The notes beneath the pieces were generated by a model. It made no database searches and was not told the DNA's origin. It saw nothing but the letters and a program-made list of their open reading frames with translations. 64,000 nucleotides of DNA from Aggregatilineales bacterium. Its GTDB lineage: Bacteria; Chloroflexota; Anaerolineae; Aggregatilineales; Ch27. Positions 1 through 64,000 of this stretch are shown piece after piece. The stretch is from positions 1-64,000 of the forward strand of contig JARKOQ010000096.1 of NCBI GenBank assembly GCA_029976005.1. The letters are read 5' to 3'. The first letter of the stretch is position 1; each line of letters starts with the position of its first letter. Position numbers and translations under genes: made by a program.

Positions 1-162
1 CCCTTCGTGCCGCCGGATCGCGCGGCCTTCGCCTGGAAGCCCTATCCCCTCCCCGAAGGCGGCGTCGCCAGCGGTCCGCCCCAGGATTGGACCTGGGAGG
101 AACACGGCGTCACCGCGCAGGAGGTGTGGGAAGTGGCGAAACCCCTGTTGGGCTTGACATGA
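1..162 (+). CDS. C-terminal end of an unrecognised protein (5'-truncated)
   Basis: Frame 1 is open from the window edge to a TGA at 160-162 and gives 53 residues ending in AKPLLGLT. The piece is rich in Pro and Trp and ends in a helix-like stretch (EEHGVTAQEVWEVAKPLL). I do not recognise the family; the domain that would identify it lies upstream of the window. The promoter of the following small RNA overlaps the last codons of this gene. Confidence 0.6.
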   Translation, partial: PFVPPDRAAFAWKPYPLPEGGVASGPPQDWTWEEHGVTAQEVWEVAKPLLGLT

Positions 163-182
163 GGGCTACTCCCTCCTACACT
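154..182 (+). promoter_or_regulatory. Near-consensus sigma70 promoter of the small RNA unit
   Basis: TTGACA at 154-159, a 17-bp spacer, and TACACT at 177-182. Expected transcription start is near 188-190. The -35 lies inside the end of the preceding coding region. This is among the best promoter matches in the window, and it drives an independent unit that ends at the terminator at 330-355. Confidence 0.8.
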
Positions 183-187
183 ACAAA

Positions 188-357
188 CTATGAACGACTG
201 GACGCGATTGGGCCGTATGATGGGCATGATGTGCTGCGAGCCGTGCCAGCGGGGTTGCGAGGCCCCCACCTGGCGACGGTTGCGCGCGTCTGCCTGACGC
301 CCCGCCGCGACCCCCGGCTCGACCCACCAACCGCCTGCCTCGCAGGCGGTTTTTTGT
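188..357 (+). ncRNA. Structured small RNA of unknown family (rod-like, about 170 nt)
   Basis: The unit has its own promoter (154-182) and terminator (330-355) and no long reading frame. Pairings visible by eye form a rod: 210-216 with 297-302 (one bulge), 222-225 with 292-295, then an internal loop (226-240 opposite 280-291), then a strong apical stem of 241-244 with 276-279, 245-249 with 270-274, and 251-254 with 264-267. A rod with a central bubble recalls 6S RNA, but I see no diagnostic family sequence. The SRP RNA tetraloop region and the tmRNA and RNase P motifs are absent. A 35-codon frame with four Cys codons starts at 190, almost at the predicted transcription start, so a leaderless microprotein is an alternative. 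Confidence 0.6.
330..355 (+). terminator. Rho-independent terminator of the small RNA
   Basis: A 9-bp stem (330-338 with 342-350, ACCGCCTGC arm) closes a 3-nt loop and is followed by a T run at 350-355. It separates the small RNA from metG. Confidence 0.85.
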
Positions 358-501
358 TGTCTTTTCGCCGCCAGCCGGGATAATACGCAGGGTTATCTCA
401 GGAGGCTTTCAATATCAGACTTCCACAACCGACAGATCGCCGTCTTGTCTAGCTAACTGCCGAGCGCTAATCGCCGACCGCTTCATTTTAAGGAGTGTTC
501 C

Positions 502-2286
502 ATGCCCGAAACGATCCATGTCTCCGTCGCCTGGCCCTACGCCAATGGCGATCTGCACGTCGGCCACCTGGCCGGGGCTTACCTGCCCGCCGACATCTTC
601 GCCCGCTACCACCGGCTCAAGGGCAACCGTGTCCTGATGGTCAGCGGCTCGGACTCGCACGGCACGCCGATCTCGGTCGAGGCCGACAAATACGGCATCA
701 CCCCGCGCGAGTTGTTCGAGAAATACCACCACCGCTTTCTGACTACCCAGCGCGACATCGGGATCAGCTACGACCTGTTCACCCACACCGACACCGAGAA
801 CCATCACAGGGTCGCGCAGGATATCTTCACCCTGCTGCTGGAGCGCGGCTACCTGTTCCGCGAAACTCAGCAGCAGCTCTACAGCGAGTCCCAGAAGCGC
901 TTCCTGCCCGACCGGCTGGTCGAGGGCACCTGTTACGTCTGCGGCTTTCAGGATGCGCGCGGCGATCAGTGCGACAACTGCGGCACGCTGCTCGACGCCA
1001 CCAAGCTGATCAACCCGCGCAGCAAACTGGACGGATCCACCCCGGTCGTGCGCGAGACCGAACACTACTTCCTGGACCTGCCACGCTTCGCGGAGGTCTT
1101 GCAGGTCTACCTCGACCGGGCGGAAAAAGCCGGCCACTGGCGGGATAACGTCCTCAGCTTCAGCCGGAATTACGCTGCCAACCTCCAGGCCCGCGCCATC
1201 ACCCGCGACCTGGACTGGGGCATCGACGTGCCGCTGGAAGGCTGGGAGGACAAGCGCCTGTACGTCTGGTTCGAGGCGGTGATGGGCTACCTGACCGCCA
1301 GCATCGAGTGGGCCAGAAATACCGGCCAGCCCGATGCCTGGAAAGACTGGTGGTACAACCCCCAGGCCAAAATCTACAACTTCATCGGCAAGGACAACAT
1401 CCCCTTCCACACCGTGATCTGGCCCGCCGAACTGATCGGGATCAGCGGCATCTACAACGACGGCAGCGACCAGCCGATCAACCTGCCCTACGACGTGCCC
1501 GCCAACGAGTTCATGAACATCGAAGGCCGCCAGTTCTCCAAGAGCCGCAACTGGGCCATTTGGCTGCCCGACATCCTGGAGCGCTACCAGCCGGATGCGA
1601 TCCGCTACTACACGGTCATGACTTTTCCCGAAAGCCGCGACGCCGACTTCGCCTGGGACGGCTTCTTCAACCGGGTCAACAATGAGTTGGTGGCCGCCTG
1701 GGGCAACCTGGTCAACCGGATGCTCGGCTTCGCCAGCAAGCGCTATGACGGCGCGGTGCCGGTGCCCGGCGAGCTGACCGAGGACGACAAATCGATCCTG
1801 GCCCTGAGCGTGGCGACCCTATCTTCGGTAGGGGATATGCTGGCCGCCGTCAAGCTGCGCGGGGCGCTCCAGGAAGCCATGCGCGTCGTGCAGGAAGCCA
1901 ACGCCTATCTCGATCGCCGCGCGCCCTGGAAATTGATCAAGGCCGATCCCCAGGACGCCGCCACGGTCGTTTATACGATCCTGCGCGTGATCGACAACCT
2001 CAAGATCGTCCTGGCCCCCTTCCTGCCCTTCAGCGCCCAGCAGCTTCACACCATGCTGGGTTATGAGGGTCAGCTCTTCGGCACGCAGGTGATCGAGACC
2101 TACCAGGAATCCACCCGTGCTCACGAGGCGCTGACCTACGACGCCTCCGCCGCGACCGGCCGCTGGGAACCGAGCGAGCTTCCCCCCGGCCAGAAGCTGG
2201 GCGAGATCACCGCGCTGTTCACCAAGCTCGACGACACGATCATCGACGAGGAACGCGCCCGCCTGGGCGCGCCGCGCCAGGTCTAG
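502..2286 (+). CDS. metG: Methionyl-tRNA synthetase
   Basis: Charges tRNA-Met in the cytoplasm. The 594-residue protein has the class I HIGH-like motif (DLHVGHLAGAY, residues about 18-28), a zinc-knuckle insertion (CYVCG and CDNCG, about 146-163) and a KMSKS-type loop as QFSKSRNW near residue 343. An anticodon-binding helical domain follows. There is no C-terminal EMAP/Trbp111 dimerisation domain; the chain ends soon after the helical domain. The ATG at 502 follows a good ribosome site (TAAGGAG, 489-495). The preceding 144 bases after the small RNA terminator hold nothing else I can identify, including no T-box. Confidence 0.97.
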   Translation: MPETIHVSVAWPYANGDLHVGHLAGAYLPADIFARYHRLKGNRVLMVSGSDSHGTPISVEADKYGITPRELFEKYHHRFLTTQRDIGISYDLFTHTDTENHHRVAQDIFTLLLERGYLFRETQQQLYSESQKRFLPDRLVEGTCYVCGFQDARGDQCDNCGTLLDATKLINPRSKLDGSTPVVRETEHYFLDLPRFAEVLQVYLDRAEKAGHWRDNVLSFSRNYAANLQARAITRDLDWGIDVPLEGWEDKRLYVWFEAVMGYLTASIEWARNTGQPDAWKDWWYNPQAKIYNFIGKDNIPFHTVIWPAELIGISGIYNDGSDQPINLPYDVPANEFMNIEGRQFSKSRNWAIWLPDILERYQPDAIRYYTVMTFPESRDADFAWDGFFNRVNNELVAAWGNLVNRMLGFASKRYDGAVPVPGELTEDDKSILALSVATLSSVGDMLAAVKLRGALQEAMRVVQEANAYLDRRAPWKLIKADPQDAATVVYTILRVIDNLKIVLAPFLPFSAQQLHTMLGYEGQLFGTQVIETYQESTRAHEALTYDASAATGRWEPSELPPGQKLGEITALFTKLDDTIIDEERARLGAPRQV

Positions 2287-2302
2287 CCGGGCTGAACCTA
2301 CA

Positions 2303-2336
2303 CCGGGCGTCCGGATCGCGCGCTCCCGACGCCCGG
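2303..2336 (+). terminator. Inverted repeat after metG, possible terminator
   Basis: A perfect 8-bp inverted repeat (CCGGGCGT at 2303-2310, ACGCCCGG at 2329-2336) lies 17 bases after the metG stop. It has a long loop and no T run, so it may be a weak or Rho-assisted terminator. Confidence 0.35.
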
Positions 2337-2451
2337 CCGTCCATCGGCCAGATCGAGGCCGAATGTCAGGTTATCTCCGCCGCCCAGAGAGTACAATACG
2401 ATCACATCGATTGGCGTGTTCAACCCGAATCTGGTCGTGGAGGATCACTGC

Positions 2452-3372
2452 ATGCTGCGTTCCCTCTTGCTATATCTGTCAAATGCAAGCTGGGCTAAGG
2501 CAATCATCACTCACTTTTTTGTTGCCAGGCGCGTGGTCCGGCGTTTCGTCGCCGGAGAGACGATGGCCGAGGGCATCGAAGCCGTGCGCAGGCTCAACAA
2601 GGCGGGTCTGCTGGTCACGTTCGACATCCTGGGCGAATCGGTCCACTCCGAGCAGGATGCTGCCCAGGCCACGCAGCAGTATCTGGTTCTGCTGGAGGCC
2701 ATCGCCGGGCAGCAGCTTGAGGCCACCGTGTCGCTCAAGCTCACCCAGCTCGGCCTGGACATCTCGGAGGAAACCTGTGTCGCCAACCTGCGCCGGATTC
2801 TGGACAAGGCCAGGGACGCCGGGAACCATGTCACCATCGATATGGAGGGCAGTGACTACACCGACGCAACGCTGCGCGTCTTTCGCGCCGTCCGCCAGCA
2901 GGGCTTCGACAACGTCGGCACCGTGATCCAGGCTTCCCTGCGCCGCAGCGAGCAGGACATGGCCGCGCTGCACGCCGAGGGCGCTTTCGTCCGGTTGTGC
3001 AAAGGGGCCTACAAAGAACCGCCCGACCGGGCCTTCCCCGTCAAGGCCGACGTGGACGCCAATTATGTCAAACTGATGCAGGCCTATCTGAAGGGCGATA
3101 CCGGCGCTTACCTGGGCATCGCCACCCACGATGAGAAGATCATCGACGCGGCCCGCGCATTCATCCGTGCCGAGGGGATTCCCGGCGACCGCTTCGAGTT
3201 CCAGATGCTGTATGGCATCCGATCGGAGCTTCAGCGCACGCTGGTACGCGAAGGCTTCAAGATGCGCGTCTACGTGCCGTATGGGACGCAGTGGTACCCG
3301 TATTTCATGCGCCGCCTGGCGGAACGACCTGCGAATTTGTGGTTCTTCGTGAGCAACTTCTTCCGCGCCTGA
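2452..3372 (+). CDS. Proline dehydrogenase
   Basis: Oxidises L-proline to pyrroline-5-carboxylate with FAD, passing electrons to the respiratory chain. The 306-residue protein has the monofunctional PRODH barrel: VTFDILGESV near the start, VSLKLTQLG, VTIDMEGSDY, VRLCKGAYKEP, LGIATHDEKI and the C-terminal FQMLYGIR followed by RVYVPYGTQWYPYFMRRL, which holds the proline-binding arginines. I chose the ATG at 2452 because GTGGAGGA at 2437-2444 is correctly spaced; an in-frame GTG at 2416 has no such site. A pyrroline-5-carboxylate dehydrogenase is not nearby. Confidence 0.95.
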   Translation: MLRSLLLYLSNASWAKAIITHFFVARRVVRRFVAGETMAEGIEAVRRLNKAGLLVTFDILGESVHSEQDAAQATQQYLVLLEAIAGQQLEATVSLKLTQLGLDISEETCVANLRRILDKARDAGNHVTIDMEGSDYTDATLRVFRAVRQQGFDNVGTVIQASLRRSEQDMAALHAEGAFVRLCKGAYKEPPDRAFPVKADVDANYVKLMQAYLKGDTGAYLGIATHDEKIIDAARAFIRAEGIPGDRFEFQMLYGIRSELQRTLVREGFKMRVYVPYGTQWYPYFMRRLAERPANLWFFVSNFFRA

Positions 3373-3381
3373 TCGTCCATG

Positions 3382-3425
3382 GACGAGGCGGGCCGCCCGC
3401 CGAATCACCCACGGCCCGCCTCGTC
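3382..3425 (+). terminator. Strong inverted repeat after proline dehydrogenase
   Basis: A perfect 14-bp inverted repeat (GACGAGGCGGGCCG at 3382-3395, partner at 3412-3425) begins 10 bases after the stop codon. It lacks a T run, but its position and stability fit a transcription end point. Confidence 0.5.
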
Positions 3426-3426
3426 A

Positions 3427-3455
3427 TTGAGCAAACCCCGGTCGGGCGGTACAAT
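3427..3455 (+). promoter_or_regulatory. Promoter of the class IV aminotransferase, probably leaderless
   Basis: TTGAGC at 3427-3432, a 17-bp spacer, and TACAAT at 3450-3455. The ATG is at 3464, so transcription should begin at or within a few bases of the start codon. No ribosome-binding site precedes the ATG, which agrees with a leaderless mRNA. Confidence 0.65.
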
Positions 3456-3463
3456 GGCCCGCC

Positions 3464-4309
3464 ATGAACGCACAAACACCCATCATCACCGCAATCCTGA
3501 CTCCCAGCGGCCTCGACTCCACGTCCTATCAGGCCACGTCGCTCAACGACGCCGTCCGCTACGAGCCGTCCGGCGTGTACACGGTCGGCCGCACCTTCCA
3601 CCGCGACCGCGTCCTGGAGCTGGACGCGCACCTCGACCGCACCGAGCAGTCGGCGCAGTTGATCGGCATGCCTTTGCGCTTCGACCGGCCGGCGATCCGC
3701 GCCGCGCTGCGCCGCCTGATCGATCAGGCGGGCTATGCCGAGTCCCGCTTCCGGCTGACCGTGCCGCGCCACCATCCCGACCAGGTCTATTTCGCCATCG
3801 AACCGCTCAACCCGGTTCCGCCGGAAGTCCGCGCCAATGGCGTATCCGTGCAGACCCTCCCGGCCCAGCGTCGCAATCCCCGCGCCAAGGATAACCAGTG
3901 GATGGCCGATCGGGTGGCGCTCAAGGCCCGGATGTCCCCCGACGCTTACGAAGGGCTGCTCACCTCGCCGGAGGGCGACCTCCTGGAAGGCACGAGCAGC
4001 AATTTCTACGCCATCCTGGACGGCGCGCTCTTCACCGCCCGGAACGGCGTGCTGGAGGGGATCAGCCGCCGGATCGTGATAGCGGTCGCGCCGGACATCC
4101 TGCCCGTCCACGAGACCGCGCCGAACCGGGCCGACCTGCCCCGCTTTCAGGAAGCCTTCCTGACCAGCAGCAGCCGCGGCGTGATCCCGATCGTGCGCAT
4201 TGACGATCAGATTGTTGGCGATGGGCAGCCCGGCCCGCTCACCCGGACGATCTCCGGGTGTTACGATGCCTGGGCGGAAGCCCATCTGGAACCCATCTGG
4301 AACGGTTAA
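3464..4309 (+). CDS. Class IV PLP aminotransferase (branched-chain aminotransferase / aminodeoxychorismate lyase family)
   Basis: Fold-type IV PLP enzyme of 281 residues. Visible family features are the RTFHRDRVLELDAHLDR segment (about 43-59), the presumed Schiff-base lysine in AKDNQWMADR (about 141-150), the glutamate and phosphate-binding loop in LLEGTSSNFYAI (about 173-184) and the C-terminal LTSSSRGVIPI. Substrate cannot be told by eye: branched-chain amino acid transaminase, D-amino acid transaminase and PabC-type lyase share these motifs. Translation probably starts on a leaderless message (see 3427-3455). An ECF transporter gene follows after 38 bases and may be cotranscribed. Confidence 0.88.
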   Translation: MNAQTPIITAILTPSGLDSTSYQATSLNDAVRYEPSGVYTVGRTFHRDRVLELDAHLDRTEQSAQLIGMPLRFDRPAIRAALRRLIDQAGYAESRFRLTVPRHHPDQVYFAIEPLNPVPPEVRANGVSVQTLPAQRRNPRAKDNQWMADRVALKARMSPDAYEGLLTSPEGDLLEGTSSNFYAILDGALFTARNGVLEGISRRIVIAVAPDILPVHETAPNRADLPRFQEAFLTSSSRGVIPIVRIDDQIVGDGQPGPLTRTISGCYDAWAEAHLEPIWNG

Positions 4310-4347
4310 GGTCTTTTGGCTCGAGAGTGTATTGGAGGAACAGACTC

Positions 4348-4878
4348 ATGTTGAAGCGCGACCTGCTGACCGATCCTCGCACGCTGGCCCTGACCGGCGT
4401 GATGACCGCCGTGATCTTCGCCCTGACGCGCGGCGTTCAGATTCCCACTCCCGTCGGCGGCTACGTCCATCTGGGGGATGCAGGCGTGCTCTTTAGCGGC
4501 TTCGCCTTCGGGCCGGTGGTGGGGGCCATCGCCGGCGCGCTGGGCACCGCCCTGGCCGACGTGACCTCGCCCTATGCCCAGTGGGCGCCCTTCACGCTCG
4601 TCATCCATGGCCTGATGGGGTTCGCCGCCGGGATGATCGTGCGCGGCGAAGGCCGGATCTGGCGGCTGCTGGTGGCTTCGCTGGTCGCCGGGGTGATCCT
4701 GATCGCGGGCTACTTCGTGGCCGGGCTGCTACTGGTCGGGATGGAAGCCGCGCTGGAGATCGGCCCCAATGTCTCGCAGATCGTGGCCGGGGTGCTGGTG
4801 GCGGTCCCGCTGTACTACGCCGTGCGCCAGGCTTACCCGCCAATCGTCTGGCACGGCGTCTCCCCCGAGGAAGACTGA
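4348..4878 (+). CDS. ECF-type vitamin transporter substrate-binding (S) component
   Basis: A 176-residue integral membrane protein with about five or six hydrophobic segments. It has the S-component hallmark layout: a short basic N-terminus, a TRGVQIPTPVGGYVHLGDA segment (about 30-48), then Gly/Ala-rich helices (GPVVGAIAGALGTALADV). Such proteins bind a vitamin or precursor and dock on a shared ECF energy-coupling module, which is not encoded here. Ligand unknown. The ATG at 4348 follows TTGGAGGAA at about 4332-4340; an upstream in-frame ATG at 4258 overlaps the previous gene and lacks a ribosome site. Confidence 0.8.
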   Translation: MLKRDLLTDPRTLALTGVMTAVIFALTRGVQIPTPVGGYVHLGDAGVLFSGFAFGPVVGAIAGALGTALADVTSPYAQWAPFTLVIHGLMGFAAGMIVRGEGRIWRLLVASLVAGVILIAGYFVAGLLLVGMEAALEIGPNVSQIVAGVLVAVPLYYAVRQAYPPIVWHGVSPEED

Positions 4879-4893
4879 CTCCGAGATACAATC

Positions 4894-4924
4894 CCAGGAG
4901 CGCGCCGGTTTGGCGCGCTCCTGG
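4894..4924. terminator. Shared hairpin between convergent genes
   Basis: A perfect 13-bp stem (CCAGGAGCGCGCC at 4894-4906, partner at 4912-4924) with a 5-nt loop lies between the convergent ECF S-component and phosphatase genes. It has no clear T run on either side but is well placed to end transcription from both directions. Confidence 0.5.
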
Positions 4925-4929
4925 CCGAG

Positions 4930-5544
4930 CTACTCCGTTTTCCCGTTCCTGATCCACCGCTCGAACTCGCGCAGCCGCTCGACCTGTTCGGGCATGGGCA
5001 TGATGAAGGGCCGCACGCGCCGGATCGTCTCCAGGGCCTGGGCCGCCGTCTGCCCGTGGTGGGCGATCAGGTAAGCCGCCCCCATGCTCGGCGCGCGACC
5101 GGAGCCGGCCGCACAGTGGATATAGACCGACCCGCCTCTTGCGATCTGGGCCTCGACCCAATCCGCGCCGCGTTTCAGGTCTTCCAGGGAAACGGGATTG
5201 TCGTCCGTAGTCGGCAGGTGCAGGTAATGCTCCAGCGGCACGTCGATTCCGGCCGCGCGATCGTCGTGCTCGCGGCGCATGTTGACGATCGAAGTCACCC
5301 CGATCGATTTCAGACGCTCCCAGCCCGCCGCCCGAATCTGGCCGCCCACGTGCAGGTTAGGCAACACCTGGGTATAGCGCAGGGTCGGCATGCCGGTCAC
5401 AATCAGACGCCCGCGCACAAAGAACCAGATGGCCGTGGCCTTCAGTCCCTGCCGGAACAGCCGGTACAGCGGGACGAGCACGACAAAGCGCACGACCCGC
5501 AACGCCCGGTACAGGAACGGTTTGCCCTTGTTTTGTTGATACAT
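4930..5544 (-). CDS. Dual-specificity protein phosphatase family protein
   Basis: A 204-residue protein. Residues about 15-48 are hydrophobic and basic (VVRFVVLVPLYRLF, then ATAIWFFVRG) and may anchor it in or at the membrane. The phosphatase domain follows, with signature IHCAAGSGRAP: Cys144 is the nucleophile, Arg150 binds phosphate, and Asp114/115 in TTDDN is the likely general acid. Substrate could be phosphoprotein, phosphoinositide-like lipid or nucleotide. It ends convergently with the ECF gene and is preceded on the same strand by a glycosyltransferase 29 bases away, so the two may form a small envelope operon. Confidence 0.87.
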   Translation of the reverse strand: MYQQNKGKPFLYRALRVVRFVVLVPLYRLFRQGLKATAIWFFVRGRLIVTGMPTLRYTQVLPNLHVGGQIRAAGWERLKSIGVTSIVNMRREHDDRAAGIDVPLEHYLHLPTTDDNPVSLEDLKRGADWVEAQIARGGSVYIHCAAGSGRAPSMGAAYLIAHHGQTAAQALETIRRVRPFIMPMPEQVERLREFERWIRNGKTE

Positions 5545-5573
5545 ACCACCTCGACTCGCACCCCATATCGATT

Positions 5574-6665
5574 TCAGCCCGCAGCCTGTTCCAGCGCAGC
5601 CAGAGTCGCCCTGGCCGCTTCCTCCCAGGTAAACCGGGCCGCGTGAGCATATCCCATTTCGGCCATCCGCGCACGCAGGGCCGCGTCGCCCGCCACGCGC
5701 CGGATCGCCTCTGCCAGCGCCTCCACATCCAGGGGATCGACGGTCAGCGCCGCCGTGCCCGCCAGCTCAGGCAGGCTCGACGTCGTGCTCGTGATCACCG
5801 GCGTGCCGCAGCGCATGGCCTCCACTACCGGAAAGCCAAACCCCTCGTACAAAGATGGAAAGACCAGGGCCAGCGCCCCGCTGTAGAGCACCGCCATGTC
5901 CTCGTCGGCCACGTAACCGGTCTCGACCACGCCCGGCACACCCGCCGTCCAGGCCGGGTCGTACAGCCAGCCGCGCGCGCCCGCCAGCGCCAGCCCGATC
6001 CCATCGGTCTCTACACCGCTCTGCCGGTAGGCCCGCACCAGCCGAGCCACGTTCTTGCGCGGCTGGAGCGTGCCCACGTAGAACAGATAGCGCTCCGGCA
6101 GCCCGTACCGCTTCCGAATGCGGGCCAGCACCTCAGGATCGTCGACTCGCGCCAGGGTCTCGTCCATGCCGGGATACACGACCCGCACCTTATCCGGCGG
6201 GATGCGATACACCTCGGCCAGATCGCGCTTCGTCGCTTCCGAATCGGCCAGGATAAAGGTCGCGCGGCGCGCGCTGTGTGGTGTGGACCATTCCAGGTAG
6301 CGCCGAGGCCAGCCGGGATGCGCCTCCGGGAAGAAGTGGTAGCCCAGATCGTGAACTGTAACCACCGCCGGGCCGGGAAACCAGACCGGCAGGCTGTGGG
6401 CCGGCACAAAGGTCACGTCCGGCCGGGTCTGCCAGAGCGCCGCCGCGAACCCGGTATGGGTCCACAGCCTCGGCACGCGGATCACCCGCTGCTCGATCGC
6501 TGGCGAAACCGGCAAGAGACCCTCGGCAGGCTGATCGCGAAAATACAGCGTGAACTGGTGCGGCGTGTCCAGGGCCAGCAGCGCCCGCAGCAGCGCCAGG
6601 GCATAACGTTCCGTGCCCGTGCGGCGCGCCAGGGTCGTCCGGCTGGCATCGATCGCGATTCTCAT
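5574..6665 (-). CDS. GT4-family glycosyltransferase (group 1)
   Basis: A 363-residue GT-B enzyme that should move a sugar from a nucleotide donor to a glycan or lipid acceptor. The N-terminal acceptor domain starts MRIAIDASR with the RRTGTERYA loop. The C-terminal donor domain has LFYVGTLQPRKNV (about 193-205), the EX7E-type segment LYEGFGFPVVEAM (about 273-285) and GTPVITS. Initiation is at ATG 6665. It heads a two-gene set with the phosphatase. Its promoter should lie in the AT-rich stretch 6700-6750, which also carries a plus-strand small RNA candidate. Confidence 0.9.
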   Translation of the reverse strand: MRIAIDASRTTLARRTGTERYALALLRALLALDTPHQFTLYFRDQPAEGLLPVSPAIEQRVIRVPRLWTHTGFAAALWQTRPDVTFVPAHSLPVWFPGPAVVTVHDLGYHFFPEAHPGWPRRYLEWSTPHSARRATFILADSEATKRDLAEVYRIPPDKVRVVYPGMDETLARVDDPEVLARIRKRYGLPERYLFYVGTLQPRKNVARLVRAYRQSGVETDGIGLALAGARGWLYDPAWTAGVPGVVETGYVADEDMAVLYSGALALVFPSLYEGFGFPVVEAMRCGTPVITSTTSSLPELAGTAALTVDPLDVEALAEAIRRVAGDAALRARMAEMGYAHAARFTWEEAARATLAALEQAAG

Positions 6666-6744
6666 GGCCCCACCCGGCGGAAAATCACCCGGTCAAACAG
6701 TACCGGAGTGCTATAGAAAAAGAATACAAATATCATCATAATTA

Positions 6745-6876
6745 GAAGTGGATTGCAGGCTGCGGCAGATTGGAAATACACTTGGTTTTGGTATAGCGTA
6801 GAGTCTTATTGGATGGATCGGCCGCAGCCTCCCATGCGTTCAGCGAAGACCCCGCCCAACGGGGTTTTCGTCTTTT
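6745..6876 (+). ncRNA. Candidate small RNA closed by a 10-bp stem
   Basis: Between two minus-strand genes lies a plus-strand unit. AT-rich sequence with CATAAT at 6737-6742 could be a -10. A perfect 10-bp inverted repeat (AGGCTGCGGC at 6757-6766, partner at 6821-6830) closes a 74-nt domain, and a strong terminator follows at 6844-6876. The enclosed sequence is T-rich and unlike its GC-rich neighbours. No plus-strand gene starts before 7927, so it is not an obvious leader. An aromatic-rich short frame crosses it but has no ribosome site. Family unknown; the domain does not match the tRNA TpsiC or anticodon layout. Confidence 0.5.
6844..6876 (+). terminator. Rho-independent terminator, plus strand
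   Basis: An 11-bp stem (6844-6854 with 6860-6870, one G-T pair) closes a 5-nt loop and is followed by TCTTTTGTT. On the minus strand the same stem is followed by CTGAACGC, so the T run favours a plus-strand transcript, although it may also help end the minus-strand gene whose stop is at 6879. Confidence 0.8.
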
Positions 6877-6878
6877 GT

Positions 6879-7805
6879 TCAGAGCAGCGGCTGCGGCTGG
6901 GGCAGCTCGTCCAACAGCCTGACCTGGGTGACGCAGATCACCCCGCCGAGGGCAAAGGCGATCCCGCCGTCGTTGGCGATATCCAACGCACTCAAGCCGG
7001 CCTTGCGGCCGGGCAGCGAGGCCAGCAGTTGCACCTGCCGCGCCTCCGCCATCAGATCGATCGCGTGCTTCTGATGGGTGGGCCGCAGCGTCCCATCGTA
7101 GACCCGCACCAGGTTGTCGTCGATATCCGCCACGGCCACGAGTTGCCCGTCCGGCGAAACCGCCAGCGCCCCGGCTGTGAAATGCAGTCGAATCCGGTGC
7201 TGAATCCGGCCCGCCGAGTCCAGCATGAGCAGTTGCTCGCCGTCACACAGCAGCATCCGGCCCATCGCCTCCGGCACCGCCAGATTGAGGCGGGCGTCCA
7301 TGTCCAGGGCGAGGGGCACCTCGAACGTCCCCACCCGCACGTGCTGCTGGAACACGGATAGCAGCCCCTGATCGCTGTAGGCACAGCTCAGGCCCAGCGC
7401 CCGATCGAGGCCCACCACCAGGTAACGGCCATCCTGCTCCCGATCCAGGGCGATGTGCCGCCCCTCGATTTCCAGAATCAGGCCGCCCTCGTGTTGGTGG
7501 TAAAGACGCAGCCGGCCATCCCAGCTTTGCAGGATCGTGGCCCGGTTGAGGTAAACCGCGGGCAGGAAGCGTCCGTTGGGCGCGCGCAGGGTATCGACAA
7601 CCTCTCGCCAGTCCGGCTCGTTGAGGTCGCCGGGCAGGCGCTGCTCGGCCAGCCGTAGTTCGCCCAGCGGCGTGCCATCCTTGCACTCATAGAAATGCAC
7701 ATTGTGCCGGCTATCCCACACGGCGAGCTGCGGCGCTCGCACGCCATCCTCCACGAAGTGGACGGCCGCTACCGGCTGTGTGGAAAGATGCAGTCGCCAA
7801 CCCAC
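6879..7805 (-). CDS. Beta-propeller-like (WD40/YVTN style) protein of unknown role
   Basis: A 308-residue protein with no signal peptide or membrane segment. It is built of short beta repeats typical of propellers, for example HFVEDGVRAPQLAVWDS near the start and GALAVSPDGQLVAVADIDDN near residue 215. Repeats are diverged, so blade number is uncertain. I cannot name a function; scaffold or sensor roles are usual for such proteins. It is transcribed away from the HAD hydrolase gene from a likely promoter at 7850-7879 and ends at the hairpin shared with the small RNA. Confidence 0.6.
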   Translation of the reverse strand: MGWRLHLSTQPVAAVHFVEDGVRAPQLAVWDSRHNVHFYECKDGTPLGELRLAEQRLPGDLNEPDWREVVDTLRAPNGRFLPAVYLNRATILQSWDGRLRLYHQHEGGLILEIEGRHIALDREQDGRYLVVGLDRALGLSCAYSDQGLLSVFQQHVRVGTFEVPLALDMDARLNLAVPEAMGRMLLCDGEQLLMLDSAGRIQHRIRLHFTAGALAVSPDGQLVAVADIDDNLVRVYDGTLRPTHQKHAIDLMAEARQVQLLASLPGRKAGLSALDIANDGGIAFALGGVICVTQVRLLDELPQPQPLL

Positions 7806-7849
7806 GGGCCCCTCGTTTCCATCGCATCCTCAGGCTTCATTGGGTGCAT

Positions 7850-7879
7850 AGTATAGACCACGTGACCCGAAACAAACAA
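7850..7879 (-). promoter_or_regulatory. Promoter of the beta-propeller gene
   Basis: On the minus strand, TTGTTT (7879 down to 7874), an 18-bp spacer, and TATACT (7855 down to 7850). Predicted start near 7843, giving a leader of about 38 nt. Confidence 0.5.
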
Positions 7880-7890
7880 TCCGCGCCGTT

Positions 7891-7920
7891 TTGCGTCGGA
7901 TCGGGCCTCGCTGCTACAAT
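7891..7920 (+). promoter_or_regulatory. Promoter of the HAD hydrolase, probably leaderless
   Basis: TTGCGT at 7891-7896, an 18-bp spacer, and TACAAT at 7915-7920. Only six bases separate the -10 from ATG 7927, so transcription should start at the A of the start codon. No Shine-Dalgarno sequence is present. Confidence 0.6.
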
Positions 7921-7926
7921 GCGGCC

Positions 7927-8664
7927 ATGGCACAAACGGCGTTTTCCCACATCAAGGGAGTCTTCTTCGATCTCGACGGAACTCTGAAGATCGCCACGCC
8001 CAGCGGCGTCGACGCCGTGCTGTCCTATTTGCAGGATTACGGCATCCCGATCGATCCGGAGGCGCGCCGGGCAGCGTACCGCTTCACCCACGCCTACTGG
8101 GCAGATCGGGAACGGGTCGACCGCGATCTGGAACACTTCGGGCCAGACGACTTCTGGGCCAACTACATCCGCGCCAAACTGGAGGCGATGAACGCCCTGC
8201 CCCCCGGCCAGACGCCCGACGAAGCGATCATCGCCGGGGTCAACCGGCGCTTTGCCACCGAATACGCCCCCACCAGCCAGCTCGCCCCCGGCAGCCTGGA
8301 CCTGCTCGACCGGCTGAAATCGGCGGGTTACGTACTGGGCCTGGTTTCCAACCGCCCTCTGCCCCTGACCGAGACAGCCGAGCAGCTTGGCATCGATCGC
8401 TACTTCGACTTTCTGCTGGCCGCCGGCCAGATCGGCTTCTGGAAGCCCGACGCGGGGATTTTCGCCCATGCCCTGACCCTGGGCGGCAGCCTTCAGCCGC
8501 GCGAAGCCGTGTACGTGGGCGACAACTACTACGCGGACGCACTCGGCGCGCACCGGGCCGGATTGCATCCCATCCTGATCGACCCGCTGCGCGCCTTTCC
8601 AGAAGCCGAAACGATCGGCTCGGTGGTCCAATCCCTGCCGGAAATCGCCAATCTGCTGCCCTGA
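7927..8664 (+). CDS. HAD-superfamily hydrolase
   Basis: A 245-residue phosphatase-like protein. Motif I is FFDLDGTLK (about 14-22) with the nucleophile and general-acid aspartates. A helical cap follows. Motif II is GLVSNRP (Ser/Asn pair, about 139-145), motif III is the lysine in GFWKPDAGIF, and motif IV is VYVGDNYYADALGA. Substrate unknown; phosphoglycolate-type and nucleotidase-type HADs look alike here. The ATG at 7927 is preferred to an upstream in-frame codon at 7891 because that codon overlaps the promoter. Confidence 0.9.
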   Translation: MAQTAFSHIKGVFFDLDGTLKIATPSGVDAVLSYLQDYGIPIDPEARRAAYRFTHAYWADRERVDRDLEHFGPDDFWANYIRAKLEAMNALPPGQTPDEAIIAGVNRRFATEYAPTSQLAPGSLDLLDRLKSAGYVLGLVSNRPLPLTETAEQLGIDRYFDFLLAAGQIGFWKPDAGIFAHALTLGGSLQPREAVYVGDNYYADALGAHRAGLHPILIDPLRAFPEAETIGSVVQSLPEIANLLP

Positions 8665-8677
8665 CACATAGCCGCGC

Positions 8678-9535
8678 CTAAGGCGAGGGGATGATCAACT
8701 GCTGGCCGATGCTCAGGATCGCATCCTGGCTGCCCAACCCATTCGCGTTGACGATGGCCTGCATGGTCACACCGTAACGGATCGCGATCCGGAACAGATT
8801 CTCCCCAGCCTGAACCACGTGCACCGTCTGTCCGGCAGCATTGATCACCGGCGCGGAGGTCGGCTGTGTCCCACCGGTCGAAGCCGGCGGCGTGATCTCG
8901 GACGTTCCGGAAGCAGCCTGGCCGCAGCCCGGAATCTTCAGCTCCTGCCCCTCGTAGAGATAGTTGGCGTTGTCCAGGTCGTTATAGGTCACCAGATCAT
9001 CAAGCGTCAACCCGTAAATGGTCGCGATGTGAAAGGCATTGTCTCCCGGCTGGACGACGTAGATGCAGTCCTCGCCCGGAGCCGTACTGCCGGCAGCCGG
9101 GTTACCCACACCCCCGCCGGTCGGCGTGGGCAATCGCGGATTCAGATTGACGGGCGGCGCGCCGGCTGCGGGCGTGAAGGTCGGGCCGGCCACGAACGGC
9201 GCGGTCACGGCCCCCGCCGGCCCGGCCGCCGTTGAAGACGAAGGCGCGCCGGGGAGCGCACCGGACGCAGTCGGGCTGGGCGTGCCCGGAATCACCAGCG
9301 GCAGCGTCGGCGCGGGAGAGCCAAGCGTCGGCATGCGGGTCATGTCCGGGCCTTGACCTGTCGCGAACGGGGTCACGAATCCTGATCCCTCCTGCGAGGT
9401 AGGCGTGACCGGCAGCGCAGTCGGAGTCACGCTCTCCACGGTGGGCACGATCTCCGGGCTGGCCTGCCGGAAGCATCCCGCCAGAAGCAGCGCGAGGACC
9501 AACAAAACAAACCCGACATGCATACGCTTGGACAT
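8678..9535 (-). CDS. LysM-domain lipoprotein
   Basis: A 285-residue secreted lipoprotein. The signal is MSKRMHVGFVLLVLALLLAGC with lipobox LLAGC. A long Pro/Thr/Ser/Gly linker (about 25-155) follows, then two LysM peptidoglycan-binding domains: YVVQPGDNAFHIATIYGLT to ELKIPGC, and VHVVQAGENLFRIAIRYGVT to QQLIIPSP at the C-terminus. It should sit on the outer face of the membrane and hold cell-wall glycan. The ATG at 9535 is preferred because the lipoprotein signal starts there and a GGAG site lies just upstream. It converges with the HAD gene, 13 bases between stops. Confidence 0.92.
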   Translation of the reverse strand: MSKRMHVGFVLLVLALLLAGCFRQASPEIVPTVESVTPTALPVTPTSQEGSGFVTPFATGQGPDMTRMPTLGSPAPTLPLVIPGTPSPTASGALPGAPSSSTAAGPAGAVTAPFVAGPTFTPAAGAPPVNLNPRLPTPTGGGVGNPAAGSTAPGEDCIYVVQPGDNAFHIATIYGLTLDDLVTYNDLDNANYLYEGQELKIPGCGQAASGTSEITPPASTGGTQPTSAPVINAAGQTVHVVQAGENLFRIAIRYGVTMQAIVNANGLGSQDAILSIGQQLIIPSP

Positions 9536-9618
9536 AGGTCTATCTCCGCAGTGACTCCAATCACAACCTACCCGCCCATTATCCGCCGTCCGCCTAGGAC
9601 AGGCAAGCCTGAGGCGGC

Positions 9619-9833
9619 CCAGTCGCCAGGACAATCGCATCACAAGCAAGTCGAACCGCCAAGACGCCAGGAACGCCAAGGAGAAGCGCGGAGAAAGGCA
9701 AAAATCGAAAATCTTGCGTCGCGATGGCGCGGAGGTCAAAGGGCTTCCTCGGTGAAGTCTTTCCTCTGCGTCCTCTGCATTCTCCGCGGTGAAATGCCTT
9801 TTCCGTTTGATGCGATTGCCCTGGGCCAGTCGC
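9619..9833. repeat. MITE-like repeat, copy A, with terminal inverted repeats and flanking direct repeats
   Basis: A 16-bp imperfect inverted repeat (CAGGACAATCGCATCA at 9627-9642, partner at 9808-9823, one mismatch) bounds about 197 bp. Directly outside are 8-bp direct copies of CCAGTCGC (9619-9626 and 9826-9833), as expected of a target duplication. The right part (about 9757-9823) matches copy B at 18600-18655. Inside are the degenerate CCGCCAAGACGCCAGGAACGC and CTGCGTCCTCTGCATTCTCC blocks. No coding function: translations yield only repeat peptides. Confidence 0.65.
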
Positions 9834-9911
9834 GCCAAAGCCCTGTTGCCCGCCGACGCAGGTTGTATAATGGGCCTGTTGTGTGTCGGCCCATTCACGG
9901 AGAAGGCTCGC

Positions 9912-10346
9912 ATGGCTACCCTGGCCCTGATCCAGAACAAATTCCGCGTGCTGCACCACACGTCTAGCGACCGCCTGCACGGCCTGGAGAAACAGATCTT
10001 CGACAATTTCTTCGAGGCCATCGAAGAGGAATACAATCACCACGTCTGCGCGGCCCAAACCCTGGAAGACTACCTGGCCCGCAAGCTGCCCGCGCCGGAA
10101 GTCATCCTGTGCACCCCGCTTCCGGAGGAAGGCAACCCGGCCTCCGGATTGGAACGGCTGGCGGAAATCCAGAAAGCCTTTCCGGGCGTGCCGGTCATCG
10201 TCTGGACGACGCGCACCGAGCCAAGCCTGCGCAACACCTGTCTCAACGAATACGGCTGCGCCGGATACTACACCGGCACCCTGCTCGACGCGCCGGAGGA
10301 ACTGCCGGGGATCATCGCGGCCGCGCTGGGCCAGCGCCGGTCGTGA
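9912..10346 (+). CDS. Receiver-like protein lacking the phospho-acceptor aspartate
   Basis: A 144-residue cytoplasmic protein with alpha/beta layout like a response-regulator receiver. The strand that normally ends in the phosphorylated Asp reads VILCTPLPEEG (about 64-74), with Thr in its place. The following strand VPVIVWTTRTE keeps a Thr, as in receivers. The family match is distant. The start at ATG 9912 has an AGAAGG ribosome site. A -10 TATAAT is at 9866-9871 without a good -35, and GGGCC/GGCCC can pair in the leader. It is the first gene of a co-directional run that includes the LppX-like lipoprotein and exporter, so a regulatory or scaffold role there is possible. Confidence 0.6.
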   Translation: MATLALIQNKFRVLHHTSSDRLHGLEKQIFDNFFEAIEEEYNHHVCAAQTLEDYLARKLPAPEVILCTPLPEEGNPASGLERLAEIQKAFPGVPVIVWTTRTEPSLRNTCLNEYGCAGYYTGTLLDAPEELPGIIAAALGQRRS

Positions 10347-10440
10347 GCGCGGCCGCCCGCCCGGAACAACCGCAACCCGGCCCATTCGCCTGCGTACTGT
10401 GATCGTGGAACCTGCCTTGCTCAACCGGAAGAGTCTGCGA

Positions 10441-11154
10441 ATGAACCACGCCTGGAAACTGGTGGCAATGATCCTGATCCTGCTGCTCGCGGGATGCAAC
10501 GGCGCGACCGAGCCGCCCCCGGATCCGATGGCTCTGGTGGACGAAGCCGCCGGGTACATTCAGGCAGCGGAGGGCTTCGCGGTCACGATCGAACGCACCG
10601 GCGCGCCGGTCTACATCGACACATCGGGGGTGATTAACTTCCTGCGCGCGGCCGGCTCCTACGTCGCGCCGGACCGCGTCCAGGCGCGGGTGCGCGTCCT
10701 GGTAGCGGGCATCGCGGGCGACATCGATGTGATCGCCATCGGCAGCAACCAGTACTATCGCCACGCCATCCTGACCGGCGGCCAGTGGCTGAACGCCGAG
10801 TTCTCGCCGGGTTTCAACGCCGAGAACCTGGTCCGCTCGGAAAGCGGCCTGGCCCGCGCCATGAGCGCCCTCCAGAACGCCGCCCTGACCGGCCCGGAAG
10901 ATGTCGACGGGGTCGCCATGTGGCACATCACCGGCACGGCCGTCGGGCGAGAAGTCGCCGCCCTGACCATCGGCCTGATCCCGGCCCAGGCCGACGTGAC
11001 CGTTGACCTGTACATCCGGGTGGACGACCACCACGCCGAGCGGATGGTCCTCGTCCAGCCGGACACCGTCAGCGAAACGGAGCCGAAGCCAAGCACCTGG
11101 ACGGTCGAAGTCTACGATTACAACGGCGACTACGCGATCGAGCCGCCCGCCTAA
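10441..11154 (+). CDS. LppX/LprG-type lipoprotein
   Basis: A 237-residue lipoprotein with signal MNHAWKLVAMILILLLAGC. The mature part resembles LppX_LprAFG proteins (half-barrel lipid carriers): an early segment about an ingested fatty or aromatic ligand pocket (AAEGFAVTIERTGAPVYID), then alternating beta strands and VDGVAMWHITGTA near the middle. In mycobacteria LprG loads triacylglycerol and lipoglycans with the adjacent MFS exporter P55 (Rv1410c). Here an MFS exporter begins immediately after the stop, the same order. The ATG at 10441 has a GGAAGAG site and starts the lipoprotein signal; an earlier in-frame codon at 10399 does not. Confidence 0.75.
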   Translation: MNHAWKLVAMILILLLAGCNGATEPPPDPMALVDEAAGYIQAAEGFAVTIERTGAPVYIDTSGVINFLRAAGSYVAPDRVQARVRVLVAGIAGDIDVIAIGSNQYYRHAILTGGQWLNAEFSPGFNAENLVRSESGLARAMSALQNAALTGPEDVDGVAMWHITGTAVGREVAALTIGLIPAQADVTVDLYIRVDDHHAERMVLVQPDTVSETEPKPSTWTVEVYDYNGDYAIEPPA

Positions 11155-12804
11155 ATGACCGCCATGCAACCAACCTACGTTCAACCCAAACCCTCATCAG
11201 GTCGGTTCTCTCCCTGGCTGATCCTGGCCCTGGTCTGCGTGCCGGTCTTCATCGGCGCGCTGGACCTGACCATCATCTCCGCCGTGCTGCCGGAAGTGAT
11301 CCTCGATCTCCAAATCCCGGTGGAAAGCGGGCTGGATGACGTGGCGTGGCTGGTCAGCGGCTACCTGCTGGCCTACACCGCCTCAATGGCCTTCATGGGC
11401 CGCGTCTCCGATCTGGTGGGTCGCAAACGCGTGTACCTGATCTGCCTGGGCATCTTCGTCTTCGGGTCGATCTGGGTGGCGACGGCGGACGGCCTGCCGG
11501 CCGACCTGCTCTACGGTCTGGCCCGGCGGCTGGGCCAGCGCCCCGATCCGACCGCGATCAGCCTGGCCTCGCTGGTCATCGGGCGCGTGATCCAGGCTTT
11601 TGGCGGCGGCTCGCTCGTCCCGATCAGCATGGCCCTGGTGGGCGATCTGTTCCCGCCGCAGCGCCGCGCCCGTCCCCTGGGCCTGATCGGCGCGGTCGAT
11701 ACGGCCGGCTGGGTGGTCGGCAGCCTGTACGGCGGGATCATGGTCCAGTTCCTCGACTGGCGCATTCTGTTCTGGCTGAACGTGCCGATCGGCCTGATCG
11801 CGCTCGGTCTGACCTGGTGGGCGCTGCGCGATGTGGTTCAGTTGCGCGCTCCCGGCCGGATGGATGTGATCGGCGCGCTGCTGCTCACCCTGGCGCTGGC
11901 GGGAGTCAGCATCGGCATGGGGGCCAATACCGAGGTCAGCCTGACCACCACGACCTTCGAGGAGTTCTCGGCCCTGCCGCCCTACGCCGGGCCAATGCTC
12001 GTCAGCGCCGCGCTGGCGTTCATCCTGTTCTTGTTGGTCGAGAGCCGGGTCGCCAGCCCCCTGATCGACCTGCGCCTGTTCCGGCGGCGCAACTTCGCGG
12101 CGGGCAACCTGACCAGCCTGATCGTAGGCTTCGCGCTGATGATCGGCCTGGTGAGCGTCCCGATCCTGCTCAACATCCGGGCCGAGAACATGCAAGCCCT
12201 GACCGCCACGGCCCTCCAGGTCGGAATCGTGATGAGCGCGCTGACCATCCCGATGGCCCTGGCGGCCGTGCCCGGCGGCTGGCTCAGCGAGCGCTACGGG
12301 CACCGGGTGCCCGTAGGCATCGGGCTGACCCTGGCGGTGGTCGGCTTCACCCTGGCCGGGCTGCGCTGGTATGAGACAGTTACCCATCTGGAGATGGCCG
12401 CGCACATGATCCTGGTCGGCGTCGGGCTGGGCCTGACTCTCTCCCCTACCAGTGCGGCGGTGCTCAACGATGCTCCGGACGACCGGCGCGGGATCGCGGC
12501 CTCGATCGACGACATGCTGCGTTTGGCCGGGATGACTCTGGCCGCCTCCGCTCTGACCACCCTGGCCCTGCGCCGGGTCTCCGTCCTGGCCTCCAGCCAG
12601 ATCGGGGAAACCGTCGCCATGACCCAGGAAGCGATCAACATCTATGTCACGATTACCGCCCAGGTGATCCGCGAGCTGGCCCTGGCCGGGGCGCTAATCT
12701 GCCTGCTGGCGCTGATCCCCGGCTTGCTGCTGCGGGGCGGCCGCGAGCAGGACTTCGCCGCTCCCGCCCAGGACGGCGCCAACACAGAAAGGTTAACCCC
12801 ATGA
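11155..12804 (+). CDS. MFS exporter, DHA2/EmrB-P55 type (14 TM)
   Basis: A 549-residue drug:H+ antiporter-like protein. DHA2 features are LDLTIISAVLPEV in TM1 (about 25-37) and motif A as GRVSDLVGRKRVY in the first cytosolic loop (about 82-94). A motif C-like GAVDTAGWVVGSLYGG segment lies in TM5. There are about 14 hydrophobic helices, and an extra extracytoplasmic stretch rich in Thr (TEVSLTTTTFEEF, about 262-274). Its first codon follows the lipoprotein stop with no gap, so translation is coupled. By analogy with LprG-P55 it may move lipids or hydrophobic compounds to the lipoprotein; antibiotic efflux is the alternative. Confidence 0.88.
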   Translation: MTAMQPTYVQPKPSSGRFSPWLILALVCVPVFIGALDLTIISAVLPEVILDLQIPVESGLDDVAWLVSGYLLAYTASMAFMGRVSDLVGRKRVYLICLGIFVFGSIWVATADGLPADLLYGLARRLGQRPDPTAISLASLVIGRVIQAFGGGSLVPISMALVGDLFPPQRRARPLGLIGAVDTAGWVVGSLYGGIMVQFLDWRILFWLNVPIGLIALGLTWWALRDVVQLRAPGRMDVIGALLLTLALAGVSIGMGANTEVSLTTTTFEEFSALPPYAGPMLVSAALAFILFLLVESRVASPLIDLRLFRRRNFAAGNLTSLIVGFALMIGLVSVPILLNIRAENMQALTATALQVGIVMSALTIPMALAAVPGGWLSERYGHRVPVGIGLTLAVVGFTLAGLRWYETVTHLEMAAHMILVGVGLGLTLSPTSAAVLNDAPDDRRGIAASIDDMLRLAGMTLAASALTTLALRRVSVLASSQIGETVAMTQEAINIYVTITAQVIRELALAGALICLLALIPGLLLRGGREQDFAAPAQDGANTERLTP

Positions 12805-13217
12805 CGATTCCGCTCGAACCCGGCCTGACCGGGGAATGCGCCTGGCAAGTCACCCCGGAAATGACCGCCGCCCGCGTCGGCAGCGGCCTGGTGGAGGTCT
12901 TCTCGACGCCGATGCTGGTCGCCCTGATGGAAAGCGCCGCGGTCGAGGCGCTGGCGGATGCGCTGGCCGAGGGCTCGACCTCGGTCGGGACGCGGATCGA
13001 GGTCAGCCATCTGGCGGCCACCCCGACCGGCATGACCGTCCACGCCCGCGCCACATTGACCGCCGTCGACGGCCGCCGCCTGACCTTCCAGGTCGAGGCC
13101 CGGGACGATCTCGACCGGATCGGGGAGGCCGTCCACGAGCGCGCCATCGTCGATCGCCAGCGCTTCGACTCCCGGATCGCGGACAAACGCCGGGCGGCGG
13201 GCCTGACACGGGAGTAG
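12801..13217 (+). CDS. FlK-like hotdog-fold thioesterase
   Basis: A 138-residue hotdog protein. Thr36, Glu44 and His70 fall at the spacing of the Thr-Glu-His triad of fluoroacetyl-CoA thioesterase FlK (T42, E50, H76), in STPMLVALMESAA and TRIEVSHLAA. A role in hydrolysing a small acyl-CoA is therefore plausible; the true substrate is unknown, since the fluoroacetate-specific gate cannot be judged by eye. The ATG overlaps the exporter stop by four bases (ATGA), so it is translationally coupled to it. Confidence 0.8.
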   Translation: MTIPLEPGLTGECAWQVTPEMTAARVGSGLVEVFSTPMLVALMESAAVEALADALAEGSTSVGTRIEVSHLAATPTGMTVHARATLTAVDGRRLTFQVEARDDLDRIGEAVHERAIVDRQRFDSRIADKRRAAGLTRE

Positions 13218-13221
13218 TCGC

Positions 13222-13719
13222 TTGATCTACCTGGCTTACACCAAAGAAGACGCGGTGTTCGTGATCCGGCTGGCGGAGGACCTGACCGCCACCGGGATTG
13301 ACCTGTGGGTGGACGTGAACGAGATCGGGGTCACGGCCGACTGGTCGGCCGCCCAGCAGGCCGCCATTGAAGCCAGTGAGGGGGTGATCGTGGTGGTTTC
13401 GCCGGAGGCCGTGAAGCGCGAGCACATGCGGCGCGAGATCGACCAGGCGGCCAGGAGTCAGAAGCCGTTGTATCTGGCGGTCGCCCGGCGCTCGCCCTGG
13501 CAGGTCTGGTTCGAAGGGCTGCCCTTCGCCGACTTCACCGGGGATTACGACAGCGGCCTGAACGACCTGCTGGTCAACCTGATGGGCGGCCAGAACCGGC
13601 CGCCGCGCCCCTCCTCCAAGGAAGCGCGCCCCAGGTCGCAGCCACAGCCGGAAGCTGCGCCGCCCCAACCAGAAGCGCCTCGCCGCTCGATCGTGCGGCG
13701 GCTCCTGCGGCGGCCTTAG
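13222..13719 (+). CDS. TIR-domain protein with a basic tail
   Basis: A 165-residue protein. Residues 1-125 form a TIR_2-type domain: IYLAYTKEDAVFVIRLAEDL at the start, GIDLWVDVNEIG for the BB-loop region, VIVVVSPEAVKREHMRRE, and KPLYLAV. Glu72 is positioned like the catalytic glutamate of NAD-cleaving TIR domains. The tail (about 125-165) is Pro-rich and then strongly basic (RRSIVRRLLRRP), suggesting membrane or nucleic-acid contact. Initiation is at a TTG (13222) with GGAG at 13211-13214. It is last in the exporter operon, 4 bases after the hotdog gene, and overlaps the opposing lipoprotein gene tail to tail. Confidence 0.82.
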   Translation: MIYLAYTKEDAVFVIRLAEDLTATGIDLWVDVNEIGVTADWSAAQQAAIEASEGVIVVVSPEAVKREHMRREIDQAARSQKPLYLAVARRSPWQVWFEGLPFADFTGDYDSGLNDLLVNLMGGQNRPPRPSSKEARPRSQPQPEAAPPQPEAPRRSIVRRLLRRP

Positions 13720-14519
13720 CAGCCGAAGGGGATGCTGATGTTGGGCACCACGTCGAGGTCGAAAACGTCGTAGCGGATGAACAGGTCGCCGCTCACGGGA
13801 ACTTCGGATTCGAACAGCGTGACGTGCGACAGGGTGACGTTGGCGTAATAGCGCACCACCACCCCACTCTGCGGATTAACCCACAGCTCGCCGTCCAGTT
13901 CCAGCCCGCCGCCTTCCAGCAACTCGATCGGCGGCAAAGTTGCATTGGCGGGCGTCACGCGGTAGCGGTAGGCATCCAGACCGTTGAGCGTGGCCCGTGT
14001 CTGGCTGTACTCGGCCCCGGTCACCCCGCCGATCAGCGTCCCCGCCTCCAGATCGGCCACCCCGCGCGCCGCCTCTTGCAGGGAAGCCGAGCAGCGCCCG
14101 TTCTGATCCACCAGGTAGTAGTCGTCCACGATCCGCACCGCTTCAAGCTCGCGCGGGTCACTGGCGAAGGCCGCTCCGGCCGCCTTCAGCCGGACCCGCC
14201 GGGCGGGCGCAAGCCCATCCCACCAGACCTCGGCCTGGATCGTGCCGGTCGTCGGAGTCAGGTCGGAATCGACCATGCCTTCGAAGCGCACTTCCAGCGT
14301 ATAGCGATAGCCTTGAAGGGCCTCCAGGCCCCCATCGACCGCGTCGAACGTGACCGTCTCCAGGCCGGGCGGCGGCGCGTTTTCAGTCAGCACGATCGCC
14401 GTCCCCAGCGAATCGACGTCCAGCGGCGTGGGCGGCGGCGTCTGGCCCAGCCCGCTGCATCCCGCCAGGATCACGATCAGCCCGGCCAGCCAACCCATCC
14501 GTCTCAGGTTCGCGCTCAA
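13716..14519 (-). CDS. Second LppX/LprG-like lipoprotein
   Basis: A 267-residue lipoprotein with signal MSANLRRMGWLAGLIVILAGC, lipobox ILAGC. The mature part has the same overall pattern as the 10441 lipoprotein: a ligand-pocket-like region with YRYTLEVRFEGMVD, a central strand LNGLDAYRYRVTPA, and a WVNPQSGVVVRYYANVTL segment near the C-terminus. Assignment to LppX_LprAFG is by pattern and is less certain than for its neighbour. It is transcribed toward the TIR gene, overlapping its end by 4 bp, and lies just downstream of the 2H phosphoesterase, so it probably belongs to the minus-strand run starting at 16315. Confidence 0.65.
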   Translation of the reverse strand: MSANLRRMGWLAGLIVILAGCSGLGQTPPPTPLDVDSLGTAIVLTENAPPPGLETVTFDAVDGGLEALQGYRYTLEVRFEGMVDSDLTPTTGTIQAEVWWDGLAPARRVRLKAAGAAFASDPRELEAVRIVDDYYLVDQNGRCSASLQEAARGVADLEAGTLIGGVTGAEYSQTRATLNGLDAYRYRVTPANATLPPIELLEGGGLELDGELWVNPQSGVVVRYYANVTLSHVTLFESEVPVSGDLFIRYDVFDLDVVPNISIPFGC

Positions 14520-14522
14520 GCC

Positions 14523-15113
14523 TCACACTCCTACGGCCGGCTCGCCGCCCAGAGGCACGGCCGCATGCAGCGTCCAGCTATCCGCCACTTCGAGGTCGCC
14601 ATAGGCTACGACCACTTCCCGCACCCCAAAAGAGAACGGCTCGAACGCCGGGCGGGGAACCCCCGCCAGGGCCTCATCCGTCCCATAGACGTCCAGGGTC
14701 ATGTGCGGGACAAACTCCGCGTACTCCCCGCCGTAGGCCGGATATTCCGGGAACGCCGCCTGGATCAGGTGATAGAGCCTCTTGGTCGGTTCCGGATCAC
14801 GTGGGGCCAAAAAGAGCACGCCGCCGGGAAAGGTGCCATACCGATCCAGAGTCAAGGTGTAAGGCGCGACAGTGCGGCAGACCTCCCGCAGGCGCGCCGT
14901 CGCCTCGTTGAGCGCCGTGGTATCCAACGGCCCGCCCACCCGGCCCGGTGGCACGAAAGGGACCATGAGCGAGATGTGGGGCGGCACCGAATGCACCACG
15001 GTGCTCGGATAGCGGACGGCGTACCGGGCCCGGAAGTCGCGGGCAAAGGCGGCAACAGATTCTGGCATCATGATCAACACGCCAGAAATCAGTACATGTT
15101 GGGGGTAGTTCAC
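14523..15113 (-). CDS. 2H phosphoesterase (2'-5' RNA ligase family)
   Basis: A 196-residue protein with the two HxT/S motifs of the 2H family: PPHISLMVPF (about 47-56) and FVPHMTLDVYG (about 131-141). Relatives act as cyclic phosphodiesterases on RNA ends or nucleotides. I start it at GTG 15113 because the first beta strand (HVLISGVLIMM) belongs to the fold and GGAG lies about ten bases upstream; an ATG at 15071 would delete that strand. It begins within 10 bases of the protease stop and is likely cotranscribed with it. Confidence 0.8.
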   Translation of the reverse strand: MNYPQHVLISGVLIMMPESVAAFARDFRARYAVRYPSTVVHSVPPHISLMVPFVPPGRVGGPLDTTALNEATARLREVCRTVAPYTLTLDRYGTFPGGVLFLAPRDPEPTKRLYHLIQAAFPEYPAYGGEYAEFVPHMTLDVYGTDEALAGVPRPAFEPFSFGVREVVVAYGDLEVADSWTLHAAVPLGGEPAVGV

Positions 15114-15118
15114 CACGG

Positions 15119-16315
15119 CTAGAACAGCTCCATTGGTGGCAGGGACGGCGGCTCCACCAGGGTCAGCGGATTGGGCACAAACACCAGCACGAACACGATC
15201 AGCGCCGCCAGCGCGATCCAGCGGCGGCGTGAATCGAGCGGGGTCAGCATGTCCAGCGGCGTGGCGTAGGCCCGGCCGAAGAACAGCAACAGCATCACCC
15301 ACAGGAACCACGCATCCGAGACGGCCACGGCCAGCACGGTCATGATCAGCACCGCCGGCCAATAGAGCACACGCGCCCGATCCCCGATCAGGGTATACAG
15401 GACGTGCCCGCCATCGAGCTGCCCGATTGGGATCAGATTCAGCCCGGTCACGAACAGGCCCGTCCAGCCGGCCTGGGTGAGCTGGTTGATGAACACGTCG
15501 AACCGGCCATCTGGCAGAATTTGCCCGAACACCAGGAACTTGGACAGCGAGTACAGGATCGAGTTTCCTTCGAGGATGTAAGCCGAGTTCGTTGGCAGCG
15601 CCTTGACCTCGGCCGTCAGGAGGCCCAGCAGCAGGATCGGGATGGCGAAGATCAGGCCCACCAGCGGGCCGGTCACGCCCACGTCCAGCATCGCCTTCCG
15701 GTTGCGGATCGGGGCGCGAAGCTGGATGAACGCCCCCAGAGTGCCAAAGAACCCGAACGGGAACGGCAGGAAGTAAGGCAGCGTCACCGGGATGCCATGC
15801 CGCCGGGCGGCGAAATAGTGCCCCAGCTCGTGCGCCCCCAGAATCAGGACGATCCCCAGGGCGTACGGCCAGCCGCGCCAGAACTCGGCAAGCTGGCGCT
15901 CCGGGTGGTCGAGCAGCACGTCGCCCAATGCGATCCCCGCGCCGGTATACAGCAGACTCAGCAGGGTCAGAAGGAACAGGAGGGCGTTGGGCCACCACGG
16001 GCGAGGACGCGGGTTGAAGCGCCCCTCGACGACCTGCACCATCTGGCCGTCCTGATGCTCGCGGAAGAGGGGCAGCAAATCCAGGGGAGCCAGGCGCGCG
16101 TCCAGCCGGTCGTAAGCGACCTCGGACTCCACGAAAAGCTGGCCCGTGAACACGGCCACCACCCCGCGCTGCGGGGCATAGTCTTCGGCTTCGATCTGAA
16201 AGACCTCAGCGACGGCTTCGCGGACAGCCCCGTAGCGCCCACGATCGCGATCGGCCGCCGGTTCCAGGGCCACGTCCTGATATTCGCTTTGCTGCGCCGA
16301 CATCTCATCCAGCAT
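15119..16315 (-). CDS. Site-2-protease-like M50 zinc metallopeptidase
   Basis: A 398-residue membrane protease. The N-terminal 120 residues are soluble (VAEVFQIEAEDYAPQRGVV). The zinc site HELGHYFAARRHG is near residue 161, embedded in TM helices, and the second conserved motif appears as LNLIPIGQLDGGHVLY (about 292-307), giving the third ligand Asp. Such proteins cut membrane-spanning regulators or handle signal-peptide remnants. Its C-terminal half has several TM helices. ATG 16315 has an AGGGA site at good spacing. It heads the minus-strand run with the 2H phosphoesterase and lipoprotein. Confidence 0.9.
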   Translation of the reverse strand: MLDEMSAQQSEYQDVALEPAADRDRGRYGAVREAVAEVFQIEAEDYAPQRGVVAVFTGQLFVESEVAYDRLDARLAPLDLLPLFREHQDGQMVQVVEGRFNPRPRPWWPNALLFLLTLLSLLYTGAGIALGDVLLDHPERQLAEFWRGWPYALGIVLILGAHELGHYFAARRHGIPVTLPYFLPFPFGFFGTLGAFIQLRAPIRNRKAMLDVGVTGPLVGLIFAIPILLLGLLTAEVKALPTNSAYILEGNSILYSLSKFLVFGQILPDGRFDVFINQLTQAGWTGLFVTGLNLIPIGQLDGGHVLYTLIGDRARVLYWPAVLIMTVLAVAVSDAWFLWVMLLLFFGRAYATPLDMLTPLDSRRRWIALAALIVFVLVFVPNPLTLVEPPSLPPMELF

Positions 16316-16465
16316 GACGCTATCCCTGACTCACCCCGATGGGCTTCCCGGCCAGACGGCGCGGACAGGCTTTGACTATACCGCTTGTTGGCCGGTTTGT
16401 CGCTTCAGGAGATACGGGCCTGCCCCTGTCCGCCGGAAAGGCGACAGGCTTTCGAGAAACCATGC

Positions 16466-17038
16466 TCAGTCGCGGGGTACTTCGTGATGTTCGCGGCAGC
16501 GGGCTTCGTAGACCTCGGCGGCGCCGACCATGATCACCGGATCGTGATAGTGGGCCGGTCTCCCATTGACCAGCCGCTGCGTGCGGCTGGCATCCTCGCC
16601 GCATTTCACACAGATCGCGTGGAGCTTGACCACCTCTTCGGCATGAGCCATCAGCAGGGGCATCGCGCCAAACGGCTCACCCCGGAAATCCATGTCCAGC
16701 CCGGCCAGTACAACCCGAATCCCGCGCGCGGCCAGCTTTTCGACCACCTCCGGCAGTCCTGAATCGAAAAACTGGGCCTCGTCGATCCCGACCACGGTCG
16801 TGTCGGGAGCCACCTGGGCCAGCAGCGCCGCGGCGGATTCGACCGCCTCCGCGTCGAGGTCCTGCCCGCTGTGGGAGACGACCTTTTGCTCGGCATAGCG
16901 GATGTCGATGGCGGGCTTGAACACCTGGACCTTCTGGCGGGCTATCGCGGCGCGGCGCAGCCGCCGGATCAGCTCCTCGGTCTTGCCACTGAACATACTG
17001 CCGCAGATCACTTCGACGCGGCCGCTTCTGTGGACCAT
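16466..17038 (-). CDS. tdk: Thymidine kinase
   Basis: Phosphorylates thymidine with ATP in the salvage route to dTMP. The 190-residue protein has the type II TK P-loop [15 protein letters not shown] (about 13-27), [11 protein letters not shown] with the catalytic Glu (about 81-91), the [14 protein letters not shown] loop, and the zinc-binding CVKCG plus the C-terminal Cys-x-x-His. ATG 17038 follows GGAGGGGGAGAC. It lies 81 bases downstream of the L31 gene on the same strand and probably shares the ribosomal protein transcript, an arrangement also seen for rpmE-tdk in other bacteria. Confidence 0.95.
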
Positions 17039-17119
17039 GTCTCCCCCTCCATACCAGTCCGGTACACAAAAACAGGGCAGCCAGAACGGCCTGCCCTGTT
17101 CATCGGATACAACTCAATC

Positions 17120-17599
17120 CTACTCGGTCTCGTACACCTCGACGCTGTCCGGCAGCTTATAGCCGCGCTCGCGCAGCTTCTTCTTCAGATCGGCCAGCGC
17201 CTTGCGCCCGAAGCCCTGAATGGACAGGACCGCGTCCTCGCCGCCCTCTTCGAACTTGGCCAGCACGTCGCCCACCACCGCCACGCCACTCTCGATCAGG
17301 ACATTCGCATAGCGCGTGCCAAGGCCGAGTTCGCCGATCGGCAAATCGGGGGAGGTGCGCTGGGCTTCGCGGGCTTCCGCGTCCGCCAGCATGCTGCTGC
17401 GAACCTGCAAACGCTTGTAGAAGCGGTCCACCTGGCCTTCGGTGTCCACGATGCGCTGCTGCCCGGTGAAGAACGGGTGGCAGGCCGAGCACACGTCGAC
17501 GCGCAGTTCTTTCTTGGTCGCGCCGGTCTTCCAGGTGTTGCCACAGGCGCAAATCACCGTGGCGTCGTCAAACCACTGGGGGTGAATTCCTTGCTTCAT
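17120..17599 (-). CDS. rpmE: Ribosomal protein L31 fused to an RNA polymerase alpha-CTD-like domain
   Basis: Residues 1-65 are an ordinary L31 of the zinc type, with Cys17, Cys19, Cys37 and Cys40 and the [13 protein letters not shown] signature; it would sit at the central protuberance of the 50S subunit. A short acidic linker (about 66-84) leads to residues 85-150, which resemble the alpha C-terminal domain of RNA polymerase: [24 protein letters not shown], and [16 protein letters not shown]. Arg96, Asn99, Gly131 and Lys133 match E. coli alpha R265, N268, G296 and K298, which contact UP-element DNA; S299 is Ala134. L31 alone is about 65-90 residues, so the protein is twice normal length. It lies between rpmA and tdk. 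The helix-hairpin-helix could instead bind rRNA. Confidence 0.88.
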
Positions 17600-17679
17600 A
17601 AGGCTCCACTATCTCTCCGCGCCACGGACCGCGCCGGGTTGGCGTGGCGCTATTTAGTGTGTCGGATAAACGGCGAAGC

Positions 17680-17955
17680 CTAGGCTTCGCTCGGCACGAC
17701 CGCTTCAGGGTAGACGCTGATGCGCTTGCGGCCACCACGGATCGGCTCGAAGACCACGTAGCCTTCCTGAACCGCGAAGATGGTGTAGTCCTTGCCCATG
17801 CCGACGTTGTTGCCGGGATGGAACTGGGTGCCGCGCTGGCGCACGATGATGTTGCCGGGAATCACATGCTCGCCGCCGAACTTCTTGATGCCAAGCCGCT
17901 TTGCTTCGCTGTCGCGGCCGTTCTTCGTCGAGCCGCCACCTTTTTTGTGTGCCAT
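17680..17955 (-). CDS. rpmA: Ribosomal protein L27
   Basis: A 91-residue 50S protein whose N-terminal tail reaches the peptidyl transferase centre. It starts [20 protein letters not shown], the unprocessed form without the Firmicutes-type cleavable leader, and has [20 protein letters not shown] in the middle. It lies 22 bases downstream of rplU, as usual, and 80 bases upstream of the L31 gene. Confidence 0.97.
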
Positions 17956-17977
17956 GATCCTTGCTCCTTACCAGCGT

Positions 17978-18292
17978 CTACGCCGGATTAATCGCTTCGA
18001 TGTGCAGACGGGTGTAATGCTGGCGATGACCCTTGAGGCGGCGATAGCGCTTCTTGGGGGTGTACTTGAAGACAAACTGCTTGCGGTCACGGTACTGGTC
18101 GACAACGGTCGCCGTGACGCTGGCGCCCTTCACCAGGGGCGTGCCCACGGTGGCCTTGCCGCCATCGGCGACGAGCAAGACCTCATCCAGGTTCACCGTA
18201 TCACCCACTGCAAACGGGAGCTTCTCGACATCGATGGTTGCGCCGACTTCGGCGCGGTACTGGCGTCCGCCGGTACGGATGACTGCGTACAT
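17978..18292 (-). CDS. rplU: Ribosomal protein L21
   Basis: A 104-residue 50S protein starting [17 protein letters not shown], with the C-terminal [19 protein letters not shown] motif that contacts 23S rRNA. ATG 18292 is chosen because it begins the conserved domain and has GGAG eight bases upstream; an in-frame extension to 18346 lacks similarity to L21. First gene of the rplU-rpmA-rpmE-tdk run, driven by the promoter at 18411-18439 with a leader of about 112 nt. Confidence 0.97.
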
Positions 18293-18404
18293 ATACGATT
18301 CTCCAATCTTCACTTTGCCGCCGCGAGCGTCGCCTGTGAGCCACACGCACGGGGAAAATTGGGATAGCGATCAAAAAAAGGAAGACCTGAGCAGACCCCA
18401 GGAC
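18293..18404 (-). promoter_or_regulatory. 5' leader of the rplU operon, possible autoregulatory RNA
   Basis: The predicted transcript starts near 18404 and runs about 112 nt before ATG 18292. Leaders of this length on L21-L27 operons often carry ribosomal-protein binding sites. I see GC-rich self-complementary stretches but no match I can assign to a named family. Confidence 0.3.
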
Positions 18405-18410
18405 GGTGCC

Positions 18411-18439
18411 ATTATACTGGCCCAACCCTACCGCGTCAA
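18411..18439 (-). promoter_or_regulatory. Promoter of the rplU-rpmA-rpmE-tdk operon
   Basis: On the minus strand, TTGACG (18439 down to 18434), a 17-bp spacer, and a perfect TATAAT (18416 down to 18411). Strong, as expected for ribosomal protein genes. Confidence 0.8.
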
Positions 18440-18451
18440 TCCTGATTAAGC

Positions 18452-18669
18452 CGCCGCGCCGGGCCGTCACATCGCAAACAGGTTGAACCGCCACGCTGCT
18501 CATGCCGCTGGGAGCGTCGAAGCGGCAGGCGCCTAAGCGAAACGCAAAGACAGAAAGACCGGCGGAGGCTGCGACGCAAAAACCTGTGAACCTGTTTTCC
18601 CTCTGCGTTCTCCGCGTCCTCTGGGGTGAGATGCCTTTTGAGATGCGATTGCGCCGCGCCAGGCCGTCA
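18452..18669. repeat. MITE-like repeat, copy B, with flanking direct repeats
   Basis: The right part (about 18597-18651) matches copy A: CTCTGCGTTCTCCGCGTCCTCTGGGGTGA-type blocks followed by ATGCCTTTT and GATGCGATTGC. The left end is more diverged. Direct repeats of 18 bp with one mismatch (CGCCGCGCCGGGCCGTCA at 18452-18469 and again at 18652-18669) flank it at a spacing of 200 bp, which suggests target duplication or an ancient insertion. It has no coding content and fills most of the gap between rplU and pepA. Confidence 0.6.
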
Positions 18670-18721
18670 TCCGTTCCATCCATTCGACGCACCCGACCGG
18701 CGGCTTCTTACGGCGCGTGCG

Positions 18722-20221
18722 TTACTTGGCCCAACTCCGGACGAATTCCACCATCAGGCGTGCGCCATAACCCGTCGCGCCTTCCGGGCCAAAGGGGCCA
18801 TCCTGCTTGGAAGCTGCCATGCCGGCCATGTCGATGTGCGCCCAGGCCGGATAGCTGACAAAATGCTTCAGGAACATGGCCGCCGAGCCAACCCCGCTCC
18901 CCGCCCCGCCCGAATTCTTGATGTCGGCCACCTTGGACTCGATCTTCTTTTCGTATTCCGGGAACAGAGGCAGCGGCCAGAGTTTTTCGCCGGTCGCGTT
19001 GGCCGCCGCCATCAGGCGGTCGCGCAGCGTGTCATCCGTGGCGAACAGTCCGGCCGCGACCGCGCCGAGCGCCGTCACGCAGGCCCCGGTCAGGGTGGCG
19101 ATGTCCACGACCGCGGCCGGCGCGAAGCGCCCGGCGAAGACCAGCGCGTCGGCGAGGAGCATCCGCCCTTCGGCGTCGGTACTGACGATCTCGATGGTCA
19201 CGCCGTTGCTGGCCGTGATCACTTCCTGGGGCCGGTAAGCCGCCCCACTGATCATATTGTCCGAGGCGGGCACCAGCCCAACCACGTGCAGAGGCACGTC
19301 CAGGGCGGCAATCGCCCGCAGCGCGCCGATCACAGCCGCACCGCCGGCCATATCCGTCTTCATCGTGCCCATGCCGTCGCCAGGCTTGAGGTTGTATCCG
19401 CCGGTATCGAAGGTGATGCCCTTGCCCACCAGCACGATCGAATCCAGCTCCCCGGCCTTGCTGGCGTTGTGCTCCAGGATGATGAACCGGGGCGCGGCCT
19501 CGCTGCCCTGGGCCACCGCCAGCAGCGCGCCCATGCCCAGCGCCTGCATCTGGCCGCGCTCCAACACCTGGACGCGCATCCCGGTTTCCTCGGCCGCCTG
19601 GCTGGCCGCCTCGGCCAGATAGGTCGGCGTGCAGACGTTGGGCGGCAGATTGACCAGCTCGCGTGTGAGCGTGACTCCCGCCATGATCGCCAGCCCGGCC
19701 CGCACCCCGCGCTCGGCATCGGGCAGCACGGCCTCATCCTCGACCCAGACATTGAGGCTCTCCACGCCGGAGGCATCCTGCCCGGCCGGTTTGCCCGAAT
19801 AGACGTAGGCCGCCAGCAGACTGCCCTCGACCACGGCCTGCGCCAGGCGCTCGACGGGGATGTCCTTGCCGCCCACCCCCACTAGGGTATTCAGCACGTT
19901 TTTGACCGGCAGGTCCTTCAGCTTGCGCAGACCGTTCGCGGCCGCCAGCCGGATCGCGTCCAGGCCAAACTCGGCTTCCGGCCCCAGCCCGATCAGCAGC
20001 ACGCGGCCCGCCGGGAGCGCGCCCCGCGTATAGAGGACCGCCATCTGGCCGGATTTCCCGGCAAAATCACCCGCCTGGACCAGCTCGCCAATCGCCCCGC
20101 CCAGCGCCCGATCGACCACCGCTGCCACACCGCTCAGTTCGGTCGTCCCTTCGAGGAGGCCGACCAGGATCGCATCCACGGCCACGTCTTGAATAGCGCC
20201 TGTTATCGCTCGAACGTCCAT
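18722..20221 (-). CDS. pepA: Leucyl aminopeptidase (M17 family)
   Basis: Two-metal exopeptidase that removes N-terminal residues from peptides in the cytoplasm. The 499-residue protein starts MDVRAITGAIQDVAVDAI, typical of the M17 N-domain. The catalytic domain shows VLVGKGITFDTGGYNLKP with metal-binding Lys and Asp, KTDMAGGAAVIGA, and the signature STDAEGRMLLADAL (consensus NTDAEGRL). I chose ATG 20221 because it begins the conserved N-domain and AGGGAGA lies nine bases upstream; 63 further in-frame codons upstream look non-conserved and probably represent leader sequence. Confidence 0.94.
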   Translation of the reverse strand: MDVRAITGAIQDVAVDAILVGLLEGTTELSGVAAVVDRALGGAIGELVQAGDFAGKSGQMAVLYTRGALPAGRVLLIGLGPEAEFGLDAIRLAAANGLRKLKDLPVKNVLNTLVGVGGKDIPVERLAQAVVEGSLLAAYVYSGKPAGQDASGVESLNVWVEDEAVLPDAERGVRAGLAIMAGVTLTRELVNLPPNVCTPTYLAEAASQAAEETGMRVQVLERGQMQALGMGALLAVAQGSEAAPRFIILEHNASKAGELDSIVLVGKGITFDTGGYNLKPGDGMGTMKTDMAGGAAVIGALRAIAALDVPLHVVGLVPASDNMISGAAYRPQEVITASNGVTIEIVSTDAEGRMLLADALVFAGRFAPAAVVDIATLTGACVTALGAVAAGLFATDDTLRDRLMAAANATGEKLWPLPLFPEYEKKIESKVADIKNSGGAGSGVGSAAMFLKHFVSYPAWAHIDMAGMAASKQDGPFGPEGATGYGARLMVEFVRSWAK

Positions 20222-20510
20222 CGGTTTGTCTCCCTGGAATGTCACGGCTTCAGTGTTCGATTCAAAGGGAATGTGGAGAAGCCGTCCCTCACCGCGCAGA
20301 GTGTCACGCAAAACCGCGATTTCCACAATCAACTGGCCCGCGCGCCGATGATTTGTATTCGATATAGTCATGGTTAGAGCTTGCTTCGAATCGCGCTTCC
20401 CGCGTAGCAAGGCGCACCAGCCCGACTACAATAGGGTCAAGAGGTCCTTTTTCACCCCTTCCGGCGGCTCAGGGGATGCCCGCTTCGGCGCATCAGTCAG
20501 GCGGAAACGC

Positions 20511-21788
20511 ATGCAGGTCGAGGAGCACTACCGGACAGCCATCGGCGCGCTGCGCGACAGACAGTGGGAGCTGGCGACCAAGAATCTGCTGGCCGTCGTG
20601 GCTCAGGACCCGCAGTTCCGCGACGCCGCGAACGTCCTCCTGCGTCTGGAGAAGACCCGCCCGGTCGGCTACTGGCGCGGCGCATTTATGTACGCCGTGG
20701 AATGCGCCGCCTGGGATCACGCCGAAACCGCCGCCAGCAAGCTGAGCCAGATCGATCCGGCTCTGCGCGACGCCAACGACGCCGCCGCGCGCCTGCAAGA
20801 GCTGTCCGCGACAGGCTGGCACGTCCCTACGCAAATTTCCATCCCACCTTTCCCCGCCAGCCCAACTCCCACCGAGACTCTGCCGGATGACGAGCATCAG
20901 GCCTGGCTGGAAGCCCTGGCCGACGCGCAGGAACAGGCGGCGCTGCAATCCCCCGTGCTCGATCCGGCCATCACGCCACGCACGATGATGCTGCCCGTGC
21001 TGCCGGAGCAGCCCGAAGCGCCGCCGGTCGAAACGGCCGCGGCGGACATCCTCGCGGAAAACGCGAACGGGGAAGACGCCGTCGCGGACGATGCCATCCA
21101 AGACAGCGCCGTCGCCGACAGCATCTCGGATGACACCGTCTTGGACGACATCATCTCCGATGACTCCGTCGTTGACAACGTAATCTCGGAACCGGAGGAC
21201 CTCCAGCCCATACCCGAAATCTTCCCGGCGGAGGGCCAGGACTCGACCAACACGCGCGCCCTGAAGTCGGCGGAATACGAGGATGTGCGGCCTCAGATGA
21301 GCGAGAGTCACGGCCCGGTCTACGACACACTGGCCGCGCCGCGTGCCTTAAAGACGAGTACCTTCCTGGTGGAAGGCGACGACCGACCGGATGAGGAGTG
21401 GCCGGAACCCGCGCCGCTGCCTCTGCCCGTCCCCGGCCCGACGCCGATCCACAAGCCCCAGGGCGACAATGGACGCGCCCATGCGGCCCCCCCTGCCACG
21501 CTGCCGCCGGTCACGGCCAACCTGACGCAGGAAACCCGCCCTCAGGCTGCCGATCCCTTCGCATCAGGCGCTCCTTTGGAAGACCGTTCAGGCGGGATGA
21601 CCGGCTGGTGGCGGCGCGTGCGCGCCCAGGTAATCATCCTTCTGCTGGTGATCGTCATCATCCTGGGGTTGATCCTGCTCGCCCGGATCATCCGAAAAGG
21701 GGCCGCCACCGGAAGCGCGTCTTCGCGCCTGCCAGCAGCGGCCATCGTCAGCGCCGAACCCGGCCCGACGTCCCCTTTCGTTTTCTGA
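20511..21788 (+). CDS. TPR-like protein with acidic repeat and C-terminal membrane anchor
   Basis: A 425-residue protein of unknown function. Residues 1-105 look like two or three tetratricopeptide-type helix pairs (EEHYRTAIGALRDRQWELATKNL). The middle is disordered; it includes a highly acidic imperfect repeat around residues 188-230 (DDAIQDSAVADSISDDTV) and Pro-rich stretches. Near the C-terminus a basic segment RRVRAQ is followed by one TM helix (VIILLLVIVIILGLILLARII), then a basic and short polar tail. So most of the protein is on one side of the membrane with the anchor at the end. ATG 20511 has an AGGCGGA site. Confidence 0.6.
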   Translation: MQVEEHYRTAIGALRDRQWELATKNLLAVVAQDPQFRDAANVLLRLEKTRPVGYWRGAFMYAVECAAWDHAETAASKLSQIDPALRDANDAAARLQELSATGWHVPTQISIPPFPASPTPTETLPDDEHQAWLEALADAQEQAALQSPVLDPAITPRTMMLPVLPEQPEAPPVETAAADILAENANGEDAVADDAIQDSAVADSISDDTVLDDIISDDSVVDNVISEPEDLQPIPEIFPAEGQDSTNTRALKSAEYEDVRPQMSESHGPVYDTLAAPRALKTSTFLVEGDDRPDEEWPEPAPLPLPVPGPTPIHKPQGDNGRAHAAPPATLPPVTANLTQETRPQAADPFASGAPLEDRSGGMTGWWRRVRAQVIILLLVIVIILGLILLARIIRKGAATGSASSRLPAAAIVSAEPGPTSPFVF

Positions 21789-21803
21789 CCGGCCGGCCCT
21801 GCC

Positions 21804-22853
21804 CTATCCGGCCGAACCGCCCTGCAACGCCGCCAGCGCCTCACGGGCCGGCGCGAAGTTCGGATTAAGGAACACGGCCTGCTGCAGGTTTAGCACCGCC
21901 CGATCAGTATCCCCCTGCGCGGCGCGGGCCAGACCGGCGTAGTAGTAGGTCTCCTCGATTGGGTGCTCGCCGTCGGGTGTCGTGGCCAGGTTGTACTGCA
22001 CCAACTCCAGCACCGCATCGAGGCGGCCCGTCTCCAGGTAAGCCTCGAACGGCCCAAACTGGTACCACAGCATCCGCCAGGGAATCCCCTCGCCGGTATT
22101 GCGCGCCTGGTCGAAGGCTACGGCTGCCTCAGGATACATGCCCAGCAGCGTGTAGCTGGTGCCCATGTTGAACCAGGCAAACGGATCGCTGCCGTTGCTG
22201 ACCGCCTCCTGCCGGGCGATTTCCAGCGCGTGGGCCGCGTTGGCCTGGACATCGGCATCCTCTCCCAGGAAGGCCAGCAGTTCGGCCTCGCGCTCCGGCG
22301 CATAGAGCACCACATAGACCCGGTTGAAGTGGTGCCAGTAACGATCGATGTCCGCCTCGGTATAGACCTTATCCGGGCCGAGGAACGAGTCCTGCGTGAG
22401 CAGGGTTCCGGCGGGCTGGTCGTAGCCCATCACCAGGAGGTAGTGGCCCATCCAGTCGTAGCCTTCCGGCTCGTACCCGGCCTCGATCACCACCGGGAAC
22501 TGGTTGGCGATCAACCGCCGGAGCAGGTCCAGGCTGCCGCCGTAACGCACCAGCGCTCTGGCCGGGGTCTGGGTGTTCACGAATTCGGCCATCTGCCACG
22601 GGCTGACGTTTTTGTCTTCCGTGTTCGGTTTGAGCCACGCGGCTGCCGTGAACTGATTGTCCGTCCACCCGAAGTAGGTCAGGCCCATGGTCAGCGTGGC
22701 CGGGCCGCAGTTGTTCCACCCCTGGTATTCGTGCCGGAATCCGGTCAGGCTGAACGTCTCCGGCAGCGTAACCTCGCCCCCGCCCTGCGCGAGAACGGGT
22801 GATGCCGCGCCCAGCACCATCGTGATGACCAGCACCAGAACCAAACGCTGCAT
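21804..22853 (-). CDS. Secreted C39-like peptidase with TPR tail
   Basis: A 349-residue exported protein. The signal peptide is MQRLVLVLVITMVLGAASPVLAQ. Residues 35-180 form a papain-like C39 fold with the nucleophile in NNCGPATLTMGL (Cys49) and the histidine in GHYLLVMGYDQ (about 142). The C-terminal 150 residues are TPR-like (PFAWFNMGTSYTLLGMYPEAAVAFDQA). In characterised C39 enzymes this domain trims leader peptides of secreted peptides, but no such exporter is adjacent, so here it may be a free secreted protease or a binding protein. It converges with the TPR-membrane gene. Confidence 0.78.
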   Translation of the reverse strand: MQRLVLVLVITMVLGAASPVLAQGGGEVTLPETFSLTGFRHEYQGWNNCGPATLTMGLTYFGWTDNQFTAAAWLKPNTEDKNVSPWQMAEFVNTQTPARALVRYGGSLDLLRRLIANQFPVVIEAGYEPEGYDWMGHYLLVMGYDQPAGTLLTQDSFLGPDKVYTEADIDRYWHHFNRVYVVLYAPEREAELLAFLGEDADVQANAAHALEIARQEAVSNGSDPFAWFNMGTSYTLLGMYPEAAVAFDQARNTGEGIPWRMLWYQFGPFEAYLETGRLDAVLELVQYNLATTPDGEHPIEETYYYAGLARAAQGDTDRAVLNLQQAVFLNPNFAPAREALAALQGGSAG

Positions 22854-23030
22854 GGTTGTTTCCTCCCTGATTGGTTACCTTCGCTCAGTATGTCACGCTC
22901 CACGCCAGCTCACCCATCGCCCGGCCTACGTCTGGCCTACGCCAGCCCGGCGCGGTGCCGCGATTTCCACGATCCGGGGCGTTCCGCGTTAGAATAACAA
23001 CCTCCGCGCGACCCGCCGAAAGGACCTCTC

Positions 23031-24305
23031 ATGCAAGCCGTCGACCTGTTGATCACCCATGCCCGGCAGCTCTGCGTCATCCCGCCCGGCCCGTCCGGCC
23101 CGCAGCGCGGCCGTTCGCTCGGCGATCTCGGCCTGATCGAGGACGGCGCGCTGGCCATTCGCGCCGACCGCGTCGTGGCCGCCGGACCGAGCAGCGATCT
23201 CCTGGCGGCCTACACCGCGCAGCAGATGATCGACGCCTCCGGCAGGTTGGTCACGCCCGGCCTGGTCGACCCGCACACCCACCTGATCTGGGCCGGCGAC
23301 CGGGCCGTCGAATTCGAGCGCCGGATCGCGGGAGCGACCTACCAGCAGATCATGGCCGAAGGCGGCGGTATCGCCTTCACCACCCGCGCCACCCGCCGCG
23401 CCAGCCTGGACGAACTGATCGGGCTGGGCCGCGCCCGGCTGGATACGGCGCTCCAGCACGGCACGACCACGATCGAGATCAAAACCGGCTACGGGCTGGA
23501 TACCGCGACCGAGATCAAGATGCTGGAAGCCATCGCCGCGCTCTCCGCAACCCATCCGGCCCGCATCGTGCCGACCTTCATCGGCGCGCACGCCATCCCC
23601 GCCGAATACGCCGGCCGGACTGACGCCTACGTCGATCTCGTCATCCGCGAAATGATCCCGGCCGTAGCCGAATGGAAGGCCAGGCGCTGGCCGGGCGACC
23701 TGTTCTGCGACGTATTCTGCGAGGACGGCGCGTTCGACCTCGACCAGACGCGCCGGATTCTGGAAGCCGCCCGCGCCGCGGGCATGAAGCTTAAAATCCA
23801 CGTGGACGAGTTCAAGGCATTGGGAGGCACGAGCCTGGGCGTCGAGCTGGGCGCGACCTCGCTCGATCACCTGGACGTCACCCCGGACGGCGAGATCGCG
23901 CTGCTTGGCCGGAGCGCGACGGTGGCCGTCGCCCTGCCGACCACGCCCTTCGGCCTCGGCCAGAGCCACTTTACCCCGGTGCAAAAACTGCTGGATGCGG
24001 GTGCCGCCGTCGCCCTGGCGACCGACTGCAACCCCGGCCCGGCCTGGACGGAGAACATGCAGTTCGTGATGGCCCTGGCCGCCCGTTACTGCCGCCTGAC
24101 TCCGGCCCAGACACTCGTCGCCAGCACGCTCAACGCGGCCTGCGCCCTGGCCCTGGGCGGCCAGGCCGGCAGCCTGGCCCCCGGTCACGCCGCCGACCTG
24201 ATCATCTGGAAGACGGGCGACTACCGTGACCTGGCCTACCACTTCGGAGTCAACCAGGTCGATCAGGTTTTAATCGGCGGCTCGGTCGTCCACCAGGCCT
24301 ACTGA
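23031..24305 (+). CDS. hutI: Imidazolonepropionase
   Basis: Third step of histidine breakdown: opens imidazolone-5-propionate to N-formimino-L-glutamate. The 424-residue amidohydrolase carries the metal-binding VDPHTHLIWAGDR (about 80-92), the substrate loop TYQQIMAEGGGIAFTTRATR, IEIKTGYGL, KIHVDEF with a metal His and ATDCNPGPAWTENM with the metal Asp. ATG 23031 has AAAGGA upstream. No other hut gene is in the window, so the pathway genes are scattered or incomplete. A methyltransferase follows 12 bases later. Confidence 0.95.
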   Translation: MQAVDLLITHARQLCVIPPGPSGPQRGRSLGDLGLIEDGALAIRADRVVAAGPSSDLLAAYTAQQMIDASGRLVTPGLVDPHTHLIWAGDRAVEFERRIAGATYQQIMAEGGGIAFTTRATRRASLDELIGLGRARLDTALQHGTTTIEIKTGYGLDTATEIKMLEAIAALSATHPARIVPTFIGAHAIPAEYAGRTDAYVDLVIREMIPAVAEWKARRWPGDLFCDVFCEDGAFDLDQTRRILEAARAAGMKLKIHVDEFKALGGTSLGVELGATSLDHLDVTPDGEIALLGRSATVAVALPTTPFGLGQSHFTPVQKLLDAGAAVALATDCNPGPAWTENMQFVMALAARYCRLTPAQTLVASTLNAACALALGGQAGSLAPGHAADLIIWKTGDYRDLAYHFGVNQVDQVLIGGSVVHQAY

Positions 24306-24317
24306 AAGGATTCCCAC

Positions 24318-25127
24318 GTGCAAACTGAAGACTACACCGGAGCCAACCGCAAGGCCTGGAACACGAGCGCGGCGATCCATGCCGGCAGCCAGATGGAGAC
24401 CCTGCTGCGCGGCTTTCGCCAGCCGGGTTATAGCTGCCTGGACGCGATCGCAACCGGCCTGCTGCGCGACCTGGGACTGGCCGGCAGGAACGTGGCCCAG
24501 CTTTGCTGCAACAACGGCCGGGAGCTGCTCTCGATCAGGAACCTGGGCGCGGCCGATTGCGTCGGGTTCGACATCGCGGACGAGTTCATCGCCCAGGCCC
24601 GCCAGCTTGCCGCCGCCGGGAACACCCCCTGCGAATTCGTCCGCTCGGACGTTTACGCCATTCCCGCCCGTTACGACCAGCGCTTCGACCTCGTCTTCAT
24701 CAGCATTGGCGCGCTGGGTTGGTTGCCCGACCTGCCGGGATTCCTCGGCGTGGTCGACCGGCTGCTGCGCCCCGGCGGCGCGCTGCTGATCTACGAGATG
24801 CACCCGATCCTGGACATGTTCAACGAGGAGGACAGCGCCGATCCGCCGCCGCTGCGCCACTCTTACTTCCGCACGGAGCCGTACGTGGAATCAGACGGGC
24901 TGGATTACTACACGGGGACGATCTACGACTCCGGCCCTACCTATTGGTTCCATCACGGTCTCGCGGAAGTCGTACAGGGCGTTCTGGATGTCGGCCTGAT
25001 CTTGCGCCACCTCCGGGAGTACGGGCACGATATCTCCAGCACCTTCGCCCATTTCGAGGCGCTGGCAGTCAAGCCGCCGCTGTGCTACACCCTGCTGGCC
25101 GAAAAACCGGTAGCGCCCGCCCTGTAA
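24318..25127 (+). CDS. SAM-dependent class I methyltransferase
   Basis: A 269-residue Rossmann-fold methyltransferase. SAM-binding motif I reads NVAQLCCNNGRELLSI (about 56-71), motif II CVGFDIADEFI, and a later motif LLRPGGALLIYEMHP (about 150-164). The first motif has Cys-Asn-Asn-Gly rather than the usual Gly-x-Gly, a variant seen in some small-molecule methyltransferases. Substrate unknown. Starts at GTG 24318 with AAAGGA seven bases upstream and is likely cotranscribed with hutI. Confidence 0.85.
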   Translation: MQTEDYTGANRKAWNTSAAIHAGSQMETLLRGFRQPGYSCLDAIATGLLRDLGLAGRNVAQLCCNNGRELLSIRNLGAADCVGFDIADEFIAQARQLAAAGNTPCEFVRSDVYAIPARYDQRFDLVFISIGALGWLPDLPGFLGVVDRLLRPGGALLIYEMHPILDMFNEEDSADPPPLRHSYFRTEPYVESDGLDYYTGTIYDSGPTYWFHHGLAEVVQGVLDVGLILRHLREYGHDISSTFAHFEALAVKPPLCYTLLAEKPVAPAL

Positions 25128-25184
25128 CCGGAGCCGCCCCGCCCGCATCCAAACCAGACCGTCCGGTTATCCGGGAGATACGCC

Positions 25185-25622
25185 ATGTGGACCCGACTTC
25201 GCCGCTTTGCGCGCGCCCATCCCAATCTGACCGTGATCCTGCTCGTGCTGCTCGCCTTCGGGCTGGCACAGCTCTTCCTCGGCACCCGCGCCACGCCGAT
25301 CGACTCGCTTGAGGCGCTCCAGGCGCGGCTGGCGGGCGGCCAGCCAAGCGTGGTCGAGTTCTACTCCAACCTCTGAACGCAGTGCCTGATCAGCAAGCCC
25401 ATCGTGGACGGGCTGGAACGCGAACTGGCCGGGCAAGCGGACGTGATTCGTATCGATCTCTTGAGCGACCTGGGGCGGACCATTGCCGGAGCGTACGGCG
25501 TAAGGGCCGTGCCGACGACGCTGGTCGTCGATGGAATGGGACAGGTGGCGCTCTACACGGCGGGAATCCCCAACGCGTCGCAATTGCGCGAGGCCGTGCT
25601 CAGCCTGAACGCGGGCCAGTAA
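25185..25622 (+). CDS. Membrane-anchored thioredoxin-like protein, probable selenoprotein (UxxC)
   Basis: One 146-codon frame is interrupted only by TGA at 25374-25376. Residues 14-32 are a TM anchor (LTVILLVLLAFGLAQLFLG), so the domain faces outside. The thioredoxin part reads VVEFYSNL, then TGA, then TQCLISKP. Homologues I know have EFYSN followed by x-Cys-x-x-Cys-Leu, so the TGA falls exactly on the first catalytic cysteine and would make Sec64-x-x-Cys67. The frame then continues normally through AGAYGVRAVPTTLVVD, with the cis-proline loop, to a stop at 25620-25622. A hairpin at 25396-25414 fits a bacterial SECIS. CGGGAGA precedes ATG 25185. A Cys-to-stop pseudogene is the alternative. Confidence 0.75.
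25396..25414 (+). promoter_or_regulatory. SECIS-like hairpin after the in-frame TGA
   Basis: Five base pairs (25396-25400 with 25410-25414), an A-C mismatch, two more pairs (25402-25403 with 25407-25408) and an apical GUG triloop at 25404-25406. The loop begins 27 nt after the TGA and starts with G followed by U, as bacterial SECIS models require (loop within about 16-37 nt, G in the first two loop positions). Confidence 0.6.
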
Positions 25623-25634
25623 CGGCCCCCCGCA

Positions 25635-26444
25635 TCACAGGCCATCCCGGCCTTTGATCCACGCGACCATCCGCCGCCCCCGACTGCCGCCCAGCAGGGT
25701 ACGTCCGGCCGCCCGGCGCAGGCGGTACCCATGGGCCGCCACCCCTGACTCGAACCACAGCTCCGGGTGGGTATTGAGGTAGAGGCTGGCTCCCGGAGTC
25801 TGCGCCAGGGCGATCACGTCGCAATCGGCCAGGCGCGGCAGCGCTGCCGCGCCGTGACGCAGCCGGTACTCCTGCGCGTCCGCGCGCAGCGGATAGCGCC
25901 GCCACTCCCAGCCAGCGTCGCTGACGTACTGCACGCGCCCGAAGTCGATGCTGGCATACCCATCGCCAAGCAGGCCGCACGCTTCCAGCAGATCGGGACG
26001 CGCCTTGAGAAGCTGCTTGTTGTCGTAGCCTGGTGCGCCGTGCGCCGCGACACTCTGAATCTCGAACCCCGCCGCGCGCAGCATTTCAACATCCGTCTGA
26101 AACAAATCCGCAGCAGCGGGAATGTCGCCCCGGCAGCGGCTCAGGACGGCGTGATGATAGCCGATCTCGTGCCCCAGCACGGCGATTTCCCGCATCACTG
26201 TGACCCGGTACAGAGCCGGGGGAAACGTGTGCCAGTAGAACGTGGCGCGCAGGCCAAAGCCGTGCAGCAGGTAGGCCATGTCCAGCGCGTGCTGCGGCCG
26301 GTCGTCGATGTCAAAACGCAGGATGACGAATCCCGAGTCGGGCTGGGCGCGCAGATAGTCCGCCATCGTCAGCGGACGCAGCGGTCCGGAACGGATGGCC
26401 TCGCACAGCCGGCGATAAGCGGAGAGCGTGAACGGTATCGGCAT
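25635..26444 (-). CDS. Polysaccharide deacetylase-like protein
   Basis: A 269-residue NodB-type (beta/alpha)7 protein without a clear signal peptide. Visible landmarks are VILRFDIDDRP (about 39-49) with the metal/catalytic Asp pair, GLRATFYWHTFPP, GHEIGYHHAVLSR (about 91-103, the HxxxH metal motif appears as His-Glu-x-x-x-His-His) and a C-terminal LYLNTHPELW (about 227-236) that carries the conserved His. Substrate could be a glycan or a small amide. It converges with the thioredoxin-like gene, 12 bases apart. Confidence 0.78.
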   Translation of the reverse strand: MPIPFTLSAYRRLCEAIRSGPLRPLTMADYLRAQPDSGFVILRFDIDDRPQHALDMAYLLHGFGLRATFYWHTFPPALYRVTVMREIAVLGHEIGYHHAVLSRCRGDIPAAADLFQTDVEMLRAAGFEIQSVAAHGAPGYDNKQLLKARPDLLEACGLLGDGYASIDFGRVQYVSDAGWEWRRYPLRADAQEYRLRHGAAALPRLADCDVIALAQTPGASLYLNTHPELWFESGVAAHGYRLRRAAGRTLLGGSRGRRMVAWIKGRDGL

Positions 26445-26512
26445 CGTATCGAAGAGGGGCGCTGGTTGGGCGCCCCTCCATGTTGCTCCAAACCTGCTGG
26501 CCCACGCCGGGC

Positions 26513-29383
26513 CTAACGACCGCGCGCGTAGTTGATGAAGTCATCCACCTGGGTGGTGTGGACGTTCCGGAAGCAGATCGACTGCCCGCCGCTAAGCGCC
26601 ACCGACTGGAAGCCGGGGCACGAACCACTGACAATCGCCAGCTCGGTGCGCATCTGGGCCAGCGCCAGCAGCCCGGCGCTGTTACTGGTGCACTGGCGGC
26701 TCACCGGCCCGATCGGCGCGGTGCGATTGTAGGCGGCGATCACCTGGCTAGCTGAGTCGCTGCCGGAGCAGCCACCCTCGGCCCGCAGCACCGTCCACAG
26801 GCTCATGTTCGCATTGGCGAACGGAATTGGCGCGGCACCCACGTTGCCCTGGGTCTCCAGGCAGTCGCCCTGGCTGACCCAGCCGGTCAGCCCGCTCCCG
26901 CTTTCGATCAGGAGCCAGCGCGCCTCGGCATCACGCGCCACGATGGAAAACAGCCCGCTGTCCGCGCCAACGACCGCCAGCACGTCACCGCTTGCCTGAG
27001 GCGTGCGGCGCAGGTTGGTGTCGCACACCACGTCCGCGACGGGCGGCCCATCGTAGCTGGACACTTCCCGCAGCGGCAGGCCCATCACATTCCCCTGGAT
27101 CGCCAGGCACGAGCCGTTGGCCGTCCATCCTTCGCGGCCATCGGCGGCCACCTGGACGTACAGCCAGCTTGCGTCGTCGTTGCGCCCGACAAGGTTCAGC
27201 AGGCCATCGCCAATCCGCACCACGTCGATCCGCTCGCCTTCGCCGGAAGGCGTGGCGCGCAGGTTCTGGTCGCAGACGATGGTAGCGACCGCCGGGCCGG
27301 TATACTCAGGCGACGACACGTCGATCGCCGGTGCGTCGGTCAGGCGACCCACCACGCTCAGGCAGGCATTGGTCGCCGCCCAGCCCACCGTGCCGTTTTC
27401 CAGCGTGATCTGCATCCAGGCATTGTCGGACGTCCGTCCGGTGATCGCCAGATCGCCTTCCACGCCGTTCACGATGAACAGGGTTTCGGCCTGCCGATCC
27501 GGCAGCACGCGCAGATACTGCGAGCAGTTGACGGCGGCCATCGGCGGCCCTGCGTACGGCGCGGCCGTGGTATCGATCACCGGGACCGAATAGAAGTCGC
27601 CCCGCACGCCCAGGCAGACGCCCGTCGCGGCCCAGCCAACCGTGCCATCCTGCAGCGCGATCTGCATCCAACTGCTGTTGGCTGAACGCCCGGTGATGTG
27701 CAGTTCACCCTCGGTACCGTTCAGCGTGACCAGGGTCGGCGCGTTGTCCTCCGGCAGTCTGCGGAGATACTGCGAGCAACTCACGGTCGCCACGGCCGGG
27801 CCGGTATACTGGTCGGGCGCGATCACCGGCCGGCTGTAGACGTTCCCGACCACATTCAGGCAGCTCCCCAGCGCCGTCCATCCCTGGGAGCCGTCCGGTT
27901 TGGTCACGAAGACCCAACCGCCATCGCTGCTGCGGCCTTCGATCGACAGGGCCGTGCCCGCCGGCATGGGATCGAGCGTCCTGGCGTTCATGTCCGGCGC
28001 GGTGCGCAAGTACTGGGTACAAACGACCGTCGCCACCGGCTCGCCCGCAGCGCTGACCTGGTCAAGCTCCGGCAGGCTGTAGACGTTGCCCTGCACATCC
28101 AGGCAGCTTCCCCAGGCCGCCCAGCCCTGGAAGCTGCCGGGCAGGCTCAGATAAAGCCAGGTGCCATCCCCATTGCGGCCTTCCACGTTGTAGATGCCGT
28201 CCGAAGGCTGCATGATCGCCAGCCGCGCGCCTTCCGCGTTGGGCGTGGCGCGCAGATACTGCGAGCACGCGATCCGGGCGGTGGGCGCGATGTTGACCGT
28301 GACGTTGGTCACGCCGCTCACGACATCCGGCGCGCTGAGCACGTTGCCCAAGACACTGACACAGCTTCCATTCCCCGTCCAACCCGCGGTGCCGTCGGCC
28401 AGCACGAGATAGACCCAGCCGCCGTTCTCGGTCCGTCCGGCCACCGCCACCGGCCCATCGGCCGGCCCAAGCACGCGAACGACCGCCGCGTCCGCGCGCG
28501 GCGCGGCGCGGAGGTACTGCTCGCAGCCGATCTGGGCGATCGGCGCCCCGGAATAGCCTTCCAGTTCCATGACCGGCGCATCCGCGAATTTGCCTTGAAT
28601 TCTCAGGCAGGAGCCGGTCGCCATCCAACCCTGCCAGCCTTCCACCGAGCTGATGTACGCCCAGCCCTGGTCAGCCGTCCGGCCGACGACGTCCAACACG
28701 CCCACGGAGGGTCCCAGCACCGCCAAACGGCGGCCATCATTGCCGGGATACGCGCGCAGGTTCTGGGTGCAGGCCAGCGTGCCGATCGGCGGGCCGCTGT
28801 AGGCAGCGGCCGCTTCGGTCATGGAAGGCACCGCGTAAAAATTGCCCTGAACCCGCAGACACTCGGTATAGGCCGCCCAGCCCACCAGCCCGCTCGCCGT
28901 GGTAACCTGGAGCCAGGAATTGTCGGCCGTGCGCTGGCTGATGCTCAAGGGATTGTCCGCCTCGCTCAGCACTTGCAGAACCTCGGCCCCGTTGGCCGGC
29001 GCACGGCGCAGATATTGCGAACAGACGACCGATGCTGTCGGCGGCGCGGTCAGCACGGAGAAGGCAATCTGGGCCGGATCGACGACCGGCAGCGCCGTGA
29101 ACGCCCCATTGACGGTCATGCAGTTGCCGTAATAGGCCCAGCCCTGCAACTCGCTGCCGACCTGCAAGAGCAGCCAATCCCCATACCGCCCCAGCGCGGG
29201 GTTGGTCTCACCGGCATTCATCAAGCCGATGCGCTGTGAATCTTCAGAGGGTTCCATCCGCAGATACTGGCTACAGGTGATCGTCGCGCTGATCCCGGTC
29301 TGCGCCGAGACGCTCCCGCCAACCAGGGCCAGCCCCCCCGCAAGCAGTGCCACCAAAGCTAACCAAGGCAGGGCACGTTTCAT
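26513..29383 (-). CDS. Secreted protein of ten tandem SH3-like repeats with paired cysteines
   Basis: A 956-residue exported protein. The signal peptide is MKRALPWLALVALLAGGLALVGGSVSAQ. Ten repeats of 80-87 residues follow (about 30-860). Each opens like a bacterial SH3 domain with C[ST]QYLR, has a central GR-x5-W (for example GRTADQGW) and ends GW-x6-CL-x-V-x-GN. Each repeat thus has two Cys, spaced about 55 apart, likely an intradomain disulfide. The last 95 residues form a different domain with four Cys (GGCSGSDSASQVIAAY, QCTSNSAG, GSCPGF, SICFRN). Such repeats commonly bind cell-wall peptides. ATG 29383 has AAGGAG and starts the signal peptide; earlier in-frame codons lack it. Confidence 0.85.
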   Translation of the reverse strand: MKRALPWLALVALLAGGLALVGGSVSAQTGISATITCSQYLRMEPSEDSQRIGLMNAGETNPALGRYGDWLLLQVGSELQGWAYYGNCMTVNGAFTALPVVDPAQIAFSVLTAPPTASVVCSQYLRRAPANGAEVLQVLSEADNPLSISQRTADNSWLQVTTASGLVGWAAYTECLRVQGNFYAVPSMTEAAAAYSGPPIGTLACTQNLRAYPGNDGRRLAVLGPSVGVLDVVGRTADQGWAYISSVEGWQGWMATGSCLRIQGKFADAPVMELEGYSGAPIAQIGCEQYLRAAPRADAAVVRVLGPADGPVAVAGRTENGGWVYLVLADGTAGWTGNGSCVSVLGNVLSAPDVVSGVTNVTVNIAPTARIACSQYLRATPNAEGARLAIMQPSDGIYNVEGRNGDGTWLYLSLPGSFQGWAAWGSCLDVQGNVYSLPELDQVSAAGEPVATVVCTQYLRTAPDMNARTLDPMPAGTALSIEGRSSDGGWVFVTKPDGSQGWTALGSCLNVVGNVYSRPVIAPDQYTGPAVATVSCSQYLRRLPEDNAPTLVTLNGTEGELHITGRSANSSWMQIALQDGTVGWAATGVCLGVRGDFYSVPVIDTTAAPYAGPPMAAVNCSQYLRVLPDRQAETLFIVNGVEGDLAITGRTSDNAWMQITLENGTVGWAATNACLSVVGRLTDAPAIDVSSPEYTGPAVATIVCDQNLRATPSGEGERIDVVRIGDGLLNLVGRNDDASWLYVQVAADGREGWTANGSCLAIQGNVMGLPLREVSSYDGPPVADVVCDTNLRRTPQASGDVLAVVGADSGLFSIVARDAEARWLLIESGSGLTGWVSQGDCLETQGNVGAAPIPFANANMSLWTVLRAEGGCSGSDSASQVIAAYNRTAPIGPVSRQCTSNSAGLLALAQMRTELAIVSGSCPGFQSVALSGGQSICFRNVHTTQVDDFINYARGR

Positions 29384-29808
29384 GGTCCGTTTCTCCTTAA
29401 AAGGGCGTACTGTCCCCATCGTACGCACACATTCCTATCCGCGCAAGTGCCGTCCCCCCGAAGAGGACGGCCGCCACTCCTTCGCCATACTCAATGGGCA
29501 TCCCGCGACACGACAAACGATCCGGGGGCCAGCGACTCTGTCCCGGCGACGCGCCAACAGGTCCCGTCGATCGGATCGGGTATGCTACGTCAGGCCAGGC
29601 AGGCATACCTGCATCATAAGGCGGCGGCTGGGCAGCGTCAAGCCGGGTCGGACCGGCAGCCGCGAGGAAACGCGATCGATCGAATTCCCGGCGGCAGCCG
29701 GGTGCATCCAGGCCATCGCCTTCGAGAATTCGATCGATCGTGAGCGGCTGTGCATCCTTCCGTCCTGTTCCCCTTTTCGAGGGCCGGGCCAATCTCGCCC
29801 GGATCACC
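29384..29808. other. 425-bp gap with a 15-bp perfect inverted repeat
   Basis: No credible gene. It must contain the promoter of the SH3-repeat gene and the end of the FAH-family gene. The main visible element is the inverted repeat at 29673-29740 (listed separately). Short frames across the gap read as non-coding by composition. Confidence 0.5.
29673..29740. repeat. 15-bp perfect inverted repeat
   Basis: CGATCGATCGAATTC at 29673-29687 and its exact complement at 29726-29740, with a 38-bp spacer that itself holds a small CCGGC/GCCGG hairpin (29688-29701). It lies 69 bases past the FAH-family stop. There is no T run on either strand, so a simple terminator is doubtful; operator, attachment-site or cruciform roles are open. 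Confidence 0.6.
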
Positions 29809-30804
29809 TCAGAGCATCAGGGGCTGGATCGTATTTCGCAGCACGCCCAACCCCGTGACCTCCAGGTCGACCCGATCGTGGGGTTGCAGCCAGCGGCCCA
29901 AGGACTCTTCCGCACCGAGGCTGAGCAAAGAGCCAGACCCGACCGCCCCACTCGCCAGCACGTCGCCCGGATACAGGGTGGCGTCCGCGCTGGCGCGCTC
30001 GATCATCTGCGGGAAGGTGAACAACATCTCCCGCGCGTTGCCCGGCAGGCTGTTCAGGGCGTGATCGTTGACGCTGACGATCATCTCCAGGTCGTAGCGG
30101 CGCTGGGGGCCGTCGCCAATAGCATACGGCTCCAGTTCGTCCGGCGTGACCAGGGTCGGCCCCAGCGACACCGCGAAGTCGCGGCCTTTGGCCGGGCCAA
30201 TCCCGACGCGCATCTCGTACATCTCCAGGTCGCGCGCGCACCAGTCGTTCATGATGGTGTAGCCCGCGATGAACGCCTCGGCCTCGCTGGCGCGGATGTT
30301 GCGGCCTTCCTGGCCGATCACGCACGCGATTTGAAGCTCGTAGTCCAGCCAGAACGACGCCGGTTGGGGAATCGGCTCACCCGGCCCATAGATCGCGTTG
30401 TGATTGCCGAAGAAGAAGATCGGATACTCGTGCCATTCGGGCGGCATGCCCAGACCGCGCCGCTGGCGGATCGCACGGGTGTGTGCCTCGAATGCGGCAA
30501 AGCAGCGCAGGGATCGCGGCCGGGGAACGGGCGCCAGCCGGCGCGTATGCGGCCGGATCAGCCCACCCCGCTGTTCGGCGGACAGCGCATCAAGGCTGCC
30601 GACCACGGCCGCCAGCGCTACACGGTCTTCAGAGTTGAATCCCAGGTAATCCCAGGGAGTCTGCGGAACCGGTGGCGTAACCAGTCCAAGCCAGGCCGGA
30701 ACCTGCGCGATGGCCTCGGCCAGGTTGTAGACGGACCCGAAAACTTCCACGCCAAGCTGTTCGCGCTGGCCCGTCTCCAGATCGTCATAATACAGAAAGC
30801 GCAT
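29809..30804 (-). CDS. Fumarylacetoacetate hydrolase family protein
   Basis: A 331-residue FAH-fold protein, close in length to fungal-type 'fumarylacetoacetase-like' enzymes. Metal-binding and catalytic landmarks include LDYELQIACVIG (about 166-177, Glu ligands), AFIAGYTIMNDWCARDLE (about 191-208, Asp ligand), PAKGRDFAVSLGP and LYPGDVLASGAVGSG near the C-terminus. Family members split diketo acids or act as hydratases or decarboxylases in aromatic breakdown; the exact substrate cannot be read. ATG 30804. It follows the Tad ATPase gene 35 bases downstream on the same strand. Confidence 0.87.
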   Translation of the reverse strand: MRFLYYDDLETGQREQLGVEVFGSVYNLAEAIAQVPAWLGLVTPPVPQTPWDYLGFNSEDRVALAAVVGSLDALSAEQRGGLIRPHTRRLAPVPRPRSLRCFAAFEAHTRAIRQRRGLGMPPEWHEYPIFFFGNHNAIYGPGEPIPQPASFWLDYELQIACVIGQEGRNIRASEAEAFIAGYTIMNDWCARDLEMYEMRVGIGPAKGRDFAVSLGPTLVTPDELEPYAIGDGPQRRYDLEMIVSVNDHALNSLPGNAREMLFTFPQMIERASADATLYPGDVLASGAVGSGSLLSLGAEESLGRWLQPHDRVDLEVTGLGVLRNTIQPLML

Positions 30805-30839
30805 GACCGCCCTCCCGATCCGTCACACCCCAGGGCACA

Positions 30840-32303
30840 TCAATTCCCCTTGCGCGAGAATTGCATCCGATCCGCGCCAAATATCTTCGGGTCCATCCGG
30901 ATCCCCATTTCCTCGAAGCGGTTGTAGAAACGCGGGCGGAAGCCCGACGGTTCCAGAACGCCGCCCCCCGAATGGCTGGGGCCCATGCCCTGGTGATCGG
31001 CGGTCTTGTACACAAAGATATCCTGCAGGGTCACGGAGTTGCCTTCCATGCCCTGCACCTCGGTGATCTGGGTGATCTTGCGGCTGCCGTCCTTCAGGCG
31101 GCTCTGCTGGACAATGAGGTTCACGGCGCTGGCAATCTGGGCGCGGATCACGTCCAATGGGATATCCATGCCGGCCATCAGGCACATCGTCTCCAGGCGG
31201 GAGATCGCCTCGCGCGGGCCGTTGGCATGCAGGGTCGTCAGCGATCCGTCGTGTCCGGTATTCATGGCCTGGAGCATATCCAACGCCTCACCGGAACGGC
31301 ATTCGCCGACCACGATCCGGTCGGGGCGCATGCGCAGCGCACCCTTGACGAGGTCGCGAATCACCAGCTTGCCTTCATCGGAGCCGGGCAGCGGCGGACA
31401 GGTTTCCAGGCGCACGACGTGCCGCTGGGCCAGGTTCAGCTCCGCCGAGTCCTCGATCGTCACGATGCGCTCGTCGTCGGGAATAAACGACGACAGCACG
31501 TTGAGCAGCGTGGTCTTGCCGGAACCCGTGCCGCCCGAAACCACCATGTTCAGCCGGACGCGCACGCACGCATCCAGAAATTCGGCGACCTCGTTGGTCA
31601 GGGAGCCAAAATTGATCAGGTCCTGAACCGTCAGGCGGCTTTCGGGGAACTTTCGGATGGTGATCGTGGTCCCGGCCAGCGCCGAGGGGGGCATGATCAG
31701 GTGAACGCGCGAACCATCCGGCAGACGGGCGTCAACCATCGGATTGCGGCGGGAGAGATCGCGCTGGAGCGGCCGGACAATCCGCTGGGATGTCCACTGG
31801 ACGTGCTCCTCGTCGTCGAAGGCGATGTCGGTCTCGATCAGCTTGCCCTTCCGCTCGGCGAAGATGATCTCCGGCCCATTGACCATGATCTCGGAATAGG
31901 ACTTATCCCGAACCAGCGGCTCGATCGCGCCGAAGCCGAGCAGGTCGACGATCAGCGCTTCCTCCAACTCGCGGCGCTCGTGCTCACTGAGCTGGATGTT
32001 GGCCCGGTGCAGAATGACCTGGAGCCGGTCGCGCACGATCTGCTGGTGCTCCGGATTCGTGCTGCTCCACTCGTCGGCTTCGTCCGGCGTGGCCAGCAGC
32101 TTCGGGCGGAGCTGTTTGCGCAGTTGGGCCACCCGTGGCGTGGTTCGCCGTTTGGGAGGAGCCTTGGCATTGGCCTCGGCTTGAGGAACCTGCGGATCCG
32201 TTTTTGACTGGGATGAAGTGGGCGGGGCGGGCGGAGTCGAAGCAGGGGCAGCCGATGGCCGAGTTGTCTCGGTCATCCCCTGGACACGTTTGGATAAAGT
32301 CAT
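30840..32303 (-). CDS. Flp pilus assembly ATPase, TadA/CpaF type
   Basis: A 487-residue secretion ATPase that powers Tad pilus assembly at the inner face of the membrane. After a Pro/Ala-rich N-terminal 70 residues come the helical domain, then VSGGTGSGKTTLLNVLSSFI (Walker A, about 244-263), the Asp-box ERIVTIEDSAEL, the Walker B-like IVVGECRSGEALDMLQAMNT and the His box DGSLTTLHANGPREA. Start ATG 32303 has AAAGGA at good spacing; in-frame ATGs at 32333 and 32276 have none. TadB, TadC and other pilus genes are not adjacent, but an Flp pilin gene lies at 35244. Confidence 0.93.
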   Translation of the reverse strand: MTLSKRVQGMTETTRPSAAPASTPPAPPTSSQSKTDPQVPQAEANAKAPPKRRTTPRVAQLRKQLRPKLLATPDEADEWSSTNPEHQQIVRDRLQVILHRANIQLSEHERRELEEALIVDLLGFGAIEPLVRDKSYSEIMVNGPEIIFAERKGKLIETDIAFDDEEHVQWTSQRIVRPLQRDLSRRNPMVDARLPDGSRVHLIMPPSALAGTTITIRKFPESRLTVQDLINFGSLTNEVAEFLDACVRVRLNMVVSGGTGSGKTTLLNVLSSFIPDDERIVTIEDSAELNLAQRHVVRLETCPPLPGSDEGKLVIRDLVKGALRMRPDRIVVGECRSGEALDMLQAMNTGHDGSLTTLHANGPREAISRLETMCLMAGMDIPLDVIRAQIASAVNLIVQQSRLKDGSRKITQITEVQGMEGNSVTLQDIFVYKTADHQGMGPSHSGGGVLEPSGFRPRFYNRFEEMGIRMDPKIFGADRMQFSRKGN

Positions 32304-32307
32304 GGGT

Positions 32308-32382
32308 ACCAGTCCTTTTGAGCCACTCAACATGATCAGTGTATCTCAAATATTGAGATAAAATCAAGTCAAAAGGACTGGT
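32308..32382 (-). promoter_or_regulatory. Nested palindromes around the Tad ATPase promoter
   Basis: Minus-strand promoter: TTGATT (32367 down to 32362), 18-bp spacer, TACACT (32343 down to 32338). The spacer is almost entirely a palindrome, TATCTCAA-ATA-TTGAGATA (32342-32360). An outer 14-bp perfect inverted repeat (ACCAGTCCTTTTGA at 32308-32321, partner at 32369-32382) brackets the promoter; its inner copy includes the AAAGGA ribosome site. Repressor binding is the simplest reading; if transcription began further upstream the outer arms could form an RNA hairpin hiding the ribosome site. Confidence 0.55.
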
Positions 32383-32398
32383 ATTTGAGTAATATTGA

Positions 32399-32415
32399 TG
32401 AAGCTTAACGCTTCA
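32399..32415 (-). terminator. Hairpin at the end of the cyclophilin gene
   Basis: A 6-bp stem (TGAAGC at 32399-32404, partner at 32410-32415) overlaps the stop codon of the minus-strand gene and is followed on that strand by TCAATATTAC. Weak but AT-rich, so possible. Confidence 0.35.
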
Positions 32416-33066
32416 TTCACTCTCCTGGACGCGAATCGACCGGATGACCGTTCCAGGGACGGTCGCGGCCGCCGGATCGCGCGGCGCGATCGACTCCACG
32501 ACAGCCATGCCTTCGGTCACTTCGCCAAAGATCGTGAACTGGCCGCTGAGGTGAGCCGTCTGCTCGGCGCTGTAGGTGATGAAGAACTGGCTGCCCGCTG
32601 AATTGGCCTGCGAGGTATGCGCCATGCTGATCAGGCCGGGCCGATCGAACACCAGGCCGTTGTTGTGCTCGTCCTGAATGTTATAGCCGGGACCGCCTGT
32701 CCCCGTCCCGGTGGGGTCCCCGCCCTGAGCCATGAATCCCGGAATGACCCGATGGAATGTGACCCCGTCGTAGAATCCCTGACAGGCCAGGAACACGAAG
32801 TTGTTGACCGTGATCGGCGCTTTGTCCGGGAACAGATCGATGACGATCTGGCCGCCATCTTCCAGGGTAATCGTGGCCGTGTAATCCTTGGCGGGATCGA
32901 TCACCTGCTGAGGCGCACTGAACCGATCCGGCGAATCGCCGCCCGGCTCGCAGCTAAATCCGGCTGCTGCCTGAGGCTGCCCGACGGCGGGAGTGGTCTG
33001 CACGGCCGGCGCGCACGCCGCCAGGGCAAGGCCCACCAACACAATACCCATCATCCATCGACGCAT
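32413..33066 (-). CDS. Cyclophilin-type peptidyl-prolyl isomerase lipoprotein
   Basis: A 217-residue lipoprotein with signal MRRWMMGIVLVGLALAAC (lipobox LAAC). The cyclophilin domain spans about 55-215, with FYDGVTFHRVIPGFMAQGGD (about 101-120) carrying the catalytic Arg and Phe/Met/Gln residues, then GTGTGGPGYNIQDE, SMAHTSQANSAGSQFFITY and TIFGEVTEGM. It assists proline isomerisation in exported proteins. ATG 33066 has GGAGAA at seven bases and opens the lipoprotein signal; the extra 10 in-frame codons upstream are disregarded. Confidence 0.93.
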   Translation of the reverse strand: MRRWMMGIVLVGLALAACAPAVQTTPAVGQPQAAAGFSCEPGGDSPDRFSAPQQVIDPAKDYTATITLEDGGQIVIDLFPDKAPITVNNFVFLACQGFYDGVTFHRVIPGFMAQGGDPTGTGTGGPGYNIQDEHNNGLVFDRPGLISMAHTSQANSAGSQFFITYSAEQTAHLSGQFTIFGEVTEGMAVVESIAPRDPAAATVPGTVIRSIRVQESE

Positions 33067-33145
33067 GGTTGGTTCTCCAGTATCTATTCTTGGCACAGGG
33101 TGGACATTCTGCCCGCTGATCGGCCAGCCTGCAAGCGATCGGCGG

Positions 33146-33751
33146 CTATTGGCTGCCGGCCAGGGGCGTTTCGGTGACCGTCGGGGCTGGACTCGGCGTC
33201 CAGGTGATCGTGGGCAGGGCCAGCGTGGGCAGTTCGACCGTGGGAGTCACCGGCGCGGCCGTCGGCGTCACCGTGGGCGTGGGGGTGGGATTGACGGCCC
33301 GCATCACACTCTCGTGCATGTAGTTCAGATCGGTGAAGAACCGGCTTTCATCCAGATCGACGATGTACCACTCACCGGCCGTATAATCCCGCTCCAGCAC
33401 GCAGACCACGTCGCCCTGATGGCGAACGCCCACGATGGCGCAGTTGGTGCTGGCGCACTTCCGAATGATCGCTTCAGGCACGGTGATGACGAAATCCTGG
33501 CACTCCGGCACGGGAGTCCGGGTTGGCGCGGCGGTGAAGCGGAGTTCCGGGGTTGGAGACTCCCCTTCGCCGGAGATGGGAGTGACCTGGGCCGCGCGCG
33601 TCGCGCCGGCCAGCAGCGCCCCTTGCAGGTTGCCGGCCATGTAGTTTTGGATACCGCTCCAGACGAAATACACGCCGAAGACCAGCATGGCGGCCAGCAC
33701 GATCACCAGCCATGCCGGCGGCCCGGCCCGTCCGGAAGTGCGATATGCCAT
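33146..33751 (-). CDS. Single-pass membrane protein with an SH3-like domain
   Basis: A 201-residue protein with a short cytoplasmic N-terminus, one TM helix (about 13-33, AWLVIVLAAMLVFGVYFVW), a linker, and an extracytoplasmic SH3-like domain (about 84-145: CQDFVITVPEAIIRKCAST, QGDVVCVLERDYTAGEWYIVD). The C-terminus is a long Pro/Thr-rich tail (PTPTPTVTPTAAP) as in many Chloroflexota surface proteins. Likely contacts the cell wall. Function otherwise unknown. Confidence 0.7.
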   Translation of the reverse strand: MAYRTSGRAGPPAWLVIVLAAMLVFGVYFVWSGIQNYMAGNLQGALLAGATRAAQVTPISGEGESPTPELRFTAAPTRTPVPECQDFVITVPEAIIRKCASTNCAIVGVRHQGDVVCVLERDYTAGEWYIVDLDESRFFTDLNYMHESVMRAVNPTPTPTVTPTAAPVTPTVELPTLALPTITWTPSPAPTVTETPLAGSQ

Positions 33752-33849
33752 GCGCGCTCGCTGCCTCGCCTTCTGCTCGCCGTCCGATCATCTGTCTCGA
33801 TTGTAACCGGCCTGGGCCGCTTCGAATCGACGCCTGCCCGACGATCACC

Positions 33850-34938
33850 CTACCCTCGCAGGGCGTGAAGCTGATAGACGACGATCGGCTCGCTCTTGCC
33901 GGAGAACGTGCGCGCGTCGAGCCGTTCCGCCTGTATCGCCGGTGCGACGAGGTTGAATGTGGCTTCGCTGATCAGAATCCGGCCGCGCCCGGCGGCCTGC
34001 TGGATGCGCCGCGCCGTGTTCACGACATCCCCAATCACGGTATAGCTCATCACCCGCTCGGAGCCGACGTTGCCGACCGCCACCTCGCCGCTGTGCAGGC
34101 CGATCCCCAGGCCGAGGTTGTTCAACTCCGGCAGGTCAATCTGGTCGCACGTCCGCCGGAACACCGCCTGCATCTCCAGCGCGGCGCGCAGCGCGTTGAG
34201 CGTATCGTCCGGCCCGGCCACCGGCGCGCCAAAAAAGGCCATCAACTCGTCGCCGATGTATTTGTCGAGCGTGCCGTGATACTTGAAGATAACCTCGGTC
34301 AGCTCGTTGAAAATCGTGTTGAGGATACCAAGCACCTGATCCGCCGGACGGTGCTCGGCGAAAGCCGTGAACCCGCGAATATCCGCGAAGAAAACGGTCA
34401 CGGAGCGGGTATCCCCGCCAAGCTGCAAGTAGCGGTCCGGGTCGACCAGGATGACGTCGACCACGTCCTCGTTGACGTACCGGTTCAACACGCGCCGGAG
34501 CAGGTTGTTGCGGCTTTCCAGCTCGTCGTGGAGATGCTTGATCCGCAGCAAGCTGCGCACCCGGGTCATCATCATGACCGAGCTGAAGGGCTTCGTCAGA
34601 AAATCGTCCGCACCGACTTCAATCGCCTTGATCTTGTCGTCCTCGCCTTCCAGCGCGGTGACCATCACCACGGGGATAAACTGGGTTTGCAGATCGCGCT
34701 TCAGGCGGGCGCAGACCTCGTATCCGCTCATGCCCGGCATCTTGACGTCCAGCAGGACCAGGTCCGGGGCCTGGGTGCGGACAATCTCCAACGCGGTCGG
34801 CCCGTCGTGCGCGGACATCACCCGGCAGCCGGAACTCTGGAGATACGCCTCCAGCACCTCCCGGTTCATCCAATCGTCATCGACGACGACCACCAGCGGA
34901 AGCTTTTCACGCGGTATATCCTGTGATCGAGCCGTCAT
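33850..34938 (-). CDS. Receiver domain fused to a class III adenylate/guanylate cyclase
   Basis: A 362-residue soluble signalling protein. The receiver (about 14-130) has VVVVDDDWMNREVLEAYL, the phospho-acceptor in PDLVLLDVKMPGMSGYE (about 59-75), VVMVTAL and the Lys in DDFLTKPF. A short coiled linker leads to the cyclase domain (about 180-350) with VTVFFADIRGFTAFAEH (metal Asp), GTLDKYIGDELMAFFG (substrate Lys and second metal Asp) and YTVIGDVVNTARRIQ (Asn and Arg of the transition state). Lys and Thr at the purine site favour ATP. The partner kinase is not nearby. Start at ATG 34938; a TACAAT -10 lies at 35014-35019 on the minus strand. Confidence 0.92.
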   Translation of the reverse strand: MTARSQDIPREKLPLVVVVDDDWMNREVLEAYLQSSGCRVMSAHDGPTALEIVRTQAPDLVLLDVKMPGMSGYEVCARLKRDLQTQFIPVVMVTALEGEDDKIKAIEVGADDFLTKPFSSVMMMTRVRSLLRIKHLHDELESRNNLLRRVLNRYVNEDVVDVILVDPDRYLQLGGDTRSVTVFFADIRGFTAFAEHRPADQVLGILNTIFNELTEVIFKYHGTLDKYIGDELMAFFGAPVAGPDDTLNALRAALEMQAVFRRTCDQIDLPELNNLGLGIGLHSGEVAVGNVGSERVMSYTVIGDVVNTARRIQQAAGRGRILISEATFNLVAPAIQAERLDARTFSGKSEPIVVYQLHALRG

Positions 34939-35243
34939 ACGTTTGCGCCTGATCCATCCAGTCCCGGAACCACCACGGAGCGCGCCGGTGCGCAGCCCTC
35001 CATGGACGAAGCGATTGTAGCATGGGGTCACAAGCGTCCGCCATAACAACAACCACGGAACATGCATAAACGAATCAAAATGATAATATAATGGTTCGTA
35101 TAGCGGATAGAGTAGACACAAAACTAAAAATATCGTGAATTATGAACGATTCACCTTGACGCAGGCTTCATTGTGTGTTATTTTACGGATAGCTCGTATC
35201 CAGAGCAAAAATCTATCATCATCATCAGACGGAGGAATCAATC
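34939..35243. other. AT-rich divergent promoter region
   Basis: A 305-bp gap between the minus-strand cyclase and plus-strand pilin. It contains the cyclase -10 (TACAAT complement, 35014-35019) and the pilin promoter at 35156-35184. Around 35050-35150 it is markedly AT-rich compared with the surroundings. No gene is visible. Confidence 0.5.
35156..35184 (+). promoter_or_regulatory. Promoter of the Flp pilin gene
   Basis: TTGACG at 35156-35161, a 17-bp spacer, and TATTTT at 35179-35184. Predicted start near 35191, giving a 53-nt leader before ATG 35244. Confidence 0.65.
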
Positions 35244-35390
35244 ATGCTGTACATGCCTCGTGAAGAAGGTCAGGGTCTCGTCGAGTACGCGCTCATCCTC
35301 GTCCTGGTCGCCGTCGTCGTGATCGTCATCCTCGCCCTGCTCGGCCCGGCCATCGGCAACATCTTCAGCAACATCGTCACCGCCCTGTAA
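35244..35390 (+). CDS. Flp/Fap-type pilin
   Basis: A 48-residue major pilin subunit of the Tad (Flp) pilus, easily missed because of its length. It has a short leader with MPREEGQGLVEYALIL: the Gly-Gln-Gly cleavage region followed by the Flp motif Gly-Leu-Val-Glu-Tyr with the conserved Glu and Tyr. A single hydrophobic helix (VLVAVVVIVILALLGPAI) runs to the polar C-terminus ending VTAL. A strong GGAGG site precedes ATG 35244. The gene is monocistronic, between its own promoter and terminator; its ATPase partner is 3 kb away at 30840. Confidence 0.9.
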   Translation: MLYMPREEGQGLVEYALILVLVAVVVIVILALLGPAIGNIFSNIVTAL

Positions 35391-35409
35391 ATCTCAGCAG
35401 TGCAATCCG

Positions 35410-35447
35410 GAGGCGCTGGCCGCAAACCAGCGCCTCTTTTTATTTTT
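35410..35447 (+). terminator. Rho-independent terminator after the Flp pilin gene
   Basis: A 10-bp stem (GAGGCGCTGG at 35410-35419, partner at 35427-35436) followed by TTTTTATTTTT. One of the best terminators in the window, as expected for a highly expressed pilin. Confidence 0.9.
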
Positions 35448-35994
35448 CACCTCCCCATCAGCAAATTACGTGAAACTGCACAAAAGAAACCGACATACAA
35501 TCGGACTCTATGAGCTACTCCGGCTCATTGACGCCCGCCGGACTTCATGCCACAATAAACGGCATGGTCATCTCGCGTGGTAATGAAAGAGGCGACAATC
35601 CAATGTCCTCCTACTACCCTCCTCACAGTCTTTGTCGACAAGCCAGCCAGCAGTCCTTCCTCTTGGACCGAACTCCCGATAATAATCCCCGCAACACAAC
35701 TAATTAGCGCGGCGTTCACTGCGCTGCGCACCCTTAGCACCCTGTTTCCGTGTTCTCCAAACAACAACTGAACACCTTCCGAGACAAAAATTTTTCTTGT
35801 CATCTTGCCATAAGCACGACTCGACCGACGACCAGCGAAGGACGGCATTCCGGGAAGCACCATGCACTGACGAGCAATCGGAGCACCGGGCGTAACATGG
35901 CCGGGTCAGAAGCGGGATGGCCGGGACGCGCGCCCGCCTCTGCCGGCTTAGCGCTCATTCCGTCGTGGTCAAATCATAGGAGGCTATTCAGTAC
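35448..35994. other. Gap of about 550 bp with no convincing gene
   Basis: GC content falls here and codon periodicity is lost. Overlapping short frames exist on both strands, the longest being 112 codons on the minus strand (35525-35863), but none has a ribosome site or a family I recognise. It could be a decayed gene or a long promoter region. AGGAGG at about 35977-35982 is the ribosome site of the next gene. Confidence 0.45.
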
Positions 35995-37212
35995 ATGAGT
36001 ATCAGCCAGTTAGCCCGATCCATTGAGCCTTCACCAACGCTCAGGATGAACGAGGAAGCCCGTCTGCTCCGGCAGAAGGGCGAGCCGGTCATCCACCTGG
36101 GCATCGGTGAGCCCAAGAACAAGGCCCCGATCAGCGCCCTGTTGGCCTCCGCCGCCAAGCTGAATACCGGCGAGATCAAGTATGCCCCCACCAGCGGGAT
36201 TCCGTCGCTAAAAAAGGCCATCGTGCGCTACACCGAAGAAAACTACGGCCGGTTGGTCAGCGCGGAAAACGTGATCGTCTCCGGGGGAGCCAAGCAGTCC
36301 ATTTACAACCTGCTGCTCTCCATCGTCGACCCGCAGGACGAAGTCATCCTCCTGGCCCCCTACTGGGTCAGCTACCCTGAGATGGTCAAACTGGCCTACG
36401 GTCACCCCGTGGTCGTCACCGCCGAGGATGGCAGCTTCCAGCCCAGCATGGCCGAAATCGAGCGCGCGGTCAGCTCGTATACCAAGGCCATCATCCTCAA
36501 CAGCCCCAACAATCCATCCGGGGTTGTCTACTCCGAGGCATTTGTCGCCAGCATGGTCGACTTCTGCGAAAGCCGGAAGATCTACCTGATCATGGACGAC
36601 ATCTACCACAAGCTGGTTTTCGACGGCGTGAAGGCCCCCAGCGCTTACAGCTTCACGAAGAAGGATGTCGACGAAAGCTACATCATCGTCACCAATGGCG
36701 TCTCCAAGCTGTACGGCATGACCGGCCATCGCATCGGCTGGGTGGTGGGCAATCGCAAGATCATCGAGGCGATCGACACCCTCCAGTCCGCGACCTCATC
36801 CGGCCCGTCCGTGGTCTCCCAGGCGGCGGCCGAGGGCGCGCTGACCGGCGTGCAGAGCGTGGTCGAGCACCTGCGCCTGACGATCCAGAACAACCGTGAC
36901 GTCCTCATGAAGGAACTGCGCTCGTTCAACGGCGTGGGCATCACCTGCCCCCAGGGCACGTTCTACGCCCTGCCGGACTTCCGTGCCTACTCCAGGAACT
37001 CGGTCCAACTGGCGGAAATGCTGCTCAAGAAAGCCCTGGTCGTCACCGTGCCGGGCGTAACCTTCGGCATGGAAGGCCATCTCCGCCTTAGCTACGCGGG
37101 CACGGTCAAGGATGTCACCGAAGGCATCAAGCGCATGAAGTGGGCGCTGGACCCCAACGCCCCCAACGAGATCTTTATTGGCGACCGCAAGCTCGTAAGG
37201 GACTGGCTATGA
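35995..37212 (+). CDS. Class I/II PLP aminotransferase (aspartate aminotransferase type)
   Basis: A 405-residue fold-type I aminotransferase. Landmarks: HLGIGEPKNKAPI near residue 35, YAPTSGIPSLKKAI, SGGAKQSIYNLL (PLP phosphate loop), LLAPYWVSYPEM, LNSPNNPSGVVYS, the Asp in YLIMDDIYHKL, the Schiff-base Lys in TNGVSKLYGMTGHRIGW (about 228-244) and the substrate Arg near GMEGHLRLSYA. It probably transfers amino groups between aspartate or another amino acid and 2-oxoglutarate. Its stop overlaps the pckA start (ATGA), so oxaloacetate made here could pass to PEP. Confidence 0.93.
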   Translation: MSISQLARSIEPSPTLRMNEEARLLRQKGEPVIHLGIGEPKNKAPISALLASAAKLNTGEIKYAPTSGIPSLKKAIVRYTEENYGRLVSAENVIVSGGAKQSIYNLLLSIVDPQDEVILLAPYWVSYPEMVKLAYGHPVVVTAEDGSFQPSMAEIERAVSSYTKAIILNSPNNPSGVVYSEAFVASMVDFCESRKIYLIMDDIYHKLVFDGVKAPSAYSFTKKDVDESYIIVTNGVSKLYGMTGHRIGWVVGNRKIIEAIDTLQSATSSGPSVVSQAAAEGALTGVQSVVEHLRLTIQNNRDVLMKELRSFNGVGITCPQGTFYALPDFRAYSRNSVQLAEMLLKKALVVTVPGVTFGMEGHLRLSYAGTVKDVTEGIKRMKWALDPNAPNEIFIGDRKLVRDWL

Positions 37213-38858
37213 ACAACCTCCTGAACATCAAAACGCCCGCTCAGGGTCAGGCTTCCGAATACAAAAGCGATTATGGGCTGGCCAACCACGGTTTAGCGAA
37301 CCTCAACACGGTCTATTGGAATCTGCCTCTGGAGGCGCTTGCCGAGGAGATCGTCTTCCGCGGTGAGGGCAAGATCATGGCCATGGGGCCGATCGTGGTC
37401 AACTCCGGCAAGCACACCGGACGCTCCGCTCAGGACAAGTTCGTGGTGCGGGAAGCCACCTCGGAAGACAACGTCGATTGGGGCGAATACAACCGGCCGC
37501 TGGCCCCGGACAAATTCGACGTGCTGTTCAGCCGCATGCAAGGCTTCCTGCAAGGGCGCGACCTGTTCGTGCAGGATTGCTATGCCGGCGCCGATCCGGA
37601 GCACCGCCTCCCCGTGCGCATCATCACTGAATACGCCTGGCACAGTTTCTTCTCGCGCAACATGTTCATCTCCCCCGAAAATCGGGAGGAGTACCGCAAC
37701 CACATCCCGGAGTTCACCGTCCTGTGCGTGCCTTCCTTCCAGGGGTCCGAACTGATCGACGGCACCCGCACCGGTACCTTCATCATCCTGAACTTCGCCC
37801 AGCAGCTCTGCATCATCGGCGGCACGGCCTACGGCGGTGAGATCAAGAAGTCGGTCTTCACCGTCATGAACTACCTGCTGCCGCTGCACGGCGTGCTGCC
37901 AATGCACTGCTCGGCCAACATCGGCTCCGAAAGTGATGACGTGGCCCTGTTCTTCGGACTGTCCGGCACGGGCAAGACGACCCTGTCCGCCGACCCGCAT
38001 CGCGGCCTGATCGGCGACGACGAGCACGGCTGGAGCGACAACGGCGTCTTCAACTTCGAGGACGGCTGCTACGCCAAGGTCATCGAGCTGTCCGAGGCGG
38101 CCGAGCCGCAGATTTATGGGGCGATTCACCGCTTCGGGGCAATCCTGGAGAACGTGGTCTGCGACCCGGTCAGCCGCCGCATCGATCTCGATGACGGCAC
38201 GATCACCGAGAACACCCGCGCCTCCTACCCGCTGAACTACATCGACAATGCCATCCTGGAAAAGGCCGGCGGACATCCGAAGAACGTCATCTTCCTGACC
38301 TGCGACGCCCAGGGCGTGATGCCGCCAATCGCCCGTCTGACGCCCGATCAGGCCGTGTATCATTTCATCTCCGGCTATACGTCCAAGATCGCCGGGACGG
38401 AAGCCGGGATGGGGGCCGAGCCGGAAATCACCTTCAGCGCATGTTTCGGAGCGCCGTTCATGGTGCACCCGCCCATCCTGTACGCCGAGATGCTCAAAAA
38501 GAAAGTCATGCGCTACGGTGTGACCTGCTGGCTGATCAACACCGGCTGGACCGGGGGCCCGTACGGCGTCGGCAAGCGCATCAGCATCAAGCACACCCGA
38601 GGTCTGCTGAACGCCGTCTTGAGCGGCAAACTGAACGAAGTCGAGTTCTACACCGATCCGGTATTCGGCTTCGAGGTACCCAAGTCCGCCCCGGACGTAC
38701 CGGAGAGCGTGCTGTACCCGGCCAAGGCCTGGCCCAGCGAAGCGGATTACTGGAAGCGCTACCGCGAGCTGGCCGCGCGTTACGCGGACAACTTCCAGAA
38801 GTTCGCGCCGGACTGTCCGCCGGAAGTCCTCGCCGCCGGTCCGAAGCTCGAACAGTAA
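37209..38858 (+). CDS. pckA: Phosphoenolpyruvate carboxykinase (ATP)
   Basis: Converts oxaloacetate and ATP to PEP and CO2, the first step of gluconeogenesis. The 549-residue protein shows NSGKHTGRSAQDKF (oxaloacetate-binding Arg), GGTAYGGEIKKSVFTVMNY, the kinase loop FGLSGTGKTTLSADPHRGLI (about 253-272) and GDDEHGWSDNGVFNFEDGCY. ATG 37209 overlaps the aminotransferase stop by four bases, so the two are translationally coupled. A strong terminator follows. Confidence 0.97.
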   Translation: MNNLLNIKTPAQGQASEYKSDYGLANHGLANLNTVYWNLPLEALAEEIVFRGEGKIMAMGPIVVNSGKHTGRSAQDKFVVREATSEDNVDWGEYNRPLAPDKFDVLFSRMQGFLQGRDLFVQDCYAGADPEHRLPVRIITEYAWHSFFSRNMFISPENREEYRNHIPEFTVLCVPSFQGSELIDGTRTGTFIILNFAQQLCIIGGTAYGGEIKKSVFTVMNYLLPLHGVLPMHCSANIGSESDDVALFFGLSGTGKTTLSADPHRGLIGDDEHGWSDNGVFNFEDGCYAKVIELSEAAEPQIYGAIHRFGAILENVVCDPVSRRIDLDDGTITENTRASYPLNYIDNAILEKAGGHPKNVIFLTCDAQGVMPPIARLTPDQAVYHFISGYTSKIAGTEAGMGAEPEITFSACFGAPFMVHPPILYAEMLKKKVMRYGVTCWLINTGWTGGPYGVGKRISIKHTRGLLNAVLSGKLNEVEFYTDPVFGFEVPKSAPDVPESVLYPAKAWPSEADYWKRYRELAARYADNFQKFAPDCPPEVLAAGPKLEQ

Positions 38859-38877
38859 GCAGACCGCGATCGATCCG

Positions 38878-38927
38878 ACGGCCGTCCATGGAGGCGGGCG
38901 CGCCCGCCCCCATGGACGGCCGTTTTG
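38878..38927 (+). terminator. Rho-independent terminator after pckA
   Basis: A 14-bp stem (ACGGCCGTCCATGG at 38878-38891, partner at 38910-38923) with an inner GC-rich palindrome in the loop, followed by TTTTG. Confidence 0.75.
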
Positions 38928-38973
38928 CTTGAGTTGGGCTGCGAGCGCCTTCATGAGCCGGGCAAACAGAGTC

Positions 38974-39002
38974 TTGACACAGCTTACGCGGCCGAGTAAG
39001 GT
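38974..39002 (+). promoter_or_regulatory. Promoter upstream of the 139-residue conserved gene
   Basis: A perfect TTGACA at 38974-38979, 17-bp spacer and TAAGGT at 38997-39002. The -10 lies inside the first copy of the 24-bp tandem repeat. Confidence 0.6.
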
Positions 39003-39040
39003 TTTACCGTCGTCAGCGAGTAAGGTTTTACCGTCGTCAG
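38993..39040 (+). repeat. 24-bp tandem repeat, two copies, overlapping a promoter
   Basis: CGAGTAAGGTTTTACCGTCG plus four bases, twice, at 38993-39016 and 39017-39040, without mismatch. The copies cover the -10 and the predicted start, suggesting either a regulator site or recent slippage duplication that created a second -10. Confidence 0.85.
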
Positions 39041-39070
39041 CCAGAATGGAACCAGAGAAAGCAGATTACG

Positions 39071-39490
39071 ATGGGCCGCGTCATCAATACCGATAACCCA
39101 GGCAAGGTTCGCAACCAGTTGATGCGCTCCTGCGCGGAACTGATGCGCCATTTGAGCCAGAAGCAAGCCATCGACGATGAATCCAAGGATATGGCCGCCA
39201 GTCTGGTCATGTGCCTGCGCGAGATCGAGCGTGGAATCGATGATTCGGCGGCCGTCTGGGAAAAGCGGGATTACTGGATCAAAGCCGAACAGCTTCGCCA
39301 GCGCTGGGACTGGGTGGCGTTTGCTGCGGATCAGTTGGAGAACATCCTGCGCAAGGAAGCCTGGGAGAAAATGCCGGAGTTCATGGTGAAGCTCTTCCCT
39401 CGCTTCGCCGACGTCAAGGTAACCCGTATCACGCGCTCCTCCGAGCTGTGGGAAGGCGCGTACGCGCAGTTCCTCAAACCCCAGCCGTGA
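39071..39490 (+). CDS. Conserved-looking small helical protein of unknown function
   Basis: A 139-residue soluble protein, predicted mostly helical. It has a basic N-terminus (MGRVINTDNPGKVRNQLM), then CAELMRHLSQKQAIDDESKD, IERGIDDSAAVWEKRDYWIKA with many charged and aromatic residues, and a Trp/Lys-rich helix EAWEKMPEFMVKLFPRF. There is no signal, TM segment or metal motif. I do not recognise the family. It is alone between its own promoter with a tandem repeat and a convergent LCP gene that starts on the next base. Confidence 0.75.
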   Translation: MGRVINTDNPGKVRNQLMRSCAELMRHLSQKQAIDDESKDMAASLVMCLREIERGIDDSAAVWEKRDYWIKAEQLRQRWDWVAFAADQLENILRKEAWEKMPEFMVKLFPRFADVKVTRITRSSELWEGAYAQFLKPQP

Positions 39491-40540
39491 TCAGTCGAAG
39501 CGCTCGGCTACCCAGGGATTGACCAGGACGTAATTGGGCACCGCGTTGCCATTCTCGGTGTAGAGAATCAGATCGCGGTTGACCACCATCCGGTCGATGT
39601 CGCCGCCCGCCCCATCCAACACCAGCGGCGGGGCCATGACGAGCAGATCGAGCAGGCTCAGGTCGGTATCGACGCCCTGCGAAAAAGCCTGAATCGCTCC
39701 GGGCAGCCGGGGCCACGTGACCGGGTTCAGCGCCGCCCGCAGGACCGCCGTCACCACCTGCTGCTGGCGTGCGGCGCGCTGGTAGTCGTCGTCGGCATGG
39801 CGCGTGCGCGCGTAGGCCAGCGCCCGCGCGCCGTCCATGTGCTGCCAGCCCGGCTGGAACTCGACAGTGATCGTCCCACCCGCCCCATCCGGGTATTCGT
39901 AATCAACAAGGAGGCGGGAGACTTCGATGTCGATCCCGCCCAGCGCATCGATAATCTGGACGAAGGCATCGAAGTTGATGCGCATGTAGCGATCGACGCC
40001 CACGCCGAAGTTCATCCCGACGGCTTCCTTGGCGAGACGCGGCCCCGATCCAGGCTCGGCCAGCTCGGCATCCCGGTTGATCGTGTTGATCCGCCACAGC
40101 CCCCACTCAGGCACTTCGATGAAGATGTCACGCGGGATAGAGAGGAGGCTGACCTGGAGCCCGCCCGGATTGATCCCCAGCAGCATGACGCTGTCGGTGC
40201 GCGCCTCGAACCCTTCGCCCTGGCGCGCGTCCATCCCCAGGATCAGCACGTCCAGCGGCGCGGGCGGGAGCACCAGATAGATCACCAGGCCGATCCCGAC
40301 CAGGAACACGGGAATCAGGGCGACAAGCACCGCGAGGCCGAAGACCCACACACACCCACCCCGTCTGCGGCGGGGCTGCCGCGTGGCTGGCGCGGTCGGC
40401 TGTGGCATGGGATAGATCACCGGACCCATCGGCTGGGTTGGTACCATCTGGGCGGGTTGGGTATGCTCCAGATTCGGAGTGAAAGGCTGGGTCGGGTCAT
40501 CAGGCGAAGGCGCCTGGCCCGGAGGGAAGGGCTGAGTCAT
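39491..40540 (-). CDS. LytR-CpsA-Psr (LCP) family protein
   Basis: A 349-residue membrane protein that should attach glycan polymers to peptidoglycan or a related wall lipid. The N-terminal 60 residues are Pro/Gln/Thr-rich and cytoplasmic, then a basic patch RQPRRRRGG, one TM helix (about 63-90) and the LCP domain with LDVLILGMDARQGEG (about 95-109), RTDSVMLLGINP, VSLLSIPRDIFIEVP and ALAYARTRHADDDYQRAARQQQ (split in motif, catalytic Arg/Asp). This gene ends directly against the 39490 stop of the gene on the other strand. Confidence 0.92.
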   Translation of the reverse strand: MTQPFPPGQAPSPDDPTQPFTPNLEHTQPAQMVPTQPMGPVIYPMPQPTAPATRQPRRRRGGCVWVFGLAVLVALIPVFLVGIGLVIYLVLPPAPLDVLILGMDARQGEGFEARTDSVMLLGINPGGLQVSLLSIPRDIFIEVPEWGLWRINTINRDAELAEPGSGPRLAKEAVGMNFGVGVDRYMRINFDAFVQIIDALGGIDIEVSRLLVDYEYPDGAGGTITVEFQPGWQHMDGARALAYARTRHADDDYQRAARQQQVVTAVLRAALNPVTWPRLPGAIQAFSQGVDTDLSLLDLLVMAPPLVLDGAGGDIDRMVVNRDLILYTENGNAVPNYVLVNPWVAERFD

Positions 40541-40627
40541 GGGCCTCGTTTCGCGTCACTTTCCGGTTCGGCAACCCCACGGAACAGGCCGCGCGATCCC
40601 CAGAACCTCGGTCAAAATGGTAATACC

Positions 40628-40656
40628 TTGACGAACGGGTGTCAATCCACTAGAAT
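40628..40656 (+). promoter_or_regulatory. Promoter of the ffh cluster
   Basis: TTGACG at 40628-40633, 17-bp spacer, TAGAAT at 40651-40656. Predicted start near 40663, 20 nt before ffh. Confidence 0.75.
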
Positions 40657-40683
40657 TTTACTCTGCCCAAGAAGGATTTGAGC

Positions 40684-42006
40684 ATGTTTGAGACCCTGAC
40701 CGACAGACTTCAGAACATCTTCGATCAACTCGGCCGCCACGGTAAGCTTACCGAGGAAGACGTCGATCGCGCCTTGCGCGAGGTTCGCCTTGCGCTGCTG
40801 GAAGCGGACGTCAACCTCAAGGTTGCCAAGGAGTTTATCAAGCGGGTGAAGGAGCGCGCCATCGGCGCGGAAGTCACCAAGAGCCTCACCCCGGCCCAGA
40901 TGGTCATCAAGATCGTCCATGAAGAACTGATCACCACCCTTGGCGAGGCTGGCCGCCTGAATCTGAGCGGGGCGTCTCCTCGTGTGATCATGCTGGTGGG
41001 GCTGCAAGGGTCGGGTAAAACCACCACCGCGGCCAAGCTGGCATTGCATCTGCGGCGTCAGGGCAGGCGACCCTTCATGATTGCGGCCGACACATACCGT
41101 CCAGCGGCCGTCGATCAGTTGGTGACGCTTGCCAAACAGGCCAACATCCCCTACTGGCAAGAAGGGACCACGGTCGCCCCACCGGAGATCTGCAAGCACG
41201 GCCTGGCTGAAGCCAAAAAGCAGGATGCATCCGTCGTCCTGATCGACACCGCCGGCCGCCTCCAGATCGACGACACGATGATGCGCGAGCTTCAGGCCAT
41301 CAAGGAACTCACCGCCCCGGCCGATATTCTGCTGGTGGCGGACTCGATGACCGGCCAGGAAGCCGTGCGCATCGCCGAGGGCTTCAACGAAAAGGTCGGC
41401 CTGACCGGCCTGATCCTGACCAAGGTCGACGGTGATGCTCGTGGCGGCGCGGCGATCTCGATGCGCGAAGTCACCGGGGTGCCGATCAAGTTCCTGGCTA
41501 CCGGTGAAAAGCTCGACGCGCTGGAAGTCTTCTATCCCGAACGGCTGGCTTCGCGTATTCTGGGCATGGGCGATATGCTCAGCCTGATCGAAAAAGCGGA
41601 GTCCACCTTCGATCAGAAGGAAGCAGAAAAACTCCAGCGCAAAATGATGCGCAACGAGTTCACGCTGGAGGACTTCCTGCAGCAGATGCAGCAGGTTAAG
41701 CGGATGGGGCCTATCGCCCAGATCCTCGACATGATCCCCGGCATGGGACGGCTCAGCAAGGAAGTCGACCTGTCCGGCGCGGACGATCAGTTCCGCCGTG
41801 TCGAAGCGATCATCCGCTCGATGACGCCGCAGGAGCGCCGCAATCCACGCATCCTGAACGCCAGCCGCAAGCGCCGGATCGCAGCCGGCAGCGGCACCGA
41901 GGTTCAGGACGTCAACACACTCTTGAAACAATTCCGAGACATGCAGCGCCTCATGCAGCAGATCGGCAAGGGACGCCTACCGCGTCTGCCCGGTCTGACC
42001 CGATAA
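40684..42006 (+). CDS. ffh: Signal recognition particle protein Ffh (SRP54)
   Basis: GTPase that recognises signal sequences on ribosomes and delivers them to FtsY. The 440-residue protein has the N helical domain, the G domain with GLQGSGKTTTAAKLALHL (about 105-122), DTAGRLQ, TKVDGDARGGAAIS, and the Met-rich M domain with MMRNEFTLEDFLQQMQQV and DMIPGMG that bind SRP RNA and signal peptides. ATG 40684 has AAGGA upstream. It heads the cluster with rpsP, khpA and rimM, a common bacterial order. Confidence 0.97.
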   Translation: MFETLTDRLQNIFDQLGRHGKLTEEDVDRALREVRLALLEADVNLKVAKEFIKRVKERAIGAEVTKSLTPAQMVIKIVHEELITTLGEAGRLNLSGASPRVIMLVGLQGSGKTTTAAKLALHLRRQGRRPFMIAADTYRPAAVDQLVTLAKQANIPYWQEGTTVAPPEICKHGLAEAKKQDASVVLIDTAGRLQIDDTMMRELQAIKELTAPADILLVADSMTGQEAVRIAEGFNEKVGLTGLILTKVDGDARGGAAISMREVTGVPIKFLATGEKLDALEVFYPERLASRILGMGDMLSLIEKAESTFDQKEAEKLQRKMMRNEFTLEDFLQQMQQVKRMGPIAQILDMIPGMGRLSKEVDLSGADDQFRRVEAIIRSMTPQERRNPRILNASRKRRIAAGSGTEVQDVNTLLKQFRDMQRLMQQIGKGRLPRLPGLTR

Positions 42007-42036
42007 GGCGCTTGAAAAAGGAGCAAGTAACCCCAG

Positions 42037-42426
42037 ATGGTTCGCATTCGTCTTCGTCGCGTTGGTTTGAAGAGACAGCCCAGCTACCGTATCGTCGTGG
42101 CCGATTCCCGCAGCCCGCGGGATGGCCGCTACATCGAAATCATCGGCTTCTACAATCCGCGCACCGAACCCGCCACGATGGACGTGGTCGAGGATCGCGC
42201 GCTGTACTGGCTGAACAACGGGGCACAGCCCAGCGAAACCGTGAACTACATCCTCAAGGCGACCGGCACGCTGGACCGGCTGGCCCGCCTCAAGCAAGGT
42301 GAGGCCCTGGACAAGCTGGTGGCCGAAGCCGAAGCCCAGGTGGCTTCCCGCGCCCCCATCAGCCCCAAGACCCGCTATCCTGTCAAGGCCAAGAAGCAGA
42401 AAGCCGCTGAAAAAGACGCCGAATAA
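42037..42426 (+). CDS. rpsP: Ribosomal protein S16
   Basis: A 129-residue 30S assembly protein with the start MVRIRLRRVGLKRQPSYRIV and GRYIEIIGFYNPR. It is longer than the usual 80-90 residues: the C-terminal 45 residues are an Ala/Lys-rich tail. It lies 30 bases after ffh. Confidence 0.96.
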   Translation: MVRIRLRRVGLKRQPSYRIVVADSRSPRDGRYIEIIGFYNPRTEPATMDVVEDRALYWLNNGAQPSETVNYILKATGTLDRLARLKQGEALDKLVAEAEAQVASRAPISPKTRYPVKAKKQKAAEKDAE

Positions 42427-42519
42427 CCGGCGCGCTGATGCCGGGGCCGGGCAGGGAAGCCGCACCCCCTGCCCGGCCCTACCTCCATTTGGCTTCCCAG
42501 GCAGAGATAGGAGACGGTG

Positions 42520-42747
42520 ATGAAAGAGTTGATCGAATACGTCGCGAAGTCTCTGGTGGATGATCCTTCCCAGGTCGAGGTCACCGAAACCGTGACCGGC
42601 GGCGCGGTCGTGCTGGAGTTGAAAGTCGCCCCGGAAGACATGGGCCGGGTGATCGGCCGGAACGGGCGCGTGGCAAATGCCCTGCGCACCTTGCTGCGCG
42701 TGCTCTCCACCAAAGAGGGCAAGCGCGTTACTCTGGAAATCCTCTAG
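42520..42747 (+). CDS. khpA: KH-domain RNA-binding protein KhpA
   Basis: A 75-residue single KH domain with the RNA-binding GxxG loop as VIGRNGRVANALRTLL (about 47-62). It is usually found between rpsP and rimM, as here. It probably binds structured RNA with KhpB or ribosomes. ATG 42520 has AGGAG at about 42505; an in-frame GTG sits just before it at 42517 and is too close to the site. Confidence 0.93.
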   Translation: MKELIEYVAKSLVDDPSQVEVTETVTGGAVVLELKVAPEDMGRVIGRNGRVANALRTLLRVLSTKEGKRVTLEIL

Positions 42748-42762
42748 ACTGCCTTCATCCTC

Positions 42763-43347
42763 ATGCCCAGATCACAGCCAGCCAAACCTGATTCTTCCGG
42801 GGAGGGACGCCGTCCCTCCTCGAATCCAGCCTTCCTCGTCCTGGGCCAGATCACCCGCCCGCACGGCATCCGGGGCGAACTGCGCGTCCTTTTCTCGACG
42901 GCCTTTCCCGATCGGGTCAGCGAACTGGAGACCGTTTATGTCGGCCGCGACCCCTACGATCCCGCGACGGCCCAACCCTACGAACTGATCAGCTCGCGCC
43001 GCCACCAGGATACCCTGCTCGTGCGGCTTGCGGGCATCGACTCGCGTGAAGCCGCCGACGCCATGCGCGACAAGCTCCTGCTGGTTGCCCTGGAAGACGC
43101 GGTGCCCCTCGAAGAGGGCGAGTACTACCTCTTCCAGATCATCGGCGCTCAGGTCGTGACCACCGAAGGCGAAGAACTGGGCCGCGTCGCCGAAGTGCTG
43201 GAGACCGGAGCCAACGATGTGATCGTCGTGCGCGGCGGTCTTCGGGGAGAAATCCTCCTGCCGGATATCCCCGAAGTCATCCTTAAAGTGGACATCGAGC
43301 ACGCCAGAGTCACCGTCGCCCTGCTGCCCGGCTTGCTTTCGGACTGA
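42763..43347 (+). CDS. rimM: Ribosome maturation factor RimM
   Basis: Binds S19 and helps 16S rRNA 3' domain maturation. The 194-residue protein has a 25-residue Pro/Ser-rich N-terminal extension, then the RimM domain (GQITRPHGIRGELRVLFST, about 28-46) and the C-terminal PRC barrel with EEGEYYLFQIIGAQVVT and LLPDIPEVILKVDIE. It is 15 bases after khpA. Confidence 0.95.
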   Translation: MPRSQPAKPDSSGEGRRPSSNPAFLVLGQITRPHGIRGELRVLFSTAFPDRVSELETVYVGRDPYDPATAQPYELISSRRHQDTLLVRLAGIDSREAADAMRDKLLLVALEDAVPLEEGEYYLFQIIGAQVVTTEGEELGRVAEVLETGANDVIVVRGGLRGEILLPDIPEVILKVDIEHARVTVALLPGLLSD

Positions 43348-43367
43348 CTTTCTCCATTCTCCGCGTC

Positions 43368-43396
43368 TTGACAGCCCCTATCCCGCCTGCTATGCT
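43368..43396 (+). promoter_or_regulatory. Promoter of dprA
   Basis: TTGACA at 43368-43373, 17-bp spacer and TATGCT at 43391-43396. Predicted start near 43403, giving a short leader to the TTG at 43426. Confidence 0.75.
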
Positions 43397-43425
43397 GTCT
43401 GCCCAGTCTACCAGAGGGGGACGGA

Positions 43426-44541
43426 TTGAGCGGGCGCAGGTACTGGCTGGGATTCAACCATGTCGCCGGGGTCGGACCGCTCCGGCTGGCCCGGCTGCGC
43501 GAGGTTTTCGGCTCGTTGCAGGCCGCCTGGGAAGCCAACGCGGATGCCCTGCGCCGGGCGGGTCTGGACAGCCGTACCGTCGACAATCTCCTTGAAACGC
43601 GCCGCAGCCTGGACCTGGATGCCGTCCAGCGCCGTTTGGATGACCTGGGAGCCGCTTTTCTGACCCTGGAAGACCCGGATTATCCCGCCCTGCTCCGCGA
43701 GCTTCCCGACGCGCCCCCCGTACTGTACGTGCGCGGTTCGCTTAGCGCCAGCGATCGCTGGGCGGTCGCCATCGTGGGCACGCGCAAGGCGGGCAACTAC
43801 GGCCTGGACATGGCTTTCCAGCTCGGCGCCGATCTGGCGCGGGAAGGCATCGCCGTGATCAGCGGGCTGGCCCTGGGCATCGACGCGGCGGCCCACAAAG
43901 GGGCGCTGGAGGGCGGCGGCCGCACGATCGCCGTGCTACCCTGTGGGATCGACTCGGTCTACCCACCGGATCACCGTGGATTGGCCAGAGCCATCGCCGA
44001 TCACGGCGCGCTGGTGACGGAGTTTCCGCCGGACACCCAGGCCGAGGTCAAGAACTTTCCGGCGCGCAACCGCCTGATCAGCGGGCTGGCGCTGGGTGTG
44101 ATCGTGGTCGAAGCGCCGCTCAAAAGCGGCGCGTTGCTGACCGCCGACAGTGCCAGTGAGCAGGGCCGTGAGGTCTTCGCCGTACCCGGACCGGCCACGT
44201 CGACCGCCAGCAAAGGCTCCAATCGTCTGATTCAGGATGGCGCGAAGCTCATCCTGAGCGTCGATGATGTGCTGGCTGAATTGAATCTGACCCGGGACGG
44301 AAGCGAGACACGCGCCGCCGTGCAGGAGATCGTCCCGGAAAACGACACGGAGCGCGCCATCCTGGCCTGTCTGGGAGAGGAAGCGCGCCATATCGACGAG
44401 GTCTGCCGGGCCAGCGGGCTGCCCATCAGTACAGTCAGCAGCGCCCTGGCGCTGATGGAACTGAAAGGACTCGTCCGCCAGATGGGCGGGATGCAGTACA
44501 GCCTGAACCGGGGCCGTGGCACCCCTTATACTTTGGATTGA
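43426..44541 (+). CDS. dprA: DNA processing protein DprA
   Basis: Loads RecA on incoming single-stranded DNA in transformation. The 371-residue protein has an N-terminal SAM-like domain (about 1-70), the Rossmann DprA domain with GTRKAGNYGLDMAF, ISGLALGIDAAAHKGAL, FPARNRLISGLALG and SGALLTADSASEQGREVF, and a C-terminal winged-helix domain (EEARHIDEVCRASGLP). The start codon is a TTG at 43426 behind AGAGGGGG. Its promoter at 43368-43396 is independent of the rimM cluster. Confidence 0.94.
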   Translation: MSGRRYWLGFNHVAGVGPLRLARLREVFGSLQAAWEANADALRRAGLDSRTVDNLLETRRSLDLDAVQRRLDDLGAAFLTLEDPDYPALLRELPDAPPVLYVRGSLSASDRWAVAIVGTRKAGNYGLDMAFQLGADLAREGIAVISGLALGIDAAAHKGALEGGGRTIAVLPCGIDSVYPPDHRGLARAIADHGALVTEFPPDTQAEVKNFPARNRLISGLALGVIVVEAPLKSGALLTADSASEQGREVFAVPGPATSTASKGSNRLIQDGAKLILSVDDVLAELNLTRDGSETRAAVQEIVPENDTERAILACLGEEARHIDEVCRASGLPISTVSSALALMELKGLVRQMGGMQYSLNRGRGTPYTLD

Positions 44542-44575
44542 CCCGCGGCCCTGGGCCGTATACGAGTGAGTGGTG

Positions 44576-45673
44576 ATGACGTCTTCATTGGAACACTATT
44601 ACGCTTTGATCATGGCGGGCGGCGGCGGCACGCGGTTGTGGCCACTAAGCCGCCAGTCCCAGCCCAAACAGATGCTGCGTCTGATCGGCCCGGACACGAT
44701 GTACCAGATGACCATCCGCCGGCTGTATCCCCTGCTTGCCCCGGATCACATCTACGTGATTACCGGGCAGGATCAGGTGGAAAGCCTGCAAGCCCAGGTC
44801 CCGGAGATTCCGGCGCAGAACTTCATCATCGAGCCGTTTGGCAAGAACAGCGGCCCCGCCGCCGGGTTGGGCACCCTGGTCATCCACCAGCGCGATCCCC
44901 AGGCCCTGATCGCCACCCTGTCCGCCGACCACTACGTCGCCGATACGGAGCAGTTCCGGAAGGTGCTGGTCAGCGCGCATGAGCTGGCTTCCGAAGGGCT
45001 GTTCGCCACCCTGGGGATCACGGCCTCGCGCCCGGCCGTCCAGTTTGGCTACATCAAGCGCGGCGAATCGCTGGGCAGGCGCAACGATCTGGAATGCTTC
45101 AAGGCTGTGAGCTTCACGGAAAAACCCGATCTGGAACGGGCCCAGGAATTCGTCCGTTCGGGGTTGTATAGCTGGAACAGCGGCATGTTCATCTGGGCGG
45201 CCGAGGCCGTGCTGGCCGAGTTCGAGCGGCAGCAGCCCGCCATCCACCGGCTGCTGTTGGAGATCGCCCAGTACATTGGCGCGCCTGATTTCACCGCGCG
45301 GATCACGCCGCTCTGGCAGAAAATGCCCAACATCTCGCTCGATTACGCCATCATGGAAGACGCGCCGGAAATCGCGGTCATCCCGGTCGACATCGGCTGG
45401 AGCGACATTGGCAGCTGGGACATGCTGCTCGACCTGCTGGAGGGCGACGCAGCCGGGAACGTGCTCCTGAGTGAAAGCGCCCAGGAACCCATCCTGATCG
45501 ACACCCGCCGCACCCTGGTCGCCAGCGACCGATTGATTGTGACCATTGGCGTCGAAGACATGATCGTTGTCGAAACCGACGACGTGATCCTGGTCTGCCA
45601 CCGCAACCGCTCGCAGGACGTCCGTGAAGTCGTGCGCCGTCTGCGCGAGCGCGGCGCAGACGCTTATCTGTAA
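44576..45673 (+). CDS. Mannose-1-phosphate guanylyltransferase
   Basis: Makes GDP-mannose from mannose-1-phosphate and GTP. The 365-residue protein has the pyrophosphorylase loop YALIMAGGGGTRLWPLSR (about 8-25) followed by KQMLRLIG, the FIIEPFGKNSGPAA segment, GYIKRGESL and the FTEKPDLERA motif near residue 178. There is no C-terminal isomerase domain, so it is a monofunctional type I enzyme. GTG and ATG codons cluster at 44570-44576; I chose ATG 44576. It suits supply of mannose for the GT4 enzyme or S-layer glycosylation. Confidence 0.9.
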   Translation: MTSSLEHYYALIMAGGGGTRLWPLSRQSQPKQMLRLIGPDTMYQMTIRRLYPLLAPDHIYVITGQDQVESLQAQVPEIPAQNFIIEPFGKNSGPAAGLGTLVIHQRDPQALIATLSADHYVADTEQFRKVLVSAHELASEGLFATLGITASRPAVQFGYIKRGESLGRRNDLECFKAVSFTEKPDLERAQEFVRSGLYSWNSGMFIWAAEAVLAEFERQQPAIHRLLLEIAQYIGAPDFTARITPLWQKMPNISLDYAIMEDAPEIAVIPVDIGWSDIGSWDMLLDLLEGDAAGNVLLSESAQEPILIDTRRTLVASDRLIVTIGVEDMIVVETDDVILVCHRNRSQDVREVVRRLRERGADAYL

Positions 45674-45702
45674 ATCCGTAGTCTCGAAAGTCGCAGGTTG
45701 CT

Positions 45703-48168
45703 ATGACTGATACCCTCCAGGCCTATTGCGTCAAGTGCCGCGAAAAGCGCGACATGACCGCCCCGGCCGCCGTCTACACCGAGTCGGGCACGCCCGGAAC
45801 GCGCGGCACGTGCCCGGTATGCGGCACCACCCTGTTCCGGATGGGCCGCACCCAGGAACACGACTCGCTTCCCAAACCAGAAACGGTCAAGGCTCCGAAG
45901 CGCGCGAAGGCCAAACCGGCCGCCAGGACCAAAGCCAAGAAGCCCGCCGGGAGCAAGAAAGCCGCCGGCAAGACAGCCAGGACGGCCAAAACAGCCAAAA
46001 CCGGTCCGGCGGACAAGGGCCAGCATCACGGCCGCCTGGTGATCGTCGAGTCGCCGGCCAAGGCGCGCACCGTCCAGCGCTTCCTGGGCAAGAAGTACGT
46101 GGTCAAGGCTTCTATCGGCCACGTGCGCGACCTGCTGCGCTCCAAGCTCTCGGTCGACGTGGAGCATGATTTCCAGCCGCAGTACCGGGTGCCCAACGAA
46201 AAGCGCGGAGTCGTCAAGGAAATCAAGGAAGCGGCCGCGCGCGCCAGCGAGATTTACCTGGCGACCGACCCCGACCGCGAGGGCGAGGCGATCGCCTGGC
46301 ACCTGATGGCCGCCGCCGACATCGACGAATCGCGCGTCCGCCGGGTCGTCTTCCACGAGATCACCGAGGAAGCGATCCAGGAAGCCTTCGCTCACCCGCA
46401 CCACGTGAACATGTCCCTGGTCAACGCCCAGCAGACGCGCCGCATCCTCGACCGGCTGGTGGGCTACAACATCACCGAGTTGCTCTGGGAGAAAGTGCGC
46501 AACCGGCTGTCCGCCGGGCGCGTGCAGAGCGTGGCTCTGCGCATGGTGGTCGACCGCGAGCGCGAGATTCGCACCTTCGTGCCGGTCGAATACTGGACCA
46601 TCCAGGCCGAGCTGGCCAAACAGGTGGAGAACGGCCGGAACGCCTCCAATTTCGTCGCGACGCTGATCAAAATCCGCGACGAGGACGCCGATCTGCATAC
46701 CGAAGCCGAGGTCATGCCGCACACCCTCGTCCTGGAGAACAGCGACTACCGGGTCGAGGAAGTCAGGCGCGGCACGCGCCAGCGGCGTCCGGCTCCGCCC
46801 TTCACCACCAGCACGCTCCAGCAAGAAGCCTCGCGCACCCTGAACTTCAATGCGCGCCGGACGATGCGCGTGGCGCAGCAGTTGTACGAAGGCATCGATA
46901 CCGGCGAAGGCCAGATCGGTCTGATCACCTACATGCGAACCGACAGCACGGCCATCGCCAAAGAGGCCCAGACCAAGGCCCACGAGTTTATCGTCGCCAA
47001 CTACGGCAAGGACTTCGCCCCCGCGCGGCCCCCGGTCTACAAGACCCAGTCCAAGACCGCCCAGGAAGCGCACGAGGCCATCCGGCCGACCAGCATCGAT
47101 CGCACGCCGGAAAGCCTCCAGCACCTCAACCGGGATCAGCTCCGGCTGTACACCCTGATCTGGCAGCGCTTTGTCGCCAGCCAGATGGCCAACGCCGTCT
47201 ATACCACCATGCGCGTCGACATCCGGGCCGGGGAGCCGGGCAGCGGGGCCGAGCCGTACCTGTTCCGGGTAGCGGGCAGCCTGATCAAGTTCCCCGGCTT
47301 CCTGCGCGTCTACGAGGAATCGCACGACATCGACGAAGCGCCCGACGAGGACACCGGCCGCATCCTGCCCGACCTGACGGCCGGGGAGATGCTGCGCCTG
47401 ATCCAGGTCTTGCCCCGCCAGCACTTCACCCAGCCGCCGCCCCGCTATACCGAGGCCACGCTGGTCAAGGCCCTGGAGGAGAACGGGATCGGCCGGCCGA
47501 GCACCTACGCCCCCACCGTCGCCGTGATCCAGAACCGGGACTACGTCAGCCGCGACGGGCGCTATCTGGTTCCCTCGGAGACGGGCGAGATCGTCAACGA
47601 TCTGCTGGTCACGTACTTCCCGGACATTCTGAGCTACAGCTTCACGGCCGATCTGGAAGATCAGCTCGACCACGTGGCCGAGGGCCGCGAGGAATGGGTG
47701 CCCTTCCTGGCGAAGTTCTACGGCCCCTTCGAGAGCCAGCTCAAGCACGCCCGCGCCCAGTTGCCCTCGCAGCGCCAGCAAGAGCACATCGGCCGCGCCT
47801 GCCCAACCTGCGGCAATCCGCTGGTCATGCGCTACGGGCGCTTTGGCAAGTTCATCGGCTGCTCCACCTACCCGGAGTGCAAGTACACCGAACCCTGGCT
47901 GGACAAGATCGGCGTGGCCTGTCCGCGCTGTGGGGGCGACCTGGTGGAAAAGCGCACCCAGCGCGGCCGGACCTTCTATGGCTGCTCCAACTATCCAGCC
48001 TGCGAGTTCACCTCGTGGAAGCGGCCGCTGAGCGCACCCTGCCCCAACTGCGGCGGGCTGCTGGTGGAGCACAACCGCACCAAGGCCCAATGCCTGACGT
48101 GCAGTGGGATTTTCGAGCGAGATGAGTTCCCGGATGCCATGCCCGAATCGGCGTCCGATCTGGATTAA
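45703..48168 (+). CDS. topA: DNA topoisomerase I with N-terminal DUF5679-like zinc ribbon and basic linker
   Basis: Relaxes negatively supercoiled DNA. The 821-residue protein has an added N-terminal domain (residues 1-52, Cys9, Cys12, Cys37, Cys40) like DUF5679, then a Lys/Ala-rich histone-tail-like linker (about 60-108, KKPAGSKKAAGK). The core starts LVIVESPAKARTVQRFLG (Toprim, about 112-129), has DPDREGEAIAWHL and the active Tyr in GLITYMRTDSTAIA. The C-terminus has three four-Cys zinc ribbons (CPTCGNP to CKYTEP, CPRCGGD to CEF, CPNCGGL to CSG). It is 29 bases downstream of the guanylyltransferase. Confidence 0.95.
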   Translation: MTDTLQAYCVKCREKRDMTAPAAVYTESGTPGTRGTCPVCGTTLFRMGRTQEHDSLPKPETVKAPKRAKAKPAARTKAKKPAGSKKAAGKTARTAKTAKTGPADKGQHHGRLVIVESPAKARTVQRFLGKKYVVKASIGHVRDLLRSKLSVDVEHDFQPQYRVPNEKRGVVKEIKEAAARASEIYLATDPDREGEAIAWHLMAAADIDESRVRRVVFHEITEEAIQEAFAHPHHVNMSLVNAQQTRRILDRLVGYNITELLWEKVRNRLSAGRVQSVALRMVVDREREIRTFVPVEYWTIQAELAKQVENGRNASNFVATLIKIRDEDADLHTEAEVMPHTLVLENSDYRVEEVRRGTRQRRPAPPFTTSTLQQEASRTLNFNARRTMRVAQQLYEGIDTGEGQIGLITYMRTDSTAIAKEAQTKAHEFIVANYGKDFAPARPPVYKTQSKTAQEAHEAIRPTSIDRTPESLQHLNRDQLRLYTLIWQRFVASQMANAVYTTMRVDIRAGEPGSGAEPYLFRVAGSLIKFPGFLRVYEESHDIDEAPDEDTGRILPDLTAGEMLRLIQVLPRQHFTQPPPRYTEATLVKALEENGIGRPSTYAPTVAVIQNRDYVSRDGRYLVPSETGEIVNDLLVTYFPDILSYSFTADLEDQLDHVAEGREEWVPFLAKFYGPFESQLKHARAQLPSQRQQEHIGRACPTCGNPLVMRYGRFGKFIGCSTYPECKYTEPWLDKIGVACPRCGGDLVEKRTQRGRTFYGCSNYPACEFTSWKRPLSAPCPNCGGLLVEHNRTKAQCLTCSGIFERDEFPDAMPESASDLD

Positions 48169-48176
48169 GGCCCCCG

Positions 48177-48215
48177 GCAAGCGGCAGGCTTCCTCCTCTG
48201 GAGCCTGCCGCTTGC
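48177..48215 (+). terminator. Hairpin after topA
   Basis: A perfect 14-bp inverted repeat (GCAAGCGGCAGGCT at 48177-48190, partner at 48202-48215), 8 bases after the stop. The T run is missing. Confidence 0.5.
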
Positions 48216-48264
48216 GTTAAGCTGAATTTGATATATATTCGAACCAGCGTGGCGCCCACTGCAT

Positions 48265-48293
48265 TTGTCCACAACTTAAGACTTCTGTAGAAT
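48265..48293 (+). promoter_or_regulatory. Promoter of the two-TM conserved protein
   Basis: TTGTCC at 48265-48270, a 17-bp spacer and TAGAAT at 48288-48293. The start would be near 48300, with a leader of about 96 nt before ATG 48396. Confidence 0.5.
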
Positions 48294-48395
48294 AGGTTTA
48301 TTGTAGAGCACCGTAGCGGGGCTATGCTCCAGCAGACGAAGCGTGCAAGAGGATAGGCGCTCACAGGCGTTACCTGCCAAGAAAGGTCAAGTTCT

Positions 48396-49550
48396 ATGTT
48401 AAATCCCGAACAGTGGAGAGTGACTATCATCAAAGCCCGTCCTCGCCTGATCGGGTTGGCGGTCTTTATCGTTGGGCTGATCGTTGGCCTGGTCTGGGCC
48501 TACGGGATCGCGCCGACGATCTGGCAGAATGCCGAGCCGATCCACCTGCACCCCAGTTACCAGGTCGAGTGGGTAAAAGCCGCCGCCGATCAATACGCAC
48601 GCACCGGCGACAGTAACCAGGCCGGCCGGATGCTGGCTTCCGTGGGAGATGCGGTTTCGATTATCGACAGCATCCGCACCCAGGCGGAACAGGCCGGGGA
48701 TCGCGACTACGCCGCCCTGCTGAACCAGTTGCGTGGCATCGCCTTGGGCGTGGGCGCGGATTCGAGCAATCCGGCCCTGCAAAAACTCTCCTACGGCGGG
48801 CTTCAGACCATGAGTCCGATCGTGCTGGTCGTGCTCGTGGCCGTGATTGGCGCGATCCTCCTCATCCTGTACCAGATGTACGGGATGATGCTCGGCATGA
48901 TCATCAAGAACCTGATCCCGCGCCGCCGCGGGCCAAAGAGCGCCGAATCGGTCGAAGCCAGCCGGGTCGAACAGGAACGCCGCCGTGCGATGGAGGAGGT
49001 TCGCCAGGTGCGCGAAGCGGCTCCGGCCCCGGCCCAGCCGGGCGGAGTCACCCTGCCGCCGCCGGTCTCCCAGTTCATGTCGGCCTACATCATGGGCGAT
49101 GACTACTTCGACGACTCGTTCAGCATCGAAGATGCCAACGGCGGCTTCCTGGGCGAGACCGGGGCCGGCATCTCGGAAACCATCGGCGTCGGCGCGCCCA
49201 AGAAGGTGACGGCGGTCGAAGTCTGGCTGTTCGACAAGAACGACATCCGGACCATCACCAAGGTGATCATGAGCGAGCACGCCTACAACGACGAAGCCCT
49301 GCGCGCCAAGCTGGCCCCCAAGGGCGAGGCCGTGATGGCCCGCCCAGGCCAGCAGGTCCTGCTGGAGACCCAGACCCTGCGCGTCATCGCCACCATCCGC
49401 GACATGAGCTACGGCAGCGGGGCGCTGCCACCCAACAGCTACTATGACCGGCTGACGCTCGAAATCGCGGCGTACGCCAAGGAAGGCGCGACCGCCGGGC
49501 CGGCCGGCGCGGTCAGCGACATCTACGGGGGAACGCTGCCGATCGCGTAG
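48396..49550 (+). CDS. Conserved two-TM membrane protein of unknown function
   Basis: A 384-residue protein with TM helices at about 18-38 (GLAVFIVGLIVGLVWAYG) and 145-170 (IVLVVLVAVIGAILLILYQM), separated by a helical extracytoplasmic loop with DQYARTGDSNQAGRMLASVG. A cytoplasmic helix rich in Arg/Glu (VEQERRRAMEEVRQVREA) and a C-terminal beta-rich domain (AVEVWLFDKNDIRTITKVIM, VLLETQTLRVIATIRDM) follow. The last part repeats a theme of Chloroflexota envelope proteins, but I cannot give a function. ATG 48396 has AAAGG upstream. Confidence 0.7.
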   Translation: MLNPEQWRVTIIKARPRLIGLAVFIVGLIVGLVWAYGIAPTIWQNAEPIHLHPSYQVEWVKAAADQYARTGDSNQAGRMLASVGDAVSIIDSIRTQAEQAGDRDYAALLNQLRGIALGVGADSSNPALQKLSYGGLQTMSPIVLVVLVAVIGAILLILYQMYGMMLGMIIKNLIPRRRGPKSAESVEASRVEQERRRAMEEVRQVREAAPAPAQPGGVTLPPPVSQFMSAYIMGDDYFDDSFSIEDANGGFLGETGAGISETIGVGAPKKVTAVEVWLFDKNDIRTITKVIMSEHAYNDEALRAKLAPKGEAVMARPGQQVLLETQTLRVIATIRDMSYGSGALPPNSYYDRLTLEIAAYAKEGATAGPAGAVSDIYGGTLPIA

Positions 49551-49577
49551 TCCTCCACCGGCGCCCATGCTGGAACG

Positions 49578-49611
49578 AACAGGGCCTCGTCATCGCGAGG
49601 CCCTGTTGTGT
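49578..49611. terminator. Bidirectional terminator between the two-TM gene and greA
   Basis: A 12-bp stem (AACAGGGCCTCG at 49578-49589, partner at 49596-49607) with a 6-nt loop, followed on the plus strand by GTGTTCTT. It lies between convergent genes and probably serves both. Confidence 0.7.
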
Positions 49612-49632
49612 TCTTCGCTGGCAGTCCGGCGA

Positions 49633-50100
49633 TCAGCGGATTTCCGTGATCTTAAAGGAGATTTGGCCGCCCGGAGCCTCGTAGGTGATTTTGTCATTCA
49701 CCCGGCGGCCAAGCAGCGCCGCGCCCAGGGGGCTTTCGTTGGAGATTTTGCCTTCGCGCGGGTTAGCCTCCGCCGCGCCGACGATGGTGTAGGTTTCCGG
49801 CTCTTCCCCCTTCTGAACCACCGTCACCGTCGACCCCATGCGCACGACGCCGGAAGGCTTGTGATTGTCCTCGATGATCGTCGCGGAGCGAAGCAGATTC
49901 TCCAGGTAGCGAATCCGGCCTTCCAGGAATCCCTGCTGCTCCTTGGCATCGATGTAGTCCGCGTTCTCCGAGAGATCGCCCTGCGCGACAGCCTCCTTGA
50001 GCTTCTGGGCCAGCGCCGGACGCTTCACGTTAAGCAGGTCATCTAGCTCAAGCTGAAGCTCTTCTGCACCCTGTTTGGTCAAAAACACTTGCTCTGCCAT
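49633..50100 (-). CDS. greA: Transcription elongation factor GreA
   Basis: Rescues backtracked RNA polymerase by stimulating transcript cleavage. The 155-residue protein starts with the coiled-coil domain (MAEQVFLTKQGAEELQLELD), has the acidic tip with DLSENADYIDAKEQQ (about 43-57) and the C-terminal FKBP-like domain ending ISFKITEIR. ATG 50100 is the family start. It converges with the two-TM gene. Confidence 0.97.
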   Translation of the reverse strand: MAEQVFLTKQGAEELQLELDDLLNVKRPALAQKLKEAVAQGDLSENADYIDAKEQQGFLEGRIRYLENLLRSATIIEDNHKPSGVVRMGSTVTVVQKGEEPETYTIVGAAEANPREGKISNESPLGAALLGRRVNDKITYEAPGGQISFKITEIR

Positions 50101-50257
50101 CTCATATCCTCAAAGAAGCCGGGTAATTGGCGTAGATTACATCAATTCGACAAACAGGTCAAGATGCACAAAGCCGACCATCGCGTTTCCGGCGCGCGAA
50201 CAGGTATAATGAGACATTCATACGTTTCTGGACCCGTTCCACGGCAAGGTAGACCTC

Positions 50258-50827
50258 ATGCCCAAACCTTACGACTACTACCTGAAGGAAATCCTGATCG
50301 ACGAGGCGACTCTGCAACAGCGTATCGCCGAGTTAGGCGCCCAAATCTCCCAGAACTACGCCGACAGGTCGGATTTGCTTCTGGTCTGCGTGCTCAAAGG
50401 CGGCGTGCTCTTTCTGACCGACCTGATGCGCCACATCACCATCCCGCATCACATCGACTTCATGGCCGTCTCCAGTTACGGTTCGGAAGCGCGCCAATCC
50501 AGCGGCGCGGTTCGCATCGAGATGGACCTCCACACCGACATCAGCAATCGCAACCTGCTCATCGTCGAGGACATCATCGACAGCGGCCACACCCTGAACT
50601 ACATCCTGCGCTCCCTGGAAGCGCGCCAGCCGGCCAGCGTCAAAATCTGCACGCTGCTGAGCAAGCCTGAGCGTCGGGAAGTCCCCATCCAGGTGGACTA
50701 CATCGGGTTCGAGATTCCCAATAAGTTCGTATTTGGGTACGGCCTCGACCTGGACGAATATTACCGCAACCTGCCCTTCATCGGTGTTGTCCGTGAAGGC
50801 GCTTACGCCGCCAGCGACCAGTCATGA
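50258..50827 (+). CDS. hpt: Hypoxanthine phosphoribosyltransferase
   Basis: Salvages hypoxanthine or guanine to IMP or GMP using PRPP. The 189-residue protein has the flexible loop before FMAVSSYGSEARQSSGAVRI, the PRPP motif NLLIVEDIIDSGHTL (about 97-111) and the purine-contact FEIPNKFVFGYGLDLDEYYR. TATAAT at 50205-50210 could be its -10. Its last four bases overlap the next gene's start. Confidence 0.96.
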   Translation: MPKPYDYYLKEILIDEATLQQRIAELGAQISQNYADRSDLLLVCVLKGGVLFLTDLMRHITIPHHIDFMAVSSYGSEARQSSGAVRIEMDLHTDISNRNLLIVEDIIDSGHTLNYILRSLEARQPASVKICTLLSKPERREVPIQVDYIGFEIPNKFVFGYGLDLDEYYRNLPFIGVVREGAYAASDQS

Positions 50828-52326
50828 CCGGCCCCAACGAGCCACGGCCATCCCCCCGGCCGCTGGTCTGGGCCGACATCGTCTTCACCCTGCGCGAGAT
50901 TTTGCCGGCCGGCCCGATCGACATCGTCCTGGTGGGCGGCGTGGTTCGGGATGCCTTCTGGGGCATCCCGGCGCATGATGTCGATCTCGCCGTCCCGCGC
51001 GGCGGCTTCGAGGTCGCCCGCCAGATCGCCAACCAGCTCGGCGGTGCGTTCTACAAGCTCGATCCAGAGCGCGAAACCGGCCGGGCCATCGTGAACTACC
51101 AGGGCGAGCGCCTGGTGATCGACGTCGCCAACTTCCGGGGAGACGACCTGCTGGCCGATCTGACCGGGCGCGATTTCACCCTGAATGCCGTCGCGGTGCC
51201 CCTCCACGGCGACCTGGCCGCCGTGATCGATCCACTGGATGGGCTGGCCGATGCCCAGGCGCGCATCCTCCGCCAGTGCAGCCCGGAGTCGATCCCCGGC
51301 GACCCGGTGCGCATCCTGCGCGCCATCCGCCTGAGCACCCGCTTCGATCTGCGCATCGAGCCGCACACGCTGGCCCGGATGCGCGGCGCGGTCCCCCGGT
51401 TGGCCCAGGCGTCGCCGGAGCGCGTCCGGGACGAGATCGTAACCCTGCTGGGCAGCCGCAAGCCAGCCGCCGGATTGCGTGCCCTGGACAGCCTGGGAGT
51501 CCTCTCCCTGATTGTCCCCGAAGTCGAAACACTGCGCGGCGTGACTCAGAGCGCGCCGCACCAGTATGACGTCTGGCAGCATACCCTGGAGGTTATCCGC
51601 CAGTTGGAGGGCGTCCTGCAGACCATCAGCCCGCGCCGCACCGAGCACACCGCCGCCCAGGCCGGGCTGGGCATGATCGTCTACTATCTGGATCGGTTCC
51701 GGGGCCAGCTCCAGGCCCATCTGGCCCAGACCTGGCCGAACGAGCGCCCGCATGCCGCCCTGCTGGGGCTGGCCGCCCTGCTCCACGACATCGGCAAGCC
51801 CGCGACCCGCGCCGTGGTGGGCGATCGAATCCGGTTCCTGGGCCACGAGAAGATCGGCGCCGCCCTGGCCGTGGAACGGGCCACCGCCCTCCGCCTGAGC
51901 CGGGCCGAGATCGCCCGCATCGAGCAGATCATCCTGCACCACATGCGCCCTCATCTGCTGGCCCAGGAACCCACCCTGACCCGGCGCGCGATCTACCGCT
52001 TCTGGCGGGAGCTGGGCTCGGCGGGAATCGACGTCTGCCTCCTGGCGCTGGCCGACTACCTGGCCACCGTGGGGCCGACCCTTCAGCCGGAAGCATGGGG
52101 GAACTACCTGCTGCGCATCGGCGCGCTGCTGGATGGCGCGCCGGGGCCACAGGCGATTCCCGACGCCGATCCGCTGGTCACGGGGAACGATCTGATGCGC
52201 GCCCTGGGCCTCAAGCCGGGGCCGCGCGTCGGCGAGTTGCTGGAGATGATTCAGGAAGCGCAGGCCGTAGGCGAAATCCAGACCATGGAGGAGGCGCTCC
52301 GCCTGGCGCGCGAGCACCTGGGATAA
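50824..52326 (+). CDS. CCA-adding enzyme / poly(A) polymerase family nucleotidyltransferase with HD domain
   Basis: A 500-residue class II nucleotidyltransferase. The N-terminal active site has LVGGVVRDAFWGIPAHDVDL (about 40-59; Gly-Gly pair, Arg-Asp and DxD), GRDFTLNAVAV, PVRILRAIRLSTRF (ribose/base motifs) and a C-terminal HD segment LAALLHDIGKPATRAV (about 317-332) with a second metal. It completes tRNA 3' CCA ends or tails RNA. ATGA overlap couples it to hpt. A strong terminator follows. Confidence 0.88.
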   Translation: MTGPNEPRPSPRPLVWADIVFTLREILPAGPIDIVLVGGVVRDAFWGIPAHDVDLAVPRGGFEVARQIANQLGGAFYKLDPERETGRAIVNYQGERLVIDVANFRGDDLLADLTGRDFTLNAVAVPLHGDLAAVIDPLDGLADAQARILRQCSPESIPGDPVRILRAIRLSTRFDLRIEPHTLARMRGAVPRLAQASPERVRDEIVTLLGSRKPAAGLRALDSLGVLSLIVPEVETLRGVTQSAPHQYDVWQHTLEVIRQLEGVLQTISPRRTEHTAAQAGLGMIVYYLDRFRGQLQAHLAQTWPNERPHAALLGLAALLHDIGKPATRAVVGDRIRFLGHEKIGAALAVERATALRLSRAEIARIEQIILHHMRPHLLAQEPTLTRRAIYRFWRELGSAGIDVCLLALADYLATVGPTLQPEAWGNYLLRIGALLDGAPGPQAIPDADPLVTGNDLMRALGLKPGPRVGELLEMIQEAQAVGEIQTMEEALRLAREHLG

Positions 52327-52328
52327 GA

Positions 52329-52359
52329 AAAACCCTGGCGGGTCATTCGCCAGGGTTTT
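52329..52359. terminator. Bidirectional terminator between the nucleotidyltransferase and rsmD
   Basis: A perfect 12-bp stem (AAAACCCTGGCG at 52329-52340, partner at 52348-52359) with a 7-nt loop; A-run before and T-run after, so it works on both strands. It overlaps the rsmD stop codon. Confidence 0.85.
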
Positions 52360-52903
52360 CGAAGAACCAGAGCAGCGTCCGGCCGTACTTGCGCTCGTCG
52401 TAGGCCCGCAGCACTTGCAACGGCACGCTTTCCTGTTCCTTCGGGTCGATCTGCACCACGACGATCGCGTCCGGGTTGAGCCACTCCGGATGCTCGTCCA
52501 GATGGAGCAGCGCCTGCTTCCAGACCCCGTGATACTGGGGCGGCGCGATGTACACCACGTCGAACCTTTCTCCGGCCCCGCGTTGCAGGTAGCGAAACGC
52601 ATCCATCCGCAGGACGCGAGCATCGCTTTCCAGCCCGGCCGTCTGAAGGTTTTCGTGGATCGTCTGGATCGCCAACCGGGAGCTGTCCACGAACACCACC
52701 CGCCCGGCCCCGCGGCTCAGGGCCTCGATCCCCACACTGCCTGTCCCGGCGAACAGGTCCAGCCAGACCGAACCATCCAGGACCGGATTCAGGATGTTGA
52801 ACAGCGCTTCCTTGACCCGATCCATGATCGGGCGGGTGCTATCTCCAGGCACCAGCTTGAGCCGCTTGCCCTTGGCCGTGCCAGATATGACTCGAATCGA
52901 CAT
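52343..52903 (-). CDS. rsmD: 16S rRNA (guanine966-N2)-methyltransferase family protein (RsmD-like)
   Basis: A 186-residue methyltransferase that should modify G966 of 16S rRNA. It starts MSIRVISGTAKGKRLKLVPG (family hallmark) and has STRPIMDRVKEALFNIL, the SAM motif VWLDLFAGTGSVGIEALSRG (about 47-66) and VVFVDSSRLA. The catalytic motif IV, normally Asp/Asn-Pro-Pro-Tyr/Phe, reads VVYIAPPQYHG (about 115-125), lacking the Asp before Pro-Pro. So activity or substrate position may be altered. It is 12 bases downstream of the UroD-like gene and likely part of that transcript. Confidence 0.88.
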   Translation of the reverse strand: MSIRVISGTAKGKRLKLVPGDSTRPIMDRVKEALFNILNPVLDGSVWLDLFAGTGSVGIEALSRGAGRVVFVDSSRLAIQTIHENLQTAGLESDARVLRMDAFRYLQRGAGERFDVVYIAPPQYHGVWKQALLHLDEHPEWLNPDAIVVVQIDPKEQESVPLQVLRAYDERKYGRTLLWFFENPGE

Positions 52904-52915
52904 GCGTTCTTTCCG

Positions 52916-53908
52916 CTAAACCAGCTCGTCCGCGACTTCCCGTACCGCGCGGATATTGGACAAGGGGGTGGTGACCATGATCACGCAGCCTGTCGCCAGG
53001 ATGAACCGCCGCCCGCCCGTCTGGCGGAAGGCATCCCGCGCCTGCTCGCGAATCTCGTTGGGAGTCCCGGTGTGGGTCGGCGACCAGTGCGACAGCCCGC
53101 CGCAGACCGCCCCCGGAAAGCGGCTCTTGCCGGTCGCCAGGTCGGGTTTGGCGTCGCGGTCGTGCCAGTTGATGGCCTGCACGGGATAGTCCGTGAAAAC
53201 GTCGAACATGGGGGCTTCGTCGCCGTGTAGGTGCAGCAGATTGAACCACCACTTCCCGCTCAGGGCTTCCAGAATCCGCAGGTCGTACGGCCGCCCGAAA
53301 ACCCGGTATTCGTCCTCGGTCAGGAACTGGTAGTTCGCCAACTGCACCGCGTAATAGATGCCCGCCAGGCCGCTCCGCCCCAATTCTTCGATGAAGCGGA
53401 CGGTGCTCTCGGTGATAGTGTTCAGTCCGGTATGCACCCGCTCCGGCGCGGTCCGGATGTGAGCCAACAGGCCATCGCCGCCCACCAGATTGCGCGCCTG
53501 GGCCAGGGGACTGAAGATCGTCTGGATCGCCGGCACGTCGGCCCCCAGCTCCGCCGTGATGGCCTTGACGGCCTCCAACTGGCGGCCCAGCGCGCCCCGC
53601 TTGGGATCGAGCGGGCGCAGGTTGGTCCAATCCAGCGTGCGGCCGATGGCCCGCCGGGTATAGTTGCGGGTGCCCTCGATGTTGCCCACCCACTCATCCT
53701 GCACGCCGTAATCCGTCAGGCAGAAGCTGCTTGACGGAGAAATCTTGACGAAATCCCAGTCATAACGCCGCTGGAATTCCACGGTCGACCGGGCCAGGTC
53801 GGCGGCGCGCTGGTCGTCGCCGGGCCAGTGACGCCACAGCGCCACCGGGACGCGATCGACCGCCTCGCCGGCAATGGCCTTTTCCAGACGTTCCCGCTTG
53901 GACGTCAT
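52916..53908 (-). CDS. Uroporphyrinogen decarboxylase superfamily protein, not a standard HemE
   Basis: A 330-residue barrel protein of the UroD/MtaA superfamily. The start has RERLEKAIAGEAVDRVPVAL, as in UroD, but the MRQAGRYLPEY motif that binds the porphyrinogen carboxylates is replaced (WRHWPGDDQRAADLA). Later matches are SGLAGIYYAVQLAN, LLHLHGDEAPMFDVFTDYPV and NWHDRDAKPDLATGK. It may act in methyl transfer or another decarboxylation. It overlaps the small TPR gene by four bases and precedes rsmD. Confidence 0.8.
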   Translation of the reverse strand: MTSKRERLEKAIAGEAVDRVPVALWRHWPGDDQRAADLARSTVEFQRRYDWDFVKISPSSSFCLTDYGVQDEWVGNIEGTRNYTRRAIGRTLDWTNLRPLDPKRGALGRQLEAVKAITAELGADVPAIQTIFSPLAQARNLVGGDGLLAHIRTAPERVHTGLNTITESTVRFIEELGRSGLAGIYYAVQLANYQFLTEDEYRVFGRPYDLRILEALSGKWWFNLLHLHGDEAPMFDVFTDYPVQAINWHDRDAKPDLATGKSRFPGAVCGGLSHWSPTHTGTPNEIREQARDAFRQTGGRRFILATGCVIMVTTPLSNIRAVREVADELV

Positions 53909-54207
53909 CCGTGCACGCCCCTCAGGAATTCAAGCTGCTGCTTGACCATGCGCCGCAGCATCTCGATCCGGTTACGGTCTTCTTCTTCGCCAGGCTCGGC
54001 GGCCAACAGGCCCGCCAGCTTCTGGAACGTCGCTTCCGCGTCGGCCTTTTGTCCCGCTCCCTTCTGAGCCAACCCCAACCCATACAGGATATCCAGGTCT
54101 TCGGGAGACGTGGAAGCGATCTTCTGGAACTCACTCAGGGCAACTTCGGCCCGGCCCGATACATGCGAGCGCCAGGCCTGTCCAAGAGGACTGCTCTCTC
54201 TGGTCAC
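53905..54207 (-). CDS. Small TPR-like protein
   Basis: A 100-residue helical protein with two TPR-like units: LGQAWRSHVSGRAEVALSEF and LDILYGLGLAQKGAGQKADA, followed by a charged helix EEEDRNRIEMLRRMVKQQLE. The start is GTG 54207, with AAGGAGGAG eight bases upstream; an ATG at 54231 lies before that ribosome site. Its stop overlaps the UroD-like start, forming a coupled pair with unknown role. Confidence 0.75.
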   Translation of the reverse strand: MTRESSPLGQAWRSHVSGRAEVALSEFQKIASTSPEDLDILYGLGLAQKGAGQKADAEATFQKLAGLLAAEPGEEEDRNRIEMLRRMVKQQLEFLRGVHG

Positions 54208-54274
54208 GGGTACTCCTCCTTCACAGGACAAAAGGACAGAAAAACACTATTTCGCGGCATTATATCCTGCCTCC

Positions 54275-56659
54275 CTACGAAGGCAAAGACGCCGGCCGCA
54301 CGGTGATCAGAATCGGCAGGGTCAGGGCCGTCCCCAGGCTGCCGCCCTGAACGTCGAAGAACTCGATTCGCTGTTCCGGCAGGCATGGGGCGAGGCTGGC
54401 CGCACCGCAGGTCCAGGTCTCAACCTGCAAAAGATAGCTGCCCGCCGGTACCTCCGGCCCGATCGCGATCCGGTGCGTATCCCGCACGTAGCGGGTTGCC
54501 GTCCAGCGCGAGGTGGGATAACCGCCGAGCAGGCTTTTGTACGACTGGCCGGCGCGCTGGCCGGTCTCCACGCTGGTGAGGCTCACCGCCACCTGGAGGT
54601 TCTCCGGGATCGATCGCACCGCCCGCCAGTACACCGTCAGGTCCAGGGTCTGGCCTGGGACGAACACGGTTTTGCCTTCCCCCAAACGGTAAGCCAGCAC
54701 GTCCAGCCCGGTCTGGGTATACGAGCGCAGGGGCAGGCTGTCGTCCAGCACAACCCCGCGTGGGGACTGCTCCCAGAACAGCCCCGGCGAACTGAGCGCC
54801 ACGGGCAGACCTGCCAGCAGCAACCCCAGCGCCAGGGTGACTGCGCGTGCCTCCCGCGAAGTCAGGCAGGCCCTCTCGCCGAGCACAAACGGGCTTGGCG
54901 ACCATTTTTGAAAGAAGCCGATCAGCCCCGCGCCCGCCAGTCCGAGCAGGCCCAGCGCCACGCCCAAACCCTGGATCAGCGTGCCCTGAAAAACCACGGC
55001 GAGTTCGTACGCCCCCGCCGGAATTTCCACCCGGAGCTGGCCATCCGGGTTGCTCACCCAGGACAATTCGCCCGTTCCCCGCTGCACGTGCCAGCCCGGA
55101 AACGCCGTCAGGTACAGGTCGAGCGTCAGCGCCTCCGAGGAGCGAACCAGCAGGCGCGCGCCCCCCGCCCCCGACTCGATCATATCCACCCGCCCCGCTG
55201 GCAGCGCCGTCCGGTTGATCCGGTCGATCCGTCCGGCCATCACCGATTCAATGACCGCGCGGGACGGTGTGGGGTTCGTCCCCAATGGAAGGGGGACTCG
55301 CCGGCCCGGTGCAACCGTCGCCAGACCGTACCCATCCAGTTCCAAATGGAAGCGCGCGGTAGAATCGGTGCCTCCAAAGTTGGCGGGCCAGTCCGGGGGA
55401 TGCAGCAGCGGGAAGGCCCCCAGAACCGGCAACCCGATCAACAGGGCCACGGCAAACAGCTTCAGCTGGCTGTTCCAGGCAAAGGACAGCCAGACCGCCG
55501 CGCGCGCGGCCATCACGGAGACGGGCAGCACCAGCAGGCCCAGCAGGAGGTGCGGCGGCAGGCCTGCCGACTCCCCACGCGCCACCATCCCGATCAGCCC
55601 GACGGTCACCAGCCCGAAATACAGCCACCATTCCGAGAGCTTGAGCGCCTGGCGGGCATGGCGGGCGTTCTTCCACATGTAGACCAGTTGCCCGAACGCC
55701 GCCGCGATGCCCAGCAGCCAGGCCGGCAATCCCAGGTTGCGCACAGCCGCCGGGTTGAACGCGCCAAAGTCCATCGCCCGCGTGGGGGCCAGCAGTTCGC
55801 CCAGGCTGAGCGGCCCGGCCGGGCTGCCATCCGGCAGCGTCACCCACGTGACGAGAGATTGTTCGGCCAGGGCCGGCAGCCAGAAGACCGCCGAGATCAC
55901 GCTGCCCAGTACCACGGCCAGCAGGGCGCGCGTCAAGCGCGGCCGCCGGTCGAAGATGCCCAGCCAGATCAGCCAGCCGCCCACCAGCAAAAACAAATAG
56001 GGACTCAGCAGCTCGTCGGCCAGCAGCAGCAAGGCCGTCGCCAGAGCCAATCCGACGAAATCCCACCCGCGTCCATAGTCCAGCAACCGGTCGATCGCCC
56101 ACAGCACCACCGGAGTTAACTGGAGCGCGATCATGGGGGCATATTCCCCCTCGATATACGGCAGAATGAAGAGCAAGGCCGGGCTGAGGGAAAAGCAGCC
56201 CACCGCGATCAGGCCCCCAATCGCGCCCCACCTGCGCCGCACGAATCCGTACATCCCGGCGGCCCCCGCCAGGGCCGCGGCAACCAGCATGAAGCGCACA
56301 CCGTCGACGGGCGAACTTTCCGTGACCAGCTCGAACAGGGCGGCAGGATACAGGCTGCCCGGCGCGACGTAGTTAAACAGCGGCGAGCCATAACCGTATA
56401 GGGTTGTTGGCGCCCAGCGCGGGTAGATGATCCCATCCTGGAGCGCGTCGGCCATCTCGGCGACGCGCTGGACATACAACTCAAGCGCCGTCCCGTGGGG
56501 CAGCCCCCCCCGGACAATCAACGGCCAGACGCTCAGCAGGCCCAGTACCACGGCCAGGACAAGCCCCCATTCCACCCGGCGGCCAGATTGGCGCATCCAG
56601 GCAGGGAGATCGTCGATCGTCAGGCCAGGGGGGAGGGGTGAGCCATCAGGAAGAGTCAC
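54275..56659 (-). CDS. Large polytopic membrane protein, GT-C glycosyltransferase-like
   Basis: A 794-residue protein with about 12 hydrophobic helices, a beta-rich extracytoplasmic region from about residue 455 and a last beta domain. The topology suggests a dolichyl/polyprenyl-phosphate sugar transferase (GT-C, 6-pyruvoyl-tetrahydropterin-synthase-related membrane family). The first loop holds ALQDGIIYPRWAPTTLYGYG, similar to the acidic/aromatic loop of GT-C enzymes; no DxD motif is clear. Proposed role: surface glycan or protein glycosylation. The start is GTG 56659 with AAGAAGG upstream. Confidence 0.6.
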   Translation of the reverse strand: MTLPDGSPLPPGLTIDDLPAWMRQSGRRVEWGLVLAVVLGLLSVWPLIVRGGLPHGTALELYVQRVAEMADALQDGIIYPRWAPTTLYGYGSPLFNYVAPGSLYPAALFELVTESSPVDGVRFMLVAAALAGAAGMYGFVRRRWGAIGGLIAVGCFSLSPALLFILPYIEGEYAPMIALQLTPVVLWAIDRLLDYGRGWDFVGLALATALLLLADELLSPYLFLLVGGWLIWLGIFDRRPRLTRALLAVVLGSVISAVFWLPALAEQSLVTWVTLPDGSPAGPLSLGELLAPTRAMDFGAFNPAAVRNLGLPAWLLGIAAAFGQLVYMWKNARHARQALKLSEWWLYFGLVTVGLIGMVARGESAGLPPHLLLGLLVLPVSVMAARAAVWLSFAWNSQLKLFAVALLIGLPVLGAFPLLHPPDWPANFGGTDSTARFHLELDGYGLATVAPGRRVPLPLGTNPTPSRAVIESVMAGRIDRINRTALPAGRVDMIESGAGGARLLVRSSEALTLDLYLTAFPGWHVQRGTGELSWVSNPDGQLRVEIPAGAYELAVVFQGTLIQGLGVALGLLGLAGAGLIGFFQKWSPSPFVLGERACLTSREARAVTLALGLLLAGLPVALSSPGLFWEQSPRGVVLDDSLPLRSYTQTGLDVLAYRLGEGKTVFVPGQTLDLTVYWRAVRSIPENLQVAVSLTSVETGQRAGQSYKSLLGGYPTSRWTATRYVRDTHRIAIGPEVPAGSYLLQVETWTCGAASLAPCLPEQRIEFFDVQGGSLGTALTLPILITVRPASLPS

Positions 56660-56713
56660 GACCGCGAGCCTTCTTGAACCGGAAAGGACGCAAGGCCATT
56701 ATACAACACAAAA

Positions 56714-56739
56714 GGCGGCCTCACGGAAGCGAGGCCGCC
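56714..56739 (-). terminator. Rho-independent terminator after sucD
   Basis: A 9-bp stem (GGCGGCCTC at 56714-56722, partner at 56731-56739) followed on the minus strand by TTTTGTGTTG. It lies 20 bases downstream of the sucD stop. Confidence 0.85.
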
Positions 56740-56759
56740 CCGGATCGGGAGCGCGATCC

Positions 56760-57620
56760 CTACCGCGCGATCAGATCGGCGATCTGATCGGGCGTCTCGG
56801 CGACGCGCACGCCCACTTCCTGGAAACGCGCGATTTTCTCGGCGGCGGTGCCCACGCCCGATTCGACGATTGCCCCCGCGTGGCCCATCGTCCGGCCCTC
56901 GGGGGCCTTGCGCCCGGCGATGAAGGCGACCACGGGCTTGGTCATGCGCTGGGCGATGAAAGCGGCCGCCTTCTGCTCGTCCGTGCCGCCGATCTCGCCA
57001 ATCAGGACAATCTTCTCGGTCTCCGGATCGTCCTCGAAAAGCCCCAGCACGTCGATGAAGCTGGTGCCATTGATCGGATCGCCGCCGATCCCCACGCAAC
57101 TGCTCTGGCCAATGCCGCGCTGGGTCAGCGCGTAGATGGCCTCATAGGTCAGCGTCCCGCTGCGCGAGACCACGCCGACCGAGCCGGGCATTGCGATATG
57201 GCCGGGCATGATCCCGACCTTGGCCTGGCCCGGTGTCAGCAGGCCGGGGCAGTTCGGCCCCACCAAACGCGAGTTCGATTGATCCAGCACGCGCCGCACG
57301 CGCATCATGTCGGCGATGGGCAGCCCTTCCGTGATGGCGACGATCAGCTCGATCCCGGCGTCGATGGCTTCCAGGATCGCGTCCGCCGCGCCGGCCGCGG
57401 GCACGTAGATGACGGTCGCGTTGGCCCCGGTGGTCTCTCGCGCGGTGCGCACCATGTCGAAGACCGGCTTACCCTCGACCCACTGACCGCCCTTGCCCGG
57501 CGTGACGCCGCCCACCACGTTGGTGCCGTACGCGATCATCTGCCGGGTGTGAAACAGGCCCTGCTGGCCGGTGATGCCCTGCACGATGAGGCGGGTGTTT
57601 CGATCGATCAAGACAGACAT
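56760..57620 (-). CDS. sucD: Succinyl-CoA synthetase alpha subunit
   Basis: With SucC it interconverts succinyl-CoA and succinate, making ATP or GTP in the TCA cycle. The 286-residue protein has the CoA-binding [49 protein letters not shown] and the phospho-His segment [17 protein letters not shown] (His near 245). It starts four bases after sucC ends, on the same transcript. Confidence 0.97.
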
Positions 57621-57624
57621 GGTG

Positions 57625-58782
57625 TCATGCCCCTTTCACCGCAGCGACCGCCATCCGAGCCGCGTCCGCCAGAGTCATCGCCGTGCTCATATTCGGCAGG
57701 GCCGCCGCCTGCAACAAGGCGCGCCCCTGGTCTTCGTTGGTGCCGACCAGCCGGATCACCTTGGGGATATCCGTGGGATGCTCCGTGAATGCCGCGATCA
57801 CGCCCCTGGCAACTTCGTCCGCCCGCGTGATGCCGCCGAAGATATTCAGCAGGATCACCTTGACATTCGGATCGGCCAGGATGATCCGCAGCGCGGCGGC
57901 GACCGTCTCCGCATCCGCGCCGCCGCCGATGTCCAGGAAGTTCGCCGGGCCGATCCCGTCCGCTTCGCCATACAGGCTGGTCATGTCCATCGTCGCCATC
58001 GCCAGCCCGGCCCCATTCACCATGCAGCCGATCTGCCCGTCCAGCTTGACGTAGCTCAACCCGGCCTCGCGGGCCTGGATTTCCTCCGGTGGCTCGGCGG
58101 AGGTATCACGCAAGGCCGCCAGATCGGGGTGGCGAAATAGTGCGTTGTCGTCGATGGACATCTTGCCGTCGACCGCCATGAGTTCGTCATTTTCGGTGAT
58201 GATCAGCGGGTTGATCTCGCACAGGGTGGCATCGCTGTCGACGTAACACTTGTACAGGCCCGTCGCGATCTTGCCGAACGGCCGCCACAGGGCATACGGC
58301 AGCTCGATCCCCAACGCCAGGGCGTTGATTTGATAACCGCGCAGCCCCAGCAGCGGATCGATATGCTCACGGATGATCGCGCCGGGCTTGGTGCGGTTGA
58401 CTTCCTCGATGTCCATGCCGCCTTCGGCGCTGCAAATCAGGACCGGCTTACGGGCGGCGCGGTCGTTGGTGATCCCCAGGTAAATCTCCTGCTTGATCCG
58501 GGCGGCCGGATCGACCAGCACCTTGCGGACGATCTTGCCCCGAATCGCCATGCCGAGAATGGCGCGGGCATGCTGCTCGGCTTCCTCGGGGGAACGGGCC
58601 AGCTTGACGCCGCCCGCCTTGCCGCGACCTCCGGTGAGCACCTGAGCCTTGACCACGACCGGGCCGCCAATCTCGGCCGCGATCAGGCGGGCCTGCTCCG
58701 GCGTCTCCGCCACTTTCCCATGAGGAACCGGAATCCCGAATTCCTCAAAACGGAACTTGGATTGATACTCGTGCAAGTTCAC
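57625..58782 (-). CDS. sucC: Succinyl-CoA synthetase beta subunit
   Basis: The ATP-grasp subunit. The 385-residue protein has [21 protein letters not shown] at the start, [20 protein letters not shown] (about 42-61), the ligand-binding [34 protein letters not shown] and [21 protein letters not shown] 58782 is the start because it begins the family N-terminus and GGAGA lies eight bases upstream; longer in-frame readings run through the promoter. Confidence 0.96.
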
Positions 58783-58848
58783 GAATGCATCTCCAGTTGG
58801 TGTGCCTGCCATCTGACATGGCCCGCGAGAGGATTCTGAGCCACCCTG

Positions 58849-58878
58849 AGTATACCATCCCACCCAAAAGTTGAACAA
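58849..58878 (-). promoter_or_regulatory. Promoter of sucCD
   Basis: On the minus strand, TTGTTC (58878 down to 58873), 18-bp spacer and TATACT (58854 down to 58849). Predicted start near 58842; the leader is about 60 nt. Confidence 0.6.
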
Positions 58879-58980
58879 ACACCGACAATGTTAATCGAAT
58901 ACGGATTGTATCGCGGACACACCGCGCCGCACGTTTTGAAAAGTGCGCTATGATTAGAGGGTCTCTGGGAGGCGCTTTCC

Positions 58981-61356
58981 TTGACCCTCATCTACCTCAC
59001 CCTGGCCTGGTGCGCCGGGATTGTCCTCGTCCGGCTCTCCAGTGGATTGTCGCCGCTGGTCGCCCTGCTGGGGGCGCTGGCGGGCGTTGGCCTGGCGATC
59101 GCCCAGCGCCGCAACCGAACCTGGCGCGTGGCCTGGCTGTGCCTCGCGGCAGCGGCGCTGGGGACGCTCCGGATGATGGCCGCCAGCGCTCCACCCGGCC
59201 CCGCTTCCCTGGCGAGCTACAACGGCCGAGGCTGGCGGACGTTCGAGGGGATCATCGTCGCCGAACCGGATGTCCGCGACACGCACGTCAACCTGCGGGT
59301 GGCGGTCAATCGCATGAACCACTATCAGGAGACCGCCGCCATCCACGGCACGGCCCTGATCCAGGCCCCACGCTATGGCGACTACGCCTACGGCGACCGC
59401 ATCCTGTTTGGCGGTGAGCCGCTGACTCCGCCTGAGTTCGACGATTTCTCCTACCGGGACTACCTGGCCCGTCAGGGCGTGTACAGCCTGGTCTACAACG
59501 CCGAAGTGAACATCCTCAGCCACGACAACGGCAGCCGCTTCACCGGCGCACTGCTGGCGCTCAATCGCCGGGGGCGCGACCTGATCGCGGACATCCTGCC
59601 GGAACCGCAGGCCTCGCTGCTGACCGGCATCCTGCTGGGAGTCGAGACCGGCATCTCGCCGGACGTACGCGACGCCTTCAACGCGACCGGGACCTCGCAC
59701 GTCATCGCCATTTCCGGCTTCAACATGACCATCCTGGCGGCCCTGCTCAGCCGGATGCTGACCCTGATCATGCCCCGCCGCCGCAGGCTGGCCTTCCTGA
59801 TCAGCGCCACGGCCATTGGCGTGTATACCCTGTTCGTGGGCAGCGATCCCTCCGTCGTGCGCGCCGCGATCATGAGCATCCTGCTGATCGCCGCCCCCCT
59901 GTTCCGCCGCAAGACCTACACCCCCGCCTCGCTGGCCCTGGCGGCCCTGCTCATGAGCCTGGACGATCCCTTCGTGTTGTGGGATGTCGGATTCCAGCTT
60001 AGCTTCGCCTCGGTGCTTGGCCTGGCCCTGTTCGTGTCCCCCCTGGATCGGCTCCTCCAGCGCGGTCTGAACCGCTTCCTCTCCCAGGAGCGCGCCGAAC
60101 GGCTGGCCCAACTTCTTGGTGAGCCGGTCGTCGTGACCCTGGCGGCCCAGATCGCCACCCTGCCCCTCATCGGATTCTACTTCGGGCGCTTCTCGACACT
60201 GTCGCTGCTCGTCAATTTCCTGATCCTGCCCGTCCAGCCGCTGATCCTGTTCCTGGGCGGCGCGGCCACCCTGACCGGCCTGCTGGCGGCCGGTCTGGCC
60301 GTCCCGCTCTACTGGGCGACCTGGGTCTTTCTGGCCTGGACGACCGGCGTCGTGCGTTTCTTCGCGACTCTGCCTGGAGCCAGTCTGCCGCTTCAGATCG
60401 ATGGGGGTATGGCGCTGGTTTTCTACGGAGGGATGCTGCTGGTGACGGTCCTGCAAGGCACGCAACCCAACTGGCCGGCCAGACTTAAAAACGCGTTGAG
60501 CGTCCGCCGGACGGCCGTGCTCGTCCTCGGCGCAGGGGCCATCACGGCGGCTCTGCTCTGGATCGCCGCGCTAAACCTGCCCGACGGCCGCCTGCACGTT
60601 TTTTTCCTGGACATGGGCCACAGCAACGCCGTCTTGATTCGCACGCCGGGCGGTTCGACCGTGCTCGTCGACGGCGGCCAGTATCCCACCCGGCTGCTGA
60701 CCGCGCTGGGGGATCACCTCCCCTTTTGGGAACGCGATCTGGCCCTGCTGGTGCTGACCCAACCCAAGCCCGCCCAGGTCACGGCCCTGCCGGCCGTTCT
60801 GGAGCGCTACCGCGTGGCCCAAATCCTTACCAACGGCCAGCAGCCCGCCAGCGAAACCGTCCTGGCGCTCTACCAGACGGCGGCCGACCAACACATCCCG
60901 GTACAGGCCGTCATCCACGGCTATACCGCCGAAATAAGCGACGGCGTCCGGCTCGAAGTGCTCTATCCCTTCGAGCCGCCCGCGCCGGACAGCAAACCGG
61001 AGGAAGCCGGGTTGGTGCTGCGCCTGACCTACGGAGAGGCGTCTTTCCTGCTCACGCCCGATCTCGATCCATCCGTGGAGCAGGCACTGCTCCATCGGGG
61101 CATCGCCCTGCACGGCACAGTCCTGGAGCTGGCGTCGCATGGCTCCGGCCGGGTTTCGGGTGAGCCATTCCTGACGGCGGTCAGCCCGCAGGTTGCCGTT
61201 GTCCAGGTCGAGCCAGGCAATCGCTCCGGCCTGCCCGCGCCAGAAGTCGTGGACCGGCTGGGCGCTGTCCCGCTGTTCCGCACGGACACGATGAGCGAAA
61301 TCGCCATCACGACCGACGGCCGCACCCTCTGGATCGACACGGCGCGCCAGCCTTGA
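58981..61356 (+). CDS. comEC: ComEC/Rec2 DNA-uptake channel with a degraded metallo-beta-lactamase domain
   Basis: A 791-residue membrane protein for import of single-stranded DNA. Parts in order: N-terminal TM pair and DUF4131-like OB region (about 70-165, WRTFEGIIVAEPDVRDTHVN), the Competence domain (about 200-480, TGTSHVIAISGFNMTILAAL, SDPSVVRAAIMSILLIA, FVLWDVGFQLSFASVLGL), and a C-terminal metallo-beta-lactamase-like domain starting VFFLDMGHSNAVLIRTPGG. There the metal motif THPxxDHxGG is replaced by LTQPKPAQVTAL, so catalysis is unlikely. The start is TTG 58981 behind GGGAGG. With dprA in the window, this implies competence genes. Confidence 0.9.
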   Translation: MTLIYLTLAWCAGIVLVRLSSGLSPLVALLGALAGVGLAIAQRRNRTWRVAWLCLAAAALGTLRMMAASAPPGPASLASYNGRGWRTFEGIIVAEPDVRDTHVNLRVAVNRMNHYQETAAIHGTALIQAPRYGDYAYGDRILFGGEPLTPPEFDDFSYRDYLARQGVYSLVYNAEVNILSHDNGSRFTGALLALNRRGRDLIADILPEPQASLLTGILLGVETGISPDVRDAFNATGTSHVIAISGFNMTILAALLSRMLTLIMPRRRRLAFLISATAIGVYTLFVGSDPSVVRAAIMSILLIAAPLFRRKTYTPASLALAALLMSLDDPFVLWDVGFQLSFASVLGLALFVSPLDRLLQRGLNRFLSQERAERLAQLLGEPVVVTLAAQIATLPLIGFYFGRFSTLSLLVNFLILPVQPLILFLGGAATLTGLLAAGLAVPLYWATWVFLAWTTGVVRFFATLPGASLPLQIDGGMALVFYGGMLLVTVLQGTQPNWPARLKNALSVRRTAVLVLGAGAITAALLWIAALNLPDGRLHVFFLDMGHSNAVLIRTPGGSTVLVDGGQYPTRLLTALGDHLPFWERDLALLVLTQPKPAQVTALPAVLERYRVAQILTNGQQPASETVLALYQTAADQHIPVQAVIHGYTAEISDGVRLEVLYPFEPPAPDSKPEEAGLVLRLTYGEASFLLTPDLDPSVEQALLHRGIALHGTVLELASHGSGRVSGEPFLTAVSPQVAVVQVEPGNRSGLPAPEVVDRLGAVPLFRTDTMSEIAITTDGRTLWIDTARQP

Positions 61357-61374
61357 TCGTCCAAGCAGCCGCGA

Positions 61375-62199
61375 TCAGGGTCTGCGCCGCCGGTTGAGGC
61401 CTTGCAGGTTGATGGCGATCCGCATCGTCGCCGCCCCCAACAGGAAAAACACCACCGCGACCGCCACGATCAGGACGATGTCCGTCTTGCCCGCGGGCTG
61501 CGCGGCCGAGAGAGTCGCCGAAGCGGAGGTCGATCCCGTGGACTCGGCGCTACTGGCGGCCAGGGCGCTGAGCAAGTCCGCCGTCAGTTCGTCCGAATCC
61601 CGCGTGTAGCTGATCTCCAGCCTGAATTCCTGGCCGTCCGCCAGCGGGCCGAACTGCCCACCCAGGTAGATCAGGTTGTCCTGCTCGCGCACTTCGGAGG
61701 AAGGCAGCGCCGGACTCGTCTTCAGATCGCTCGAATGAGGCGGCTGCTGGAGATCGATGGAGAACGCCTCCACCGGATAATCGCCCGGCCAGACATACAG
61801 CGGGGCGCGCTGGCTTCCATCGCGCGGGATGGAGGCATAGTATTCGAACTGGAACAGCGGCCCGTTGACCTCGAAGCGGATCACCCGCCAGCCGTCTTCG
61901 AGCGTGTTCTCGAAGGCCACTTCGTCGACCGGCGCGTCCGCGCTGGGTTGGGCGGCCACCACGAACAGCTCCGCGTCTTCCGGAATGCGCAGGCTCAGCG
62001 TCACCGGGAAGCCCACCGGACTGTCCACCTCTCCCCAGTAGATCACCAGCATTTCCGGCCGGTCGTACTCCGGCCAGAGGCCGACGCGCAGGCTCGCCAG
62101 GCTGACGCCACCTCCCTGGGCCAGGGCCGGCCGCGCGATCAGAGAGAAGATCAGAGCGCACAACACGCCAGCCCAGCTCAGCCCATGTTTTGATTTCAT
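61375..62199 (-). CDS. Secreted, C-terminally anchored surface protein of unknown function
   Basis: A 274-residue protein. The signal peptide is MKSKHGLSWAGVLCALIFSLIARPALA. A beta-rich exterior domain follows (VGLWPEYDRPEMLVIYWG, SVPVTL-like strands and WRVIRFEVNGPLFQFEYYAS, about 34-165), then a linker and one C-terminal TM helix (IVLIVAVAVVFFLLGAATM, about 240-258) with a short basic tail INLQGLNRRRRP. The N-terminal part looks like an immunoglobulin-like or carbohydrate-binding fold. ATG 62199 has AAGGAGAGGGG and opens the signal. Confidence 0.75.
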   Translation of the reverse strand: MKSKHGLSWAGVLCALIFSLIARPALAQGGGVSLASLRVGLWPEYDRPEMLVIYWGEVDSPVGFPVTLSLRIPEDAELFVVAAQPSADAPVDEVAFENTLEDGWRVIRFEVNGPLFQFEYYASIPRDGSQRAPLYVWPGDYPVEAFSIDLQQPPHSSDLKTSPALPSSEVREQDNLIYLGGQFGPLADGQEFRLEISYTRDSDELTADLLSALAASSAESTGSTSASATLSAAQPAGKTDIVLIVAVAVVFFLLGAATMRIAINLQGLNRRRRP

Positions 62200-62372
62200 T
62201 ATGCCCCTCTCCTTGAACCCGATGGAACGCGCCGGTCCATGCCCGATCGGACCCGCCTTCGCGGCGTTGGCGGCGCGTATACGCGCGGGGTATACTCTCA
62301 CCTCGCCGTCAAACATCCGCGGAATATGTACCCCAGGCCCGCAACCCTTAGCCCGACAAGGTGTTTATAGCT

Positions 62373-63020
62373 ATGACAATGCCCGATACCAGAGACTATG
62401 GGCAGGCCGAAGATACCCAACTGGTACTCTGGGCGCGGAACGATCCCGAAGCGTTTGGGGAATTATACAGGCGGTACATCACAAAAATCTACAACTATGT
62501 CTACTACCGCACCAATAATCACCACGACGCCGAAGACCTGACCGCCCGAGTCTTTTATCGTGCCATGGCGCACATCGACTCGTATACCGACCGGGGAATC
62601 CCATTCTCGGCCTGGCTGTACCGGATCGCCCACAATCTCGTAGCCAACTGGCATCGCGATCGTGGACGCCGCCAGATTATCTCGTTGGAGGATTACGTGG
62701 GCGACGGCCTGCGCGGTGAAGCGCCCGAACACCAGGTCGTCACGCTCGAAGAGAAGCATGCATTGATGGAGGCGATCAAACGCCTGCCGGAAGAGCGCCA
62801 GCAGTTGATTATCCTGAAGTACGTGGAGCGTATGTCGAACGCCGAGATCGGGACCATCATGGACCGGACCGAAGGCGCGGTCAAGTCGCTCTATCATCGA
62901 ACCCTGCTGGCCCTGCGTCGCGAGCTTTCATCAGATTCCGAAGATTCCGAAGCTCATGAAGACTCATCCAACGAAGAATCCGAAACGCCTCCTCCTCGCT
63001 GGCGGCGCTTCGGCCGATAG
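62373..63020 (+). CDS. ECF-family RNA polymerase sigma factor
   Basis: A 215-residue sigma70 group 4 factor. Region 2 is TQLVLWARNDPEAFGELYRR with HHDAEDLTARVFYRAMAHID (about 18-70), and region 4 is RLPEERQQLIILKYVERMSN with EIGTIMDRTEGAVKSLYHRT (about 138-180). A 30-residue acidic tail (SSDSEDSEAHEDSSNEESE) follows the helix-turn-helix and ends in basic RRFGR; this extension is unusual. ATG 62373 has AAGGTG upstream; a second ATG six bases later is possible. A membrane protein gene follows after 20 bases and may encode its regulator. Confidence 0.92.
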   Translation: MTMPDTRDYGQAEDTQLVLWARNDPEAFGELYRRYITKIYNYVYYRTNNHHDAEDLTARVFYRAMAHIDSYTDRGIPFSAWLYRIAHNLVANWHRDRGRRQIISLEDYVGDGLRGEAPEHQVVTLEEKHALMEAIKRLPEERQQLIILKYVERMSNAEIGTIMDRTEGAVKSLYHRTLLALRRELSSDSEDSEAHEDSSNEESETPPPRWRRFGR

Positions 63021-63040
63021 ACAAGGTCACGGCTAGCCTC

Positions 63041-63451
63041 ATGGATTCAGTTTCGAACTCCCGTTCCGACCGGCGGATCGCCAGCGTCCTGGCAGACTAC
63101 GCGGATGGCATCGCCCCGCTGGACACCCTGCTGGCGCAGTATCAGGTCTCCTACAGCGAGATCGCCGATCTGGTCGCCCTGAGCGACCTCCTGAGCAGCA
63201 AGCTGGCCGCGGTCTCGCCGTCGGCCGCGTTCGTGGAGGGGTTGTACGCGGACCTGGCGAGCGGCCGCCCGGTTCAGGCCTGGTACAACCGGCTGCTGCC
63301 CGAATCCCTTCACCTCTATCCGATGTCCAACCGGATGATGATCGCGGCGGGCATCGGCGGGATCACCCTGGCCTTCCTGACGGCGCGCTCGCTGTCCGGT
63401 CGGTTTGGCCTGCGCCATCGTGAGGAAACCTCCCGCGAAGCCCTGGCCTGA
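63041..63451 (+). CDS. Small membrane protein, possible anti-sigma-type partner
   Basis: A 136-residue protein with a mainly helical N-terminal 95 residues (IASVLADYADGIAPLDTLLA, then EIADLVALSDLLSSKLAAVS) and one TM helix (MMIAAGIGGITLAFLTARSL, about 97-116) near the C-terminus. The arrangement after an ECF sigma gene fits a membrane-bound sigma regulator. I do not see the zinc-binding HxxxCxxC motif of ZAS anti-sigma factors, so the role is inference from position. Confidence 0.6.
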   Translation: MDSVSNSRSDRRIASVLADYADGIAPLDTLLAQYQVSYSEIADLVALSDLLSSKLAAVSPSAAFVEGLYADLASGRPVQAWYNRLLPESLHLYPMSNRMMIAAGIGGITLAFLTARSLSGRFGLRHREETSREALA

Positions 63452-63531
63452 GGTCTGTCTTCCCTCGGGAAATCGCGCGCACCGGCCGTGTAGTCGCCTG
63501 TGAACTCCCCGGCCGCGGGTTATCACCATAG

Positions 63532-63570
63532 CGCGCCCCGGTCGCCTCGATCGGGGCGCGTTCTTTTTGG
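63532..63570 (+). terminator. Rho-independent terminator of the sigma operon
   Basis: A 9-bp stem (CGCGCCCCG at 63532-63540, partner at 63552-63560) with an inner TCG/CGA extension, followed by TTCTTTTT. Confidence 0.85.
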
Positions 63571-63592
63571 GTGACCACCCTATCCGTCCGGT

Positions 63593-63622
63593 TTGTACCG
63601 CGCCGTCAAACTGATGTATTAT
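63593..63622 (+). promoter_or_regulatory. Promoter of the response regulator
   Basis: TTGTAC at 63593-63598, 18-bp spacer and TATTAT at 63617-63622. Predicted start near 63629; leader about 112 nt. Confidence 0.5.
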
Positions 63623-63697
63623 TGGGGAAGATCGAAGTCAAACCTGATCCTTGCCCAACATCGCACACTGTCTTTTTGAATCAACGACCGTCCCATG

Positions 63698-63723
63698 GGC
63701 TGCCATTGGCTGCGCTGGCAGCC
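63698..63723 (+). promoter_or_regulatory. Leader hairpin upstream of the response regulator ribosome site
   Basis: GGCTGCCA at 63698-63705 pairs with TGGCAGCC at 63716-63723 (8 bp, 10-nt loop); ATG/CAT extends the stem with a bulge. It ends about eight bases before GAGGGA, the ribosome site, so it could tune translation. Confidence 0.4.
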
Positions 63724-63740
63724 ATGTAACGAGGGAATCG

Positions 63741-64000
63741 ATGGCAAAGTTACGACCGTCCGACGCGCAGGACAAGATCACCATCCTCATCGTCGATGAC
63801 CATCCCTTCTTTCGAGAAGGGCTGAGCAAAGTCTTTTCCCTCGAAGAGGACTTTCTCGTCGTCGGAGAAGAGGCCGATGGCGAGCAGGCCCTGCTGGCGG
63901 CCCGCGAGCTCCAGCCCGACGTGGTCGTCCTGGACATCAACCTGCCGGGTATGAACGGCCTCCAGGTCACGCGCCAGCTCAAAGCCGACCGAACCGGGAT
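63741..64000 (+). CDS. NarL/FixJ-type response regulator (3'-truncated)
   Basis: The first 86 residues of a receiver. KITILIVDDHPFFREGLSKV contains the acidic pair, and the phospho-acceptor Asp is in PDVVVLDINLPGMNGLQV (about 60-77). The DDHPFFREGL pattern is typical of NarL-type regulators, so a C-terminal LuxR-type helix-turn-helix should lie past the edge. ATG 63741 has GAGGGA upstream. Confidence 0.92.
   Translation, partial: MAKLRPSDAQDKITILIVDDHPFFREGLSKVFSLEEDFLVVGEEADGEQALLAARELQPDVVVLDINLPGMNGLQVTRQLKADRTG

Follow-up and report, generated by a model that had tools for sequence, protein, structure and literature searches.

Within the window, the 64,000-nucleotide stretch of an Aggregatilineales (Chloroflexota) contig analysed here, positions 25185-25622 very probably encode a thioredoxin-fold oxidoreductase that is anchored in the membrane and has a UxxC active site, in which UGA 25374 would be read as selenocysteine (Sec) through SelB and a downstream hairpin and the catalytic domain would face outward. 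The product is very probably a membrane-tethered thioredoxin with Sec replacing the first catalytic Cys. Standard gene callers would cut the gene at the UGA.

An in-frame UGA at a thioredoxin active site

Translated with TGA as U, the frame yields 145 residues and closes on TAA. Its only in-frame TGA is codon 64, in the context FYSNL-U-TQC-LISKP with 81 residues downstream, and the locus can be laid out as follows:

25173-25177, + strand: Shine-Dalgarno-like GGGAG, 7 nt 5' of the ATG, read from the sequence
25185-25622, + strand: predicted selenothioredoxin coding sequence, 145 residues with U64 and a TAA stop (translation, PF00085, AlphaFold model, PDB fold matches)
25221-25280, + strand: predicted N-terminal membrane anchor, residues 13-32 (helix in the model, hydrophobic in all orthologues)
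25374-25376, + strand: UGA for the predicted Sec64, first catalytic residue of UxxC (aligns with Cys of homologues)
25383-25385, + strand: TGC, second catalytic residue Cys67 (invariant alignment column)
25396-25414, + strand: candidate bSECIS hairpin, stem 25396-25403/25407-25414, GUG apical loop 25404-25406
25512-25514, + strand: cis-Pro110 of the thioredoxin fold, in the AVPTT loop (invariant alignment column)

The thioredoxin assignment is clear from both sequence profile and predicted structure. The protein scores 31.8 bits against Pfam Thioredoxin PF00085 (gathering cut-off 23.5), and an AlphaFold model built with the orthologue alignment as input has a mean pLDDT of 91.9 and finds thioredoxins as its top PDB fold matches. 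In the model an N-terminal helix (13-32) precedes the thioredoxin fold, and residue 64 opens the active-site helix. A sequence-only reading of this DNA had put the TGA precisely where homologues have the first CxxC Cys, followed by 81 codons and a normal thioredoxin C-terminal half including the cis-proline loop; translation and alignment agree with it on each point. A scan of the window for other in-frame-TGA genes carrying U/C motifs produced 180 mechanical candidates; among the matches listed, none besides 25374 stood out.

Conservation of the UGA codon across the order

We compared the gene with its orthologues in 61 related genomes and then in 154 genomes of the order. The same codon is TGA in 15 orthologues from 15 other genomes, so that outside one genus, g11, all 16 orthologues (the window copy included) carry TGA there. 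As in Sec-containing thioredoxins, the in-frame UGA stands at the first catalytic Cys and is matched by Cys in homologues. A search of the named genome contigs with the protein returned one weak match in Bacilli and no orthologue.

These comparisons bear directly on whether the TGA could simply be a true stop, the gene then being a recent pseudogene or the site an assembly error. The assembly is a draft in 268 contigs, and a UGA on its own cannot tell a stop from Sec. Against this, the TGA recurs at the same codon in the 15 other genomes with the downstream half conserved, and GC3 is similar on both sides of it (0.87 before, 0.83 after). Frameshifts and loss of downstream conservation in close relatives had been named beforehand as signs that would tell against a selenoprotein; the relatives have no frameshifts and retain the TGA as well as the half that follows it. 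Because 15 further genomes share the TGA, a sequencing error at 25374 is implausible, and on this comparison we rejected a pseudogene or assembly error, an explanation that we regard as highly improbable.

Genus g11 is the only one with Cys: the codon is TGT in its four orthologues (L019, L022, L023, L024). They encode the same anchored protein, with identities of 36-37% to the window copy, but differ from it in having TGT for TGA, in lacking the SECIS stem and, in some of the genomes, in having no SelA and SelB above cut-off. The g11 clade, itself fully supported, is nested within the Sec clade beside a same-family Sec form, although the forks that join it into the Sec clade have moderate support. 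This nesting favours a replacement of Sec by Cys in g11. Among the five g11 genomes sampled, SelA and SelB are above cut-off in G022 and G037 and not in G011, G017 and G027. G017 retains a tRNA-Sec of 76 bits (L043, G017:C15:49250-49342) with no SelA match and no SelB above cut-off, and the thioredoxin orthologue there appears degenerate; this tRNA is possibly a relic of the loss of the Sec trait. With the codon changed to TGT, the SECIS stem gone and SelA and SelB missing in three of five genomes, g11 offers a natural experiment in Sec-to-Cys replacement.

A hairpin retained with UGA and lost with Cys

The apical GUG (25404-25406) lies exactly 27 nt downstream of the UGA, seven of the eight stem pairs form, and the single mismatch, A25401.C25409, lies inside the stem. 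The hairpin has an energy of -8.5 kcal/mol over 27 nt and agrees with the published constraints on bSECIS elements, as quoted in PMC13188914. The bSECIS-like hairpin with a GUG loop described in the sequence-only reading is thus present at the distance given, with an A.C mismatch in this copy. Taken alone, it is weak evidence, no better than synonymous codon choice would give (P about 0.2): when the protein is recoded with synonymous codons, 11-19% of draws match it in folding and 16-20% in pairing. It is unremarkable in isolation, much of it being dictated by the encoded peptide KPIVDGL. An Rfam scan of the locus returned no family matching the hairpin and nothing relevant.

The evidential strength of the hairpin comes from comparison across species. 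The five pairs adjoining the closing pair are all intact in 33 of 39 Sec forms of the phylum versus 0 of 21 Cys forms (Fisher 4e-11), and in a pairing test of 16 orthologues and nine paralogues 91.5% of cells pair versus 26-48% in slid controls, with six of the eight pairs changed on both sides; the sequences are related and the trials not independent, so the Fisher and covariation figures overstate independence, and the set of 21 Cys forms includes more distant homologues. Median MFE is -9.1 kcal/mol in the 39 Sec forms versus -2.7 in the 21 Cys forms, and the loop begins GU in every one of the 39. One stem pair varies among them, as A-U (24), G-C (13) or U-A (1), and the sole break at that pair is the A25401.C25409 of the window copy. 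Covariation of the stem and its loss in Cys homologues, which we used as a functional test of the bSECIS, are thus both seen. The Cys orthologues of g11 are informative here, as they have no SECIS stem yet still encode much of the KPVVDGLE motif; loss of the stem from a largely retained motif points to selection acting on the RNA of the hairpin.

Selenocysteine machinery in the host genome

The host genome (G000, with the window on contig C230) is a draft of 4.76 Mb, 82% complete. The sequence-only reading had proposed a search for selA, selB, selC and selD, and all four were found: a tRNA-Sec with anticodon TCA at C226:4218-4312 (68.9 bits), SelB on C262 (358 bits, 637 aa, with selB as its best NCBIfam match), SelA on C243 (547 bits) and SelD on C163 (354 bits). 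SelB and tRNA-Sec, the pair that the Sec-decoding trait requires and whose absence that reading had named as grounds for refutation, occur in the same genome. SelB is likewise above cut-off in all 13 Sec-form genomes of the 61-genome sample. The SelD gene (L185, G000:C163:91000-96000) also contains an in-frame TGA (SCAGUAAK), so SelD is itself probably a selenoprotein, which would make it the second likely one in this genome.

This machinery also helps to weigh the possibility that a suppressor or reassigned tRNA inserts Trp, Gly or Cys at the UGA. UGA reassignment is known in bacteria, and a tRNA-Sec charged with Cys would yield the same codon pattern. However, TGA is the terminal stop of six of the 12 window genes checked, which makes it an ordinary stop here and argues against genome-wide reassignment, a possibility that we considered and rejected. 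Moreover, the position is always the catalytic Cys of CxxC, the genome carries dedicated SelA, SelB, SelD and tRNA-Sec, and the downstream hairpin is kept in UGA forms only. We therefore attach very little probability to insertion of another amino acid, and read UGA 25374 as a Sec codon.

Predicted topology and mechanism

In the mechanism that we propose, SelA would make Sec-tRNA-Sec using selenophosphate from SelD, and SelB would deliver it while binding the GUG-loop hairpin, allowing the ribosome to decode UGA 25374 as Sec. The Arg-rich N-terminus and single helix would then tether the thioredoxin domain on the outward side of the membrane, where the U64-C67 selenenylsulfide/selenolthiol pair may reduce disulfides or other oxidised thiols. 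We infer both the substrate and the reductant, the latter possibly a CcdA/DsbD-type carrier. The gene neighborhood offers no conserved operon partner that would point to a substrate: the arrangement of neighbouring genes (PepA, hutI and others) is common to family f1 only, and it names no redox partner.

The predicted N-in/C-out topology, with the thioredoxin domain outside the membrane, follows from the N-terminal anchor and the positive-inside rule. Sec insertion could also be real with the domain in the cytoplasm, the protein then acting as a membrane-bound thioredoxin of the ordinary kind, with thioredoxin reductase as its reductant, and the orientation is indeed predicted from charges only. 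Those charges (R4, R6, R7 and R10) lie directly before the single helix, however, and favour N-in/C-out; a Sec thioredoxin paralogue of the same genome is, in addition, lipoprotein-like and encoded two genes from a CcdA/DsbD-type gene. We consider a cytoplasmic domain unlikely, though less so than either of the alternatives to Sec insertion, and retain the outward-facing orientation as the prediction.

Relation to known selenoproteins

Sec-containing thioredoxins (PF00085, UxxC) are listed among the experimentally verified bacterial selenoprotein families (PMC13188914 Table 1; PMC9312934), in keeping with the earlier remark that UxxC redox selenoproteins are known. The window protein resembles them in its thioredoxin fold, in a UxxC motif with Sec first, in a UGA followed by a downstream bSECIS and in the Sec machinery of its genome; it differs in its N-terminal membrane anchor and apparent export. 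It also scores well short of the cut-off of the TIGR01068 thioredoxin equivalog (41.6 versus 96.8 bits). The SaoT (NF040730) and HUIPC-motif (NF047660) selenoproteins are, like the window protein, thioredoxin-like with UxxC, against which the window motif reads U-T-Q-C within YSNLUTQC; an NCBIfam scan of the window protein (E <= 0.001) gave no match to either. On these scores the subfamily falls below TIGR01068 and outside the NCBIfam models of selenothioredoxins.

The suggestion that Sec use is little described in this lineage stands only in part. Surveys and reviews on selenoproteins that we searched do not name the phylum Chloroflexota. A 2006 survey counted three selenoproteins in Chloroflexi (PMC1794560), though, Sec formate dehydrogenases and SelB have been reported there (PMC4959059), and in our sample SelA is above cut-off in 321 of 400 genomes of the phylum (80%). 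By that measure the Sec trait is unusually common in the phylum. In a 2016 survey, aerobes and anaerobes alike included Sec users (PMC5029168).

A Sec thioredoxin with UxxC is therefore already known as a kind. What is new here is a membrane-anchored, apparently exported subfamily, together with its range across the phylum, the frequency of SelA there and the Sec-to-Cys case of g11. The known kind would thereby extend to an anchored subfamily in a phylum where four-fifths of the sampled genomes have SelA.

Other Sec thioredoxins and a possible exported relay

In the host genome a CcdA/DsbD-type gene is joined to a redoxin domain, and near it lies L005, a second thioredoxin, lipoprotein-like and likewise with TGA as its first catalytic codon. 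This pair supports an exported thiol relay in the organism but does not link the window gene to it. A cluster (L200, G000:C262:122500-131500) comprises a rhodanese, SufE, a molybdopterin oxidoreductase, a lipoprotein-like TGA thioredoxin (WUSTC), an unassigned ORF and a CcdA/DsbD-redoxin fusion.

A haem-copper oxidase was found in the same genome, so the organism may be aerobic. It is tempting to speculate, with rather less than even confidence, that the order (and probably the phylum) harbors a radiation of exported Sec thioredoxins forming an extracytoplasmic selenol relay, so that Sec would serve at the cell surface of a potentially aerobic bacterium. The radiation would comprise the membrane-anchored YSNLUTxC, the two-helix YSNYULGC and the lipoprotein-like WUxxC families, one of the last lying close to a CcdA-redoxin fusion, molybdopterin oxidoreductase, SufE and rhodanese.

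The two-helix thioredoxins (L036, L037, L161, L169-L173) form a separate family with YSNYULGC-type motifs, in which several genomes have TGA and others Cys; in some members no clear hairpin is seen at the corresponding distance. A further paralogous thioredoxin of the host genome (L003, G000:C32:1846-5205) has TGA in a WUGYC motif on a long protein; its thioredoxin part is identified by Pfam, and its N-terminal part resembles an FHA domain by eye.
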